Part shown: one piece after another, positions 1 to 64,000 of the stretch
How the letters are laid out: each line of letters begins with the position of its first letter
Position numbering within the stretch: position 1 is the stretch's first letter
Assembly (NCBI RefSeq): GCF_001548115.1
Contig: NZ_AP014821.1
Location: forward strand, 3,971,262 to 4,035,261
DNA length: 64,000 bases
Direction: 5' to 3'
Source of the DNA: Geminocystis sp. NIES-3709
Lineage (GTDB): Bacteria > Cyanobacteriota > Cyanobacteriia > Cyanobacteriales > Cyanobacteriaceae
Notes under the pieces: model-generated
Seen by the model: only the letters and a program-made list of their open reading frames with translations
Told to the model about the DNA's origin: nothing
Database searches by the model: none
Program-made: the position numbers and the translations under genes

Positions 1-1302
1 TGCAGAATCTTCCCATTTTTCTTGTCTCTCACACATCAAGGCAACTCTTTCCCAATCTTCCAATTGACGATAACAATTTTCTGCTTCTTGCCATGCTTCT
101 ATTTTTTCATAACAAAAAGCAGATTTTTCTTGGGGGTTAACTTTTTGCCAATTTTGTGCCGCTTCTAACCATTTTTCTTGTCTTTCACACATCAACGCCA
201 CATTTACCCATTGTTGTAAATCTCGCCAACAATCTTCTGCTTTTTCCCAGTTTCTTGCCAATTCGTAATCGAGAGAAGCCTTCGATAAGTCTCCTAGACG
301 AAACCAGATGTCTGCTGATTCTTGCCATTTGGATTGTTTTCGACAAAGGATAGCTACTTTTTGCCAATCTTGAAGATGACGAAAACAAACTTCTGCTTCT
401 TCCCATGCGTCTATTTTTTCATAACACCATCCAGCTTGAGAAAATTGCCGTAATTTTTCCCATGCCTTTCCAGCTTGAGAAAACTGTTTTAATTCCTGCC
501 ATAATTTAGCTGAAGATTCATAATCTCCTTTTTCAAAACAAGATAACGCCACCATATCCCAATTTTCCAATTCCCGCCAAAGATTTTCTGCTAACTGCCA
601 TAATTCTCCTTGACAATAACATTTAGCGGCAGACTCTTTCTTGTCTATCTTCAACCATGCCCAAGCGGCTTTTTCCCATTGTTTTTGTTGTTGATAGGTA
701 ATAGCCAGTTTTTCCCAGTTTTCTAATTTTAACCAACAAGACTCTGTTTTTAACCAAATTTGACCTTTTTCATAGCATAATCCAGCTTTTTTGGTTTCTT
801 TTGCCATTTCCCAAGCAAAACCGGCTTTTTCCCATTGTTTCAATTTTTGCCAAATTTCTGCCGCTTCTTGCCATTTATGTTGAGATTCACAACAGGAAGC
901 TACATTCGGTAAATAATTTAGTTTACGCCAACAGGCTTCTGCTTTTTGCCAACACATCCCCCGTTGATAACATTGGGCAGCTTGGGAAAGTTGAGAGATT
1001 TTGAGATAACATTGGGCGGCTTTTTGCCATTGTTGTAATTTTTGCCAAATTTTGGCAGACTCTTGCCATTTTTCCTGTGCTTGACAACACAAGGCAATTT
1101 TTTCCCATTGGTTTAATTTTCGCCAACAATTTTCTGCTTTTTCCCACTGAGATATTTTTTCATAACAAATACCGGCTTTTTCCCATTTATCAATTTTTTC
1201 CCATTCTTTAGCGGCTTTTTCCCATTGGTTTTCTTCTTCTCTAATTAAAGCGGTTTTTTCCCATGCTTTTAGTTTTTCCCACATCAAGGCACAACGGGAT
1301 AA
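1..1302 (-). repeat. Array of 33 complete 13-residue (39-bp) coding repeats
   Basis: Residues 793-1226 of the minus-strand protein split into 33 full units of exactly 13 residues plus five residues of a 34th, with no insertion or deletion. The unit is roughly W-[EQ]-K-A-x-x-C-[WY]-x-K-L-x-x, and Trp occupies position 1 in 23 of 33 units. Four flavours recur in order: xxKAxxCYEKIxx, WxKAExCWRKLxx, WxKxALxCxxQxK and WQExAxIWxKLxx. This gives a super-repeat of 52 residues, or 65 when an extra unit is present. I infer an alpha-solenoid, each unit one short helix plus a turn. The array continues beyond the window. Confidence 0.9.
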
Positions 1303-3678
1303 GTCTCCTTTTTGACGATAAATTTTCTCGGCTTTAGAATAACATTTTTGGGCTTCTAAGGAATTATTTTGTTTTTGATATTCATCTCCTGCTTTTTCCC
1401 ATTCTTGGTTGAGTTTTAGACATTGTAAATAGTTATCATTATCTTCTGCCTGTTGATAACAAATACCCGCTAAATAATAAGAGTTATTTTGTTGAAAATA
1501 TCTACCTTTTTCTTGCCATTGTAAAGGAGTTAAGTTTCCCCATTTTTTTAACCATAAGTTATTATCTATCTCTTGCCAACAGTTAATGGCTTTTTCCCAA
1601 TTTTCTAATATATTCCATAAATCTCCTGCTTTTCCCCAGTCACCATCACTTTGTGCAATGTAAGGTTGAATTAATTTAGCTTGTTTATAGTTTTTCGTTT
1701 GCCAATAACATTCATAAGCCTGTTTCCATGCTCCATTATTATGATAGGATTGTACGATAGGGATTATATTATCAATAGGAGAAAAGGAGAAAAAGTTTTC
1801 TAAATCTTCAAAAGTACCTTTACCTAAATAATCTCTCAAAAAGGGGTATGTTTGTTCAAGGTTAAAAGTGGTTTCATAACAATAAATTTTGTTTTTCACA
1901 CTACCAAGACAAACATATAAATATTTTCTCAATAGATTATGGGCAATATCTTGATATTTTATATGATAAAAATAGCTGAAAAAATTCCAAAGGATGATTT
2001 CATTAAATTTTAAACCTTCTATTTCTTGAAGAGTAAGAATGCGACTATTGATGATTTCTTGATTATTTTGAAAATGATTTAATAATTTTTCTTTTTCTTG
2101 ACTGTTGGTAACAACTATACATTTATCCATCCCAAAGTTTTTACTAATACTTAAAATTTTTGATTCGGGAGTATTAATCCACAAACAGTTACTATTTTGT
2201 TGAAGAAAATGGTTTGTTTTTACTATTTCCTGATTATCTTGTTTTTTCCACAAATCATTATTTAAAACTCCTCGATTAAAGTTAGCTAAATTTTCGTTAC
2301 AAATGAGATTTGTAATTAGTTTTCCTTGATTAATTTTTCCTTCATTATTAGGGTAAACTAATTGATTAATTTTTCTTTTCCAATCTTCGATACTATAACT
2401 AATGTTAACTTGATCATAAAGTGATAGAGTTCGATCGAAAGTAAAACAACAGTTATTATTTAAGTTAGTTTTTTGATCTTTTTTTAGAAAACGAATTAAT
2501 AATTTTAGGGATAAATCATTAAATTTATGGATATTATCACAGTAAAGCTGTTCAGAAAATCCATTAAATTGAGGAGAAAGATTTGATAAAATAGACGTAA
2601 CTAAATCAGTATCATCCCAATAATTATTATCAACTAACCATTGTTGATATTTTAAAGCTAATTGATAAATTTTTGATGATTTAATATCATGAGGTAAAAA
2701 ACTATATTTTTGAATTTGCTTTTCATAATTTTCTAAAGATATTAAATGATTATCTTCTTGAGGATAATTATCATTACCTTTAATTAAATAATAAATTTCT
2801 TGCCATAAATACCATGACTCAACATCTTCTATATTATACTTTGCTAAAAATTTTTCTTTAAATTTATGATAGTTAACTTCTTTACTTCTAATAAATTTAT
2901 TGGTGTTTAATAAATTATTCTTTCTACTAAATTGAATACAGAAATGGATGAAATCATCAATAATTAAATTATCTTTTACTTCTCCTTTTAATAAAGATTG
3001 AGATAAAAATTTTGTTTGATATTTATTACTTAAATTATCAGTAAGATAAAGAATTTTTTGTTGAGGATTTTTAACACTTTCTTGAATAGCCTTAATTAAA
3101 GATACTGTTGTTTTTCCACTATTATGTATTCCATCTATTAATAATGGTAAAGGTTGATGAATATTATTAATTTCTTCTACAGACAATAAAATTTTGGGGT
3201 AATTCTCATGAATATGACTAAAACTATCTAAAGAATAATATAAAAATTCATCTAGTTGATTAACTAAATCTTCTTCACTTATTTTTAGGTTTTCTTTGGT
3301 TTTAAAACAATTAATTACTTCATTATTTATAAATTCATTCTCTGATTTAATATTTATGTCAATATCAATAATCTTAATAGATAGATTATCTTTAAAAACG
3401 ATAACTTTTTTAAGTTTACTTTTATCAAAAATATTTAAAATTTTAATAATATTTTGTTGATTATGAAGATAATAAGTTGCTAATATTTCTAATTTATAGC
3501 CAAAATTAATTCTATAAATTACTTTTTCATTTACTCTTTTTTCTATATCTGATAGTAAAGAATTATGATTAACAATACTCTCAAGATTTGATAAAAATAT
3601 TGTTTGGTTATTTTGACTAAGTAAATTAATTTTTTTGCGTAAATTACTGCTGATACTAAGACAATATTTATGATTCAT
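1..3678 (-). CDS. UvrD/TRANK1-like degenerate helicase fused to 13-residue repeats (C-terminus outside window)
   Basis: An open minus-strand frame runs from ATG at 3678 to the window edge: 1226 codons with no stop. Residues 1-175 are unrecognised. A Walker A motif (G183-IHNS-G188-K189-T190) is followed by a UvrD-like WDDTDLV stretch (354-360). Motif V is recognisable as IEGLKF (553-558, usual KGLEF) and motif VI as LYVCLGSV (587-594, usual LYVALTRA). In superfamily 1 helicases motif II is DExxD; here residues 381-384 read D-N-I-H, and the motif VI arginine is replaced by G-S. The ATP-binding lysine is kept but Walker B and the arginine finger are lost, so I infer nucleotide binding without normal helicase turnover. 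From residue 793 onward the chain consists of 13-residue repeats. The layout (SF1 core plus helical repeats) recalls eukaryotic TRANK1 and related bacterial proteins. Function unknown; the true length cannot be known from this window. Confidence 0.8.
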   Translation of the reverse strand, partial: MNHKYCLSISSNLRKKINLLSQNNQTIFLSNLESIVNHNSLLSDIEKRVNEKVIYRINFGYKLEILATYYLHNQQNIIKILNIFDKSKLKKVIVFKDNLSIKIIDIDINIKSENEFINNEVINCFKTKENLKISEEDLVNQLDEFLYYSLDSFSHIHENYPKILLSVEEINNIHQPLPLLIDGIHNSGKTTVSLIKAIQESVKNPQQKILYLTDNLSNKYQTKFLSQSLLKGEVKDNLIIDDFIHFCIQFSRKNNLLNTNKFIRSKEVNYHKFKEKFLAKYNIEDVESWYLWQEIYYLIKGNDNYPQEDNHLISLENYEKQIQKYSFLPHDIKSSKIYQLALKYQQWLVDNNYWDDTDLVTSILSNLSPQFNGFSEQLYCDNIHKFNDLSLKLLIRFLKKDQKTNLNNNCCFTFDRTLSLYDQVNISYSIEDWKRKINQLVYPNNEGKINQGKLITNLICNENLANFNRGVLNNDLWKKQDNQEIVKTNHFLQQNSNCLWINTPESKILSISKNFGMDKCIVVTNSQEKEKLLNHFQNNQEIINSRILTLQEIEGLKFNEIILWNFFSYFYHIKYQDIAHNLLRKYLYVCLGSVKNKIYCYETTFNLEQTYPFLRDYLGKGTFEDLENFFSFSPIDNIIPIVQSYHNNGAWKQAYECYWQTKNYKQAKLIQPYIAQSDGDWGKAGDLWNILENWEKAINCWQEIDNNLWLKKWGNLTPLQWQEKGRYFQQNNSYYLAGICYQQAEDNDNYLQCLKLNQEWEKAGDEYQKQNNSLEAQKCYSKAEKIYRQKGDLSRCALMWEKLKAWEKTALIREEENQWEKAAKEWEKIDKWEKAGICYEKISQWEKAENCWRKLNQWEKIALCCQAQEKWQESAKIWQKLQQWQKAAQCYLKISQLSQAAQCYQRGMCWQKAEACWRKLNYLPNVASCCESQHKWQEAAEIWQKLKQWEKAGFAWEMAKETKKAGLCYEKGQIWLKTESCWLKLENWEKLAITYQQQKQWEKAAWAWLKIDKKESAAKCYCQGELWQLAENLWRELENWDMVALSCFEKGDYESSAKLWQELKQFSQAGKAWEKLRQFSQAGWCYEKIDAWEEAEVCFRHLQDWQKVAILCRKQSKWQESADIWFRLGDLSKASLDYELARNWEKAEDCWRDLQQWVNVALMCERQEKWLEAAQNWQKVNPQEKSAFCYEKIEAWQEAENCYRQLEDWERVALMCERQEKWEDSA

Positions 3679-4555
3679 AAGTGTGTATGCAAGTTAAATG
3701 TAGTATATAAAAATAAATAGTAATGTTCTATTTGAAAATATCCTAATATGAATTGTAAGAATTAAATTATACAAAAATTCTAAATCATTTCTAAATCATT
3801 TATGAGAAGTTTAGATACTTTTAATTAAAGCGATTAGCTTTGATCTGTTAGCTTTTAGCATTTTTTCGGTTAAAGAATAAGTAATTAATTACTAATGTTG
3901 GCCTCGCCAGAAATTTAACTTCACAATAGCTGATAACTAATTGCTAATTGCTGAGTGCTAATTAAATATAATTATTTCTTACGACTTATATAGGATTGCT
4001 ATACTTCTTTAATAATAAAGAAATCAAATAAAAATTTATCAGAAGAAGAAAATTTTAAGAATAAATATATCATATTAAACTCTCATAATCTTTTTTTTAA
4101 ATAAGAAAATTCTATTCCAAATCAATTACTTAAGTAAAGTTATCTTCATTTAGTTTTATAATTTTATTATTGCGTATCAATTATTAATTATTTTTTTAAG
4201 TTTCTTCTTGTTTATGAATATTTTAGGACTGTTATGGTAAGTTTAAATCATTTCTGTCGATAATTTTACAACCAATCATTTTAGAGAAGTGTTAGATTTT
4301 TAACGAAACTATATATCTAGTTTTATTATTTTTCAAATTAATTATTCATTTTATTATTTGTTGAAATAGTACGTTGATAGAGAATTTTATTCTAAAAACA
4401 AATATACTCAGAATTTTCGATCAACCAGTAGTATTTCGGATACAAGTAAATAATATATTGATAAAACTTCTTAGAAAAAGATAAAAAGATTAATTAACAA
4501 ATAGATGATTGATGAGATAATTATTGACAAAGAAACAATTTTGCTATTAGTTGTT
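3679..4555. other. AT-rich intergenic region
   Basis: About 877 bases between the divergent helicase-like gene and the psbP-like gene. No gene or RNA was recognised. Around 3930-3966 there is a run of short near-repeats of the words CTAATTGCTAATTG, a vocabulary that recurs in other intergenic gaps of this window. Promoters for both divergent genes must lie here, but none stands out above the AT-rich background. Confidence 0.6.
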
Positions 4556-5087
4556 ATGACAAAGTCTTTTTTATCTATTGTGTTAATTTTTCTTACTTTA
4601 ACTCTTTCAAGTTGTATATCTTCTCTAAATGGTTTACAAAGTTATGTTGACATCAGTGATGGTTATCAATTTCTTTATCCCAACGGCTGGATAAAAGTAG
4701 AAGTAAAAAAGGAAGAAGTCGATGTGATATTTACTGATTTTATAGAGAAAGGAGAGAATCTTAGTGTAATTATAAGTAAAGTAGATCCTCAAAAAAGTTT
4801 AGCAGATTTAGGTACACCCACAGAAGTGGGTTATGGATTTATGCAGATGGTTAATGAAGATTCTAACAATGAAAGAGAAGCAGAGTTAATTTTTGCCGAG
4901 AAAAGAGAACAAAATTTGCAAAACTATTATCTATTAGAGTATCAAGTAAAATTAGTCTCTAATCAGTATCGTCACACGAAATGGCAAATTATACACTTTT
5001 AATATATCTACCACAGAATCTCGTTGGCAAAGTGTTCAAAATTTATTTAAAACTGTAGCTAAATCCTTTACTCTTTCCTCTAATTAA
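4556..5087 (+). pseudogene. PsbP-like (CyanoP) lipoprotein, interrupted by a +1 frameshift
   Basis: PsbP-family lipoproteins bind the lumenal side of photosystem II. The ATG at 4556 gives a classic lipoprotein signal (MTKSFLS, hydrophobic stretch, lipobox L-S-S-C with Cys20). The PsbP-like opening (DGYQFLYPNGW) and middle (VGYGFM, Q-N-YYLLEYQVK) follow. The frame reads to RHTKWQIIHF and stops at 5002. Dropping one A from the run at 4979-4981 restores the expected tail, NGKLYTFNIS followed by SRWQSVQNLFKTVA, ending at the TAA at 5085-5087. The family's C-terminal beta strands and helix are thus intact in the DNA but out of frame. An in-frame ATG at 4505 lies upstream, but only 4556 puts the signal peptide at the N-terminus. 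Either a recent pseudogene or a single-base sequence error. Confidence 0.8.
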
Positions 5088-5741
5088 TAAATAAAAAAAA
5101 TGACAGCATATAACATCTTAAAAATAAGTTTCCAAAAATTATTTCAGATAAAAATTTAATAAAATTTATCGACAAATACCTAACAAAATTTTCATTTCTT
5201 ATAAATAGATAAATTAAAGTTATAAAATGGTAATTAGTGATATTAAATATCTAAAATTAGTGTAATTTTTTCTTAAAATAAACCTTGATAAATAGAGTTT
5301 TTTCTCTTTCTAATCAATAGTATTTATTAATGTATTAAAAAGTATTTGCTTATAAAATCTGTATTTTCTTTTAAGCTAAAAACTTTTAAAATTTTGCTTT
5401 ATGGTAGCTATTCGATCGATTTTGTTTAGGTTACAACTTGTGCGATAATACTAAAGTACTGTGAGGAAATATCCCTTTTCATCCTTAAGTGAATATACTG
5501 TTCTTAAAACTTAACATAAGTTAATTATTAATATTTTTACTTAAAAAAAGTTTTTTTGTTATGATAAAATAAATCTAAATACTATAATAAATAAAATCTA
5601 AATTTAACTGATAGTGACGAAAAATATACTGTTTGCTGTCAAATAAAATATCTTATAAATTAATATACTTAAACTTTATACAAACTTTATAAAGATAATA
5701 TAAATATCCGTAAAAACACTGAAAATATTTGATTTTAAATT
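5088..5741. other. Long AT-rich leader upstream of the giant RTX gene
   Basis: About 654 bases with no recognised gene. It is very AT-rich with many short poly-A and poly-T tracts. It presumably holds the promoter and leader of the 3978-residue protein downstream. No Shine-Dalgarno sequence precedes that gene's ATG at 5742. I see no hairpin or riboswitch that I can support. Confidence 0.5.
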
Positions 5742-8700
5742 ATGGACACTCAATCTAGCCAATATACTCTTTCCCCCATTTTCAACAATGAAGCTATTTC
5801 TTCGGACTCAGCAGAATTCTTAACTCCTATTCAGTCCCTAATTCAAGATCAACTTTTAAATTGGTTTAGCAAAGAAGATTACTTAATCTCACTAGCAATT
5901 CCTTTCAGTGCTAATCTCTCTACAACAACATGGACAGAAAATGCTCAAACACTTCAGCAATCTATCCTCAATGGTAGTTATAATATTCGTCTTGAAATTC
6001 GTAGCAGTAGTGAATTAGAAGGAGCATTGGGGGCTTATAGTGCTACGGGTACCACAGGACAGCGTACTATTTACTTAAACAACGATTGGCTACAAACAGC
6101 ATCAATTGAAGAAATCCAAGCCGTTTTATTAGAAGAATTAGGTCACGATTTTGATAACTTTATCAATAATGGTGCTGATTCCCAAGGGGATGAAGGAGAA
6201 ATTTTCGGCAATCTGGTTTTAAATACGGACGCAAATACATCAGGCTTATTACAACAAAATGATCACAACATAGTGACTATTGATGGTCAACAGGTGGCGA
6301 TCGAAGCAGCATTTCCCACCAATATTGGTGTTGCCCAAACCTTCATCATGCCTTTCAAGGAATCGGATGTTCGCACATCCCTATATGCCATTAATACGGC
6401 GGTGGGAACAACTCTGAAAACCATTATTTCCACAGCCATTACCAGTAACGGCACCATCATTGTTTATGACCATTGGGAAGATGGTTATGAGGCAGACATC
6501 AACAATCCAATCCAAAGTACAACTCAGGTTTGGGGAGATGGTGATTCCAGCAACGGTCAAGCTCCAGGGGCCGCCGATGATATTCTGCGGGCAGGGCAGG
6601 TAATTGTTTTAAACAATGATGTTGTTCTTTCTAGTGTCGGTAGTCTAACGGCCAATGCAGGGAAACCCTACTGGGATGGACGAGACAAAATTGGAGCAAC
6701 CAAGGCTCTAACCGTAACCAAAGCAGGCTGGGCTCTTAGCCCCGGTACCGTACTGGCGGGGGCTGTCAACGTTTTTGATATAGAAAATTCGGGGAGTACC
6801 TACACAATTCCTATTGGTCAGAATACCATAACCAATATTGCGAATCCAAACGATACAGCAAATCGCTTATTTGAATATACGTCTCTTCATATTGTGGCTA
6901 GTGCTAACAATACCCGGGTCAAAATAGATAAAGACGGTAATGGCACTGTTGACCTAACCGTAACCCTCAATCAGGGAGACACCTATCTAGTCAGTGGTGG
7001 CGTATTGCAAGGGGCAACCGTGACGGCGGAGGATGCTCTAGGAACCACTACTAAAAAGCCAATTATGGTTTATTCCATTGCAGGGGATGTGGGGTCTGCC
7101 TACGAAAACCGTTGGTTGGCCATCTCGCCCAAGGAACAGTGGAGTAATAGCTATTTTGCACCAGTTAGTACAACTCTGGCTGCTGACCCAACCCACGTCT
7201 TTTTATATAATCCTAGTACCACGAGTTCCATTCGGGTTTATTACGATACTCAAACCACTATAGGCAGTTTCATTGATATTGCGGCTAATAGCACGAACTA
7301 TGTGCCAATGGGTAGTTCGGCGGCTCATTTCTATACCAAACCTGCGACGGTGGGCGCCCAAGCTCCGGTCTTTTTTGCCGTTAGCACCATTGACTCCGAT
7401 GGAACCAACAATGCAACCCGTGACTGGAGTTATAACCTCATTCCCGAGACCTACCTAACCACTCGTTTTGCTGTTGCTTGGGCTCCAGGTAATAGCAATG
7501 CTGATCCACTAACAGCTATTAATGGTAGTCCTGTTTGGGTAACGGCTCCCAGCGCAACGACCCTTTATATTGATCTTGACGGCAATGGATGGCTCAATTC
7601 TTCGTCAGTTGATGGTACTGGTCTTAATCCTGATTACACCAAGAGCAATAGCCGTAACCTTATTGTCCCCATTTCAAAATTACAGTCCTATCGCATTTTC
7701 GACACTTTAGACAACAATCAGAGTGGCATCAATGTTTTTACTCTTGACGGGACGTTAATTACGGCGGCCTGGGGGGAAGACCCAAGTATTGCAGGGCCTG
7801 GCAACCCATTTCTGGATATGGGAACGACGGTTATTCCTTATCCTGATTATGTTCTTAATAAAACTTCTCAGGAAGCCGCCAAAGTCCTAGCTCCCATAAA
7901 TAATGAAGACGGATTGGTTCAATTAAACGAGCAAATCCAATACACGATTACAGTAACAAACCGAGCGGTAATTGAGTTATTAAACACCAATATTACGGAT
8001 GAGTTTACGCCGTCGGATAGTGCCGTCTATGTTCCGAATAGTGCCACATTAACCATTTACCGCCCAGATGGTTCTATCTATTTACAAAAAGCTGATCTAG
8101 ACAATGAGACGGGGGGATTATTTCCCTTTGGTGATTGGAAAGACGTAGGGGGTAATATCGGGAACCAAGACGGGATTTTGGACGGCTACACTTTAGTGGA
8201 TTCTGACCCCAATACCCCTGGGGTTCAGGGTTTGCCGAGGGGCTACCAAGCAGTTTATACCTATCGGGCAACGGTTCGCAATGATGTCAACAAAGCCTTA
8301 GCGGATGCAGATTTGACGGTTACGAACTCTGTCACCCTAAAAGGCGATCAGACTGATCCCAAGAAAAAAGATGAAGAAACAGTAATCTCTGTCCCGAATG
8401 TGGACGGTCTAGTGGAATTTACCAGCACTTCAAATGGCACTGCAACCACAGGCTATCAGGAGGGGGGTACAATTTTCATTCGGGTTACGGACAATGATAT
8501 TAATACCTACCGTGATTTAAAAACGGGTAGTGATACTACCCCCGATGTTGCCGATATGTTCACGGTTATCGTTACTAATACTACAACGGGCGAACAGGAA
8601 ACCGTTACCCTCACGGAAACAGGGGTTGGCACAGGAGTTTTTGTTGGTCAAGTAGCTACATCCATTAATAGTTCTGATAATGGTAATAATACCAATACCC

Positions 8701-11700
8701 TCTATATGGTAGGAGGTGATGGGCTAAAGGTTGAGTATATTGATCCAATCTTTGGTGGGGTATTTGATAATCCTCTTTCCCCAGGTATTCCCAATGGGGA
8801 TGACAATGACATCACTACAGGTAATGCTAATACTGCCAATGCAACGGTTTCGGTACCAACCCAGAATAAGGTTCTGTATTTATCTGATGATGGCAACAGT
8901 GGAGATACAACAGGGGATTTAGATCGGATCAGCCCAGTCCAAGTGACTCCTCAAGATACCAACACTCAAACCACAACGTCTATTACTCCTTCTGTGCCTG
9001 GAACTGGTGGGGGAGTAGGTACTTACCTCGATAATTTCTCCACAGCAGCCTATAACAATTCCAATGGAACAGAAACTTGGTCAACTTCTTGGACAGAGTC
9101 TGGCACCAACTCCGACACAAATGCAACATCAGGTATTATTCAGATCAATACGTCAGCACCTGCAGGATTGGTTTTTGAGCGAATAGGATCTACTAACCCT
9201 CTGAATGCTGATGTTCAACGCTCCTTAAACTTGAGTGCGGCTGATACATCACAAGCTATTACTTTGAGTTTCACAGTTACGTCTGTTGATAGTTTAGATG
9301 GTACAGGAGAGAATGTTACCTTAAAAATCTCAACAAACGGAGGTTCTAGTTTTAATGCTATCACTGGAGGAACTTTTACAAAAACCTCGGGCAGTGGCAC
9401 AACAATCACTCACGCTAATGGTGTATTTACTGGGGACGCTGATGGTGCGGGAACTTATACAGTTGACATCAAAAACCTAATTGCTAGTGCAACTGATAAA
9501 AACAACATTATTATTCAGTTTGATGGTACAAACCTAAGCCGAACAAATGCTAACGACCCCCTTTTCGCAGTTGATACTTTCCAAGTTTCTTTTACTAAAA
9601 CGGGAACCCCCGCAACCCCCGCTGTACCTGCTACCTTCACCCAAGCCATCCCCATGGCGACGGATTTTGTCCTGCCTGCAGGAACAAATACCAGCGTCAC
9701 TACTTATATCACCCACACCAGTGGAGTTTTTGTCAACGGTTCCTACAACATCACTGCGAACCTCAAGGAAAGTGGCACCTCTTGGGGAACAAATACCACC
9801 GCCACCTATACAGCGATTAATGCAACAACTGGTACATTAACTTGGAGTATTTCTTCGGGTAGTGGTGTAACCCTTGATAAAGGCAATACAGTCAGCTTGG
9901 AGATTACCAGTACCTCTGGTGTTCCTAGCTTCCAGATTGATTACGATTCCAACACTAAACCCTCGCAAATTAACTTCCCCACCAGCACTGTTATCAAAAT
10001 CGTTGATGTAGATGGTATTGACCTCAACAGTGATGGCGACATTACCGATGCCAGTGAAGGCGATAACGGCAATGGTACGCAACTAATCGGCTTCTTTGAT
10101 AGTGGCTTTACCAATGATCTTAATAACAATAACAACGGCAACCTAATCACCGTAGCCAATGCAGGGCAAACCGTTTATGTGCGGATTAAAGTAAAAGATC
10201 CCTTCGGCGATTACGACATCACCAAGCTCGATCTGACCATTGATGCCCCTGGTGGTACTTTTGGGGATATTGGGGTCGGCACTCCTCTCACCCTAACCAA
10301 TACCTATGTTGTTGACACCAACGACAACACTCCCGCAGGCCCGACCGATCCCTATAAAATCTATGAGTATGTTTGGAATACCGTTTTAAATACGGGCAAC
10401 TATACCATTAACGTCAAAGCCCATGAAGGTTACGAGGGGACAGTATTTGATACTGCTTCTACCACTTTCCGTGTGGACGCCACAGACACAGGAACTCCTT
10501 CTGTTACTCAATTTATTACAGCCCTCAATGGTGCAGATGCGGGTTTAACCTATGCGGTTAATGCTAATGCCTTTTTGCGAATCACTGACTTAGATGAAAA
10601 TACCAATGGTGGTAGCCAACAAACAATTACAGCAGTTGTTAACGGTATTACCTTTACTCTGACAGAAACGGGGAACAACACAGGAGTTTTTGAAGTCCAA
10701 CTGTCCCCTAATTTTAGCAATTTAACGGCTGGAACGGTACTGTCAGCTAACTATGTTGACAGCAATGATCCAACGGATGTCAGTAGCGATACCATCTATG
10801 TTCCTTCGCCTAATCTGCCCCCATCCCTCGATCTCGACACCACCAGCACCAGTACCGTTAACAATACGGCGGTCTTCAATGAGGGTGATTCGGCGGTTTC
10901 CTTCGTCAAAGATGCAACCACAACCCTAAAACCTGTTGCAGATGATGCCAATACCATTGCTAGTCTCACGATCAGCATCCCTACCACCCAAATTACGACT
11001 AATGGTAACGGAGCTTCGGAACAACTGGTCATTACTGGTGCGACTCAAGGAGGAACGATCGCCCTTAACTTTACCAATACCACTAGCCAATCCCTCACTA
11101 GCGTTATCCTGGGCGGGGTTACTTATACCGTAAGTAGTATCGTCACGGGGGGCAACCAAGTCCTAACCTTCTCGGTTCCAGGTGGTTCTAGCACCAGTAT
11201 TGCCAATGCCGAAGCTCTACTCGAAGCCCTCAAGTATCAAAATATTAGTCCTAACCCTACTGGCGTTGATCCAAATAACCGCGATCGAGTCTTTACCCTA
11301 GTTGTTAATGATGGAGCGTTCAACAGTAATCAAGCAACCTTTAGCGTTGATGTAAATGCCATTGACTTCCCTCCTGTCATTGACTTAGACAACACCGTTG
11401 CGACGGGAACGGGAACCCTAGATAACTCAGCTACTTTTACCGAAAATGGTTCTGCGGTTTACTTTGCCAAAGATGCAAACGTTTCTGGCTCTAACAACAG
11501 TGGCACAAACCTCAGTGATGTTGATAGCGATAACCTGACTAAGCTCACGATCAGTATTGACAACACCACTTTACAAACGGGCGATCAAGTCAGGATCGGT
11601 ACGACAGACATTAATTCCATTGGAAGTGGCACTGTAACGATCGGACTAAAAACCTTTGCCTATACCGTTGCTGATGTTGGTAATACTCGTACTTATACCT

Positions 11701-14700
11701 TTAGCAATACTGGCACAAAAGCAGAGTATGAAGCCCTACTCGATCAACTGAATTTTAACAGCACTTCAGAGAATCCCAGTGGTTCCCGTGGTTTTGCGGT
11801 GACAGTAACAGATGATAGTACAACGGCTCAGACCTCAAACCCTGCTAATTTTACGGTAAATATAGTTCCCGTAAATGACCCACCAACATTAGATTTAGAC
11901 CCTTCTACCGCCTTAAGTGGAACCTTCCCGAACTATGGGACAACAGACGATAACAGTGTAGTCTTTACCGAAAATGGAGCAGCAGTTGCCTTTACTGCCA
12001 GTGGAATATCTATTGCCGATGTAGATGGAGATGCCATTGCGTCTTTGACCATCAGTTTCACCACCAGCCAAATTAGCGATGGGACGAGTGAAAAACTCCA
12101 GATAGCAGGAGGTTTAATCACAGGGGGAAATGTAGATAGCCTTGACCTGAACTTCAGTGGAGTAGGAACAGCGAATGTCTCCGTTGGTGGAGTAGATTAT
12201 CTCGTCACCCAATCCGTAGGGAGTGGAACCTCAACCCTAGTCTTTACAAAAGTCGGAGGAGGAATAGTAACGAAGGCAGAAGCAGAAATCCTTTTAGATG
12301 CTCTCCGTTACAACAACACGAGTGAAAATCCGACGGATGCCAACCGTGTCTTTAACCTACAGGTCAATGATGGAGTCTTAAACAGTAATACGGCAACTTT
12401 CACTGTTGACGTTAATCCAGTCAATGACCCACCAACATTAGATTTAGACCCTTCTACCGCCTTAAGTGGAACCTTCCCGAACTATGGGACAACAGACGAT
12501 AACAGTGTAGTCTTTACCGAAAATGGAGCAGCAGTTGCCTTTACTGCCAGTGGAATATCTATTGCCGATGTAGATGGAGATGCCATTGCGTCTTTGACCA
12601 TTAGTTTCACCACCAGCCAAATTAGCGATGGGACGAGTGAAAAACTCCAGATAGCAGGAGGTTTAATCACAGGGGGAAATGTAGATAGCCTTGACCTGAA
12701 CTTCAGTGGAGTAGGAACAGCGAATGTCTCCGTTGGTGGAGTAGATTATCTCGTCACCCAATCCGTAGGGAGTGGAACCTCAACCCTAGTCTTTACAAAA
12801 GTCGGAGGAGGAATAGTAACGAAGGCAGAAGCAGAAATCCTTTTAGATGCTCTCCGTTACAACAACACGAGTGAAAATCCGACGGATGCCAACCGTGTCT
12901 TTAACCTACAGGTCAATGATGGAGTCTTAAACAGTAATACGGCAACTTTCACTGTTGACGTTAATCCAGTCAATGACCCACCAACATTAGATTTAGACCC
13001 TTCTACCGCCTTAAGTGGAACCTTCCCGAACTATGGGACAACAGACGATAACAGTGTAGTCTTTACCGAAAATGGAGTAGCAGTTGCCTTTACTGCCAGT
13101 GGAATATCTATTGCCGATGTAGATGGAGATGCCATTGCGTCTTTGACCATTAGTTTCACCACCAGCCAAATTAGCGATGGGACGAGTGAAAAACTCCAGA
13201 TAGCAGGAGGTTTAATCACAGGGGGAAATGTAGATAGCCTTGACCTAAACTTCAGTGGAGTAGGAACAGCGAATGTCTCCGTTGGTGGAGTAGATTATCT
13301 CGTCACCCAATCCGTAGGGAGTGGAACCTCAACCCTAGTCTTTACAAAAGTCGGAGGAGGAATAGTAACGAAGGCAGAAGCAGAAATCCTTTTAGATGCT
13401 CTCCGTTACAACAACACGAGTGAAAATCCGACGGATGCCAACCGTGTCTTTAACCTACAGGTCAATGATGGAGTCTTAAACAGTAATACGGCAACTTTCA
13501 CTGTTGACGTTAATCCAGTCAATGACCCACCAACATTAGATTTAGACCCTTCTACCGCCTTAAGTGGAACCTTCCCGAACTATGGGACAACAGACGATAA
13601 CAGTGTAGTCTTTACCGAAAATGGAGCAGCAGTTGCCTTTACTGCCAGTGGAATATCTATTGCCGATGTAGATGGAGATGCCATTGCGTCTTTGACCATT
13701 AGTTTCACCACCAGCCAAATTAGCGATGGGACGAGTGAAAAACTCCAGATAGCAGGAGGTTTAATCACAGGGGGAAATGTAGATAGCCTTGACCTAAACT
13801 TCAGTGGAGTAGGAACAGCGAATGTCTCCGTTGGTGGAGTAGATTATCTCGTCACCCAATCCGTAGGGAGTGGAACCTCAACCCTAGTCTTTACAAAAGT
13901 CGGAGGAGGAATAGTAACGAAGGCAGAAGCAGAAATCCTTTTAGATGCTCTCCGTTACAACAACACGAGTGAAAATCCGACGGATGCCAACCGTGTCTTT
14001 AACCTACAGGTCAATGATGGAGTCTTAAACAGTAATACGGCAACTTTCACTGTTGACGTTAATCCAGTCAATGACCCACCAACATTAGATTTAGACCCTT
14101 CTACCGCCTTAAGTGGAACCTTCCCGAACTATGGGACAACAGACGATAACAGTGTAGTCTTTACCGAAAATGGAGCAGCAGTTGCCTTTACTGCCAGTGG
14201 AATATCTATTGCCGATGTAGATGGAGATGCCATTGCGTCTTTGACCATCAGTTTCACCACCAGCCAAATTAGCGATGGGACGAGTGAAAAACTCCAGATA
14301 GCAGGAGGTTTAATCACAGGGGGAAATGTAGATAGCCTTGACCTAAACTTCAGTGGAGTAGGAACAGCGAATGTCTCCGTTGGTGGAGTAGATTATCTCG
14401 TCACCCAATCCGTAGGGAGTGGAACCTCAACCCTAGTCTTTACAAAAGTCGGAGGAGGAATAGTAACGAAGGCAGAAGCAGAAATCCTTTTAGATGCTCT
14501 CCGTTACAACAACACGAGTGAAAATCCGACGGATGCCAACCGTGTCTTTAACCTACAGGTCAATGATGGAGTCTTAAACAGTAATACGGCAACTTTCACT
14601 GTTGACGTTAATCCAGTCAATGACCCACCAACATTAGATTTAGACCCTTCTACCGCCTTAAGTGGAACCTTCCCGAACTATGGGACAACAGACGATAACA

Positions 14701-17678
14701 GTGTAGTCTTTACCGAAAATGGAGCAGCAGTTGCCTTTACTGCCAGTGGAATATCTATTGCCGATGTAGATGGAGATGCCATTGCGTCTTTGACCATTAG
14801 TTTCACCACCAGCCAAATTAGCGATGGGACGAGTGAAAAACTCCAGATAGCAGGAGGTTTAATCACAGGGGGAAATGTAGATAGCCTTGACCTGAACTTC
14901 AGTGGAGTAGGAACAGCGAATGTCTCCGTTGGTGGAGTAGATTATCTCGTCACCCAATCCGTAGGGAGTGGAACCTCAACCCTAGTCTTTACAAAAGTCG
15001 GAGGAGGAATAGTAACGAAGGCAGAAGCAGAAATCCTTTTAGATGCTCTCCGTTACAACAACACGAGTGAAAATCCGACGGATGCCAACCGTGTCTTTAA
15101 CCTACAGGTCAATGATGGAGTCTTAAACAGTAATACGGCAACTTTCACTGTAGATGTTAATCCTGTAAATGATGCCCCTGTAAATACATTACCTCCTACT
15201 TATAGCACTAATCAAAATACCAATTTAACTTTAACTAGTTTATCTGTAGCGGATATTGATGCTAATTCGGGAACTATCTCGGTTCAATTATCTGTTACTT
15301 CTGGAAGTCTAAGTGCTGTGAGTGCTAATGGTGTAACGGTTAGTGGTTCTGGTGGCAGTTCGATCGCTTTATCGGGAACTTTAAGTGACATCAATCAATT
15401 TTTAACTAATAATTCTCCTGTTTTCACCCCTTTAACGGGTAGTACGGGAAATGTTACTTTAACGATGTTGACTAATGATAATGGTAACACAGGCTCTGGA
15501 GGTTCTCTGACCGATACGGATAACTCTGTTATTACTATTATTCCCACTAATGTTAATCCGATCGCAAATCCTGACACGAATAATGTTAATGAAGATGGGG
15601 TGTTAACGGTTAATTCGGCAAATGGACTTTTGTCTAATGATACTGACACTGATGTGGGCAATGTCTTATCTGTCACCACATTTATCGTAGCGGGAGATTC
15701 TACCGTTTATCAAGCTGATAATACAGGATTTGGTAATACAGTTACTCTGACAAAGATTGTTGGTACAACCACTGTTAATATCGGTCAATTAATTATCAAC
15801 ACTAATGGTAGTTATACCTTTACTCCTTCTTCTAATTTTAACAGTACTACATCTTTACCTACTGTAACTTATAATATTAGTGATGGTAATGGTGGAACGG
15901 CTACATCAACCTTAATTTTAAATGTTAATGCTGTTAATGATGCTCCGATCGCCCTTGGAAATCCGACCATAGCGCCTGTTTTACAAACTAATACTAATCC
16001 TGTAGGGGCGATGATTGGTACTCTGTCAGATCCTAGCTACAATGACTCGGCAGATCAAGTATTGGGGGGTAGTTCTTCGACTCCGTTGGCGGGGATTGCT
16101 ATTGTTGGTAATACGGCAAATTCGGCTGATGGTGTATGGCAATATGCGATCGCAAGTACTAGCACTGTTTGGTATAATATTCCAACCAGTTTAAGTAATA
16201 CTTCTGCTTTAGTATTAAGTCGTAATTCCAAAATTCGTTTTAAACCTAATACTGATTTTATGGGTAGTCCAGCACCTTTAGAAGTTCATCTGGCAGACAC
16301 TTCTCAATCTATTCCTCTTAGTGCCAATGCTAGTGATCTCAAAAATATTGGTACTGTAGGTGGTAGTAGTATTTGGTCTGTTGACACGATCGAAATTTCA
16401 ACGATGGTGATGGAAGTTAACACTGCTCCAGTTATTAATAATTTAGAAGGTGATACCGTTAGCATTTTACCTGGTCCTGGTGGTACAACTATCATAGATC
16501 AAGGTGCAAATGGCTCTATGTTCGATCGTCAAGGCTTGAAATCTGGGGGAATTTTTACCGTTTCTCTGGGAGGAATAGGAGTCGGTGTCGGTGATACTCT
16601 GTCCTTTGCATCAGGTGTTGATGTGTCAAGTAGTACTATTTCCATTGGTGGAGTAAATATAGGATCGATCGATCCTGTCAATAATGGACAAGATGGAAAA
16701 CCTTTAGTGATTACCCTTACCAAAGATCTTGATGACACGGAAGCAGATACTCTCATTAAGAATGTCAATTTTACAGCTAATAGTAATCCGGGACTCCGTA
16801 GTATTTCCTTTAACGTGACTGACGGAGATACCCTTGATTCCCCTAATCTTAGTTCTAACACTGCGATCGCTTTTGTTCATGTAGGGAATACTGTAAGTTA
16901 TGATTACACCATAGAAGGCGATATAAATGGTCAAGTACGCAGTGATATTCTCAAAGGTACAAATCCGGGGCAGGTAATTAATGGGTCAACTGTTAACGGA
17001 AATGACATTATTTATGGTAAAGGTGCTAATGATATTCTGTACGGCTATAAAGGAAACGATTTGATGGGTGGTGGTGATAATAATGATACCGTTGATGCTA
17101 GTGATGGCAATGATGTATTACTTGGTAGTAATGGTGATGATTTGTTAAATGGTGGCAATGATAATGATCTATTATTCGGTGGAGATGGCTCTGATAAACT
17201 AAATGGAGGAGCTGGAAATGATTACATGAGCGGTGGTTTAGGACGAGATACCCTCACTGGTGGTACAGGTGCCGATCAATCTGATTATCGTAATTATCAA
17301 GATTCTTTATTAGGGCCTAGTACATCCCAACCGATGTATGATGTTATACCTGACTTTAATGTTACTCAAGGAGATAAAATTCTTACAACTAACATAATTG
17401 GTAGTCTCATCAAATTTAATCAATATACACAATTAGTTATGAGTGGGACAACTTTGACTGCTTCTGGTATTACTAATGCTTTAAATGGTACAGCTTTTGC
17501 TCAAGATACCGCCGCATTATTAAGATTAGGTACTACTACAAAATACTTCTTAGCGATCGATAATGGTGGAAGCGGATTTGATCCAGCAAAAGATAGTATT
17601 ATTGAAATAGCTACCAGTGGAAGCACGATCGCTGTTACTAATATTGCTTTTGATCACAATATATTTCATTCTTTCTAG
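5742..17678 (+). CDS. Giant RTX/cadherin-like secreted protein (3978 aa)
   Basis: A very large extracellular or cell-surface protein, probably exported by a type I system: no N-terminal signal peptide, and glycine/aspartate-rich RTX calcium-binding nonapeptides near the C-terminus (about 3753-3846, e.g. GGAGNDYMSGG). The N-terminus has a LLEELGHDFDNFIN segment (about 129-142) seen in many cyanobacterial giant proteins; it resembles a zincin helix, but the first zinc histidine position is Glu. A DUF11-like module (NEQIQYTITVTNRA) lies near 725-850. Several cadherin/VCBS-like beta domains with DxDxD calcium motifs follow. Residues about 2045-3137 are six nearly identical 183-residue repeats; two more divergent relatives precede them (around 1690 and 1875). 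A likely role is adhesion, matrix or surface layer. The ligand is unknown. ATG at 5742 is the first start in the frame and lacks a clear ribosome site. Confidence 0.85.
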   Translation: MDTQSSQYTLSPIFNNEAISSDSAEFLTPIQSLIQDQLLNWFSKEDYLISLAIPFSANLSTTTWTENAQTLQQSILNGSYNIRLEIRSSSELEGALGAYSATGTTGQRTIYLNNDWLQTASIEEIQAVLLEELGHDFDNFINNGADSQGDEGEIFGNLVLNTDANTSGLLQQNDHNIVTIDGQQVAIEAAFPTNIGVAQTFIMPFKESDVRTSLYAINTAVGTTLKTIISTAITSNGTIIVYDHWEDGYEADINNPIQSTTQVWGDGDSSNGQAPGAADDILRAGQVIVLNNDVVLSSVGSLTANAGKPYWDGRDKIGATKALTVTKAGWALSPGTVLAGAVNVFDIENSGSTYTIPIGQNTITNIANPNDTANRLFEYTSLHIVASANNTRVKIDKDGNGTVDLTVTLNQGDTYLVSGGVLQGATVTAEDALGTTTKKPIMVYSIAGDVGSAYENRWLAISPKEQWSNSYFAPVSTTLAADPTHVFLYNPSTTSSIRVYYDTQTTIGSFIDIAANSTNYVPMGSSAAHFYTKPATVGAQAPVFFAVSTIDSDGTNNATRDWSYNLIPETYLTTRFAVAWAPGNSNADPLTAINGSPVWVTAPSATTLYIDLDGNGWLNSSSVDGTGLNPDYTKSNSRNLIVPISKLQSYRIFDTLDNNQSGINVFTLDGTLITAAWGEDPSIAGPGNPFLDMGTTVIPYPDYVLNKTSQEAAKVLAPINNEDGLVQLNEQIQYTITVTNRAVIELLNTNITDEFTPSDSAVYVPNSATLTIYRPDGSIYLQKADLDNETGGLFPFGDWKDVGGNIGNQDGILDGYTLVDSDPNTPGVQGLPRGYQAVYTYRATVRNDVNKALADADLTVTNSVTLKGDQTDPKKKDEETVISVPNVDGLVEFTSTSNGTATTGYQEGGTIFIRVTDNDINTYRDLKTGSDTTPDVADMFTVIVTNTTTGEQETVTLTETGVGTGVFVGQVATSINSSDNGNNTNTLYMVGGDGLKVEYIDPIFGGVFDNPLSPGIPNGDDNDITTGNANTANATVSVPTQNKVLYLSDDGNSGDTTGDLDRISPVQVTPQDTNTQTTTSITPSVPGTGGGVGTYLDNFSTAAYNNSNGTETWSTSWTESGTNSDTNATSGIIQINTSAPAGLVFERIGSTNPLNADVQRSLNLSAADTSQAITLSFTVTSVDSLDGTGENVTLKISTNGGSSFNAITGGTFTKTSGSGTTITHANGVFTGDADGAGTYTVDIKNLIASATDKNNIIIQFDGTNLSRTNANDPLFAVDTFQVSFTKTGTPATPAVPATFTQAIPMATDFVLPAGTNTSVTTYITHTSGVFVNGSYNITANLKESGTSWGTNTTATYTAINATTGTLTWSISSGSGVTLDKGNTVSLEITSTSGVPSFQIDYDSNTKPSQINFPTSTVIKIVDVDGIDLNSDGDITDASEGDNGNGTQLIGFFDSGFTNDLNNNNNGNLITVANAGQTVYVRIKVKDPFGDYDITKLDLTIDAPGGTFGDIGVGTPLTLTNTYVVDTNDNTPAGPTDPYKIYEYVWNTVLNTGNYTINVKAHEGYEGTVFDTASTTFRVDATDTGTPSVTQFITALNGADAGLTYAVNANAFLRITDLDENTNGGSQQTITAVVNGITFTLTETGNNTGVFEVQLSPNFSNLTAGTVLSANYVDSNDPTDVSSDTIYVPSPNLPPSLDLDTTSTSTVNNTAVFNEGDSAVSFVKDATTTLKPVADDANTIASLTISIPTTQITTNGNGASEQLVITGATQGGTIALNFTNTTSQSLTSVILGGVTYTVSSIVTGGNQVLTFSVPGGSSTSIANAEALLEALKYQNISPNPTGVDPNNRDRVFTLVVNDGAFNSNQATFSVDVNAIDFPPVIDLDNTVATGTGTLDNSATFTENGSAVYFAKDANVSGSNNSGTNLSDVDSDNLTKLTISIDNTTLQTGDQVRIGTTDINSIGSGTVTIGLKTFAYTVADVGNTRTYTFSNTGTKAEYEALLDQLNFNSTSENPSGSRGFAVTVTDDSTTAQTSNPANFTVNIVPVNDPPTLDLDPSTALSGTFPNYGTTDDNSVVFTENGAAVAFTASGISIADVDGDAIASLTISFTTSQISDGTSEKLQIAGGLITGGNVDSLDLNFSGVGTANVSVGGVDYLVTQSVGSGTSTLVFTKVGGGIVTKAEAEILLDALRYNNTSENPTDANRVFNLQVNDGVLNSNTATFTVDVNPVNDPPTLDLDPSTALSGTFPNYGTTDDNSVVFTENGAAVAFTASGISIADVDGDAIASLTISFTTSQISDGTSEKLQIAGGLITGGNVDSLDLNFSGVGTANVSVGGVDYLVTQSVGSGTSTLVFTKVGGGIVTKAEAEILLDALRYNNTSENPTDANRVFNLQVNDGVLNSNTATFTVDVNPVNDPPTLDLDPSTALSGTFPNYGTTDDNSVVFTENGVAVAFTASGISIADVDGDAIASLTISFTTSQISDGTSEKLQIAGGLITGGNVDSLDLNFSGVGTANVSVGGVDYLVTQSVGSGTSTLVFTKVGGGIVTKAEAEILLDALRYNNTSENPTDANRVFNLQVNDGVLNSNTATFTVDVNPVNDPPTLDLDPSTALSGTFPNYGTTDDNSVVFTENGAAVAFTASGISIADVDGDAIASLTISFTTSQISDGTSEKLQIAGGLITGGNVDSLDLNFSGVGTANVSVGGVDYLVTQSVGSGTSTLVFTKVGGGIVTKAEAEILLDALRYNNTSENPTDANRVFNLQVNDGVLNSNTATFTVDVNPVNDPPTLDLDPSTALSGTFPNYGTTDDNSVVFTENGAAVAFTASGISIADVDGDAIASLTISFTTSQISDGTSEKLQIAGGLITGGNVDSLDLNFSGVGTANVSVGGVDYLVTQSVGSGTSTLVFTKVGGGIVTKAEAEILLDALRYNNTSENPTDANRVFNLQVNDGVLNSNTATFTVDVNPVNDPPTLDLDPSTALSGTFPNYGTTDDNSVVFTENGAAVAFTASGISIADVDGDAIASLTISFTTSQISDGTSEKLQIAGGLITGGNVDSLDLNFSGVGTANVSVGGVDYLVTQSVGSGTSTLVFTKVGGGIVTKAEAEILLDALRYNNTSENPTDANRVFNLQVNDGVLNSNTATFTVDVNPVNDAPVNTLPPTYSTNQNTNLTLTSLSVADIDANSGTISVQLSVTSGSLSAVSANGVTVSGSGGSSIALSGTLSDINQFLTNNSPVFTPLTGSTGNVTLTMLTNDNGNTGSGGSLTDTDNSVITIIPTNVNPIANPDTNNVNEDGVLTVNSANGLLSNDTDTDVGNVLSVTTFIVAGDSTVYQADNTGFGNTVTLTKIVGTTTVNIGQLIINTNGSYTFTPSSNFNSTTSLPTVTYNISDGNGGTATSTLILNVNAVNDAPIALGNPTIAPVLQTNTNPVGAMIGTLSDPSYNDSADQVLGGSSSTPLAGIAIVGNTANSADGVWQYAIASTSTVWYNIPTSLSNTSALVLSRNSKIRFKPNTDFMGSPAPLEVHLADTSQSIPLSANASDLKNIGTVGGSSIWSVDTIEISTMVMEVNTAPVINNLEGDTVSILPGPGGTTIIDQGANGSMFDRQGLKSGGIFTVSLGGIGVGVGDTLSFASGVDVSSSTISIGGVNIGSIDPVNNGQDGKPLVITLTKDLDDTEADTLIKNVNFTANSNPGLRSISFNVTDGDTLDSPNLSSNTAIAFVHVGNTVSYDYTIEGDINGQVRSDILKGTNPGQVINGSTVNGNDIIYGKGANDILYGYKGNDLMGGGDNNDTVDASDGNDVLLGSNGDDLLNGGNDNDLLFGGDGSDKLNGGAGNDYMSGGLGRDTLTGGTGADQSDYRNYQDSLLGPSTSQPMYDVIPDFNVTQGDKILTTNIIGSLIKFNQYTQLVMSGTTLTASGITNALNGTAFAQDTAALLRLGTTTKYFLAIDNGGSGFDPAKDSIIEIATSGSTIAVTNIAFDHNIFHSF
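11874..15151 (+). repeat. Six tandem 549-bp coding repeats, nearly identical
   Basis: Units begin at 11874, 12423, 12972, 13521, 14070 and 14619, each exactly 549 bp (183 codons); the last diverges after 15151. By eye I find only three variable positions: offset 106 (C, but T in unit 3, Ala to Val), offset 179 (C in units 1 and 5, T in the others, silent) and offset 275 (G in units 1, 2 and 6, A in units 3-5, silent). Every unit starts NDPPTLDLDPSTALSGTF and carries a DVDGDA calcium-type loop. Confidence 0.95.
16998..17279 (+). repeat. RTX-type calcium-binding nonapeptide block
   Basis: Residues about 3753-3846 of the giant protein contain successive GGxGxDxxx-like nonapeptides (for example GNDVLLGSNGDDLLNGG and GGDGSDKLNGG). 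In RTX proteins these bind calcium and fold into a parallel beta-roll after type I secretion. Confidence 0.85.
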
Positions 17679-17686
17679 CCAAGACG

Positions 17687-17707
17687 GGGCTTAATACTAT
17701 TAAGCCC
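17687..17707. terminator. Hairpin between the convergent giant gene and rpmF
   Basis: GGGCTTAAT-ACT-ATTAAGCCC forms a perfect 9-bp stem with a 3-nt loop, nine bases after the giant gene's stop and just beyond the rpmF stop. Neither side has a strong T tract, so termination is inferred from position and symmetry, possibly for both strands. Confidence 0.45.
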
Positions 17708-17722
17708 ATAATTCAGGATTGA

Positions 17723-17896
17723 CTACTCTTCTGTTTCTTCTTCATCAGTAGGGTAAACAAAACTGTTAGATTTACCACTTAATACCGATTTACCCAAAGC
17801 TAAGGCTTTTTGAGCCTGTAATTCAGCTTTTTTAATCCAATGAGCTTTACGTTGATTACGTTTAGATTTAGATGTTTTCTTCTTAGGTACTGCCAT
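17723..17896 (-). CDS. rpmF: 50S ribosomal protein L32
   Basis: A 57-residue protein, [20 protein letters not shown] at the N-terminus and EEETEE at the end. L32 is a small basic protein of the large ribosomal subunit. The MAVPKKK(T/R)SKSK start is diagnostic of bacterial L32. The acidic tail after FVYPTDE is typical of cyanobacterial and plastid forms. The four zinc cysteines of some L32 proteins are absent, as in most cyanobacteria. It is monocistronic, convergent with the giant gene. Confidence 0.95.
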
Positions 17897-18098
17897 GAAT
17901 TTTTATATAATAATTTGATTATTGGACAATTTTACTATTTTAACCTTATTTAATAGGTGCTGACAATAGTCCTAAGTAATAAACAATTAGCCGTAGAAAA
18001 TGAACAAAACAAGGGGTTTATCCTACAGTTAGGATTTTTAAATAAAATGGTTGTGTAAAATCTTTCTAAACCAGAAAATTAAAAGTGTTTATTTTCTA

Positions 18099-19328
18099 TT
18101 AACTACCTGTTTCCGTTGACAATTCGAGAGTTTGGGAAGGATTATTCGATTTTAAGGAATTATTCGATCGTAAACTAGATTTTATTTTAGCTAAAACTTT
18201 CTCTTGATCGATGGGTTTGCCTAAAAAACCACTAGCACCGACAAGTTTACTTCTAACTCGATCGACCATACCATCATTACTGGTTAAAATAATAATTGGA
18301 GTATCTTTTAACGCTGAAACCCGACGAATTTGAGAACAAATTTCATAACCATTAACAATAGGCATTATTAAGTCTAAAAAAATTAAATCTGGTTTTCTTT
18401 TCAATATTTCTGATAGGGCTTTTAAAGGATTTTGAATTGAAAAATATTGATAACCAGCTTCAGTAACAATATGTTCCATAATTTCGCAAATTTGTAAACT
18501 GTCATCGACACATATTATTAATTGTTGATGAGTAGTTTTAGTTATTTTATAATCATGATTACTGATTCCAATTAACGTTACTTGTACTGGTTGATCTTTT
18601 ATTTCTACCAACGAAATTAAACCCTGTTCAAAATAAGGTTTTAGCCACAGAGTAACTTTTGTAATTGTTAAATTTAACTTATCTGCTAATTCTATTAAAG
18701 GAAATTTTCCGTTTAATAATGATACTAATTTTCTGTAAGTATTTTCTTTTCCTTTAAATTTTTGTTGCAATAATACAGGATTTTTTACCACGGGGGCATA
18801 ATTAGGGCTAAATGATGCTATACCTAAATTTTCCCATTGTCGCCATTGAGATTCTACAGATGTTAATACTGTCTCTATTTTTAACATAGTAATAGAAACT
18901 CTTAAGCCAGATTCTTCAGGAAAATTATCTTCTACTAAGACTAAATCATAATTTAATTTGTCCTTATTTTCGGCTTGATAAATATCAAATAATATTTGTT
19001 TAACTCTCTCATTAACTAAAAATAATGCTTGTTCTTTCGTAATTAAAAATCTTTGTAATAAAGAAACGATTAAGTAATAATTCCAGCACTCAAATTCCTT
19101 AGCTTTATTAATATCAATAAAATGATGATCTAAATGAGGACAATATTTGTTTAATAACCTTTCCCATGCCCTATAAGGATGATAACCACCATCAGCCCAA
19201 ATTAAACGACTTAGGCAAAAATATAATCGCCATTCTTTACCTTGACTATTCTTGATGTCTATTCTGCCTGTAAACTTTTTTCCTTGGAGGGATTGCAGTT
19301 TTTGTCTTAGTACTCCTGAACTAATCAT
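18099..19328 (-). CDS. PatA-type response regulator (PATAN domain + receiver)
   Basis: A 409-residue protein. The N-terminal 250 residues resemble the PATAN/DUF4388 region of cyanobacterial PatA, PixG and PilG-like regulators (LQGKKFTGRIDI, LYFCLSRLIWADGG). Residues about 265-385 are a receiver domain: acidic pocket CVDDS, phospho-acceptor Asp319 in IFLDLIMP, Thr in ILTSNDG, and Lys in LGKPID. There is no DNA-binding domain, so output is probably by protein contact. In Synechocystis such proteins act in phototaxis or pilus control and usually sit with CheA/CheW/MCP genes. Here no chemotaxis gene is adjacent, so the partner is unknown. A Ser/Asn-rich tail follows the receiver. Confidence 0.85.
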   Translation of the reverse strand: MISSGVLRQKLQSLQGKKFTGRIDIKNSQGKEWRLYFCLSRLIWADGGYHPYRAWERLLNKYCPHLDHHFIDINKAKEFECWNYYLIVSLLQRFLITKEQALFLVNERVKQILFDIYQAENKDKLNYDLVLVEDNFPEESGLRVSITMLKIETVLTSVESQWRQWENLGIASFSPNYAPVVKNPVLLQQKFKGKENTYRKLVSLLNGKFPLIELADKLNLTITKVTLWLKPYFEQGLISLVEIKDQPVQVTLIGISNHDYKITKTTHQQLIICVDDSLQICEIMEHIVTEAGYQYFSIQNPLKALSEILKRKPDLIFLDLIMPIVNGYEICSQIRRVSALKDTPIIILTSNDGMVDRVRSKLVGASGFLGKPIDQEKVLAKIKSSLRSNNSLKSNNPSQTLELSTETGS

Positions 19329-19573
19329 TTCTTTCCCTTAATAATCTGACTTTATATTTTCTTTTGTCTGTGAGTGAATCTGATAGTGCTATATTTCTGA
19401 TATTTTAAGACACATAGAACTTAAAAAATTAATTTGTTGGTTTTCTTAATAAAATATATTACTTTTATTTTTTTTTGTATTTATACAATAAAACTTGTTT
19501 GTAATTAGTTACAATTATCTTATTAAAGTATGAAAAATCTCTCATCAAGGCGCAAAGACGCAAAGGATTTATC

Positions 19574-21157
19574 ATGATTATAAAAAATAAAGAAAATTCA
19601 ATTATTAATGACCATTGTACGATCGTAACGGCTAAACAGATGCAGGAAATTGAAAACCGAATGTTTACGGAAGGAATGCCTGTAGCTAGTTTAATGGAAA
19701 AAGCCGCCTTATTATGTAGTCAAAGAATTTATCAGGAATATCCCCTAATTCAATCTACAACAGTGGGATTTATTATCGGTAGTGGACATAATGGTGGTGA
19801 TGGGTTAGTTATTGCTAGAGAATTGTTTTTAAAAGGTTATCAGGTTAAGTTATATACACCCCTAGCTAATAATTCTAAAGATTTAACGGCACAACATTTA
19901 CAATACGCTAGATTTTTAAATATTGATTTTGTCACAGATATTGAAGGTTTAATTAATGGTGATGTGATTATTGATTGTCTTTTTGGTTTTGGTTTAAATC
20001 GTCAAATTACTAACTCTTTAGCCCATGACATTATTTTACTCAATCAGTGGCAAAAACCTGTTATTAGTATTGACATCCCTTCAGGTATACACACCGACAC
20101 GGGAGAAGTTTTAGGAGTTGCAGTAAAAGCCCACCTTACTTTATGCTTGGGCTTGTGGAAATTAGGACTCTTTCAGTCTCCAGCTTGGGAGTATACAGGA
20201 AAATTAGAAAAAATTGATCTAGGTATTCCCGATAATCTTGTTAAAGAAGTTATTCATCAATCTCCTCTGACACAACTTATCACTAGGGAAAAAGTTAAAA
20301 CGGTTTTACCACTTCCTCGTGCAGTGAATACCCACAAATATCGTCAAGGTAATTTACTATTAATCTGTGGCTCTCGTCAATATGCCGGGGCGGCTCTATT
20401 CTCCGCTTATGGTGCTAATGTTAGTGGAGTAGGAATGTTAACGATGATTATACCTCAATCTTTGCAACCTTTGATTAATAGTCATATTCCTTCGGCTTTA
20501 GTGGTGGCTACGAAGGAAACGAAAACAGGAGTAATGGATTTTACTTCTTTATCTGATGTCGATTTATCTAAATATAATACGATCCTTTTTGGCATGGGCA
20601 TAACCAGAGAAAAAATACCTTATCTTCCTCTGCAAGAAATTTTGACAACTTCTGCAATATTAGTTATCGATGCTGATGGTTTTAACTATCTCACAGAAGA
20701 CAATTTGCATATCTTATCACAGCGTCTTGCACCAACAATCTTAACTCCCCATGAAGGAGAATTTAAACGTTTATTTCCCAATATTAACTTAAATAAAAAT
20801 CGACTAGAAGGATTGCAAGAGGCGGCTAAAAAAATTAATGGAACAATTTTACTAAAAGGCTCAAAAACGATGATTAGTCATCAAGGGCAATACAACTGGA
20901 TTATAAAAGAAGGTACGACTGCATTAGCAAGGGGAGGTAGTGGGGATGTATTGAGTGGTTTTCTGGGGGGATTATTGGCACAAACAGATTTTATTAAACA
21001 TTCTATTCAAGATGTGGTAGCTTCAGCCGGATGGTTACATCAACAAGGGGGAATTTTAGCGGTAGAAGATTTAACAGAGTTAGGAGTTGATGGGATTACT
21101 TTAGCTCATTATATTTCCCAATCGATCGCAATTTTGATTCAAAATAAAATTAATTAA
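19574..21157 (+). CDS. nnr: Bifunctional NAD(P)H-hydrate epimerase / dehydratase
   Basis: Repairs NAD(P)H damaged by hydration: the N-terminal YjeF_N domain epimerises R/S hydrates and the C-terminal ribokinase-like domain dehydrates the S form using ADP or ATP. At 527 residues it has the usual fused length. N-terminal landmarks are MQEIENRMFTEGMP and the nucleotide loop GSGHNGGDGL (about 75-84). The C-terminal domain begins near 230 with KYRQGNLLLICGSRQYAGAA and contains LTPHEGEFKRLF and the signature ARGGSGDVLSGFLGG. The ATG at 19574 is preceded by weak purines only. Its 3' end overlaps the convergent pentapeptide-repeat gene by four bases, so no terminator separates them. Confidence 0.93.
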   Translation: MIIKNKENSIINDHCTIVTAKQMQEIENRMFTEGMPVASLMEKAALLCSQRIYQEYPLIQSTTVGFIIGSGHNGGDGLVIARELFLKGYQVKLYTPLANNSKDLTAQHLQYARFLNIDFVTDIEGLINGDVIIDCLFGFGLNRQITNSLAHDIILLNQWQKPVISIDIPSGIHTDTGEVLGVAVKAHLTLCLGLWKLGLFQSPAWEYTGKLEKIDLGIPDNLVKEVIHQSPLTQLITREKVKTVLPLPRAVNTHKYRQGNLLLICGSRQYAGAALFSAYGANVSGVGMLTMIIPQSLQPLINSHIPSALVVATKETKTGVMDFTSLSDVDLSKYNTILFGMGITREKIPYLPLQEILTTSAILVIDADGFNYLTEDNLHILSQRLAPTILTPHEGEFKRLFPNINLNKNRLEGLQEAAKKINGTILLKGSKTMISHQGQYNWIIKEGTTALARGGSGDVLSGFLGGLLAQTDFIKHSIQDVVASAGWLHQQGGILAVEDLTELGVDGITLAHYISQSIAILIQNKIN

Positions 21158-22056
21158 CAGGCTTCTAAACCAATATTAAAACCATAATAATTGACATTAC
21201 TATTATGTTCAAAAGATATAATTCTTTGTAAGGTATCTGGTAAAGCAGTTTTATCTAAAAAAGTATTGGCAAGGTTTGTATTTGATAAAATTGCACCGTT
21301 TAAATTAGCTTGAGATAAGTTAGTGTTTTCCAAAATCGCACCGTTTAAATTAGCCATTTCTAAGTCAGCACCGTGTAAATTTGCTCCCCTTAAATCTGCA
21401 TCTTTAAAGTTGACTTTAGACAATCGTGCTTCTTTTAAGTTTGCTCCTTGTAAATTTGCCCCTTGTAAATTTGCCCCACTTAATCTAGCACCATCTAAGT
21501 TAGCTTCGACTAAATTACTTTCACTTAAATCGACTTCTTTCATGAACGATCGAGTAAAATTAGCTTGATAACCAGAGCATTGTTTCATATTAGCCCCACT
21601 TAATCTCGCTTCTTGAAAATTACTCCAATTCAGATTTGTTTTTGCTACGGTTGCACTGCGTAAGTTTACACGATATAAAACTGCACCACATAAATTAGCT
21701 TCCGTTAAATCTCCTTTGGCGATATTTCCATGACTCAGATTAGCACCACTTAATTGACTTTTGATAAATTGCGATCGTACCATAAAAGCTCCACTAAAAT
21801 TTACTTTCGTTAAATCAGCACCATTGAAAATAGCTTCACTTAACTTGGCGCAACTAAAATCAGACCAATTAAGCTGACTATAACTAAAATTAGACTTAGT
21901 AAGAAAGGTATGATTAAAATTAACTCCAATTAGTTTTCCATCCTGTAAATTTAACTCAACTAAAACCGATCGAGCTAAGTCGATAGATTGCAACTTAATC
22001 CCCTTAAATTCACGAATTCCTTGTTCATATTGGCGTAAAAACTGGGAAACTTTCAT
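21154..22056 (-). CDS. Pentapeptide-repeat protein
   Basis: 300 residues. From about 40 to 270 the chain is tandem A(N/D)LxX pentapeptides (e.g. LSGANLQGANLQGANLKEA), which fold as a right-handed four-sided beta helix. No signal peptide or membrane span is visible, so it is probably cytosolic. The N-terminus (MKVSQFLRQYEQGIREFKGI) is a common cap in cyanobacterial members. Cyanobacteria encode many such proteins, mostly without known function. The stop overlaps the convergent nnr gene by 4 bp. Confidence 0.9.
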   Translation of the reverse strand: MKVSQFLRQYEQGIREFKGIKLQSIDLARSVLVELNLQDGKLIGVNFNHTFLTKSNFSYSQLNWSDFSCAKLSEAIFNGADLTKVNFSGAFMVRSQFIKSQLSGANLSHGNIAKGDLTEANLCGAVLYRVNLRSATVAKTNLNWSNFQEARLSGANMKQCSGYQANFTRSFMKEVDLSESNLVEANLDGARLSGANLQGANLQGANLKEARLSKVNFKDADLRGANLHGADLEMANLNGAILENTNLSQANLNGAILSNTNLANTFLDKTALPDTLQRIISFEHNSNVNYYGFNIGLEAC

Positions 22057-22413
22057 TTTTTTACCTCAATTTATCTCATCAATACTTAAACTATTATCAT
22101 TAGACTTTCTGTAAAGAAAAATACTGTTTTAACCATATTTTTTGAAATCCGATTTTTCTTTGACAAGCAAAAAATTCAGGAAATGAGATCAACTAAATAA
22201 AATTGGACATAATTAGATCATTTTATCTATAAGTATTCTAATACTAAACAAAGAACGAAAGTGTGGGTATTGTAATTACTCTTAATAAAAACTTTATAAA
22301 AGTTATTGATGAAGCAAGACACATAAAATGAAACCGCCTCTGGAAGGAAAGGGCAAGACTGATTTATTACTTACCTGAGTTCGAGAAAAAATCCTTGATG
22401 TAGGTTTTAGGCT
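22057..22413. other. Intergenic region left of the IS5-type relic
   Basis: About 357 bases without a gene. It holds copy A of a dispersed repeat (22371-22417), cut into by the IS5-type relic. The rest is AT-rich with no feature I can support. Confidence 0.5.
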
Positions 22414-22417
22414 TTAG
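22371..22417 (+). repeat. Dispersed repeat, copy A
   Basis: The stretch starting TTACCTGAGTTCGAGAAAAA and ending GGCTTTAG also occurs at 37038-37088, where it differs by a 4-bp insertion (GTAG). In copy A the match ends exactly where the IS5-type relic's inverted repeat begins, suggesting the relic interrupted it. Confidence 0.8.
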
Positions 22418-22921
22418 AAACTGTTTGAAAAGTATTGAGGTAAAATATAATATTCCAGTGGCAAATTTTAGAACCATTAATTCCTCCTGCCAAAACTGGT
22501 GGAAGAAATCGTTGTGTGAATCCCCCAGAAGTACTCAATGCCATCTTTTATCTTCTTGCCAATGAAATTAATTGTTAGCCACTTTTGCCTCACAGTTTTG
22601 GACTTGTTTAAAAATAATTTGGGTAGATAGTACTTTTGCGAGGAAAGAATTTATCGCCAAAATAGAAAAAGAATTTGGCTGGAAACTAGAACATTTAAAA
22701 AGGACAGATGAAGAACCAAGTTTCAGTGTGATCCCCAAAAGATGGGTAGAAGACATATTCATCGTTTGGTCATTACCGAAGATTGAGTAAGGATTATGAA
22801 TTTTTACCAACTACGAGTAAAATGATGATTTTTGCCAGTATGATTCATATTATGGTGAGAAGATTAGAACGTCAATCTCAAAATGTCTAATCGACTTCTA
22901 AACTTTTCAAACAGCTTCTAA
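22414..22921 (+). mobile_element. Degenerate IS5-family insertion sequence (about 508 bp)
   Basis: Bounded by 19-bp inverted repeats, TTAGAAACTGTTTGAAAAG at 22414-22432 and its complement (one mismatch) at 22903-22921. Inside are remnants of an IS5-family DDE transposase in more than one frame. A full copy would be about 800-900 bp, so roughly the middle third is deleted. With no intact transposase it could only be moved in trans. I could not identify a clean target duplication. Confidence 0.8.
22456..22890 (+). pseudogene. IS5-family transposase remnant
   Basis: Three recognisable pieces: QWQILEPLIPPAKTGGR plus EVLNAIFYLLANE (N-terminal helix-turn-helix part, from 22456), then FGWKLEHLKRTDE and VIPKRWVE (late catalytic part, about 22670-22760), then, after a frame change, RLSKDYEFLPTTSKMMIFA (C-terminus) to a TAA at 22888. 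The central region with the first catalytic aspartate is missing. Non-functional. Confidence 0.85.
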
Positions 22922-23079
22922 GATAGCATTTCCATGAACCTTCCAATCTGCTAGTGTTCTGCTCGAACAACCTAAAAAATTCCCCATCTGTTGATAATTT
23001 TAGTATCTAGTCACAAAGTAGATCATTCCGATCGTATAAACAATAATGATTAAACATATTTAATAGCAACGAGTTTAAT

Positions 23080-24606
23080 TCAACTAAGACTACGAATCGC
23101 CTCTAATAAGCCTTTTGCTTTGTTTAAAGTTTCTTGATATTCTTTTTCTGGGTCGGAATCCGCCACTAATCCAGCCCCGGCCTGTACAGATACTCTATTA
23201 TTTTCTGTATTGGATATTCTTTCCACGATCATAGTTCTAATAGTAATAGCCGTGTTAAGTTGACCTTCAAAATCGTAATATCCATAGACTCCCGAATAAG
23301 GGCCTCTCCTTTCAGACTCTAATTCATTGATTATTTCCATTGATCGAATTTTAGGAGCACCACTAACTGTTCCAGCCGGAAAAGCCGCTTTTAATAAGTC
23401 CCATGCGGAATATTGGGGATCTAATTCTCCAATTACATTACTAACAATGTGCATTACATGAGAGTATCGTTCAATTACCATAAGTTCATTGACTTTCACG
23501 CTTCCCTTAAGACAGACTCTACCTAAATCATTTCGTCCTAAATCAACTAACATAACGTGTTCAGCAAGTTCTTTGGGATCATTTAGTAAATCTTGAGCCA
23601 AGGCTTCATCTTCTTGATGATTTTGCCCTCTAGGACGAGTTCCAGCGATGGGGCGTAGAGTTGCTGTGGTTGTGCCATTAGGATGTTTCTGGGCTTTTAC
23701 CATAACTTCTGGGGAAGAACCAATAATCTGCCATCCGTTAAAATTGTAGTAAGCCATATAAGGAGAAGGATTAATTAAACGCAACGATCGATATAACTCA
23801 AAAGGATTTCCGTGATAGTTCGCCTGTAACTTTTGAGAGACAACAACTTGAAATATATCTCCTGCTTTAATATATTCTTTTGCTTTTTCTACATTCTGAC
23901 AGAATTTTTCTTTTGTCGTGTTGCTTTTATAATTAGTTTGGGAATCAGAAAAATTTTGTGGGTTAAATTCTAAGGGTTTAGCTAAAACGGGCAAAGGAAG
24001 TTGCAATTTTAGTACTAATTTACTAATTCTTTCACAAGCCTGTTGATAAATATCTTCTAAAGTAAGATCTTTTTGTCTCAAATCAGCATAGGCGATCGCC
24101 CAAATTTTTCTTTTAACTTGGTCAAAGATTAATAAGTTATCAACTTGCATCCATATACCATCAGGTAAATCACCTTCTTGGGGAGGATAAGTTTTTACTT
24201 TAGGTTCAATCCACGAAATTAACTCGTATCCCCAATAACCAAATAAACCTCCAATTCCAACAGGTAGTTGTGATAAATTAACAGGTTTAATAGACTCTAA
24301 ACAGTTGCTGACAATATCAAAAGGATTGCCGGTGAAAATGTCCACTCGACCATCTCGATGGTATTGCTTAGTGCGATCGCTTTTTGTCTCCAATACCCAA
24401 ACAGGATCACAACCTAAAAAACTGTATCTTCCCAAATATTCTCCTCCTTCTACGGACTCTAACAAAAAACTATAGGGTTCATCGGCACAAACTTTATACC
24501 ATGCAGAGACGGGAGTTTCTAAGTCTGCGACTAATTCTCGATAGACAGGGATAAAATTACCTTTTTGAGTTAAAGCAGAAAATGCGGAGAAATCCGGAAA
24601 GATCAT
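23080..24606 (-). CDS. trpE: Anthranilate synthase component I
   Basis: Makes anthranilate from chorismate with glutamine-derived ammonia, the first step of tryptophan synthesis; works with TrpG, which is not in this window. At 508 residues it has the normal length. The N-terminal domain has the LLES...GRYSFLG region that in TrpE forms the tryptophan feedback site (S-V-E-G-G here). The chorismate-binding domain starts near 235 with KEYIKAGDIFQVV and carries GSSPEVMVK, IAGTRPRG, DLGRNDLGRV and PAGTVSGAPK. TrpE and PabB/ADIC synthases are similar; length and the LLES region favour TrpE. No leader-peptide attenuator was recognised upstream. Confidence 0.9.
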   Translation of the reverse strand: MIFPDFSAFSALTQKGNFIPVYRELVADLETPVSAWYKVCADEPYSFLLESVEGGEYLGRYSFLGCDPVWVLETKSDRTKQYHRDGRVDIFTGNPFDIVSNCLESIKPVNLSQLPVGIGGLFGYWGYELISWIEPKVKTYPPQEGDLPDGIWMQVDNLLIFDQVKRKIWAIAYADLRQKDLTLEDIYQQACERISKLVLKLQLPLPVLAKPLEFNPQNFSDSQTNYKSNTTKEKFCQNVEKAKEYIKAGDIFQVVVSQKLQANYHGNPFELYRSLRLINPSPYMAYYNFNGWQIIGSSPEVMVKAQKHPNGTTTATLRPIAGTRPRGQNHQEDEALAQDLLNDPKELAEHVMLVDLGRNDLGRVCLKGSVKVNELMVIERYSHVMHIVSNVIGELDPQYSAWDLLKAAFPAGTVSGAPKIRSMEIINELESERRGPYSGVYGYYDFEGQLNTAITIRTMIVERISNTENNRVSVQAGAGLVADSDPEKEYQETLNKAKGLLEAIRSLS

Positions 24607-24766
24607 GATAATTAATAGTGAATAATGGATAATGAATAGTAAATAATTTCTCTACTTTTTTTGTCAGGCAGTGATGGAGTGTTTAAGTAAAATGAGAGTT
24701 GAAAATTCTCTTAAATCACGAAAATTAAAAGTTTTTAATTCTACATTCTACATTCTGATCCTAAGT

Positions 24767-25216
24767 TTAACTATTCGTGGGGATAAGATTTAGATAAGCA
24801 TCAAAGTCTTTAATTGCTTCTAAATATTGAGCTTGAGCAAACGCACTATTCCGATCTTTCGCCGCCGCATCAATTCTATCAAAATGAGAGAATAATTCTT
24901 TAGCTAAATTTTGAGCTGGTTGTTGATCTTTAGGTAATAATTTTCTTGACATAATGGTCATATCTTGACGTAATTCCCCTAAAGGACCATGAATGAAAGT
25001 TCTTGTATCGGTCCAATTTTGAGCTTCAATAAAGCCTTTGAGGGTATCCATTTTTTCCCTTGCAGATGCAATCGGACTAAGAAAAGACTCTAATTGGGCA
25101 ATTTTTTCAGGAGTATAAACCGTAGGAATTTTAGCTTGAGTAGGACTACTACAACTAACTAGTAAAGTTGTGACTAAAACTAAAACTAAAGAAAGAATGG
25201 GACGTAATAATCTCAT
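24767..25216 (-). CDS. psbQ: Photosystem II extrinsic lipoprotein PsbQ (CyanoQ)
   Basis: 149 residues with a lipoprotein signal (MRLLRPILSLVLVLVTTLLV then S21-C22), so lipid-anchored on the lumenal side of the thylakoid. The mature part is a predicted four-helix bundle with the CyanoQ-like segments REKMDTLKGFIEAQNWTD, GPLGELRQDMTIMSRKLLP and a C-terminal FDAYLNLIP. CyanoQ stabilises photosystem II dimers and the oxygen-evolving complex. It is transcribed in the same direction as trpE but separated by 160 bp, so probably independent. Confidence 0.92.
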   Translation of the reverse strand: MRLLRPILSLVLVLVTTLLVSCSSPTQAKIPTVYTPEKIAQLESFLSPIASAREKMDTLKGFIEAQNWTDTRTFIHGPLGELRQDMTIMSRKLLPKDQQPAQNLAKELFSHFDRIDAAAKDRNSAFAQAQYLEAIKDFDAYLNLIPTNS

Positions 25217-25586
25217 AATTTTATATTTTTATGTTATTTTTTAATGGTTTATAGTCCATTGTCTATGGTTGATCATCCCTTGTCAATTGAGAATCAATAA
25301 TAAATTTTTCGGTAACTCTAATGTTGTACTAATTATTCTAATATCACATATTTCGTGTAATTTGTCACCGGTAATTAGTCATTTGTTAATCAGGAGTAAT
25401 TACAAAACAGGAATCGACTTAACCTCCTTCGATCTCCTAAGGATATTTCATTTGATTTTTATTACTATACTTTGGATTCCAGACTCTTGTTTTTTTTGTT
25501 TACTAATTCCTAAATTACTTGTTTCTTAAAGATTATTAAACTTCATGTAGGTAACATACGAGTTTTTTTTTTACATTGAATTTTGC
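25217..25586. other. Intergenic region between psbQ and the IS701-type element
   Basis: About 370 bases, AT-rich. An 86-codon open frame here has no recognisable protein character. It must hold the psbQ promoter, but no clear -10/-35 pair stands out. Short words such as TTGTCTATGGTTGATC recall those in other gaps. Confidence 0.5.
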
Positions 25587-25590
25587 CTAT

Positions 25591-26942
25591 CGGTACTTAG
25601 ACAAAACAATAACAACAATTAAGCTATAATATTTACATTATATTGTTTTTAGGTCAAAATGAAAGAAATCACATCTTCATCAATGCCACCCTGTTTCGAG
25701 CGTTGGTGCCAAAAAATAGACCCTGTATTAAAAACAAAAGCACAAAAACGAGAGTTTAGAAATTATTTGGGCGGTTTATTAGGTGATTCTCAAAGAAAAA
25801 ATCTCACTCAAATTGCCCATAATAATCTTGATATTACTTATCATAAGTTACATCATTTCCTAACAGAATCCACTTGGAATTATGATGAGGTAAATAATAA
25901 AAGACTAGAAATTATTGCCTCATGTCGTCAAACTAAAATAAGTCGCTCTTTCTCTTTAATTATCGATGATTCAGGTCATCGTAAAAGTGGCAATTTTACT
26001 GACTGTGTGGGACGACAATATATTGGTGAAATTGGCAAAACTGATAATGGTAATATCCGCAGTCACCACCCACATTTATGATGGGGTCAGAAGTTTTCCC
26101 TTAGACGTTGAATTATATGAAAAAGCGGAAAATTTCCCCTTGGGAAAAGATGACCCACAATTTCAAAAAAAACCCGATATTGCCTTTAATTTAATTGAAA
26201 AATGTTTAAACCGAAATTACCATCCTCAAATAATTTTAATGGATGGGGGTTATGGGAACAATACTAATTTATTAGAAAAATTAGAACAAAAAAATTTAAA
26301 ATATATAGGAATTATTGCAAAAAATAGATTAGTACAAGTAGTAAAAGAAGATTTGAGAGAGTCTGAAAAAAGAATAGATGAAATAGCTAAATTATTACCT
26401 CAAGAGAGTTTTGAAGAAATAAAAACAGGTAAAAATAGAGAAAAAACTCTTTGGGTAGCAACCATAAAAATTAAATTATCAGCCTTATCAGGAATAAAAA
26501 CCGTAGCTATCGTCATGAATGCTCCCAGTTTTGAAAAGTCCACAGATATTGATTATTTAATGACCAATGAAACAGGAGAAAAAGTCTGTGCAAATTGGAT
26601 AGTAGAAACTTATACATCAAGAAATTGGATAGAAGTATTTTACCGTGAAATTAAGGGATGGTTAGGCTTATCAGAATACCAAGTGAGAAATAAAAGAAGT
26701 TTAATGAGACATTTTATATTGGTATTTTGCGCCGATACTTTTATTCAATGGCATCGTTTGACAGGGGGATTGAGAAGGCAATGGGGAAATAAACCCTTAA
26801 ATACTTTTGCAGAGGCATTGGAAGCGTTTCGGACGGCAGTATCTTTTCGTTTCTTTCAATGGTTAAAAGATAATGTGGAAGTATTTAGCTTATATAAAGC
26901 AAGTTTAGGGTTTATTTGGGCATAATTTTTGTCTAAGTACCG
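25591..26942 (+). mobile_element. IS701-family insertion sequence, 1352 bp
   Basis: Perfect 16-bp terminal inverted repeats (CGGTACTTAGACAAAA at 25591-25606 and its complement at 26927-26942), flanked by a direct 4-bp duplication CTAT (25587-25590 and 26943-26946). A 4-bp duplication fits the IS701 family. The sharp ends indicate fairly recent insertion, between psbQ and the transglutaminase-like gene, with no gene broken. The single transposase reading is frameshifted. Confidence 0.92.
25659..26925 (+). pseudogene. IS701-family DDE transposase with one-base frameshift
   Basis: The first part (25659 on) reads MKEITSSSMPPCFERW and reaches the first catalytic aspartate region IIDDSGHRKSG, then GRQYIGEIGKTDNGN. 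There one extra C at 26057-26058 shifts the frame. Without it the reading continues as AVTTHIYDGVRSFPLDVELY, through the second aspartate (ILMDGGYG) to the catalytic glutamate region (FYREIKGWLGLSEYQVR) and the normal end at 26925. All three catalytic segments survive but in two frames. Probably inactive, unless the extra base is a sequence error or the ribosome shifts +1 here; there is no obvious slippery run. Confidence 0.88.
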
Positions 26943-27000
26943 CTATTTTTTTGTTAATGTATTACGAGCTAAACATTAATTTAAAAAGTATTTTAATTTA

Positions 27001-28692
27001 TCATGGCTGTAACTCTTGCAAAATAGTAAAGCAAACATGATTAATGGCTAACTGCCCGATGGATGCTTTCTCTTTGCTAACTGGTAGTCCTTGACTTATA
27101 AGGGTTTCAAAAGGTACGTCTTTTGCCATCTCCACATGATACCATGATAAACCCATAAAAAAGCGAGTAGGATAAGGACCACCATCATCTAAATCGTCGG
27201 GATTAGACTCCATCGGCAACCAACCAAGAGTCGGAATATAAAATTCCATCCAAACATGATTAAAGTCAGGAACTAAAGGCACTCCAAATTGTAAAACTTT
27301 CATGGGACATTTATAACGGCCTACAGTACGACAGGCAATACCATTTAACCGAGATAATGCTAATAATAATCCTAAATATTCTCCGCAAGAACCAGTACCT
27401 CTTTTCAAAACAATGTCAGGAGTATCTATATGGGGTTTGATGCCGTAAGTAAGATGATCATAAACATAGTTACGAATGTTATACATTTTTCTTAAAATAT
27501 TAGTTTCTGAGCCTCTAGCTTCTTCTGCACCTCTTAAGATAACATCGGTACTCATAGATAAATCATCGTCATCGATTAAATATTTCCCTTCAAATTCGGT
27601 GGGTAAGGGGGGTAAACTTTCACAATCTCTTGGTTTAATTTGATATTTGATACTCCAAACTTCTAAAACGGCACGCCAACCAAAAACAAAACGCTCATCG
27701 GATTGAAATTTAGGAAATTGAAATAAGGCTACTTTTTGACCATTATAGTCTTCTTCGACATAGGGTAAACCCACGGCTTCAACACTTTTGATTTTTTGTC
27801 GATCGCTTTCAGTGGGTAGTGCAATGCGCCACTCTAAATCTTTAAATTCGATCGAGTCCAGGGGAGAAATTTCCTCTAAATAAGTTACTTCTAAGAGAAA
27901 ACCATTAGATAAGGTTTGTTTTTTTTCTTCATCATATTTGAAATAGAGTGGATGAACAAAAGTTCGATCTCGATAGAGTAATTCATGATTAGGCTCGGCG
28001 TTGGGATTATCCCTAATATAAGGTTCTTGATCACTATAGGCAACATATAAAATATCTCTATCCTCACTGTCATCGTGATAAAAACTTAAGGCAGTAGGAT
28101 ATTCAAAGGGAGTCAACATACTATATTTGAGTTTTCCCGTTACCTTATCCAAACAATAGACCGTTTGTTCTAAATTATCACAGAGCCAGATTTCTTCGTC
28201 TTTAATGGTGATATTTTCGTAACCAATACCGGGAGAGTAAAACTTAGTAATGGCATCTCCACTGATGGAATAAACCAAAATATGACCGGTTTTTTGGGTG
28301 GTAATGTAGAGAGTATTTTCCCAAATAGCGATACCATTGGCAGAGTAAGAAATAGAAAAAGAAAATTGAGGAGGAGTTACTATTTTTAATTCATCTTCTT
28401 CCCATACGATCGTACAAACATAAATTTCTCCCCTATTAGTAAACCATAATTTATCGTCAGTGATACATAAGCCTTTCGCACCGATGAAATCTTGCCAATA
28501 AGAACTATTAATTATTTTTGTGACACTATTTTCAGGATTAATAGACAGTAAATAACCCTTATGGGAATCGATCGCAAATAATTTTTGATTTTTAAAACAA
28601 ATACCGTCAAGATAAGTAGCTACAATAGGTCGAATCGTGGGGTAAAATTTGGGGGTGCTAGGAGAAGTCATGTTTAAGTATTGAGGAATCAA
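27001..28692 (-). CDS. Transglutaminase-like protein with N-terminal beta-propeller-like region
   Basis: 563 residues. Residues about 20-260 show repeated segments like LWFTNRGEIYV, NTLYITTQKTGHILVY and EEIWLCDNLEQTVYCLD, suggesting a beta-propeller. The C-terminal part is a transglutaminase/protease-like core: Cys436 in GSCGEY, His479 in NHVW, and, where an aspartate normally follows a GWLP motif, Glu495 (PMESNPDD), with Asp499/500 just after. No signal peptide, so cytosolic as written. The family includes cysteine proteases and amidases; the substrate is unknown. The start at 28692 gives MIPQYLNM; a second ATG seven codons later (MTSPSTPKF) is an equally possible start. Confidence 0.75.
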   Translation of the reverse strand: MIPQYLNMTSPSTPKFYPTIRPIVATYLDGICFKNQKLFAIDSHKGYLLSINPENSVTKIINSSYWQDFIGAKGLCITDDKLWFTNRGEIYVCTIVWEEDELKIVTPPQFSFSISYSANGIAIWENTLYITTQKTGHILVYSISGDAITKFYSPGIGYENITIKDEEIWLCDNLEQTVYCLDKVTGKLKYSMLTPFEYPTALSFYHDDSEDRDILYVAYSDQEPYIRDNPNAEPNHELLYRDRTFVHPLYFKYDEEKKQTLSNGFLLEVTYLEEISPLDSIEFKDLEWRIALPTESDRQKIKSVEAVGLPYVEEDYNGQKVALFQFPKFQSDERFVFGWRAVLEVWSIKYQIKPRDCESLPPLPTEFEGKYLIDDDDLSMSTDVILRGAEEARGSETNILRKMYNIRNYVYDHLTYGIKPHIDTPDIVLKRGTGSCGEYLGLLLALSRLNGIACRTVGRYKCPMKVLQFGVPLVPDFNHVWMEFYIPTLGWLPMESNPDDLDDGGPYPTRFFMGLSWYHVEMAKDVPFETLISQGLPVSKEKASIGQLAINHVCFTILQELQP

Positions 28693-28942
28693 TGTACAAG
28701 ATTCGGAGTAAGAATTGGATTGATGAATCTGTGCTTATTTTAAGACAGTATTTGCTATCATAACCCAACTACTCAAAGACAATACCAAAATCAAAGCCCC
28801 AGAAATTGCTTACTATGAACAAAAAACTAATTAAGGTAAGGAAGAAGACTGGGAGAATGGAATTGCTTTATGAAATAGCCACAGCAATAAAATTTGTTCC
28901 TTTCTAATTCCTCATCCCTAACACCTAACACCCAATACCTAA

Positions 28943-29983
28943 TTATTTTAATTGGATAGTTTTAGGTTTATCAAACATATGAACAGTATCGACAAAACGA
29001 GCAGTACTAGACTGGCTAGAGATTACCAAACTTTGAGTTCTCGCACCACCATGGAAGAAGCGTACACCTTGCATTAAAGTACCGGGAGTAATACCACAAG
29101 CTGCAAACAGTACGGTTTCGCCAGAGGCTAATTCTTCAGCGTTGTAAACTTTATCAGGATCAGTAATACCCATACTGCGTAAACGCTCAAGGTTGCTTTC
29201 TTTACTTTCGCCGATTAAACCGGTTTTAACGATTTCAGGATCATAAATTAATTGTCCTTGGAAGTGACCACCTAAACAACGCATTGCCGCCGCAGAAATA
29301 ACACCTTCAGGGGCTGCTCCAATACCCATTAAGGCATGAATATTACTACCAGAAAAAGCACAAGAAATTGCGGCAGAAACGTCACCATCACTAATTAAAC
29401 GCACTCTTGCACCGGCTTCACGAATTTCTTTAACTAAGTCGTTATGACGTGAACGATCCATTACAACAACAACTAACTCATCAATGCTACGATTCATACA
29501 CTCGGCAATAATTTTGAGGTTTTCTGTAGCAGATTTGTTGATGTCAACGTGACCTTTAGCGGCAGGAGGAGCAGCCAATTTTTTCATGTAGAAATCAGGT
29601 GCGGCAAATAATCCGCCTTTTTCGGAGATGGCTAACACTGCCATAGAACCGTTTTGACCATATGCTACAAGATTAGTACCTTCACAGGGATCGACTGCAA
29701 TATCAATCTCTATTAATTCATCAAGATTACATACTTGAGCGGCATCAGGACGAGTACAAATACCTACTTCTTCTCCAATATAAAGCATAGGTGCATCATC
29801 TCTTTCTCCTTCCCCGATCACGATTCTGCCACGCATTCTGATTTTATTCATTCTTTCGCGCATAGCTTCTACTGCTACTTCGTCAGCAATATCTTTTTCC
29901 CCTTTTCCCATCCATTTTGAAGATGCGATCGCAGCTTGTTCTACTACTTCAATAATTTCTAAACCGAGAGTTGTTTCTAACAT
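28943..29983 (-). CDS. glpX: Class II fructose-1,6-/sedoheptulose-1,7-bisphosphatase
   Basis: The dual FBPase/SBPase of the Calvin cycle in cyanobacteria, also used in gluconeogenesis. 346 residues, typical of the GlpX-type cyanobacterial enzyme. Metal and phosphate motifs are [18 protein letters not shown] (about 58-75), [13 protein letters not shown] (about 97-109) and [39 protein letters not shown] is also characteristic. A strong ribosome site (GGAGG) lies a few bases before the ATG at 29983. It is divergent from clpR across a 349-bp gap. Confidence 0.95.
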
Positions 29984-30332
29984 TTATATCCTCCAAAGAT
30001 ATGTAATTAATTTTATTGGTATCTAAATTAATAAAAAGTCATTAAGAAAAAGTCTATCAGAGTCAGGGATCACATCCCAATATTTTTAAAATAATTCTGA
30101 AAATTTGGAAACAAAGTAATGATCAGGTTAGTCGCTCTTGTGAAACTTTTGCTGTTGGTTTTCTTGAAATTTATTTAAAGGTAAGTTGTGATATTAATGT
30201 CAAACACCAGTCGTCATCAAGGATGATTTTTTCATCTACTGAATTTCGTAATTACCCAACGCGCAGAGTAACGAGATTATGTCAAAATCAAAAGAAGTAT
30301 TATTTAAGCTGAGTTAGGACAAAAAAAATAAG
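29984..30332. other. Divergent promoter region between glpX and clpR
   Basis: 349 bases without a gene. It must contain promoters for both directions. I see no confident -10/-35 pair or operator palindrome. Confidence 0.5.
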
Positions 30333-31019
30333 ATGAATTCACCAATTCAAGCTGTAAGTGCGCCTTATAGAGGAGATGCTTATTATCGCACCCCTCCGCC
30401 AGATTTACCTTCTTTATTGTTAAAGGAAAGAATCGTTTATTTAGGTTTGCCTTTAGTCTCTCCCGATGAATATAAAGATCAATTAGGGGTAGATGTAACA
30501 GAGTTAATTATCGCCCAACTGTTGTTCTTACAATTTGACGATCCAGATAAGCCTATTTACCTGTATATTAATTCTACGGGTACATCATGGTATGGTGGAG
30601 ATTCCATCGGATTTGAAACGGAAGCCTTCGCCATTTGTGACACGATTAGCTATATTAAGCCTCCTGTTCATACTATCTGTTTAGGTCAAGCTATGGGTAC
30701 GGCTGCCATGATTTTAGCATCTGGGACAAAAGGCTGTCGATCGAGTCTTCCCCATGCTACTATTATTTTGCATCAAGCTAGACAAGGAGCGCAAGGACAA
30801 GCTACGGATATTCAAATTCGGGCAAGGGAGGTTATTGTGAATAAAAGAGTGATGATCAATATCTTCTCAGACAAAACAGGACAACCCCCTGAAAAGATCG
30901 AAAAAGACACTGATAGAATGCTCTATATGAATCCACAACAGGCGAAAGAATACGGCATTATCGATCGAGTTTTAGAAAGCACAAAACAATTACCAGTACC
31001 TTTATCCGCCGTCGGTTAA
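30333..31019 (+). CDS. clpR: ClpR, catalytically inactive ClpP homologue
   Basis: 228 residues with the ClpP fold (IYLYINSTGTSWYGGDS, HATIILHQARQG). The nucleophile motif GxAASMGA is replaced by GQAMGTAA, losing the catalytic serine; the histidine is kept. The catalytic aspartate position (DTDRD in ClpP3) reads DTDRM. This matches cyanobacterial ClpR, which forms a mixed ring with ClpP3 and works with ClpC in essential housekeeping proteolysis. An N-terminal extension (about 30 residues) and an insert in the loop after INSTGTS are typical of ClpR. It lies upstream of clpP3, 132 bp apart, same strand, a likely operon. No strong ribosome site precedes the ATG. Confidence 0.93.
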   Translation: MNSPIQAVSAPYRGDAYYRTPPPDLPSLLLKERIVYLGLPLVSPDEYKDQLGVDVTELIIAQLLFLQFDDPDKPIYLYINSTGTSWYGGDSIGFETEAFAICDTISYIKPPVHTICLGQAMGTAAMILASGTKGCRSSLPHATIILHQARQGAQGQATDIQIRAREVIVNKRVMINIFSDKTGQPPEKIEKDTDRMLYMNPQQAKEYGIIDRVLESTKQLPVPLSAVG

Positions 31020-31151
31020 TGTTAAGGGTATAAATTGCTTCAATGAAATGAGAGTTTAAAATTCTTGTGAATTATCCTTTTTCATTCTAAATTCGCCATT
31101 CTGCCACGAACCTTTTATCTATTCACCATCAGAAAATCAAGAGGAAAAAAT

Positions 31152-31751
31152 ATGCCTATAGGAGTACCTAGAGTTCCATACCAAGCACCCGGACAACCTT
31201 ACAGCGACTGGGTTAATATTTACGATCGTCTTTATCGAGAACGAATTATCTTTTTAGGTAGAGGAGTTAATGATAGTTTAGCCAATCAAATTATTGCGGT
31301 AATGCTCTATCTCGATTCTGAAGATAATAATAAGCCTATTTATCTTTATATTAACTCTCCGGGTGGTTCTGTAACGGCAGGATTAGCGATTTATGACACC
31401 ATGCAACATATCAAATCGGAAGTTGTCACTATTTGTGTTGGTTTAGCCGCTTCTATGGGTGCATTTTTACTAACAGCTGGAACAAAAGGAAAGCGTTTAG
31501 CTTTACCCCACTCTCGGATTATGATACACCAACCATTAGGAGGAGTTCAAGGAAGAAGACAAGCTACCGATATTGAAATCGAAGCAAAGGAAATCCTGCG
31601 TATTCGGGATGACTTAAATGGAATGATGGCATTTCATACAGGACAACCTATTGAAAAAATTGCCAAAGATACCGATCGAGACTACTTTATGTCAGCACAA
31701 GAAGCACTTGAATATGGATTGATTGATAAGGTAATCGAAGATAGAGTATAA
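31152..31751 (+). CDS. clpP3: ATP-dependent Clp protease proteolytic subunit ClpP3
   Basis: 199-residue active serine protease subunit. The serine lies in [11 protein letters not shown], the histidine in [10 protein letters not shown] and the aspartate in DTDRDYFMS, all canonical. Also [15 protein letters not shown]. It partners with ClpR from the preceding gene. A good ribosome site (AGAGGA) precedes the ATG. The paralogue number is inferred from the clpR neighbour. Confidence 0.93.
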
Positions 31752-31963
31752 AAGTATTAGGTTTAACCTTAGTTTGATGGAATAAAGTTAGTGAAAACTA
31801 GACGGGGTGGACAATTGGACAATTAGACAGGTAGAAATAAAATGTAAATAATTTCAAAATCACGAAAAAAATTGATTTATTATTGATAAGTGTCTTCCTA
31901 TCTCTCTGTCTTTTTGTCTTCCAAGTCATTCATCAACTATAACCGAATCCCTAAAACCTTATA

Positions 31964-33124
31964 ATGAAAAATCATTCTTCTTCCCGTAACAATTTTATTA
32001 TTTTCTTTTTTCACTGGTTAGAAAATCGTTGGGCAACTCCTGCTTACAGCGGATGGATTTTAATTGGTATTGCCTTAAGTTTTTTTGGTGCCGCTACCAA
32101 TACTATGGCCGGTTGGCTATACGTGTTAAGCGGAATATTATTATCTTTATTGGCTTTAAATTTATTTGTAGCAATCAATACTCTTAAACAACTGCAAGTA
32201 AAAAGATCGATGATAGAAGCTATTAGTGCCGGAAATGAATTAACGATCGAATTAGTTGTCAGTAATCCTACCAAAAAAACAAAAACACTGATAGAGATTA
32301 TAGATGAATTACCCCTAGAATTGTCAGGAAAAATTACCCACAGAATAGAAAGTTTACCCCCACAAACTACTTTAAAATTAATATCCTACGCCCACACCAA
32401 AAAAAGAGGAATTTATCATTGGTATAATCTTCAACTGAAAACTGCCGCTCCTTTTGGATTATTTTATAGTACTCGTCAAAAATTAGTAGAAAGTAAAGCG
32501 ATCGTATATCCTCAAGTATTGCCTTTGCAAACCTGTCCTTTAATCGATACTATTGGCAGTCAAGAAACTAAGCAACAACAAAGTGAAAGACTTTATCAAA
32601 ATGCTACAGAAGGTGTGACTAAAGCTCTACGACAATATCGTTATGGAGATCCTATTCGTTTAATACATTGGCGCAGTAGTGCTAGATTTGGAGATTTACA
32701 AGTAAGAGAATTAGAAACTATTACTGGAGGAGAAGAAATTATTATTTGTTTAGACAACTCCAGTCAGTGGCAACCAGAATATTTTGAAACAGCCGTTATT
32801 GCAGCCGCATCAATGTATTTTTATGCTAGTCGTCAACAATTAGAAGTAAGATTATGGACGGCAGATAAAGGCTTAATCAGAGGAAGTCAAGTTATGTTAG
32901 AAACTCTCGCAGGAATTGATTTTGGAGTGACAAAAACTGAAGACATACCCTTATCCTCTGTTATTTGGTTATCTCAAAATCCCAATACCTTATCATTACT
33001 TTCCCCCCATAGTCGTTGGTTATTATTTCCTTCCACGGAAAATAAACTTGCCATTGATAATCTTTTAGGTATTTTTTATGATGAGGATATACCCTTACAA
33101 ACTTTGTTACAAAAACCTCTATAA
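31964..33124 (+). CDS. DUF58-domain membrane protein
   Basis: 386 residues. Two hydrophobic segments near the N-terminus (about 28-70: WILIGIALSFFGAATNTMAG and LYVLSGILLSLLALNLFVAI) anchor the protein; the rest is probably cytoplasmic. The DUF58 signature is clear at about 222-248: RQYRYGDPIRLIHWRSSARF followed by GDLQVRELE, then a von Willebrand A-like strand EEIIICLDNSSQW. DUF58 proteins usually sit beside a MoxR ATPase and a transglutaminase; neither is adjacent here. Exact function unknown. Confidence 0.85.
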   Translation: MKNHSSSRNNFIIFFFHWLENRWATPAYSGWILIGIALSFFGAATNTMAGWLYVLSGILLSLLALNLFVAINTLKQLQVKRSMIEAISAGNELTIELVVSNPTKKTKTLIEIIDELPLELSGKITHRIESLPPQTTLKLISYAHTKKRGIYHWYNLQLKTAAPFGLFYSTRQKLVESKAIVYPQVLPLQTCPLIDTIGSQETKQQQSERLYQNATEGVTKALRQYRYGDPIRLIHWRSSARFGDLQVRELETITGGEEIIICLDNSSQWQPEYFETAVIAAASMYFYASRQQLEVRLWTADKGLIRGSQVMLETLAGIDFGVTKTEDIPLSSVIWLSQNPNTLSLLSPHSRWLLFPSTENKLAIDNLLGIFYDEDIPLQTLLQKPL

Positions 33125-33146
33125 AAATGCACTGTATAAGTGTAAC

Positions 33147-33500
33147 TCATAACTTATTTGCAAGAGTTAAATTACGAAATTGAAGGGCTTGTTGTTCAAT
33201 TTTTTCTGCCAAACGATTACATACAAGATGAGATAACTCAAAAATTAGAGAATCTTCTACATAATAATATGCAGATGTTCCTTCTGGACGACGGTTAATA
33301 ATTCCAGCCTGCAGCATAATCTTTAAATGTTTAGAAACGTTAGCTTGACTTGTTTTAGTTAAATCGACTAATTCTTGCACACATTTTTCTCCATCCCCTA
33401 AAAGATTCAGAATTTGCAGACGCATCGGATTACTCAAAATATTAAAATATTCTGCAACTTGTTCAAGAATTTCTGAAGGTACTTGTTGGGATGTAACCAT
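33147..33500 (-). CDS. ArsR-family winged-helix regulator with two cysteines
   Basis: 117 residues. Winged helix with recognition region VDLTKTSQANVSKHLKIMLQ (about 45-64) and wing RRPEGTSAYYYVED. Metal-sensing ArsR members have an ELCVC motif or C-terminal His/Asp ligands; here there are only Cys40 (GEKCVQEL) and Cys94 (HLVCNRLAEK). Two cysteines at these places resemble the redox and persulfide sensors of the SqrR/BigR group, so thiol sensing is my inference. It is convergent with the DUF58 gene (22 bp gap) and divergent from the potassium channel, whose expression it might control. Confidence 0.8.
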   Translation of the reverse strand: MVTSQQVPSEILEQVAEYFNILSNPMRLQILNLLGDGEKCVQELVDLTKTSQANVSKHLKIMLQAGIINRRPEGTSAYYYVEDSLIFELSHLVCNRLAEKIEQQALQFRNLTLANKL

Positions 33501-33626
33501 AAAAGTATAGTAAATTTACATCTACATTTTACAACTAACTTTGTCAAAATCCTATAGATGGAAGAATTGATAGTTAATAGTTGATAATAATAAGTAGTGA
33601 ACTGTTTTTGATTAATTAATCATTTT

Positions 33627-33631
33627 AGGAG
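33627..33631 (+). promoter_or_regulatory. Ribosome binding site that argues for an ATA start
   Basis: AGGAG at 33627-33631, nine bases before ATA at 33641. That ATA opens the only frame that gives the potassium channel its first membrane helix. Confidence 0.55.
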
Positions 33632-33640
33632 TGAGATAAT

Positions 33641-34693
33641 ATATTCTTTAGAAAGCGGAAAAGAACTAAATATGCCTTAGAAAAAAGTTATGTAAGACTA
33701 AAAAGAGAACTCATAGCGGGATCTGTACTTTTAGGAATAGTCTTTCTGATTGGTACTTTATGGTTTTGGTTGATAGAAGAATGGTCATTGATAGACTCTG
33801 CTTATATGACTATGATCACCTTATCTAGTGTCGGTTTTGGGGAAGTAAACCCATTAGACGATCGATCCCGATTGTTTACGATGGTATTAATCTTAATGGG
33901 TATTCTCGTTATCGGTTACTTAGTTAATCGAGTTACAGAGGCATTTTTACAAGGTTATTTTCGGGAAAGTATTCGTTTAAGACAGAAAAGGAATGTGATT
34001 GACAAATTATCGAATCATTATATATTATGCGGTTTTGGACGTACAGGAAATTATGTAGCGAAGGAGTTTGCTATAGAGGGTATTCCTTTCATTATTATTG
34101 ACTCAGAGTTAGAAGAAATAGAAAAAGCACAACAACAAGGATATTTGGGACTTCAAGGAGATGCTACTCTTGATGAATCTCTGTATCTAGCCAAAGTTGA
34201 TAAAGCTATTTGTATTGTCGCCGCTTTGAGTTCTGATGCTGATAATTTATATACAGTTATGTCAGCAAAAGCTCTTAACCCTAAAATTCGAGCTATTGCT
34301 AGGGCAAGTACTGAAGAAGCTGTGAAAAAATTAGAACGAGCAGGAGCAGATGCAGTTGTATCTCCATATATTACAGGAGGAAAAAGATTAGCCGCCGCCG
34401 CATTACGTCCACAAATAATGGATTTTGTCGATGGTATTTTAACAGGGGGAGAAAAAGCCTTTTACTTGGAAGAATTTTTGTTACAAGAAACTTGCCCCTA
34501 TTTAGGCCAAAGTTTAAGTGAAACAGGATTACGATCGAAATCAGGTGCTTTAGTAGTCGCTATTCGTCGTCGTGACGGAAATATTATCGCAGGTCCAACG
34601 GGAGATAGTATATTAGAAATAGACGATTCTTTAATTTGTATGGGGACAGCAGAACAATTAAGGTCTTTGAATAGTATTTTAGCACCGTTGTAA
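33641..34693 (+). CDS. Potassium channel with RCK (TrkA-N/TrkA-C) domains, no canonical start codon
   Basis: Two-helix ion channel with cytosolic NAD-binding RCK domain. The in-frame sequence from 33641 has a basic N-terminus, a first helix (LIAGSVLLGIVFLIGTLWFW), a pore loop with selectivity filter SVGFGEV (usual TVGYGD), a second helix (TMVLILMGILVIGYLV), then TrkA-N (ILCGFGRTGNYVAKEF; GDATLDE) and TrkA-C to the end. The frame contains no ATG, GTG or TTG before TTG at 33770, and starting there would delete helix 1. A good AGGAG sits nine bases before ATA at 33641, so I place the start there; 350 codons. Possibilities: a genuine ATA start, a recent ATG-to-ATA mutation, or a sequence error. 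The ion and ligand are inferred from the family. Confidence 0.75.
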   Translation: MFFRKRKRTKYALEKSYVRLKRELIAGSVLLGIVFLIGTLWFWLIEEWSLIDSAYMTMITLSSVGFGEVNPLDDRSRLFTMVLILMGILVIGYLVNRVTEAFLQGYFRESIRLRQKRNVIDKLSNHYILCGFGRTGNYVAKEFAIEGIPFIIIDSELEEIEKAQQQGYLGLQGDATLDESLYLAKVDKAICIVAALSSDADNLYTVMSAKALNPKIRAIARASTEEAVKKLERAGADAVVSPYITGGKRLAAAALRPQIMDFVDGILTGGEKAFYLEEFLLQETCPYLGQSLSETGLRSKSGALVVAIRRRDGNIIAGPTGDSILEIDDSLICMGTAEQLRSLNSILAPL

Positions 34694-34746
34694 AATTGAG
34701 AATGATTAAGTGCTAATTACTGATTCTGAATTATTTAGAGGATTTT

Positions 34747-35418
34747 ATGAATAAAATTTTAGTAGTAGAAGATGAGCAAAAATTAGCAAAATTTTTGGAG
34801 TTAGAATTGCAATATGAGGGTTATGAAGTAATTGTTGCCAATGATGGTATCACAGGGTTAACTTGTGCAAGAGAGATTAATCCAGACTTAATTTTACTAG
34901 ACTGGATGTTACCCGGTATTTCCGGTTTAGAAGTTTGTCGTCGTCTGCGCACTTCTGGCAGTAAAATCCCTATTATATTATTAACTGCTAAGGATGAAAT
35001 TAGCGATCGAGTGGCGGGATTAGATGCCGGTGCCGATGATTATATTGTCAAACCCTTCAGCATCGAAGAATTATTGGCGAGATTCCGTGCTCATTTGCGC
35101 CGTAGTAACGAAGAAGATCCTGATCAACTACAATTTCTGGATCTTACCCTTAATCGTCGTACCCGTGAAGTAAAAAGGGGAGATCGTTCGATCGAATTAA
35201 CTGCTACAGAATATGATTTGATGGAGTATCTTCTTTCTCATCCTCGACAGGTATTAACGAGAGATCAAATTTTAGAAAGAGTCTGGGGTTATGACTTTGG
35301 CGGTGATTCTAATATTATTGAAGTTTATGTCCGTTATCTACGGCTAAAACTAGAGTCTAACAAAGAAAAAAGAATTATTCAAACCGTCAGAGGAGTTGGT
35401 TATGTCTTAAAAGAGTAG
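34747..35418 (+). CDS. OmpR-family response regulator
   Basis: 223 residues: receiver domain (VVEDE, phospho-acceptor Asp52 in LLDWMLP, Thr in LLTAKDE, Lys in IVKPF) followed by an OmpR-type winged helix (about 125-223; [50 protein letters not shown]). It binds DNA as a phosphorylated dimer. No histidine kinase is adjacent, so the partner is elsewhere. It lies 53 bp after the potassium channel on the same strand and may share its transcript. The target genes cannot be named from sequence. Confidence 0.92.
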
Positions 35419-35606
35419 TTGACAGTTGATCGTGAATAGTGAAAAATTAGCAATTAGCAGTCAGCAGTTAGCAATTAGTGATGATAGTTATTGACTCGCT
35501 TTAGCCGTAGATTGCTTTATGCCTCGCAACACTGCTCGATTTATTACACGGTGATGAATATCTAACATCTAACACCAACATCCAAACACCCAAACACCTA
35601 ATTATC
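35419..35606. other. Intergenic microrepeat tract
   Basis: Built of short repeated words: TTAGCAATTAGCAGTCAGCA at about 35448-35467, and ACATCTAACACCAACATCC, AAACACCCAAACACCTAAT before the next gene. Similar vocabulary appears at 24610-24760, 28900-28945 and 37180-37210. Confidence 0.6.
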
Positions 35607-36920
35607 ATGAATCACCAGCCGAAAATAATCGTTTTAGATGATGATCCCACCGGTTCTCAAACAGTCCATAGTTGTTTATTATTAATGCAATGGGATATTG
35701 ATACTTTAAGAGATGGTTTACGTGATCAAGCACCAATTTTTTTCATTTTAACTAATACAAGGGCATTAACTCCTAATGATGCAAAAGAAGTTACAAAAGA
35801 AGTATGTTGTAATCTAAAAAAAGCGATCGAACTTGAAGAAATAAAAGAGTATTTAGTTGTAAGTCGATCGGATTCGACTCTAAGGGGACATTATCCCCTA
35901 GAAACAGATGTTATTGCTGAAGAATTAGGAGAATTTGATGCCCATTTTCTGATACCTGCTTTTTTTGAAGGAGGAAGAATCACCCGTAACTCTATTCATT
36001 ATCTTTTAGTCAATGGTGTGGAAACCCCAGTACATAAAACAGAATTTGCTCAAGACTCCGTATTTGGTTATAAATATAGTTATCTTCCTGATTATGTAGA
36101 AGAAAAAACTAAAAGTAGAATTACCGCCAATAAAGTAGAAAGATTTTTACTTAACGATATTAGAAATAACACTCAAAATCGTCTGCGAGAATTAAAAAAT
36201 AATCAATGTGTTGTGGTTGATGGAGAAACACAAGAGGATTTAGATAAATTTGCTCAAGATTTGCTACAAGTTGCCAGTGAGGGTAAAAAATTTCTCTTTC
36301 GTAGTGCCGCCAGTATTTTAACTTCTTTGGCAAGATTAGGTAAACAACCGATCGAGGCTGAAAATATGGCAAAATATAAACCTCATGCTAACTCTGGAGT
36401 TGTTATAGTTGGTTCTCATGTCAAAAAAACTACTTCTCAACTAAATCAATTATTACAACAGCCTGATATTGTGGGTGTTGAAATTGATGTAACCATATTA
36501 AGAGATAATTTAGTTAGACGAGAGGAGATTATTAAATCAGCCTTAGATAAAGTAGTACAAACATTTAATAATAATAAAACTCCTGTAATTTATACCAGTC
36601 GTCAAGAATTGAATTTCTCTAACATCGAAACTAGACTAGAATTTGGCAAAGAAGTATCAAAAGTATTAATGGATATTGTGCGAGGTTTACCCCATGATAT
36701 TGGGTTTTTAATCAGTAAAGGTGGCATTACTTCCAATGATGTTTTAAGTGATGGTTTAGCCTTAAAAGAAGCTAGATTGTTAGGACAAATTTTAGCAGGA
36801 TGTTCTGTTATAATCACACCAGAAAATCATTATCTTTTTCCTAATCTACCAGTGGTTTTATTCCCCGGAAATGTAGGAGATGATCAAGGTTTAGTTACTG
36901 CTTATCAACGACTAAAATAG
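35607..36920 (+). CDS. Four-carbon acid sugar kinase family protein (DUF1537)
   Basis: 437 residues. The N-terminal domain opens with IIVLDDDPTGSQTVHS, the sugar-binding signature of the family, followed by FFILTNTRAL and SRSDSTLRGHYPLE. The C-terminal nucleotide-binding domain (about 258-437) has GVVIVGSHVKKTTSQL, FLISKGGITSNDVLSDGL and VVLFPGNVGDD. Characterised members phosphorylate 3-oxo-tetronate, threonate or erythronate. No partner aldolase or dehydrogenase is adjacent, so the substrate here is unknown; in a photosynthetic cell it could clear four-carbon acids from sugar or ascorbate breakdown. Confidence 0.85.
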   Translation: MNHQPKIIVLDDDPTGSQTVHSCLLLMQWDIDTLRDGLRDQAPIFFILTNTRALTPNDAKEVTKEVCCNLKKAIELEEIKEYLVVSRSDSTLRGHYPLETDVIAEELGEFDAHFLIPAFFEGGRITRNSIHYLLVNGVETPVHKTEFAQDSVFGYKYSYLPDYVEEKTKSRITANKVERFLLNDIRNNTQNRLRELKNNQCVVVDGETQEDLDKFAQDLLQVASEGKKFLFRSAASILTSLARLGKQPIEAENMAKYKPHANSGVVIVGSHVKKTTSQLNQLLQQPDIVGVEIDVTILRDNLVRREEIIKSALDKVVQTFNNNKTPVIYTSRQELNFSNIETRLEFGKEVSKVLMDIVRGLPHDIGFLISKGGITSNDVLSDGLALKEARLLGQILAGCSVIITPENHYLFPNLPVVLFPGNVGDDQGLVTAYQRLK

Positions 36921-37277
36921 GGTATGGAGAAAGAGAAAAATAAATAATAAGAATTGATTTATTTCAACTATTTATTATTTTTAATACTTTTTATTTGTAT
37001 AAATTTTTTCTGATTAAACCCTTATTAATCATAAGGTTTACCTGAGTTCGAGAAAAAATCCTTGATGTAGGTAGGTTTTAGGCTTTAGGGTTTAGGTTTT
37101 AGGTTATAAAAATACCAAATCTGATTGAATTATTTAATTAAATTAATCTAAGTAAAATCAATTGTTAACAGTTTTCCATCAATTAGTTACCTAATACCTA
37201 ATACCTTCTTATTACCCATACATTTTGGATCGAACTGAGGTTACTCTAAACTTTTTTAAGAAGAAAAGTGCAAAAAA
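36921..37277. other. Intergenic region with dispersed repeat
   Basis: 357 bases with no gene. Contains copy B of a dispersed repeat (37038-37088), then a TTTTAGG-rich run, then CTAATACCTAATACC microrepeats. An imperfect inverted half of the repeat's left end (TCGAACTGAGGTTA) appears at about 37231-37244. Confidence 0.6.
37038..37088 (+). repeat. Dispersed repeat, copy B
   Basis: Matches 22371-22417 except for four extra bases (GTAG) before GTTTTAGGCTTTAG. Starts TTACCTGAGTTCGAGAAAAA. It is followed by more TTTAGG words, which copy A lacks because an IS5-type relic begins there. Confidence 0.8.
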
Positions 37278-37577
37278 TTAAGCGGGTTTAGTTTTTACCG
37301 TTACATCTCCATTAACTAAAGTTTGGCAAGCTAAACGATAACTTTCTGGTTTTCTGCGTAGTTTTTTTTCTTCAAAATTCGTTTTCGGAGACAAATTTTC
37401 TATGCCAGAGACAATCTCGACAATACAAGTGGCACATTGTCCATAACCACCACAATTGATTAGCTTACCTCGCAATCTATAAATATCAATCCCATTTTGT
37501 AAGGCTTTTTCTCGGAGATTTACACCATCAGCGGCTACTGCGTCCTTATTTTCGTTTATAAACGTGATTGTCGGCAT
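37278..37577 (-). CDS. [2Fe-2S] ferredoxin, CX5CX2C type
   Basis: 99 residues. Cluster cysteines are Cys42, Cys48, Cys51 and Cys84 ([11 protein letters not shown] and RLACQTL). Spacing CX5CX2C resembles adrenodoxin or bacterial-type ferredoxins rather than the CX4CX2C of photosynthetic PetF. So it is probably a specialised electron carrier, not the main photosystem I acceptor. Basic residues [11 protein letters not shown] precede the last cysteine. Monocistronic; partner unknown. Confidence 0.88.
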
Positions 37578-38072
37578 AATTGTTCGTTAACTCCTCTAAA
37601 ATGTTAAGTTTTATATACTAATATTAAGAAATTATAAAAAAAATTGGTACGGAAAAACAAAAACTCTATTTTAAAAGGTAGTGATTATCGATCGAATTTC
37701 CCTCAAGAGATAATATAACTTGTGTGTTCGATAAAGTTTAGTTGTAGAAATTAAAGACAAGATACTATAAACAAGAGTAGAATATTTTGAATTTTTCATC
37801 TTAACCACGGATTTATGCCCTAGAGGCTAGATCAGTATGTAATATCAAATTATGATCTTCACCAGTATATAATTAAAATATATATTTTAAAAAAGAATAA
37901 TTTAAAATTTAGTGAATTTGAGTAAAAGTCAAAAGTTTCTTTTGCAACATCAAAATTTTTCATTGATGAATATAGCAATCTCCAATTATTCAACAGAATT
38001 AAATTCTCCCAACCACTCCTATAAAAAGAGAATGAAATGAAGTGGCAAAAATTAAATCAGGAAAGAGAAAAT
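37578..38072. other. Intergenic region upstream of the pilin-like gene
   Basis: About 495 bases, AT-rich. It must hold promoters for the divergent ferredoxin and pilin-like genes. I recognise nothing else in it. Confidence 0.5.
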
Positions 38073-38831
38073 ATGAATAAAACTAAATTAATCAAACTAT
38101 TACTACAGCTACGGAAACAGAATAATTTGGGTATTTCCTTAACTGAATTATTAGTCGCTTTAGTGATTAGTGGCATTGTTTTGACGGCGGCTGCTAGTGG
38201 TTTCATTAATCTTTTAAGAGCGAATCAAGATGTGGAATCAAAAAGCGTCAGAAGTAATGGTTTGGCACGGGCTTTAGCTTTTATGCAGGAAGATGTAAAA
38301 CAGGCTAAATCTGTTCAAGCTGTATTACAGACAGATGATACAAAATGTGACTCTGGGGCAGTAGGTTCAACTTCTGCGGTAAACTCTCAAAGATGTCTGA
38401 AAATAATCTTAGCTGATGGTAGTGCTATTTATTATGGTTTTAAAGACATTAGTGGCACAACTAATCAACCATTTTTAAAGCCCGGCATTTTGAAAAGACA
38501 GCGATATAATGCTAGTGGTTCAGCTGTAGACTTTAATAATGTTGTATTAGCAACTCAAAGTAATGCTTGGAATGATCTGGATACAACCATAGCTGATGGG
38601 TTAATTAATACCAATTCCAATACTGTTTGTACTTGGCAGGGTGTCGGATTGGCGACTTCAGCAACGGTTACTGTTTATGGTGGAATGAGTTCTGGGAATG
38701 GTGGCTTTCGTTTTTGTTTAAATAATAATACTTCTTCTAATCGTCTCGTGAGAATATTTTTGTATGGTTATACGGGTTCAAATACTCTGCCCATTTCTAC
38801 GGAAATTGTTACTTTTGGTCGATCGCAATAG
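38073..38831 (+). CDS. Type IV pilin-like / pseudopilin protein
   Basis: A 252-residue protein with a prepilin signal: 20-residue basic leader ending Gly20, then ISLTELLVALVISGIVLTAA with the conserved Glu at +5. PilD would cut after Gly20 and methylate Ile21. The rest is a globular domain with four or five cysteines. Size and the ISLTELL start resemble minor pilins of the PilW type. ATG at 38073 is preceded by AGGA and gives a normal leader; an in-frame ATG at 38037 would add 12 residues. No other pilus gene is adjacent. Confidence 0.75.
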   Translation: MNKTKLIKLLLQLRKQNNLGISLTELLVALVISGIVLTAAASGFINLLRANQDVESKSVRSNGLARALAFMQEDVKQAKSVQAVLQTDDTKCDSGAVGSTSAVNSQRCLKIILADGSAIYYGFKDISGTTNQPFLKPGILKRQRYNASGSAVDFNNVVLATQSNAWNDLDTTIADGLINTNSNTVCTWQGVGLATSATVTVYGGMSSGNGGFRFCLNNNTSSNRLVRIFLYGYTGSNTLPISTEIVTFGRSQ

Positions 38832-39029
38832 ACTTGTTTAACAATTATGATTATAAGAGAAGCTTCGGGAACACTTTTTTCTAAAGAGTAGCATCATTTC
38901 TCATTCTGTGAGCAAAAAGAACTATAAACTATATAAATTTAATGATTTCGATACTTAAATTGATTCTAGCTATATATAATCTACTTGCTAATAGATAAAA
39001 ACACTTTTGTAGGAGTCCTATTTGCTTTA

Positions 39030-39851
39030 ATGAGCAACACATATAAAATAATTGGAATTATCGTCAAAAAGCAACCTTTTGGAGAGAATGATCTCTTAAT
39101 TACTTTTCTTTCCTCTGATAATGGATTAGTTAAAGTCATTGCCCCAAAAGCAAGAAATCATAAATCAACCTTGAGAGGAAAAACAGAATTATTGATAGTT
39201 AATCATTTTTCTATCCTTAAAGGCAAAAATCTCGATCGAATTATAGAAATTGACACTATAAAATCTTATCCTAAATTAACCCAATCGATCGAGAAATTAA
39301 TGGTTACTCAATATCTTGCCGAGTTGATTTTAAATTTAGGGATGATCGAACAATCACAATCGGAATTATATACTCTTTTCAATGAACATCTACACCGTAT
39401 AGAAAAGCTATCTATCAATGAAAGTCTATTTCCTTATCTATCTCAAGCAGTATTTCACTTTTTAGCCGTCACAGGAATTGCTCCTAATGCCTATTACTGT
39501 GTAAAAACCCAACAGCCCATTAATCCCAATTTCGATCAAAAAGATTGGAAAGTCGGTTTTAGCTTTGAAGGAGGAGGTATTATTAATCATCATAGTAATA
39601 TATCATCTACTTCGATCGATCTCAATCTCAACGCTCTCGAATTGGCATTATTACAAAGTCTTTCCGATAAAACCATATTTGCGATTCCTGAAAATATCCC
39701 TTCTTTTTATTCTCATTCTCACATTGAAAAAGCATGGATTAGAGTCGAGAAAATCTTGAAAGACTATCTTGAGTTTTACTTAGGTCATGCGCTAAAATCA
39801 GCACAGATTATGACCGAGATTCTGGGAAAAACTCTTGTCCCATTGTCATAA
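39030..39851 (+). CDS. recO: DNA repair protein RecO
   Basis: Loads RecA onto single-stranded DNA during recombinational repair, with RecR and RecF. 273 residues from ATG at 39030. N-terminal OB fold: IIGIIVKKQPFGENDLLITF, GLVKVIAPKARNHKS. The helical domain contains YLAELILNL and LFNEHLHRIE. Many RecO proteins carry a four-cysteine zinc site; here only YYCVKTQQ retains one cysteine, so zinc binding is unlikely. AGGAG lies 14 bases before 39030. A TTG at 38985 would add 15 non-conserved residues and was rejected as start. Confidence 0.88.
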   Translation: MSNTYKIIGIIVKKQPFGENDLLITFLSSDNGLVKVIAPKARNHKSTLRGKTELLIVNHFSILKGKNLDRIIEIDTIKSYPKLTQSIEKLMVTQYLAELILNLGMIEQSQSELYTLFNEHLHRIEKLSINESLFPYLSQAVFHFLAVTGIAPNAYYCVKTQQPINPNFDQKDWKVGFSFEGGGIINHHSNISSTSIDLNLNALELALLQSLSDKTIFAIPENIPSFYSHSHIEKAWIRVEKILKDYLEFYLGHALKSAQIMTEILGKTLVPLS

Positions 39852-39903
39852 ACATTTGATAAAATTTCTTTTTTCAGTCGCTTTAGCAGACTTGTGCTAT
39901 TAG

Positions 39904-39923
39904 CATCGAAATTTATTTCGATG
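39904..39923. other. Perfect 8-bp hairpin between recO and the MFS gene
   Basis: CATCGAAA-TTTA-TTTCGATG, about 53 bases after recO. No T tract follows, so it is not a typical intrinsic terminator. It could be an operator or an RNA structure. Position is the only hint. Confidence 0.45.
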
Positions 39924-40100
39924 TGAGTCAATGAGACTTTAGAATGATTTATATAGCATATTTTCTTGAAAATATCCTCAGAGTTTAATGATTTTTTCTC
40001 CTAAAAATAGAAGATTAATATCATAACTTATTTTATACTAATTAAAAAGATTAAATATAAGTTAATTAGAATTAATAATAGCTTTAAAATTACTAAAAAA

Positions 40101-41468
40101 ATGCCAGTATCAGACACAGAAAAAGAAGAACAATCTAAGCTAAAATCACCCTCTTTAAATAGCATAAAAATAGAGATAAAATCAGAGAAAACTCAGCTTG
40201 GCACAGGATTTATGAGTGTATTGAAAAATTTAAGTTTTCTTATACTTTGGTTGGGACAAGTTTTTTCTCAATTAGCTGATAAAATTTATCTGGTTTTAAT
40301 CATCGCTATTATTAGTAGTCATTTTAAAACGGAAGGAGAAAGTATTAGTCGTTGGGTATCTTTAGTTATGATATCTTTTACAATTCCAGCAGTACTATTT
40401 GGCTCTTTGGCAGGAGTCTATGTCGATCGATGGTCAAAAAAAGTAGTTTTAGTTACCTCTAATTTATTGAGAGGAATTTTAGTTTTTACTATCCCTTTTT
40501 GCTTATTAAGTAATAATAATAAACAAGAATTTTTACATTTACCTTGGGGATTTTGGCTAATTTTATTGATAACTTTTTTAGTTTCTACCGCTACCCAATT
40601 TTTCTCTCCAGCAGAACAAGCTACGATACCTTTAATCGTCAAGAAAAAAGATTTATTAGCCGCTAATTCTGTTTATACTACTACTATGATGGCAATGTTA
40701 ATTATTGGTTTTGCTATTGGTGATCCCATCTTAGAATTAGTAGGTAATTGGGGGGAGAAATTTAATTTTAATTATGGACAAGAATTATTAGTCGGAATGT
40801 CTTATGGTATTGCCGGATTAATTTTAATCATTTTAAATACAAAAGAAAAAGAAAAGGATAAACAAACGGAAGAAAAACATCCTTTAGAGGATATAAAAGA
40901 AGGATTACGCTATTTACAAAAAAATCATCGAGTCCGTAATGCTCTTTATCAGTTAGTAATTTTGTTCTCAATTTTTGCCGCTTTAGCTGTATTAGCAGTA
41001 CGTTTAGCAGAGACGATTCCTGGCATGGAAGCATCTCAATTCGGTTATCTTTTAGCCTCAACTGGAGTTGGTATGGCGATCGGAGCAACAATTATAACAC
41101 ATCAAGATACCAAAATTTCTCATACTAAACTAAGTTTTTGGGGATCTATGGGTATGTCTGGTGCTTTAATGGGGTTATCTATATCTACTAATAGCCTCTT
41201 TTTTGCTTTAATAATGACGGTGATTTTAGGGATTTTTGCCGCTTTTGTCGGGATTCCTATGCAAACCACTATCCAAGGAGAAACCCCTCCTGATATGCGA
41301 GGAAAAGTGTTTGGATTGCAGAATAACGCCGTTAATATTGCTTTGTCTTTACCTTTAGCCTTAGCTGGGATAGCCGAAACTTATTTCGGATTGCGTATAG
41401 TATTTTTTATGTTAGCTTTATTAGCTATAGGTGGAGGCACATTAACTTCTTTCATTACTGGAAAATAA
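40101..41468 (+). CDS. MFS transporter
   Basis: 455 residues with about 12 hydrophobic segments after a charged 40-residue N-terminal extension. The first helix pair has LGQVFSQLADKIYLVLIIAI. The loop 2-3 motif is GVYVDRWSKK, a version of the MFS motif A (GxxxDRxGRR). It resembles the efflux branch (MefA/EntS-like). Substrate cannot be told from sequence. ATG at 40101 has no clear ribosome site; an internal ATG at MSVLKNLSFL, just before helix 1, is an alternative start. It is followed after 64 bp by the DUF4168 gene. Confidence 0.85.
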   Translation: MPVSDTEKEEQSKLKSPSLNSIKIEIKSEKTQLGTGFMSVLKNLSFLILWLGQVFSQLADKIYLVLIIAIISSHFKTEGESISRWVSLVMISFTIPAVLFGSLAGVYVDRWSKKVVLVTSNLLRGILVFTIPFCLLSNNNKQEFLHLPWGFWLILLITFLVSTATQFFSPAEQATIPLIVKKKDLLAANSVYTTTMMAMLIIGFAIGDPILELVGNWGEKFNFNYGQELLVGMSYGIAGLILIILNTKEKEKDKQTEEKHPLEDIKEGLRYLQKNHRVRNALYQLVILFSIFAALAVLAVRLAETIPGMEASQFGYLLASTGVGMAIGATIITHQDTKISHTKLSFWGSMGMSGALMGLSISTNSLFFALIMTVILGIFAAFVGIPMQTTIQGETPPDMRGKVFGLQNNAVNIALSLPLALAGIAETYFGLRIVFFMLALLAIGGGTLTSFITGK

Positions 41469-41532
41469 GGAACTAATTAGGTTCAAAATTCTTCATACTA
41501 GATGTAGATATATTTTTATTTTAATTGAGATT

Positions 41533-41997
41533 ATGTTAGTAAATCATTATAACTTCTTAAAAATTGCTTATCAGGGATTAATTGTATTTGGATTCAGCAC
41601 CACTGCGATCGTGTCTGGTATAATTCCAGAAATAAATATTCACACTCAAACAGTTACATTTAGTAACCATGCGATGGCAGAAAATATAAGTGATGCTGAT
41701 TTAAAAAAATATGCTCAAGCCGCTATGGAAATTGAAAGGATAAGAAAAACTACTTTTGAAAATATTGAAAGTATAGTAGGAAAATCAAAACCCAGTCAAC
41801 TGAATTGTTATCAAGAAGATAGTTTAAATCAATTACCAAATAATGCTAGGACTATGGCACTTAGCTATTGTCAACAATCGGAAGAAATCGTCAAAAAATA
41901 TGGTTTAACAATTAATCAATTTAACCAAATAACTCAACAAATAAAACAAAATCCAACTGTCAAACAAAAATTACAAGCTATTATCGGGCAAATGTGA
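41533..41997 (+). CDS. DUF4168 domain, exported protein
   Basis: 154 residues. An N-terminal hydrophobic stretch (GLIVFGFSTTAIVSGII) leads to a probable signal peptidase site after AMA (about 49), giving mature ENISDADLKKYAQAAMEIE. The rest is helical: IERIRKTTFENIESIVG and LTINQFNQITQQIKQNP match DUF4168, a small exported cyanobacterial domain of unknown function. Two cysteines in the mature part may pair. Confidence 0.75.
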   Translation: MLVNHYNFLKIAYQGLIVFGFSTTAIVSGIIPEINIHTQTVTFSNHAMAENISDADLKKYAQAAMEIERIRKTTFENIESIVGKSKPSQLNCYQEDSLNQLPNNARTMALSYCQQSEEIVKKYGLTINQFNQITQQIKQNPTVKQKLQAIIGQM

Positions 41998-42475
41998 TAA
42001 TGAATAATTAATCGTGAATAGTTAAATATAAGCAAACTAATTAGATAATGTATTTTAGTTATACTTAATTATGCAATGTTTTGTGTTGCATTAAGACCCA
42101 TTTTTATTAAATATTCAGGAAAATAATATTAATATTCTCCTCCTTTTCCCAGTTTTATCTTCCTCAGTAAATATCAATGGGTTTGCTAGTTTACAAAAGA
42201 CATCTCCCACAATTTTAAAAAATTAAGGCTTCAGCCCTTATGAAAAAAAAAGATGAGATGAGGTATATTTTCCGTAGATGTCTAAACTATTCTTGCCTGT
42301 CATAATTAAATTCAAATTATTTCTTTTTAGAGTATATTTTTCTTATAACCTGAAACTATTCGCTATTCACTCTGATCTATGAACTATGGTAAGATGATAA
42401 GATTGATTGTTGTTAATTGTTAACGATTGCTTAATAATTATAAAAATACTTAATAATCTGGTTAATTCTATATAC
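41998..42475. other. Intergenic region upstream of ols
   Basis: 478 bases. Contains a small hairpin (AAGGCTTCAGCCCTT at about 42226-42240) followed by an A-rich run, and microrepeat words such as TGAATAATTAATCGTGAATAG. No gene was recognised. The ols promoter should be here; none stands out. Confidence 0.5.
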
Positions 42476-45400
42476 ATGGGATACGTTAAACATTCTAATT
42501 TCGTTAATCTACTTCAAGAACGTGCGGTTTCGCAACCCGATAAAGTTATATTTACCTTCTTAGGCGACGGTGAAGCAGAGACGGAAAGTTTAACCTATCA
42601 GCAATTAGATAACCAAGCCAAAGCGATAGCTAAAAACTTATCCAATGTTGCCCATAGTTTATTCGGTGACAAAGGAGAAGGACAAAGAGCTTTATTATTA
42701 TATCAACCCGGATTAGAATTCATAACTGCCTTTTTGGGATGTTTATATGCAGGAATCATTGCTACCCCTGCTTATCCTCCTCGTCAGAATCGATCGTTTG
42801 CACGATTGGACACTATTATTAAGGATGCTGGAGCCGTATTTGCTCTAACGACAGAATCTTTAAAGCAAAAAATTGAACAGAAATTAACCAAACATAGCAA
42901 CATCATTTGTATCCCTACAGATAATATTCCTCTTGATTTAGCAAAAAATTGGCAACAATCCCCTTATATTCAAAAAGATAATCTTGCTTTTTTACAATAT
43001 ACCAGTGGTTCAACGGGAACACCGAAAGGAGTTATGGTAAGTCATGGTAACTTAATCCATAATTCATATTTGATTAGTAGTTGTTTTGAAAATGATAGTG
43101 ATAGTATAGGTTGTTCATGGCTTCCTCCTTATCATGACATGGGTTTAATAGGGGGGATTTTACAGCCTATTTATGCCGCAATTAGCACTATTATAATGCC
43201 TCCTGTGAGCTTTTTACAGCGACCAATTCGTTGGCTTAAAGCTATTTCTAAGTATAAGATAACGACTACGGGAGGCCCTAATTTTGCTTACGAAATGTGT
43301 GTTAATTCTATCACGGAGAAACAAAAAGCGGATTTAGACTTAAGTAGTTGGAAATTAGCTTTTAGTGGTGCAGAGCCCGTTAGGGCGGAGACTATTGCCC
43401 GATTTAGCGAATATTTCGCTGATTGTGGCTTTAAACGGGAGGCTTTTTATCCTTGTTATGGTATGGCGGAAACGACTTTAATTGTTTCTGGTGCCAATAA
43501 ACATCAACTTCCTATCGTCAAAACTTTGTCAGCAGAGGCTTTGACACAAAATCAGATTATTCCTGTCGAAGAAACAAATACGGATAGTCAGGTATTGGTT
43601 AGTAGTGGTAGAGTAGCTGATGAATTAGAAAGTTTAATTGTAAATCCTGATACTTTCACCGAATGTGCTGAGAATGAAGTCGGAGAAATTTGGGTAAAAG
43701 GTGCATCAGTAGCACAAGGTTATTGGCAAAAGGAAGAAGCCACTAAAAATATTTTTCATGCCTATACAAAAGATGGAAAAGGCTCTTTTTTACGCACGGG
43801 AGATTTAGGATTTATTAGTCAGGGAGAATTATTTGTCACTGGCAGACTCAAGGATTTAATTATTATTCGAGGGCGCAATCATTATCCTCAAGATATAGAG
43901 GAAAGTGTTGCTTTCTGTCATGAGGCACTTAATTCTGAGAGTGGTGCCGCTTTTGCCATAGAAACGACTCAAGATGAGCAATTGGTAGTAGTTTTTGAAA
44001 TAAAACGCACTTTTTTGATGAAAATTAGTCAAGACAAAGTTTTAAACCAAGAAATTTTTACTAATATTCGCAACTCGATCGCACTCAATCATGAATTGCA
44101 AGTTTATAGTATAGTATTGTTAAAAACTGGCAGTATCCCTAAAACTTCTAGTGGTAAAATTACTCGTTATGCTTGTCGGCAAGGGTTTTTAGACGGTACT
44201 TTACAAGTCGTTGCGGAGTGGAAAACAGGAGAAGAAGAAACACAACTTTCTAGAAATGGAGGAGGTAACCCAGAAAATAATAGAAGGGAAGGAAATCAGG
44301 TTAACAATCTATTATTTGATGATAATTCTCCAGTCTCAACTATCAACTACTCACTATTTACTATTCAAAGTTGGTTGAAAGAAAACATCGCCCAAAGAAT
44401 TGGGGTGAAACCTAAACAAATAGACATTTATCAACCTTTTATTAATTATGGGTTGGATTCGTTACAGGCGGTTAGACTTACAGGAGAATTAGAAGAGTGG
44501 TTAGATTGTCGTCTTTCTCCTACCCTTGCCTATGATTATCCAAATATTGCCCAATTGTCACAATATCTAGTAGAAGAAAAAACAAATATGACTCCTACAC
44601 TGGATAACTTTCACCATACCCTAGGAGAAAAAATTGCTATTGTTGGCATGGCTTGTCGTTTTCCTCAAGCGAATAATTGTGATGAATTTTGGCAATTGTT
44701 ACAGGAAGGAAAATCGGCTATTGGATTACGAGGTGGAACTGCCAGATCAAGCAATAGAGTTAATATAGACTATGTTGGAGGTTATATCGATAATTATGAT
44801 CAATTTGATCCACAATTTTTCGATATTTCTCTTAGAGAAGCTGTTAACATTGATCCACAACAAAGAATCTTATTACAAGTTACCCATGAAGCCTTAGAAA
44901 ATGCAAATATTTCCCTTGATATGCTTTCTGGTAGCAATACGGGGGTTTTTATTGGTATCAGTAGCAGTGATTATGCCCAACTTCAAGTAAAAAATGGTTG
45001 GGAGGTTAACGTTTATACCGGCACAGGTAACGCAGGATCGATCGCATCTAATCGCATATCCTATAGTTATAATCTATTAGGGCCATCTTTGAGTGTGGAT
45101 ACCGCTTGTTCTTCTTCATTGGTTGCGATAGACTTAGCAGTTAATAGCTTGAAAAATGGTGAATGTAGTCAAGCCATTGTCGGAGGGGTGAATCTTATCC
45201 TTTCTCCTGAGTTAACGGAAACCTTTGAAAAAGCCGGAATGATGGCGCAAGATGGTAAATGTAAAACCTTTAGCGCCGAAGCCGATGGTTATGTCAGAGG
45301 AGAAGGTTGTGGCGTTGTTATCCTTAAACCCCTTAATCAAGCTATAATCGATCGAGATAATATATTAGCCGTAATTCACGGTACTGCTGTCAACCAAGAT

Positions 45401-48400
45401 GGAAAAAGTAACGGATTAACCGCACCTTCAGGTAAAGCGCAACAAAGGGTAGTAAAAACAGCTTGGCAAAAAGCGAGGATTACGGGGGATAAAATTAATT
45501 ATATCGAAGCTCACGGCACGGGAACTGCATTAGGCGATCCGATAGAATTAAATTCTCTAGGTGAGTTATTATTATCTCGTCAGGATGAAGAATTATCTCC
45601 TGTTTGGATAGGCTCAACGAAAACAAATATCGGACATCTGGAAGCGGCGGCGGGAATAGCAGGATTAATCAAAACTGTATTAGCCTTGCATCATGAAGTT
45701 ATCCCTCCCTTAGTCAACTTTACTCAACTTAATCCCTATATCAATATCAATAATAGTCGTATCAAAATTCCGACAGAATCGATTACTTGGCAAAAATCTT
45801 CGCAACCTCGTTATGCTGGTATTAGCTCATTTGGTTTTGGTGGTACAAATGCTCACGTTATTATCGGGGATGCTGTGATTGACAATGATACTGAGGCAAT
45901 AGAAGATGTAAACACACGAAAACAAGAAAAAATTAATGAGGGTGAAACTTTATCATCTCTTCCTCTCTCCCTATTCCCTCCTCAACTATTAACTATCTCG
46001 GCACAAAGTGAGTCGGCGTTGTCGGATTTAGTGACTCGTTATCGTGACTTCTTAGAAACAGCAAAAGATGAAGATTTTGCTAATATCTGTTATACCTCCA
46101 ATATAGCTCGATCGAGCTTAAAATATAAATTGGCTGTTGTTGGCAAGAATAAAGAAGAAATTTTATCGAGGTTAAAGGTAAAAGAAAACAAGACACTAGA
46201 AAATAGTCAAATTGCCTTTTTATGCACAGGGCAAGGATCACAATATAGTAAGATGGGAGAGGAATTATATCAAGCTTCTTCCTACTTTAAAAACATAGTC
46301 GATTATTGTGAACAAGTTTTAAATAACTACTTAGAAAAACCCCTCACCGAAGTTTTATTTGAGGAAAAAAATGAATCATTATTAAATCAAACTATCTATA
46401 CTCAACCAGCTTTATTTGTTATTGAATATGCTTTAGCTAAATTATGGTTAAGGTATGGTATTCAACCATCTATTGTTATGGGGCATAGTGTGGGAGAATA
46501 TGTCGCAGCAACGTTGGCGGGGGTTTTCAGTTTAGACGATGGTTTAAAATTGATTGCTTATCGAGGAAAGTTAATGCAAAAATTACCCCTCGATGGTGGA
46601 ATGTTATGTTTATTTACATCTTTAGATAATGTAAAAAATTTAATCAATCAATATAATAATCAAGTAGAAATTTCCGCTATTAATGGCGATAACAATATTG
46701 TCATTTCTGGTTATAAGCATCTTTTAAAAGAAATCATAATATCAGCAGAAAAACAAAATATTAAATCGAGTAAGTTAGCCGTATCTCATGGTTTTCACTC
46801 TTTCTTGATGCAACCTATCTTAGCTGAATTTAAGGAAATCGCAGAAACTATTGATTATAATCTACCTCAACTACCAATTATTTCTAATGTCACTGGGAGG
46901 GTAAATAGTGAAGAAATAGCAACAGCTGATTATTGGGTTAATCACGTGATGAAACCTGTCAACTTTGCTGATAGTATCGCCTATTTAAAAAACAATGGTT
47001 ATCAAATTCTCTTAGAAATTGGAGCAAAGCCTACTCTTTTAGGCATGGCAAAATATTTATTAAAAGATGGAGAATATATATATTTACCTAGTATCAAAAA
47101 AGACTATCCGAATCAACAAACTTTATTAAATAGTTTAGCCACTTTATACGAGTTAGGTTTTAAAATTAATTGGGCTAATTTTCATCAAGATAAACCCTTA
47201 TTGAATAAGATACGGTTGCCTAATTATCCTTGGCAAAATAGTCGTTATTGGTTAGGAGATGATATTAAAAAAGATAATTCTTTATTAACACAAGCCTTAT
47301 ATCAAATTGAGTGGATTGAAGGGGAAACTTTTCCTCTTATTTCTTCTTTGCCGAAAAGTTATTTAATTTTTGTGGAAAGTTACTTAACGGAAAAATTAGC
47401 TCAAGATTTAAGCAAACAAGGACATAATGTTTATTTGGTATATCAAGGAAAAGAATATCGTCAACAAAATAACTGTTTTTGGTTAGGCAATAAGCAGGAA
47501 GACTATCAATTATTATGGCAAAGTCTGGATAACTTGATCAAATATACTGATTCTACTGTTAACGATAACATCTCGATCGAACCCCGAGCCTTTGGCATCG
47601 AAGTTATTATCTATGGTTGGGGTTTAAGTAACCAAGAGGAAAAAGAAACCATCAATTTGAGAGATAGTAACTATTTAGGGTGTCTTCCCGTTATCAATCT
47701 TTTGCAAAGTTTAGTGATGACTTCCTCTCAACCTCAATTATGGTTACTAACGAATCAAAGTCAATGGGTGACTCATCAAGAAAAAATTAATCCTCAAGGG
47801 GGAAGCCTTTGGGGGTTAGGAAAAGTTATCGCCTTAGAACATCCCGAATACTGGGGAGGTATCATTGATATTGAAATGGATAACCTTGCTTCCTCTTCGC
47901 CTATCCTGCAAAAAATTCTACTCACTAAAAACGAAATTGATGAGGAATCCCTCCTTACTAAAGGGGGATTAAGGAGGGGAGATGAAAAGATGTTAGCTAT
48001 TCGAGGTAAAAATATCTACTGCCCTCGTTTACGACAAAAACAAAAAGAGAGTCTAACTAATAATATCTCTTTCCAAAACATTTCCTGCACGCTGCGTGCC
48101 ATTGGCATCGAATCTTCGACTAGTTATCTAATTAGTGGTGGATTGGGTGCGTTAGGGATTCAGTGCGCAAATTGGTTAATTCGTCAAGGAGCAAAAAATT
48201 TAATACTTCTGTCTCGTCGTCAACCTTCGGCAACGACACGAAAACAATTAGAGGCATGGCAAAAGCAAGGAGTTAATCTTTATCTGCCTCAAGTCGATGT
48301 CACTAATTATGAAGAATTAAAGACAGTTTTTGAATATATCAAAATTAATCTACCTCCCCTTAAAGGTATCATTCACAGTGCCGGAGTTTTAGCTGATGGT

Positions 48401-50968
48401 ATTTTAACTACTCTTTCTGTTGATAAGTTAGAGATGGTAATGTCTCCTAAAGTTTTGGGGGCTTGGAATTTACATCGACTCTCCCTTGATTTACCCATTG
48501 AATTTTTTGTCAACTTTTCTTCTGTCGCTTCTTTGTTAGGCTCTGCAGGACAAGGAAATTATAGTGCAGGTAACGGTTATTTAGATAGCTTTGCGAGTTT
48601 CCGTCACAGTTTAAATCTTCCCTGTTTAACTATCAACTGGGGTGCGTTTGATGTAGGGATGGCAGAATCAAAACAACATTCTTTAACTGCTTCGGGTATG
48701 GAGTTAATTAATGTCCATGAAGGAATAGGATTATTAGGAGAGTTAATTAACTATCCCCTGTCACAATTAGGGGTAATGAAAATTAATTGGGAAAAAATTG
48801 GGAAAAAATTCCCTAGTTTGTTTAATTCTCCTTATGTAAAAGATACTCTTCCGGTGGATGAAGAAACGCTTAACAATCTTTTTGTGGAGTTAACCCAAGC
48901 TGACAAAGAAGAAAGAGAGATATTATTAGTTGACTATCTAACTAAATCGATCGAACTTATTTTAAACCCTAACGGACATATCAACCCCGATGATAATTTA
49001 ATTGACTTGGGGATGGATTCATTAATGGTAATGGAGGCAATTAATAACTTAAAGACTGACTTACAGTTAATGTTATATCCCCGTGAATTTTATGAGCGCC
49101 CGACTATCTCGGCTTTGGCTTCTTATTTAAGCCAAGAATTTGCAGTTACTCACCAGAAGGCAGAAGGAAAACCTCCTTTAATCCTTCCTAAAAAAGAAGA
49201 TTTAGTCTTATCAAGTTATGCTTCTTCGGTGGAAAATATCACCTATCCCTTAGAGATAGTAAACCCCCAGCCTATAGCATTTATTTTATCAAGTCCTCGA
49301 TCGGGTTCTACACTATTAAGGGTAATGTTAGCAGGGCACCCTAATCTGGTTTCGCCTCCAGAATTACATTTACTACCCTTTACTACTCTCAAAGAAAGAC
49401 AACAACAACTGGAAACCTCTCATCTTGACGAGGGTTTGATTCGCACTTTGATGGATTTAAAAGGTATCACCGCCGAGGAAAGCGAGGCATTAATCAATCA
49501 ATGGGTAAAAGAAAATCTATCTATCCCTGACTTATACAGAATTTTGCAGGAATTGAGTGGCAATTGTCTCTTAGTCGATAAGTCACCTACCTATGGGATA
49601 GAAATGGCTACCCTGCTTCATGCACAAAAAATGTTTTCTAATGCTAAATATATCCATTTAATTCGTCATCCTTACTCCGTTATCGAATCTTTTGCTCGTT
49701 TACGCATGGATAAACTGTTAGGATTAAGTCATCATGGTAACCCCTATGAGGTGGGGGAGAAAATTTGGCGTAAAAGTAATGAAAATATTGTTGATTTTAC
49801 ATCACACCTAGAATCATCTAAGGTTTATCGAGTGTTTTATGAAGACTTGGTGACAAATCCTGAAATGATTATGAGGGAAATGTGCGAGTTTTTGGAAGTG
49901 CCTTTCTCGGAGTCTGTATTGAATCCGTATCAAGGGAAGAGAATGACTGACGGGGTGCGTAATACTTCTATGGCGGTAGGTGATCCTAATTTCCACTCTC
50001 GTTCTACAATAGATGCTAGCCTAGCAAATCATTGGCGTAAAATAAACTTACCCCTCCAGCTTAATCCCCTCTCGACAAATTTGGCTCATGATTTTAACTA
50101 TACCCTCCCTGATGAAAAAATCACGATCGAGATGTCGGAAAAATTTATCAAAGTGGGAGATTTAAACTTATGTGTTTGCACTTGGGGTAATCCCGATCAT
50201 CCTTTAATAGTTTTAGTTCATGGTATCCTTGATCAAGGTTATGGTTGGGATATGGTAGCTCGATCGATAGCAAAAAAAGGCTATTATATAGTAGCCCCTG
50301 ATTTAAGAGGACATGGTAAGTCTGATCATGTAGCGAAAGGTTGTTCTTATAATTTACTAGATTTTGTTGCGGATTTAGATAGCCTTACGAATCAATTAAC
50401 TGATAAGCCTTTTGTATTAGTCGGGCATTCCCTCGGCACAATGATAACCAGTATTTTTACCAGTATGCGCCCTCAAAAGGTGAGTAAATTGGTGTTACTT
50501 GAGCCAATTTTACCCGTAGAAACGACATCCTTTCAGTTGAGTAACCTTACCAGTCAATTAGACTATCTGGTGTCACCTCCGGCTTCTCCTATTTATGGGG
50601 ATGTGGAGACGGTGGGGCAACGTTTGCAAACTGCAACCCCTGATTTAACAGCAGATTTTGCTTTAAAATTAGCCCAACGTATCACTAAACCAGTAGAAAA
50701 TGGAGTAACTTTTACTTACTCTCCTCTCTTAACTACTCGTGCCGGTATTGTTAATAGTATCCAACGTCAACAGTATTTACAAATGCTCTCTAATCTCACT
50801 CTACCGTTAACTATTATATATGGCGATCGAAGTAACTTTAACCGTGAAGAAGACTTGGAGGCACAACAATTAGCCATGGCTCAAGCTAATAAAATAATTA
50901 TTAAAGGAGGGCATAATTTACATTTGGAAAAACCTAATGATGTAGTCTCCGCCATTTTATCTAATTAA
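42476..50968 (+). CDS. ols: Olefin synthase (type I PKS making terminal alkenes)
   Basis: One 2830-residue chain with the full Ols order. FAAL about 1-590 (YTSGSTGTPKG near 175) activates a fatty acid with ATP. ACP1 has Ser662 (GLDSLQAV). KS has Cys878 (DTACSSS). AT has Ser1338 (GHSVGEY). KR has GGLGALG at 1888-1894 and a YSAGNGYLDS active site. ACP2 has Ser2182 (GMDSLMV). The sulfotransferase has a PAPS loop SSPRSGST at 2272-2279. The thioesterase has Ser2652 (GHSLG). In Synechococcus 7002 Ols extends a C16-C18 acyl chain with malonyl-CoA, reduces the ketone, sulfates the hydroxyl, then hydrolyses and decarboxylates to a 1-alkene. ATG at 42476 (MGYVKHSNFVNLL) matches the FAAL start; an upstream in-frame start at 42407 adds a non-conserved hydrophobic tail and is rejected. 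Confidence 0.93.
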   Translation: MGYVKHSNFVNLLQERAVSQPDKVIFTFLGDGEAETESLTYQQLDNQAKAIAKNLSNVAHSLFGDKGEGQRALLLYQPGLEFITAFLGCLYAGIIATPAYPPRQNRSFARLDTIIKDAGAVFALTTESLKQKIEQKLTKHSNIICIPTDNIPLDLAKNWQQSPYIQKDNLAFLQYTSGSTGTPKGVMVSHGNLIHNSYLISSCFENDSDSIGCSWLPPYHDMGLIGGILQPIYAAISTIIMPPVSFLQRPIRWLKAISKYKITTTGGPNFAYEMCVNSITEKQKADLDLSSWKLAFSGAEPVRAETIARFSEYFADCGFKREAFYPCYGMAETTLIVSGANKHQLPIVKTLSAEALTQNQIIPVEETNTDSQVLVSSGRVADELESLIVNPDTFTECAENEVGEIWVKGASVAQGYWQKEEATKNIFHAYTKDGKGSFLRTGDLGFISQGELFVTGRLKDLIIIRGRNHYPQDIEESVAFCHEALNSESGAAFAIETTQDEQLVVVFEIKRTFLMKISQDKVLNQEIFTNIRNSIALNHELQVYSIVLLKTGSIPKTSSGKITRYACRQGFLDGTLQVVAEWKTGEEETQLSRNGGGNPENNRREGNQVNNLLFDDNSPVSTINYSLFTIQSWLKENIAQRIGVKPKQIDIYQPFINYGLDSLQAVRLTGELEEWLDCRLSPTLAYDYPNIAQLSQYLVEEKTNMTPTLDNFHHTLGEKIAIVGMACRFPQANNCDEFWQLLQEGKSAIGLRGGTARSSNRVNIDYVGGYIDNYDQFDPQFFDISLREAVNIDPQQRILLQVTHEALENANISLDMLSGSNTGVFIGISSSDYAQLQVKNGWEVNVYTGTGNAGSIASNRISYSYNLLGPSLSVDTACSSSLVAIDLAVNSLKNGECSQAIVGGVNLILSPELTETFEKAGMMAQDGKCKTFSAEADGYVRGEGCGVVILKPLNQAIIDRDNILAVIHGTAVNQDGKSNGLTAPSGKAQQRVVKTAWQKARITGDKINYIEAHGTGTALGDPIELNSLGELLLSRQDEELSPVWIGSTKTNIGHLEAAAGIAGLIKTVLALHHEVIPPLVNFTQLNPYININNSRIKIPTESITWQKSSQPRYAGISSFGFGGTNAHVIIGDAVIDNDTEAIEDVNTRKQEKINEGETLSSLPLSLFPPQLLTISAQSESALSDLVTRYRDFLETAKDEDFANICYTSNIARSSLKYKLAVVGKNKEEILSRLKVKENKTLENSQIAFLCTGQGSQYSKMGEELYQASSYFKNIVDYCEQVLNNYLEKPLTEVLFEEKNESLLNQTIYTQPALFVIEYALAKLWLRYGIQPSIVMGHSVGEYVAATLAGVFSLDDGLKLIAYRGKLMQKLPLDGGMLCLFTSLDNVKNLINQYNNQVEISAINGDNNIVISGYKHLLKEIIISAEKQNIKSSKLAVSHGFHSFLMQPILAEFKEIAETIDYNLPQLPIISNVTGRVNSEEIATADYWVNHVMKPVNFADSIAYLKNNGYQILLEIGAKPTLLGMAKYLLKDGEYIYLPSIKKDYPNQQTLLNSLATLYELGFKINWANFHQDKPLLNKIRLPNYPWQNSRYWLGDDIKKDNSLLTQALYQIEWIEGETFPLISSLPKSYLIFVESYLTEKLAQDLSKQGHNVYLVYQGKEYRQQNNCFWLGNKQEDYQLLWQSLDNLIKYTDSTVNDNISIEPRAFGIEVIIYGWGLSNQEEKETINLRDSNYLGCLPVINLLQSLVMTSSQPQLWLLTNQSQWVTHQEKINPQGGSLWGLGKVIALEHPEYWGGIIDIEMDNLASSSPILQKILLTKNEIDEESLLTKGGLRRGDEKMLAIRGKNIYCPRLRQKQKESLTNNISFQNISCTLRAIGIESSTSYLISGGLGALGIQCANWLIRQGAKNLILLSRRQPSATTRKQLEAWQKQGVNLYLPQVDVTNYEELKTVFEYIKINLPPLKGIIHSAGVLADGILTTLSVDKLEMVMSPKVLGAWNLHRLSLDLPIEFFVNFSSVASLLGSAGQGNYSAGNGYLDSFASFRHSLNLPCLTINWGAFDVGMAESKQHSLTASGMELINVHEGIGLLGELINYPLSQLGVMKINWEKIGKKFPSLFNSPYVKDTLPVDEETLNNLFVELTQADKEEREILLVDYLTKSIELILNPNGHINPDDNLIDLGMDSLMVMEAINNLKTDLQLMLYPREFYERPTISALASYLSQEFAVTHQKAEGKPPLILPKKEDLVLSSYASSVENITYPLEIVNPQPIAFILSSPRSGSTLLRVMLAGHPNLVSPPELHLLPFTTLKERQQQLETSHLDEGLIRTLMDLKGITAEESEALINQWVKENLSIPDLYRILQELSGNCLLVDKSPTYGIEMATLLHAQKMFSNAKYIHLIRHPYSVIESFARLRMDKLLGLSHHGNPYEVGEKIWRKSNENIVDFTSHLESSKVYRVFYEDLVTNPEMIMREMCEFLEVPFSESVLNPYQGKRMTDGVRNTSMAVGDPNFHSRSTIDASLANHWRKINLPLQLNPLSTNLAHDFNYTLPDEKITIEMSEKFIKVGDLNLCVCTWGNPDHPLIVLVHGILDQGYGWDMVARSIAKKGYYIVAPDLRGHGKSDHVAKGCSYNLLDFVADLDSLTNQLTDKPFVLVGHSLGTMITSIFTSMRPQKVSKLVLLEPILPVETTSFQLSNLTSQLDYLVSPPASPIYGDVETVGQRLQTATPDLTADFALKLAQRITKPVENGVTFTYSPLLTTRAGIVNSIQRQQYLQMLSNLTLPLTIIYGDRSNFNREEDLEAQQLAMAQANKIIIKGGHNLHLEKPNDVVSAILSN
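47949..47978 (+). repeat. Palindromic repeat embedded in the ols coding sequence
   Basis: CCCTCCTTA (47949-47957) pairs perfectly with TAAGGAGGG (47970-47978) around a 12-nt loop. The word pattern (AATCCCTCCTTA, then AAAGGGGGATTAAGGAGGGG) resembles well-known cyanobacterial extragenic palindromes. It is in frame, encoding about SLLTKGGLRRG ahead of the KR domain. Confidence 0.7.
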
Positions 50969-50973
50969 TTTAT

Positions 50974-51008
50974 TGGTTGAATTTTGTAAACTCAATCCGG
51001 ATTTTTTT
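50974..51008 (+). terminator. Probable intrinsic terminator after ols
   Basis: An imperfect stem (GGTTGAATTT against AAACTCAATCC, with a bulge and a mismatch) followed by GGATTTTTTTAT, starting 6 bases after the ols stop. The T tract supports termination. Confidence 0.5.
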
Positions 51009-51296
51009 ATTTCTTCTGAAGGAATATATATGTAAATTCCCTTGACATTCAATCAAAAATTTTGCGAGAATACCAGAATTAGGTATTGAAAAGTAACTTT
51101 TAAGGATTTGAGTACACCATCACCTCCACTAGAAATTACCTACTCTTGTCAATAAGAAAGAACTATTATTTCCATTAATGTTTAAGTCCAGTTATTATTT
51201 TTTTGACTCAATTTGGGTTTGCTATATAATAAGCAAATGTCAACAGTCAGAGCTATTATTAATTATTAATATTAATAAAGTAAAGAATTAAAATTA
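51009..51296. other. Intergenic region before the SDR epimerase gene
   Basis: About 290 AT-rich bases. No gene or structured RNA was recognised. The stretch TATTATTAATTATTAATATTA just before the gene is low complexity. Confidence 0.45.
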
Positions 51297-52223
51297 ATGA
51301 AAATAGTCATTACGGGCGCGACAGGTTTTGTTGGTACAAAGTTAGTAGAAAAACTAGCCCCAGAAAATCAAATTATTATCTTAACTCGTCACTTAGACAA
51401 GGTAAAATCAATATTTTCTCCGGCCATTTTACCTAATTTAGAATTTGTACATTACACTCCTAAGCAATTGGGAGATTGGCAAAGTAAAATAGATGGTTGT
51501 GATGCTGTAATTAATCTTGCTGGTGCACCTATTGCGGAAAGATGGAATGATAGTTATAAACAAGAAATTCTTGAGAGTAGGCAGTTAGGCACTAGAACTA
51601 TTGTACAGGCGATCGATCAATGCAATCAAAAACCTAAAGTATTAATTAATGCTTCTGCTATTGGTTTTTATGGTACAAGTGAAACAGAAACTTATACAGA
51701 AATTAGCCCGTCAGGAAAAGATTTTTTAGCCCAAGTTTGTCAGGCATGGGAAGCAGAGGCAGAAAAAGTAAAAGAAAAAGGTGTTAGATTAGTAATTTTT
51801 CGTTTGGGGATAGTTTTAGGAAATGGAGGGGCTTTAGCTAAAATGATACCACCTTTTAAAATTTTTGCAGGAGGCCCCATCGGAGCAGGAAAACAATGGT
51901 TTTCATGGATATATAGAGAAGATATAGTCGATATGATTATTCAAGCTCTAAAAGATAGTAACTTAAATGGTACTTTTAATGCTACTACTCCTTATCCTGT
52001 TACTATGAATCAACTGTGTGAAACTCTAGGGGATGTATTAAATCGGCCATCATGGCTTCCTGTACCGGGTTTCGCTTTAGAATTGCTATTAGGAGATGGA
52101 GCAAAAGTAGTTTTAGAAGGCCAAAAAGTTTTACCACAAAAAACCACAGAGGTGATGAATTATAACTTTCGTTTTTCCAGTATAAAACCTGCTTTAGAGC
52201 ATATTATTAAAACAGAGTTCTAA
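51297..52223 (+). CDS. TIGR01777-family NAD(P)-binding epimerase
   Basis: 308 residues. Extended SDR fold: GATGFVG nucleotide loop (7-13), INLAGAPIAERWND, INASAIGFYG, then the C-terminal DUF1731 part (RPSWLPVPGFALELLLGDGA, VLEGQKVLPQKT). Family members include E. coli YfcH and plant giant-chloroplast 1 / SulA, which affect plastid division. The biochemical substrate is not established. The usual SDR catalytic Tyr-Lys pair is not evident after SAIGFYG, as is common in this branch. Stands alone on the plus strand. Confidence 0.88.
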   Translation: MKIVITGATGFVGTKLVEKLAPENQIIILTRHLDKVKSIFSPAILPNLEFVHYTPKQLGDWQSKIDGCDAVINLAGAPIAERWNDSYKQEILESRQLGTRTIVQAIDQCNQKPKVLINASAIGFYGTSETETYTEISPSGKDFLAQVCQAWEAEAEKVKEKGVRLVIFRLGIVLGNGGALAKMIPPFKIFAGGPIGAGKQWFSWIYREDIVDMIIQALKDSNLNGTFNATTPYPVTMNQLCETLGDVLNRPSWLPVPGFALELLLGDGAKVVLEGQKVLPQKTTEVMNYNFRFSSIKPALEHIIKTEF

Positions 52224-52264
52224 TTCTGAAAGATGATTGATTTAGTTTTGCCAGTTAATTTTAT

Positions 52265-52903
52265 TTAATTAAAAGCATCTTTTAAAGCTGTACGAGCGGC
52301 TAAATTACCTCTTGTAGTTGCTAAAATGTCTGCTTCTCTTTGCAACCTTTCTTGAGTATCTTGCATTTCAAGGAGAGATTGCTGTTCGATCGCCACTCCA
52401 TAGAGATTACTAGCAACCCAGTAAGATAATTCTCTTGGTAGGGTGGGCAAATTTTCTGGTAACTCTATTTTTTGATCTGTTAATTTTGCCGACAGTTTTA
52501 CGACATCATGTAACAAAATTGTGACTTCTTTAGCTTTTTCATATAGATTATGCTGGGTAGAGTTATCTTCAAACCATTCGACTAGGGCAACTCGGTAAGG
52601 TTTTTCTCTAACATATTCTAACACTCGAAATCTCTGCTGTCCTAATGTTAACACTTTCATTCGATCGTCTGGCAATCTTTCAAAATGGATAATTTCTGCA
52701 CAACAACCTACTTTCGCTATTTCTCCATTAGTGGGATCGATCATAAGTACTCCAAAACGTCGATCGTATTCTAAAATAGTATTCATCATCATGCGATAAC
52801 GAAATTCAAAGATATGCAACGGTAAAGGGCGCCCCGGAAATAAAACTACTTCAGGGAGGGGAAACAAGGGTAATTCTCTAACTGCAATGGAAGAAGATGC
52901 CAT
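52265..52903 (-). CDS. LON substrate-binding-domain protein
   Basis: 212 residues, matching only the N-terminal domain of Lon (PUA-like, LPLFPLPEVVLFPGRPLPLHIFEFRYRMM). It lacks the AAA and protease domains, as in stand-alone cyanobacterial and plant relatives. The helical C-terminal part (LLEMQDTQERLQREADIL) follows. Likely a protein-binding module; the partner is unknown. Last gene of the minus-strand run that starts at thrC. Confidence 0.88.
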   Translation of the reverse strand: MASSSIAVRELPLFPLPEVVLFPGRPLPLHIFEFRYRMMMNTILEYDRRFGVLMIDPTNGEIAKVGCCAEIIHFERLPDDRMKVLTLGQQRFRVLEYVREKPYRVALVEWFEDNSTQHNLYEKAKEVTILLHDVVKLSAKLTDQKIELPENLPTLPRELSYWVASNLYGVAIEQQSLLEMQDTQERLQREADILATTRGNLAARTALKDAFN

Positions 52904-53003
52904 GATTTTTCGCTCTAATTATGTATGCACTTTTCTCTAATTTAGCGGATTTTGGCATTTATTGACAGTTTACAAACTAAAGGCTTTAGTAAAAAAATGA
53001 ACC

Positions 53004-53987
53004 TTAAGAGTTATGTCTTAATTGATGCCATTGCCAAGCATGACGGATAATAGTTTCAATTTCGGGGTATTGAGGTTGCCAACGAAGAATTTTACGAGCT
53101 TTTTCAGAACTTCCGACTAATATGGGTGGATCTCCGGGACGACGATCGTCAATTTTTACTGTAAAATTTTGTTGAGTAACTTTTTTTGTTGCTTCGATAA
53201 CTTCTTTCACAGAAAAACCATTACCATTTCCAAGATTAAAAATCTCACTTTTACCACCTTTTAACAGATATTCTAAGCCTAATAAATGAGCTTGGGCTAA
53301 ATCTTCGACATGAATATAATCACGAATACAAGTACCGTCAGGAGTCGGATAATCATTTCCTAAAATGGAGACAAAATCTCTTTTCCCTAACGCCGTATAA
53401 AGGATAAGAGGGATTAAATGAGGTTCGGGATTATGATCCTCTCCTATTAAAGCATCAACAGAAGCCCCTGCCGCATTAAAATAACGAAAAGCAACATATT
53501 CCCAACCATAAGCTCTTTGAAAATCAGCTAACATTTTTTCTACGACTAATTTGGTATAGCCATAGGTATTAATGGGATTTTGAGAATGACTTTCGGTAAT
53601 GGGGATTTCTGTGGGAATGCCGTAAGTGGCACAAGTAGAAGAAAATACCATATTTCTGACTCCTGCCGATTCCATTGTTTCAAGTAAGTTGAGAGTAGAA
53701 ACAACATTATTACGGTAATATTTAGCAGGATTTTCCATAGATTCCCCAACATAGGCATAAGCGGCAAAATGAATCACGGCATCTATTTTATATTCCTGAA
53801 ATATTTTATCTAATAAGGCTCGATCGCACAAATCACCATGAACAAAATTAACTTTTAGTCGATCGATGATATATTGATGACCATAGACTAAGTTATCCAA
53901 AACTAACAAATCATAACCCTTACTTTGTAAAAGTTTAACCGTGTGCGAACCAATATAACCGGCACCACCAGTCACTAAAATAGTCAT
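53004..53987 (-). CDS. galE: UDP-glucose 4-epimerase
   Basis: Interconverts UDP-glucose and UDP-galactose for polysaccharide and galactolipid synthesis. 327 residues. NAD loop TGGAGYIGSH (6-15), VVSTLNLLETM, active-site region FSSTCATYG with YGYTKLVVEKML (Tyr-x-x-x-Lys), and GDHNPEPHLIP-like GEDHNPEPHLIPL, typical of GalE. C-terminal DRRPGDPPILVGSSEKA. It is 50 bp downstream of the CAT-like gene. Confidence 0.92.
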   Translation of the reverse strand: MTILVTGGAGYIGSHTVKLLQSKGYDLLVLDNLVYGHQYIIDRLKVNFVHGDLCDRALLDKIFQEYKIDAVIHFAAYAYVGESMENPAKYYRNNVVSTLNLLETMESAGVRNMVFSSTCATYGIPTEIPITESHSQNPINTYGYTKLVVEKMLADFQRAYGWEYVAFRYFNAAGASVDALIGEDHNPEPHLIPLILYTALGKRDFVSILGNDYPTPDGTCIRDYIHVEDLAQAHLLGLEYLLKGGKSEIFNLGNGNGFSVKEVIEATKKVTQQNFTVKIDDRRPGDPPILVGSSEKARKILRWQPQYPEIETIIRHAWQWHQLRHNS

Positions 53988-54037
53988 AATAATAAATAAA
54001 TCAAATCTTTAGTAACAAATTGTATTTTATATAGGTT

Positions 54038-54724
54038 TTAGTTTATTGAAATGAGATGATTTTGAAAATCTTGGATTAATAAATTATAAACAAAGGGATC
54101 TGTAATACTATGATGTAATTTAACCGCTAAAGGAATATAAAGTTTGTCATTTTCCCAATATCTTTGACCAAAATAAAACAATGGTTGTCCTTCAATAAAG
54201 TTCTTTTGCCAATGTAAAGTTAATCCTGTAAACCTTAGATTAGGCAAATTACCAATAAAACAAGATAGTAAATAGTTTATCTCTTCTACTCTTGTTCCTT
54301 TTCCTCCTCTAATATTATCTAAAGTCGATCGATATCGATCGAAAAAATCATTCAATGATAACTGAGAAATATTTTCCAATAACATTTCCGAGAATCTTTG
54401 TTTACCTTCCACAGCAACAGGAATAACAATAGGGGGATTATCAAGAATATACCAATCATGTTGTAGTAATCTCAAATTAAAACAAAAGTGATTCGGTAAT
54501 ACTTTAACTAAATTCCACACCAAAAACGCAAAAAAAGTTGATTTTTCATTTCTGATAGTTTCATAAATTTTATAGGCTTCTGTTACTTCTAATTGCAAAG
54601 TAATATCTATTGTAGGATTTTGTAAAATATCTGTTTTAGTAAAGAAATCTAATGACCAACTTAAGTAACCTTCTTTGTCATCTTCTGTTAATAAACGAGG
54701 TAGATATTTTGGAGGAATAATCAT
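54038..54724 (-). CDS. CAT-like acyltransferase
   Basis: 228 residues of the chloramphenicol acetyltransferase fold. The C-terminal active-site motif reads HHSITDPF (His204-His205), against HHxxxDGFH in classical CAT: the histidine and aspartate are kept but Gly is Pro. Other family features are ITLQLEVTEAYK and FNLRLLQHDWYILDN. Its place within a chromosomal housekeeping cluster and lack of mobile context argue against a resistance gene; acyl acceptor unknown. Confidence 0.75.
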   Translation of the reverse strand: MIIPPKYLPRLLTEDDKEGYLSWSLDFFTKTDILQNPTIDITLQLEVTEAYKIYETIRNEKSTFFAFLVWNLVKVLPNHFCFNLRLLQHDWYILDNPPIVIPVAVEGKQRFSEMLLENISQLSLNDFFDRYRSTLDNIRGGKGTRVEEINYLLSCFIGNLPNLRFTGLTLHWQKNFIEGQPLFYFGQRYWENDKLYIPLAVKLHHSITDPFVYNLLIQDFQNHLISIN

Positions 54725-54769
54725 TAATTAATAGAGGAGGTTTACAATCAAAAGTTTTTCGTGAAATAG

Positions 54770-55291
54770 TCAAAAGATAAATAAACCAACAATAGTAATA
54801 CTCGTAACTCCAAGACTTAACCAAATAAATTGATTATCCTTAGTGTTAACTTTGCTTAAATCTATCAATTCAATTTGACGTTTAGGCTTTATTTTACGAT
54901 TAGGACTACTAGCTTGTCTATACTGATTACTAGGGGAAGTATTATTAAGGAGATCGGGAATTTCTGTCATCCATTCTTTAGGACGCTGTAATTTTGGTGC
55001 TTTAATGATATAAAGTAATTGAAGGGCTTGTTTTTTTGTTTCCTTATCAGAATGACTTGATAACTCCTGACAAAGTGCGATCGCTTTTTCTGTTTCCCCG
55101 GCAGCCTCATAGGCATTCACTAACCAGATTTTAACCTCCCCTGCTAAAGAAGAATAAGGTGAGATTAATTGAGAGGCTTGTTCTAAGTGGTCAATACTAA
55201 CACGATAACGCCCTGTGTCAAAGGCTAATTTACCTTTTCGGTAATTCTGTTCAAATTGCGTTTGCGAAAATGAATTAGTCACGACAGACAA
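54770..55291 (-). CDS. TPR-type protein with C-terminal membrane anchor
   Basis: 173 residues. Residues about 10-95 contain tetratricopeptide-like helices (YRKGKLAFDTGRYRVSIDHL, VNAYEAAGETEKAIALCQEL). A basic, polar linker (NRKIKPKRQIELIDL) leads to one C-terminal helix (FIWLSLGVTSITIVGLFIF) with nothing after it, so a tail-anchored membrane protein. Function unknown. Lies between the YbjN-like and CAT-like genes on the same strand. Confidence 0.75.
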   Translation of the reverse strand: MSVVTNSFSQTQFEQNYRKGKLAFDTGRYRVSIDHLEQASQLISPYSSLAGEVKIWLVNAYEAAGETEKAIALCQELSSHSDKETKKQALQLLYIIKAPKLQRPKEWMTEIPDLLNNTSPSNQYRQASSPNRKIKPKRQIELIDLSKVNTKDNQFIWLSLGVTSITIVGLFIF

Positions 55292-55369
55292 TTAACAGCG
55301 AATAATGAATTTAGTTTTGGTGTTTCACTCTTTTTATTTTCGATCGTTCATTGTCTATTGTCAATTTTT

Positions 55370-55837
55370 TTAAGCATACTCACCTTGTAATACTTCATCA
55401 TATTCATCTGCGATCGTAGCAACTAAGGTTATTGTACGAGAAATTTCAGCAGGAGACAAGTCATCTACAGTTCTTTGACAAGAAACGACTACTTGATTAT
55501 TAAAAATAGAGAAACAAGTTTCAAAAGTTCCACTCCAATTCAATTCCATCAGTTGACGCAATAACTGAGGCTCGTTTTTTGCGGGTAAAGATAAAACCGT
55601 TGCCCAAACAGTTAATAAATCATCGTCACTTTCTCCAGTTAATTGAACAAAAACTTCTACCGTGCCATATTGAAATTTCCAAACATAGCCATCTTCAGTA
55701 CCTTGTACCATTGCGCTATCATTTTCTTCCAAGCTAGAGATTACCGTTTCAATTTCCTCTTTGTGGCTATTTTTCGGTAAATCTAACTCATTAAAATTAG
55801 CTTGTAAATCTTCAGTGATCAATTCAGGGGTACTCAT
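55370..55837 (-). CDS. YbjN-domain protein
   Basis: 155 residues from ATG at 55837 (MSTPELITEDL). Resembles the YbjN/type III chaperone-like fold: VWKFQYGTVEVFVQLTGESD, VWATVLSLPAKNEPQLLRQLMELNW and VVVSCQRTVDDLSPAEISRTI. Very acidic N-terminus. YbjN-like proteins are small and often linked to stress responses; no specific function can be given. An in-frame ATG at 55873 adds twelve non-conserved residues and was not chosen. Confidence 0.75.
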   Translation of the reverse strand: MSTPELITEDLQANFNELDLPKNSHKEEIETVISSLEENDSAMVQGTEDGYVWKFQYGTVEVFVQLTGESDDDLLTVWATVLSLPAKNEPQLLRQLMELNWSGTFETCFSIFNNQVVVSCQRTVDDLSPAEISRTITLVATIADEYDEVLQGEYA

Positions 55838-55974
55838 AATTCTTTCTAATTTAGTAGTTTTATATCCTATCAATAAAATATTACACTATGATAATGAAAA
55901 AGTAACAATTTTTGTATTTTCGACAACAAACCATTAAACCTTTAACCAACAATGTAAATTTCAAAATAAAGATT

Positions 55975-57189
55975 TTAGGTTTTAGGTGAAAAGTTGTAGA
56001 TAGTGCCTTTATTTGTTGTTGAGTATAAAGTATTATTGAAACTTTTTAAGTTTAAAATTGCCCCAAAGGGAGAATATTCCTTTAAGATTAAATTGCCGTT
56101 GATTTGAAAACAATAAAAATAACCATAGTGATCACAACTAAAAATTAATTGGGTGTCGATATTAACAAATCCACTATAACTTGAGCCTTGACATTGAGCT
56201 ATGCTTGAAAACTTAACATAATTCGTTGACCATTGAAAACGAGGAGTTATTTTAGAAATAGTACCATCACTACAACCAAAAACTAATTCTTCCGAGGTTA
56301 AATATTGCCACATCACACCCCAAGTTAAATCATGTTTCCACAATAATTGACCATCTTTGCAACTATAACAATTTATACCTTTACTATGACCCAGAAAAAT
56401 TCTTTCTCCATCACTACATAAAGAGATCGAATGAGATAAAGAAGTAGATAGTTGCCATTGTTTTTGATAATCTTTATCTAAAAAAGTAAGATTACCGTAT
56501 ATATCCACAAGAACTAGATTTTCTTTACTATGACACAATGCAAGTATAATATATTGATAGTCATAGTTATTTTCGGGACGGGCGTTATAAATAGACTCTA
56601 ATGCTTGATTTTTTAAGTGATAAATTTTACCGTCATTACAAGCTATATAAATTTTTTCTTGAGATGTAATTATAGAGGAGATTTTACTAGGTAATTGAAG
56701 GGTATAAAAAAGTTCTCCTTGATGATTTAAAACCGACAATAAACCATCTCTATTACCAACATAACAATATTCTCGATCGATTTCTAAGACAGAAGCAGGA
56801 ATTTTGTATGAACCTTTGGGATTTTCGGGGGTGTATTCCCAAGTACAATGTACATTATTCTCTGTATCTTGTGGACGAGTGAAACATCTACCATGAATTT
56901 TGTTTTCTATAAGCCAAAAATTCTTAAGATCATCATGGGATGAGTTATTCAAAGATTGAAATAAATAGGTAACATCTGAATACTCGATCGCAAAAAAAGG
57001 AACTTCAGCTAATCTCGGTAAATTTTCTCGATTAACAATATCGGTGGTAAAATAAACTGAACCAAAGTCATAACCAAAAGATCGAGGGGTTTCTGTTGGT
57101 AATCCTTGAATCATGATGCCATCAATAAAACCCGTTTGTGCATTCCTTAATATAAAGCGATCACCAATATCATGAGCTATAAATTTCAT
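55975..57189 (-). CDS. PQQ/WD-like beta-propeller protein
   Basis: 404 residues made of repeated beta blades (LLSVLNHQGELFYTLQLP, KIYIACNDGKIYHLKN, RIFLGHSKGINCYSCKDGQL, LVFGCSDGTISKITP, YGYFYCFQINGNLIL), a PQQ-like or BamB-like propeller. No signal peptide, so cytosolic as written. The first 110 residues (MKFIAHDIGDRFILRN, PRSFGYDFGSVYF) are not propeller-like. Function unknown. Only 36 bp downstream of the ThiS/MoaD-like gene, so probably co-transcribed with it. Confidence 0.7.
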   Translation of the reverse strand: MKFIAHDIGDRFILRNAQTGFIDGIMIQGLPTETPRSFGYDFGSVYFTTDIVNRENLPRLAEVPFFAIEYSDVTYLFQSLNNSSHDDLKNFWLIENKIHGRCFTRPQDTENNVHCTWEYTPENPKGSYKIPASVLEIDREYCYVGNRDGLLSVLNHQGELFYTLQLPSKISSIITSQEKIYIACNDGKIYHLKNQALESIYNARPENNYDYQYIILALCHSKENLVLVDIYGNLTFLDKDYQKQWQLSTSLSHSISLCSDGERIFLGHSKGINCYSCKDGQLLWKHDLTWGVMWQYLTSEELVFGCSDGTISKITPRFQWSTNYVKFSSIAQCQGSSYSGFVNIDTQLIFSCDHYGYFYCFQINGNLILKEYSPFGAILNLKSFNNTLYSTTNKGTIYNFSPKT

Positions 57190-57225
57190 CTCAAAAAAAG
57201 TTAATTGTTAATCGTTTATTAAAGT

Positions 57226-57501
57226 TTAGCCTCCGGCAACCGCAGGTACAATACTTACTTCATCGCCATCAGTTAAAGGAGTAGCTACATTATCTAAGAA
57301 GCGAATATCTTCACTATTAACATAGAAATTGAGGAAACGACGAGGTGCGCCTTGTTCGTCACATAAACGAGCTTTGATACCGGGGCAATTTGTTTCTAAA
57401 GCATCAAGCAACTCTTGAATATTGGTTGCACTACATTCGATCGTAGCTTGTTCTTTTGTAAATTTTTGTAAAGGGGTAGGAATTAATACTTTTACGGACA
57501 T
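57226..57501 (-). CDS. MoaD/ThiS-family sulfur-carrier protein
   Basis: 91 residues, beta-grasp fold ending in the diagnostic Gly-Gly ([13 protein letters not shown]). Such proteins are adenylated by an E1-like enzyme and carry sulfur as a C-terminal thiocarboxylate. The internal [19 protein letters not shown] fits MoaD/CysO-type carriers. It lies 88 bp downstream of thrC on the same strand, which suggests a role in amino-acid sulfur chemistry rather than molybdopterin or thiamine synthesis. CysO of Mycobacterium and HcyS of Wolinella are precedents for carriers encoded next to PLP enzymes. No E1-like or JAMM gene is in the window. Confidence 0.85.
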
Positions 57502-57589
57502 ATTTAGATAAATTTTAATATTGTTTACATTAAGAGAAAAGGACGACAGGAATAAAGAAAAAATTTAATTCGTTATTCCTCATTCTTCA

Positions 57590-58894
57590 TTACACTAAGA
57601 CTTGTTGCCATTCTAAACGATCGAGAGTACGAGAGCGTTCTAAGGCACGTTCAAAGCTATCTAATTTAGGCTCGATGAGGAAAGGCTCACTAATATAACC
57701 TTGTACTGCTTCTTGGGTTTTTAAACCGTTACCAGTGATATAAACAACGGTAGTTTCTTCAGGATCAATTTTTCCTGCTTCTACTAATTTCTTCAACACG
57801 GCAACAGTTGTACCTCCTGCTGTTTCGGTAAAGATGCCTTCAGTTTCCGCTAAAAGTTTGATACCTTCAATAATTTCTGCATCAGTAACAGATTCGATAT
57901 TACCGTTAGTTTTACGAGCGAGATCTAAAGCATACATTCCGTCAGCAGGATTACCAATAGCGATCGACTTGGCGATCGTGTTAGGCTTAACAGGGATAAC
58001 AAAGTCTCTCCCTTCTTTGAATGCTTGGGCAATAGGAGAACAACCTTCTGCTTGCGCACCACTGAAACGCACAGGTTTATCATCCACTAAACCAACTTTA
58101 ACGAACTCTTGAAAACCTTTATGAATTTTGGTAAACAAAGAGCCAGAAGCCAAAGGTGCAACGATATGATCAGGTAATTTCCAGCCTAATTGTTCGGCTA
58201 CTTCAAACCCCAAAGTTTTAGAACCTTCGGAGTAGTAAGGACGTAAGTTAATGTTAACAAAACCCCAACCGTAGGTATTACCAACTTCACAACAAAGGCG
58301 GTTAACTTGGTCATAGTTGCCTTTAACAGCCATTACTGTAGGATTGTAGATTAATGTACCTAAAACTTTTCCAGCTTCTAAGTCCGAAGGAATGAAAACA
58401 CAACAGTCTAAACCTGCATGGGCTGCGATCGCCGCAGTGGAGTTTGCCAGATTACCAGTACTAGCACAGGAGACGGTGGTAAAACCTAGCTCTTTAGCAC
58501 GGGTTAAAGCAACAGAAACAACTCTATCCTTAAAACTAAGGGTAGGCATATTAACAGCATCATTTTTAATATAAAGATTTTTCAGACCCAAACGACGAGC
58601 CAAGCGATTTGATTTAACAAGGGGAGTCATCCCTGTACCCACATCGATGGGATTTTCACTTTCAACGGGCAAAAAGGCTTTATAGCGCCAGATAGAATTA
58701 GGCCCTTTGGCAATGCTTTCACGGCTTACTTGAGCTTTGATAGCATCGTAATCATAGGCAACTTCTAAAGGTGCAAAGGTTTCTTCGCAAATATGGATTG
58801 CTTTAAGAGGATATTCTGTACTTCCTTCTTTAGAAACTAATTTGGTGAAGGTAGGTTTAAATTTAGTGGTGGGACGATCGAGTGCTTGGGTCAT
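57590..58894 (-). CDS. thrC: Threonine synthase
   Basis: PLP enzyme making threonine from O-phosphohomoserine. 434 residues with PLP lysine in LSFKDR, phosphate-type loop CASTGNLANS, and TGNGLKT near the end. The N-terminal extension (IHICEETFAPLEVAYDYDAI) is typical of the cyanobacterial and plant-like type. A good ribosome site (AGGAG) lies before the ATG. First gene of an eight-gene minus-strand run. The linked ThiS-like carrier raises the possibility of a second activity (see findings), but sequence alone supports ThrC. Confidence 0.92.
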   Translation of the reverse strand: MTQALDRPTTKFKPTFTKLVSKEGSTEYPLKAIHICEETFAPLEVAYDYDAIKAQVSRESIAKGPNSIWRYKAFLPVESENPIDVGTGMTPLVKSNRLARRLGLKNLYIKNDAVNMPTLSFKDRVVSVALTRAKELGFTTVSCASTGNLANSTAAIAAHAGLDCCVFIPSDLEAGKVLGTLIYNPTVMAVKGNYDQVNRLCCEVGNTYGWGFVNINLRPYYSEGSKTLGFEVAEQLGWKLPDHIVAPLASGSLFTKIHKGFQEFVKVGLVDDKPVRFSGAQAEGCSPIAQAFKEGRDFVIPVKPNTIAKSIAIGNPADGMYALDLARKTNGNIESVTDAEIIEGIKLLAETEGIFTETAGGTTVAVLKKLVEAGKIDPEETTVVYITGNGLKTQEAVQGYISEPFLIEPKLDSFERALERSRTLDRLEWQQVLV

Positions 58895-59494
58895 TTTATC
58901 TTCTCCTGTGTTAGTCGATAATCTACGAATCTGAAAATAATCTTTAAATGATTGCTTGTGTAAAAAGTATAACAGTTAGCAAATTAGTTGGCAAATATAC
59001 CAGACTAAAATAGTCGGGATTTAAAATATTTAACTGTGAATCTTGCACTAGCAATAAATTGATTTCAAGGGTGATGTTTATGTTTAAACAAATAATTAAT
59101 GTCTATACTTTTTTAGATTTATAAATTTACATGCAAATTCTTCAGCAGTTTCTCGATTCTCAATAACAGTTATATTTTCTTCGATCTAATTCAATGGTTT
59201 GACGATAGTCAGCGATCGCTTTTTCATACTTTTTTAAATTATAATAAGCAAAATCAAGATTGTTATAAGCATTGGTATAATTTAGGTTTAATTCAATGAC
59301 TTTACTATCGAACCTATTTAATATTTACACCTGTAACCTTAATGACAAAAGGCTTTGACAAGATTAATATATTTTTCTTGAAATCATTATTGTGTAATCA
59401 TTCTAAAAAAGAGACTAAATCGGTTCTATAAAATTTTTTCGTATTTAAGTTTTTGAGTGAAAATTATAGAAACAGCAAAAAAGGTACTCTCAAA
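58895..59494. other. Intergenic region between thrC and the flavoprotein gene
   Basis: 600 bases. Holds the thrC leader and a TPR gene fragment at 59160-59318. The rest, including 59320-59494, shows no feature I can support. Confidence 0.55.
59160..59318 (-). pseudogene. Remnant of a TPR-repeat gene
   Basis: The minus strand reads NRFDSKVIELNLNYTNAYNN, then LDFAYYNLKKYEKAIADYRQ, TIELDRRKYNCY and a stop. That is about one and a half TPR units (consensus NLGxAYYNLxxYEEAIADYxxAIELDP), with no start codon or N-terminal part. A stop lies upstream in the same frame. A decayed fragment. Confidence 0.75.
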
Positions 59495-60919
59495 ATGAAA
59501 GAATATGACTTAGTCATTATCGGAGGAGGTTCAGGTGGTTTAGTTGTCGCTAGTGCGGCAGCACAATTAAAAGCGAAAGTTGCCCTTATCGAAAAACATC
59601 GTTTAGGAGGAGATTGTCTCTGGTATGGTTGTGTACCTAGTAAATCTTTGATTCATGGTAGTAGAATCGCTTATCAAGTGCGAAATAGCTCTGATTTTGG
59701 GGTTTATAGCAATAATTTTGAGGTTAAATTTAATGAAGTTATCAATCATGTTAATAATGTAATCAGCACGATCGAACCCCATGATTCTCCTGATAGATTT
59801 AGGGGATTGGGAGTTGAGGTTATTTTTGGAGATGGTAAATTTATTGACGAAAACACATTTGAGGTAAATGGACGACAATTAAAACCCCGTAATTTTGTTA
59901 TTTCAACAGGATCAAGTCCTAAAATTCCTGAGATTGAAGGTTTAAAGGAAGTGGGTTTTATTACCAATGAGCAAGTTTTTTCTTTAACAGAATTACCAAA
60001 ATCTATAGTTATTATGGGAGGAGGAGCGATCGCTTGTGAGCTAGGACAAGCATTAAAGAGATTAGGCTCAGAAATAACTATTATAGCTAGTAGAAATCAA
60101 CTTTTACCCAAAGAAGACCCAGAAGCATCAGAAATCATCGAAAATCAGTTCAAAGAAGAAGGTATAAGACTTATTAAGTCTGCGAAAGCTGAAAAAGTAG
60201 AATTAATTGAAGGGAAAAAAGTTGTTTCTGTACAAGGAGAAAAATTAATTGCTGAGGAAATTTTAGTTTGTATTGGACGTACTCCGAATATCAAATCTCT
60301 GGATTTAGAAAAGGCAAATGTTGAATATAATCAACAAGGAATTAAAGTTAATAATAAACTGCAAACTACCAATAAAAAAATCTATAGTTGCGGGGATGTT
60401 ATCGGTGGTTATCAATTCACCCATGTAGCAGGATATGAAGCGACAATCATTTTACAAAATGCTCTTTTCTTTCCTACTAAAAAGGTCGATTATCGGGTTA
60501 TTCCCTATGCTATTTTTACTTTTCCTGAATTAGCTAGGGTTGGCTTAATTGAACATCAAGCTAAAAGTTTTTATGGTGAGAATATTGCTATTTTAAAACA
60601 GGATATAAAAGGAGTCGATCGAAATCAAACTGAAGGAAAAGTAAAGGGATTTGCTAAAATTATTACAACTTTAAAAGGTGATATTTTAGGAGCGACTATT
60701 GTAGGAGAATCATCAGGGGAATTAATCCATGAAATTGTATTAGCAATGAAAAATAATCTTAAAGTTACTAATTTAACAAGTATTCATATTTACCCAACTT
60801 TAAGTGAAATTAATAGCAAAACAGCATTACTTTTTACTAAACAAAAATATGCTAAAAATCAAACATTACAAAACTTATTAAATAATTTTTTTGCTTTTCG
60901 TCGTTGGTTAGGATTCTAA
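59495..60919 (+). CDS. MerA/Lpd-like pyridine nucleotide-disulfide oxidoreductase
   Basis: 474 residues from ATG at 59495. FAD loop IIGGGSGGLVVASAA (8-22), redox-active disulfide Cys41/Cys46 in GGDCLWYGCVPSK, NAD loop IMGGGAIACELGQAL, second FAD site YSCGDVIGG and a dimerisation domain. The C-terminal base motif is HIYPTLSE: the usual HxHPTxSE second His is Tyr. It lacks the N-terminal metal-binding GMTC domain and the C-terminal Cys pair of true mercuric reductases. A cyanobacterial FAD-dependent oxidoreductase of uncertain substrate; Synechocystis slr1849 is a likely relative. A TTG at 59453 would add 14 residues before the FAD motif and was not used. Confidence 0.88.
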   Translation: MKEYDLVIIGGGSGGLVVASAAAQLKAKVALIEKHRLGGDCLWYGCVPSKSLIHGSRIAYQVRNSSDFGVYSNNFEVKFNEVINHVNNVISTIEPHDSPDRFRGLGVEVIFGDGKFIDENTFEVNGRQLKPRNFVISTGSSPKIPEIEGLKEVGFITNEQVFSLTELPKSIVIMGGGAIACELGQALKRLGSEITIIASRNQLLPKEDPEASEIIENQFKEEGIRLIKSAKAEKVELIEGKKVVSVQGEKLIAEEILVCIGRTPNIKSLDLEKANVEYNQQGIKVNNKLQTTNKKIYSCGDVIGGYQFTHVAGYEATIILQNALFFPTKKVDYRVIPYAIFTFPELARVGLIEHQAKSFYGENIAILKQDIKGVDRNQTEGKVKGFAKIITTLKGDILGATIVGESSGELIHEIVLAMKNNLKVTNLTSIHIYPTLSEINSKTALLFTKQKYAKNQTLQNLLNNFFAFRRWLGF

Positions 60920-61195
60920 AGATATATATATTTAGTAACCCATGTCCTTAAAAAGAAATTTAAAGATTCTGAGAAAATTGTGACAATTTGTTAAAAAATT
61001 TGTTAAAAATAGAAACAGCAAGTTTTAAAGCATACTAAAACAGTATCTTAAAACGGGGTTTGGATCATTACAAACTCATGCTATATTAAGAAAAGTTAAT
61101 TGCATATCAGTGATATTGCTGAGTAGCAAATCGTCTCCGATAATAGTAATAGAGACAAAAAAAGTAAAACTTGACAAGTTAAAAAAAGAAAGATT
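60920..61195. promoter_or_regulatory. psbDC promoter and leader region
   Basis: 276 bases upstream of psbD. The best promoter candidate is TTGGAT (61060-61065), 16 nt, TATATT (61082-61087), giving a leader of about 100 nt. The leader ends with AGAAAGATT before the psbD ATG. Assigned by eye. Confidence 0.5.
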
Positions 61196-62251
61196 ATGAC
61201 CATTGCAGTCGGCCGGGCGCCGGAAAGAGGGTGGTTTGATGCCCTTGATGACTGGCTCAAAAGAGACCGCTTTGTATTTGTAGGCTGGTCTGGTATCCTT
61301 CTATTCCCTTGTGCATATCTTGCATTAGGGGGATGGTTGACTGGTACTACCTTCGTTACTTCTTGGTACACTCACGGTTTAGCCAGTTCTTACTTAGAAG
61401 GTGCTAACTTTTTAACCGTAGCTGTGTCCTCCCCTGCGGATGTTTTTGGGCATTCCTTACTGTTTTTGTGGGGGCCTGAAGCTCAAGGAAGTTTAACTCG
61501 CTGGTTTCAAATCGGTGGTTTGTGGCCTTTCGTAGCATTACACGGAGCTTTTGGTTTAATTGGCTTCATGTTACGTCAATTTGAGATTTCTCGTCTTGTG
61601 GGGATTCGTCCTTACAATGCGATCGCATTCTCTGGGCCTATCGCTGTATTTGTAAGTGTTTTCTTAATGTATCCTTTAGGACAATCTAGCTGGTTCTTTG
61701 CTCCCTCCTTCGGTGTAGCAGGAATTTTCCGCTTTATCCTATTTTTACAAGGTTTTCATAACTGGACTCTCAACCCCTTCCACATGATGGGTGTTGCGGG
61801 AATTTTAGGTGGTGCTTTACTTTGTGCTATTCATGGTGCAACAGTAGAAAATACCTTATTCCAAGATGGTGAACAAGCTAACACTTTCCGTGCTTTTGAA
61901 CCTACTCAAGCTGAAGAAACTTATTCTATGGTGACTGCTAACCGTTTCTGGTCTCAGATTTTCGGTATCGCATTCTCCAACAAACGTTGGTTACACTTCT
62001 TTATGTTGTTTGTACCTGTCACTGGTTTATGGATGAGTTCGATCGGAATTGTCGGTTTAGCATTTAACCTCCGGGCTTATGACTTCGTATCTCAAGAGTT
62101 GAGAGCGGCAGAAGATCCAGAATTTGAAACTTTTTATACCAAAAACATCCTATTAAACGAAGGGTTGCGCGCATGGATGGCGCCTCAAGATCAACCCCAC
62201 GAAAAATTTGTATTCCCTGAGGAGGTACTTCCACGTGGTAACGCTCTCTAA
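61196..62251 (+). CDS. psbD: Photosystem II reaction centre protein D2
   Basis: 351 residues, typical length. Begins [20 protein letters not shown] and has the five helices of D2. D1/D2 signatures: [40 protein letters not shown] (His ligands to chlorophyll and non-haem iron), [15 protein letters not shown], and [12 protein letters not shown]. Together with D1 it binds P680, pheophytin and QA. In the thylakoid membrane. It overlaps the start of psbC by 17 bases, the conserved psbDC arrangement. Confidence 0.97.
62221..62225 (+). promoter_or_regulatory. psbC ribosome binding site inside psbD
   Basis: GGAGG, nine bases before GTG at 62235. It decides the psbC start and lies within the last codons of psbD. 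Confidence 0.85.
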
Positions 62252-63611
62252 TCCTATTGGCGGTCGTGACCTAGAATCTACTGGCTTTGCTTGGTGGTCT
62301 GGTAATGCTAGACTCATTAATCTTTCCGGTAAATTATTAGGTGCACACGTTGCCCATGCTGGTCTAATTGTCTTCTGGGCAGGAGCAATGACCTTATTTG
62401 AAACTGCTCACTTTATCCCTGAAAAACCTATGTACGAACAAGGGTTTATCCTTTTACCCCACGTTGCTACTTTAGGCTGGGGTGTAGGTGCTGGTGGTGA
62501 AGTAACTGATGTTTTCCCTTTCTTTGTGGTTGGTGTTCTTCACCTTATCTCCTCCGCCGTTTTAGGTGTGGGTGGACTTTATCATGCTTTGCGTGGCCCT
62601 GAAACCTTAGAAGAATATTCTAGTTTCTTTGGCTATGACTGGAAAGATAAAAACCAAATGACCAACATTATTGGTTATCACTTAATCCTTTTGGGAGTGG
62701 GTGCTTTATTGCTCGTATTCAAAGCCATGTTCTTTGGCGGTGTTTATGACACTTGGGCTCCCGGTGGTGGTGATGTTCGTGTAATTAGTAACCCGACTCT
62801 TAACCCTGCAGTAATCTTTGGTTATTTGATCAAGGCTCCTTTTGGCGGTGAAGGTTGGATTGTTAGTGTTAACAATATGGAAGACATCATCGGTGGTCAT
62901 ATTTGGGTCGGTTTAACCTGTATCTTTGGTGGTATTTGGCACATCTTAACCAAACCTTTCGGTTGGGCTCGTCGTGCTCTCATCTGGTCTGGTGAGGCTT
63001 ATCTTTCCTATAGTTTGGGTGCTTTATCCTTAATGGGATTTATCGCTTCTACTATGGTATGGTACAACAACACCGCTTATCCTAGTGAATTCTACGGGCC
63101 TACTGGTGCTGAAGCATCTCAGGCTCAAGCCTTAACCTACTTAATCCGTGACCAAAGATTAGGGGCTAACGTAGGTTCTGCACAGGGACCTACTGGTTTA
63201 GGTAAATACTTGATGCGTTCTCCCACTGGTGAAATCATCTTCGGTGGTGAAACCATGCGTTTCTGGGATTTCAGAGGTCCTTGGTTAGAGCCTCTCCGTG
63301 GTCCTAACGGTTTGGATTTAGACAAAGTCAGAAACGATATTCAACCTTGGCAAGTACGCCGTGCGGCTGAATATATGACTCATGCTCCTTTAGGTTCTTT
63401 GAACTCTGTAGGTGGAGTTATTACTGACGTAAATGCTTTTAACTATGTATCTCCTCGTGCATGGTTAGCAACTTCTCATTTTACTTTAGGTTTCTTCTTC
63501 TTAGTTGGTCATTTATGGCATGCAGGAAGAGCTCGTGCTGCTGCTGGTGGTTTCGAGAAAGGAATCGATCGTGAAAATGAACCTACTTTAGCAATGCCTG
63601 ATCTTGACTAA
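62235..63611 (+). CDS. psbC: Photosystem II CP43 chlorophyll-binding antenna protein
   Basis: 458 residues from GTG at 62235. Begins (V)[20 protein letters not shown]; six hydrophobic helices with many chlorophyll-binding histidines; the long lumenal loop contains [20 protein letters not shown], the region whose Glu and Arg contact the Mn4CaO5 cluster. C-terminus [18 protein letters not shown]43 passes energy to the reaction centre. An upstream in-frame ATG at 62208 would add nine residues; GTG is chosen because of the GGAGG nine bases before it and the conserved N-terminus. Confidence 0.96.
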
Positions 63612-63643
63612 TATTCAAGTTTTGAATCTTTGCTAAATAATTT

Positions 63644-63680
63644 AAGCCTCTGCCTTAATGGTGGGGGCTTATTTTTTTTA
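63644..63680 (+). terminator. Intrinsic terminator of the psbDC operon
   Basis: An 11-bp stem (AAGCCTCTGCC / GGTGGGGGCTT, including some G-T pairs) with loop TTAAT, followed by ATTTTTTTTA. 33 bases after the psbC stop. A clear rho-independent terminator. Confidence 0.88.
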
Positions 63681-63828
63681 TATTCATTCATAAATAGAGG
63701 CTCTTCAAAAAAAAGAACTTAATTAATTCAAATAATATTAATAATTGGTTATTTGTAATTCTTAATTCTTGTTAAGATTGTTAAATTATTGTTAAATAAT
63801 AGATATTAAATCAATGTGAGGAGATCAA

Positions 63829-64000
63829 ATGTCAGAGGGAAATTTTAGCCGTCCAGAAAAATCGTTAAGGGAAGATAAACCTACAAAAATCCCTACATCT
63901 AAGAAAAACTCCTCTAATTGGTTATTAATGGGTTTCGGATTAAGTGCGATCGCCGTTTTTTCTGCTACCATCGGGGCTTTTTTAGCATTATCATTATCCC
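63829..64000 (+). CDS. N-terminus of a membrane-anchored protein (runs off the right edge)
   Basis: 57 codons visible. A strong ribosome site (GAGGAG) precedes ATG at 63829. A polar, basic cytoplasmic start (MSEGNFSRPEKSLREDKPTK) is followed by one hydrophobic segment (WLLMGFGLSAIAVFSATIGA, then FLALSLS). This type II anchor layout suits LytR-CpsA-Psr proteins or penicillin-binding proteins, but too little is visible to decide. Confidence 0.7.
   Translation, partial: MSEGNFSRPEKSLREDKPTKIPTSKKNSSNWLLMGFGLSAIAVFSATIGAFLALSLS

Follow-up and report, generated by a model that had tools for sequence, protein, structure and literature searches.

What kind of protein carries a long run of Trp-rich repeats of only 13 residues, and from what could it have derived? 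The question is raised by the first bases of the window, the stretch of 64,000 nucleotides analysed here from the 4.4 Mb genome of Geminocystis sp. NIES-3709, in which a preliminary description made from the sequence alone had recognised such units. The window boundary truncates the gene, which that description could not have shown, and the complete gene was followed outside the window (Table 1). Its N-terminal part, absent from the earlier account, corresponds to a helicase without its catalytic motifs, and we find it more unusual than the repeat itself. In the following, clade C is that of the window gene (P0001), clade B that of its paralogue (P0002), and clade A includes the intact relatives found in genomes G119, G109, G387 and G111.

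Table 1. Position of the repeat gene and its parts in the window
Feature	Window position	Strand	Residues	Remarks and basis
Repeat gene, window part	1..3678	-	1-1226	Whole gene of 1771 aa, runs past window base 1; G000:C1, L009:7625-12940
Regular array of 13-residue helical units, in-window part	1..1341	-	780-1226	34 full units of ~70
Irregular helical lead-in to the solenoid	1342..1761	-	640-779	Similar short helices plus insertions; sequence, predicted helices, conserved columns
UvrD/GajB-like SF1 helicase core, catalytic motifs lost	1849..3186	-	~165-610	Alignment, motif table, fold match
P-loop GIHNSGKT	3109..3132	-	183-190	Retained helicase motif; alignment, motif table, conserved columns
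Motif II remnant CDNIHKF (versus CDEIQDL)	2521..2541	-	380-386	Asp kept, Glu lost; motif table
RelE-like N-terminal domain	3304..3678	-	~1-125	Predicted fold; weak, window sequence itself without RelE match

The 13-residue array and its kinship

When residues 793-1226 were divided into units of 13, 33 exact units were obtained (793-1221), residues 1222-1226 being the start of a further unit cut by the window edge. Of these 33, 23 begin with Trp (position 1), identical to the figure reported before. In the complete gene, the run extends without indels as far as residue 1689, so that the earlier claim of at least 33 consecutive units becomes 69 when counted from residue 793. Counting from residue 780, with position-specific scores derived from the window protein, gives 70. 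All 84 Trp of residues 793-1689 fall into three phases, position 1 (51), position 8 (31) and position 6 (2). Lys occupies position 3 in 36 of the 69 units and position 10 in 30, Glu or Gln are found at position 2 in 29 and 18 units, respectively, and at position 9 in 27 and 16. In controls (18 protein tails, each shuffled 50 times) the longest run of units was 2. Similar arrays are present in nine complete orthologues from separate genomes, and an assembly artefact as the source of the repeats was therefore rejected.

The array has super-periods of 52, 65 and 117 residues. Residue identity was 0.32 at lag 52, 0.265 at lag 117, 0.248 at lag 104 and 0.235 at lag 65, compared to a maximum of 0.115 in 200 shuffles over lags 1-139. 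Both lags of the nested 52/65-residue super-repeat proposed previously exceed the shuffles. Of the groupings tested, those by nine units (4+5; z 4.5) and by four (z 3.3) were the strongest; grouping by three or by five units alone was not enriched. The four unit types described as recurring in order mostly do so, although the string obtained by typing the units with simple rules is imperfect. Between odd and even units the difference is larger than for most random divisions of the array (as high in 1.6% of 2000), so that the helices may not all be equivalent.

The structure of residues 1-1190 of the window protein was predicted with AlphaFold2 from seven sequences. In most units of the model, a 10-residue helix is followed by a 3-residue turn, with pLDDT values of 80-92 along the array block and 63 at its cut end; as the pTM was only 0.37, the overall shape of the model is unreliable. 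The same helix spacing was predicted for the intact protein of Pseudanabaena. Foldseek searches with the window model returned IFT-A proteins at the top (8bbg_A, E 9.7e-11, TM 0.13-0.14), followed at lower rank by Ctr9, LGN, other TPR proteins and clathrin, in all cases with low TM-scores (mostly 0.04-0.20 on the query). Both the model and these matches agree with the alpha-solenoid of one short helix per unit that had been suggested for the array, which remains a predicted structure.

The additional suggestion that the unit belongs to no named family was not supported. Taken as a whole, the window protein scored 53.5 bits with Pfam TPR_2 (PF07719, cut-off 27) and 47.4 bits with Pfam Clathrin (PF00637, cut-off 29.6), with no match in a NCBIfam scan. 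No single stretch passed E=1 with TPR_2 in the window protein and three did in the paralogue P0002, which stays under the Clathrin cut-off; this cut-off is also exceeded by one clade A protein (L043). When a 52-residue profile of the array (A4, 16 rows) was compared with the PDB, the top entries were engineered TPRs (E 1.2e-17) and, of the natural proteins, kinesin light chain (from 7.3e-9), the single matches being insignificant and their sum over the repeats significant; two adjacent units align without gaps over 26 residues to both helices of one TPR, with the linker left out. IFT proteins were not at the top in this search. In searches of the PDB with the whole protein, IFT144 came first, with E 6.2e-4 for one sequence and 1.5e-11 for profile A3, in an alignment that covers residues 1339-1532 of the query with about 10 residues inserted in total.

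From the AlphaFold helices, the Foldseek and Pfam results, the 52-residue profile and the IFT144 matches, we conclude that the repeat is a linker-less solenoid of TPR/IFT-A type with a strict 13-residue helix period, so it represents a variation on a known kind of solenoid, and its fold is not unknown. The possibility that the units are simply half-TPRs or a named family, raised along with the first description, is thus largely borne out in kinship, through TPR_2, but not in geometry: the period is 13, not the 34 residues of two antiparallel helices in tandem, and a half-TPR in the strict sense of 17 residues is ruled out by this value. Concerning the stacking of hairpins, what can be said is that short helices on 3-residue turns are predicted, with TPR and IFT-A proteins as Foldseek matches at low TM-scores and a pTM of 0.37.

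Compared to the consensus TPR, in which each hairpin takes 34 residues and each helix 17 on average, two window units correspond to the two helices, but there is no linker between hairpins, and the aromatic residues at positions 1 and 8 and the super-repeat of four and five units are features of the window array. Proteins of IFT-A (IFT144/WDR19, IFT140, IFT122) are the best whole-protein matches in the PDB and the first in Foldseek; however, their solenoids are irregular, eukaryotic and come after WD40 propellers, whereas the window protein is a bacterial fusion with RelE-like and helicase parts and about 70 indel-free units. The likeness to clathrin heavy-chain/VPS repeats consists of the PF00637 scores of the window protein and L043, but the window gene lacks a coat-protein context. 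Among the titles and opening lines of abstracts of the open-access literature, no description of the 13-residue repeat or of the protein family was found.

A helicase-like core without its catalytic residues

Among the intact relatives (clade A and two Pseudanabaena loci), Pfam UvrD-helicase matched both of the proteins scanned, and GajB models matched all four scanned among the six proteins of clade A and Pseudanabaena, as well as two D-type proteins. No Pfam helicase model matched the window protein or P0002, except for ADDB_N in the latter (0.0058, under the cut-off). Nevertheless, the model of the window protein was matched by Foldseek to UvrD/PcrA at E ~1e-6 with TM 0.30-0.34 on the target (2is4_B, E 1.3e-6, TM 0.34), which supports a UvrD-like fold, in a core predicted partly with low confidence (pLDDT <50 in places).

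The helicase motifs were tabulated for 10 clade C and 13 clade B sequences, along with nine rows of clade A, Pseudanabaena and D-type proteins. All the listed motifs are kept in the nine latter rows. None of the 23 B and C sequences lacks the P-loop GK[ST] or the first Asp of motif II, whereas the Glu of motif II is kept in one (the B sequence of G391, an exception with motif II DE), the Gln of motif III in two, and the Arg of motif IV and the TR-Arg of motif VI in none. The window gene has none of motif II DE, motif IV Arg and motif VI TR-Arg intact. In SF1 helicases, the motif II Glu and the arginines of motifs IV and VI have catalytic roles.

In a tree drawn with a midpoint root, B and C sequences together form one side of a branch with support 99/99, beside the intact clade A; a partial B gene (G393), a B gene with in-frame stops (G394), the C remnant of G119 and distant E-type and partial rows were left out of it, and the G386 row, whose motifs are dead, was grouped with clade B. 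Given this branch, a single loss of catalysis suffices to account for both clades.

The N-terminus was predicted to fold as strand-helix-helix-helix-strand-strand-strand. RelE-type Pfam models did not match the N-termini of the window protein, L043 or L063, and two D-type relatives gave matches under the Pfam cut-offs (YoeB_toxin 0.0012 in L049, HigB-like 0.0046 in L051). A profile of eight N-termini found a single PDB entry, 1wmi_A, at E 0.039, which we take to be an archaeal RelE. Kinship of the N-terminus of the window protein with RelE seems likely. Across pairs, dN/dS of this part ranged from 0.08 to 0.60, with weaker constraint in some (0.31 and 0.60) and a value of 0.48 in the clade A pair.

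According to a report on ARMADA, ArmD of ARMADA type II, encoded in a four-gene cluster, is a predicted GajB-like helicase with a RelE-like domain, in which the Walker A change K266A abolished defence and the Walker B change D454N caused only a partial loss (PMC12458937). The order of a RelE-like domain followed by a UvrD/GajB-like core appears to be common to ArmD and the window protein, but ArmD needs its P-loop and belongs to a cluster, whereas the window gene is solitary, with its catalytic motifs lost and a solenoid of 70 helices.

Distribution, selection and array length

The search for the repeat in other cyanobacteria with the 52-residue profile gave matches at E≤1e-6 in at least nine of the 386 genomes of the phylum: six in the family of the window genome, G111, and single weaker ones in G157 and G091. 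The N-terminal 660 residues matched in at least 18 of the 386 (E≤0.001). Both counts are lower bounds because at most 17 candidates per genome were scored with the profile and at most three with the N-terminal region. The two weaker matches, which are the ones outside this family, are a short broken frame (L072, G157) and L073 (G091:C3:2758379-2758528), a frame of 524 aa with a few similar 13-residue units before what by eye resembles a formylglycine-generating-enzyme domain.

Within the family, all 15 genomes searched have at least one member. Counted by loci, all 15 have a B-type gene, including G386 and G393, in which it is cut by contig ends (assigned by eye in G393, within L062), and G394, in which it has in-frame stops. 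The C-type gene is found in 10 of the 15, plus a remnant in G119, and the intact A-type in three (G109, G119, G387). In the remnant (L040, ~7913-8867) the frame is interrupted by stops and no array was found, whereas G109, closely related to G119, has the gene in full. The B-type gene of G394 (L124) carries two in-frame TGA codons in a genome that is 67% complete, due either to sequencing error or to decay. A mobile origin of the window gene was rejected, as phage records gave no match and plasmids only distant UvrD-annotated matches in four records.

By the Nei-Gojobori method, dN/dS in four B or C pairs was 0.07-0.21 for the helicase core and 0.04-0.15 for the repeats, values that are rough in three of the pairs because dS is ~0.65-1.07. 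In the close pair B_G119/B_G109 the core gave 0.074, compared to 0.105 in the intact A_G119/A_G109. The nine complete C-type orthologues have open frames of 1660-2163 aa.

Six of these nine (G000, G185, G391, G109, G056 and G389) have arrays of 70 units; the figure for G109 depends on accepting units 1 and 28 from the alignment (69 by script). The remaining arrays have 65 units in G388, 62 in the metagenome-assembled genome G393, and ~94 in G387 if double dips are bridged (52 otherwise); that of G386 is cut by a contig end. In G393, eight units may have been truly lost, or else collapsed in the short-read assembly. In the C-type gene of G387 (L116:3593-10117) the pattern of runs suggests four extra blocks of 78 residues (six units). 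B-type proteins have in-phase spans of 38-41 units in 10 of 12 complete rows, and of 27, with the phase broken, in G109 and G119. In clade A the in-phase spans cover 14-23 units, with further units out of phase, and in Pseudanabaena 12.

When the arrays of four species were compared, unit k paired with unit k, with diagonal identities of 0.785, 0.554 and 0.453 and off-diagonal values of 0.25-0.27. Units 42-53 constitute a triple 52-residue block whose copies are 0.76-0.96 identical in DNA within a gene (best pair 0.89-0.96) and 0.56-0.82 between species. This holds in each of the four species, none of which shows a net gain or loss of units. We read this block as a probable case of concerted evolution inside an array of mostly kept length, the alternative being recurrent duplication with loss.

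Proposed role and its alternatives

The C gene has no neighbours conserved beyond close relatives in seven loci compared, and a conserved operon was rejected for this reason; the same holds for the B gene in 13 loci. The intact gene of Pseudanabaena follows DarT and DarG in both loci, on the same strand and 53 bases after DarG. The arrangement of DarT, DarG and the intact RelE-helicase-solenoid gene (L063:6164-11003, L064:3140-8009) is a possible three-gene defence cassette, and in L063 there are, presumably, relaxase-like and ParA-like genes nearby. No PADLOC model matched P0001 or P0002 at E≤1, and relatedness to a known anti-phage system, through GajB models and DarTG neighbours, was found only among the intact relatives. 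The link to defence comes from intact, distant relatives, at two similar loci of one genus, and would concern the ancestor.

The explanation that we favour, to which we give about even chances, is that the window protein, derived from a helicase of defence type, is a pseudo-helicase that binds a nucleotide and serves as a scaffold, with the repeats as its C-terminal solenoid of TPR/IFT-A-like type. The Trp or other aromatic residue at position 1 and the aromatic at position 8 would probably pack between neighbouring helices, so that about 80 short helices could stack into one long rod or superhelix. The core retains the P-loop and the leading Asp of motif II, but neither the motif II Glu nor the arginines of motifs IV and VI; it would bind a nucleotide without efficient hydrolysis, and the solenoid would offer a long surface to which proteins, or nucleic acid, could bind, with the nucleotide-bound core as its gate or anchor. 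A scaffold role is suggested because catalysis is lost, the solenoid is long and the nearest relatives are of this kind. The order of events may have begun with a catalytically intact RelE-helicase-solenoid ancestor of defence type, as still found beside DarTG genes in Pseudanabaena, and one catalytic loss, two steps drawn from the tree, the motifs and the neighbourhood in one genus; expansion of the solenoid and fixation in the cyanobacterial family as a nucleotide-binding scaffold would have followed.

A more specific version is only tentatively put forward. The helicase would have lost catalysis once and kept its nucleotide pocket, while the solenoid grew from the 12-23 in-phase units of intact relatives to ~38-41 (B) and 70 (C; ~94 in one species) near-equivalent single-helix units, helix by helix and not hairpin by hairpin, with the length held at 70 in most C orthologues despite a homogenised block of 12 units; the product would be a nucleotide-gated scaffold or ruler domesticated from an anti-phage helicase. 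Both odd and even numbers of units were added or removed (65 in G388; five-unit steps in the super-repeat), so that none of the unit types would be confined to a single face.

A still working helicase or defence effector, in which the altered motifs are tolerated, nucleic acid is unwound or cleaved and the solenoid recognises the target, is unlikely. Defence genes are usually patchy in their spread, but this gene occurs throughout the whole family (15 of 15 genomes); in addition, the motif II Glu is lost in 22 of 23 sequences and the arginines of motifs IV and VI in all 23, and PADLOC finds neither the protein nor its paralogue. What speaks for activity are the GajB and UvrD matches of the intact relatives (four of four and two of two scanned), the DarTG genes adjoining the Pseudanabaena homologues and the different effects of D454N and K266A in ArmD, partial and total, respectively, which make a defence role of the P-loop alone thinkable (PMC12458937). 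Quite improbable, too, is a solenoid that binds nucleic acid in the manner of PPR/OPR proteins, the dead core serving as a static clamp. Helicase and RelE-type ancestries are both related to nucleic acids, Lys is frequent at positions 3 (36/69) and 10 (30/69) and the unit types, being fixed in order, could encode the order of a target; however, Glu and Gln dominate positions 2 and 9, which leaves the net charge undecisive, and PPR is absent from the Pfam matches and from the best 50 Foldseek matches listed, where protein scaffolds lead.

Convergence on a similar fold by a new repeat family unrelated to TPR would explain the strict 13-residue period, the Trp at position 1 and the 4+5-unit super-repeat, none of them TPR features, the presence of the repeats at E≤1e-6 in only a few genomes (at least nine of 386) and the insignificance of every TPR match taken singly. 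This is also held to be improbable, given the TPR_2 and Clathrin scores above cut-off and the gap-free 26-residue match to both consensus TPR helices, significant as a sum. Least credible, and already disfavoured, is the idea that the gene is decaying or that its repeats expanded neutrally and have no function: catalytic motifs are lost, three of nine complete orthologues deviate in array length (65, 62 and 94), the C gene of G119 is a remnant and the B gene of G394 has in-frame stops, but the nine orthologues remain open over their whole length, dN/dS is well below 1 in core and repeats of all pairs tested, and unit k still pairs with unit k across species.

On the preferred explanation, that of a pseudo-helicase scaffold, an enzyme would have been converted into a scaffold protein of giant size. 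TPR solenoids and pseudo-enzymes have each been known before, and their combination in one lineage is the point. If the explanation is true, the family would provide a clean natural series from intact to dead helicase with ~12 to 94 units, in which to study the growth of repeat arrays, the maintenance of their length and the conversion of a catalytic motor into a scaffold. For designed solenoids, the 13-residue unit may also serve as a minimal building block of natural origin, and bacterial relatives are provided for a solenoid of IFT-A type.

Elsewhere in the window, an open frame of 3978 aa (5742-17678, + strand) contains a long domain, by eye similar to cadherin/VCBS domains, in about six almost unchanged copies, with Gly-Asp-rich RTX-like repeats near the C-terminus of the frame. 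A tandem-repeat search with a longest period of 500 detected only a 27-base array at 17095-17182.
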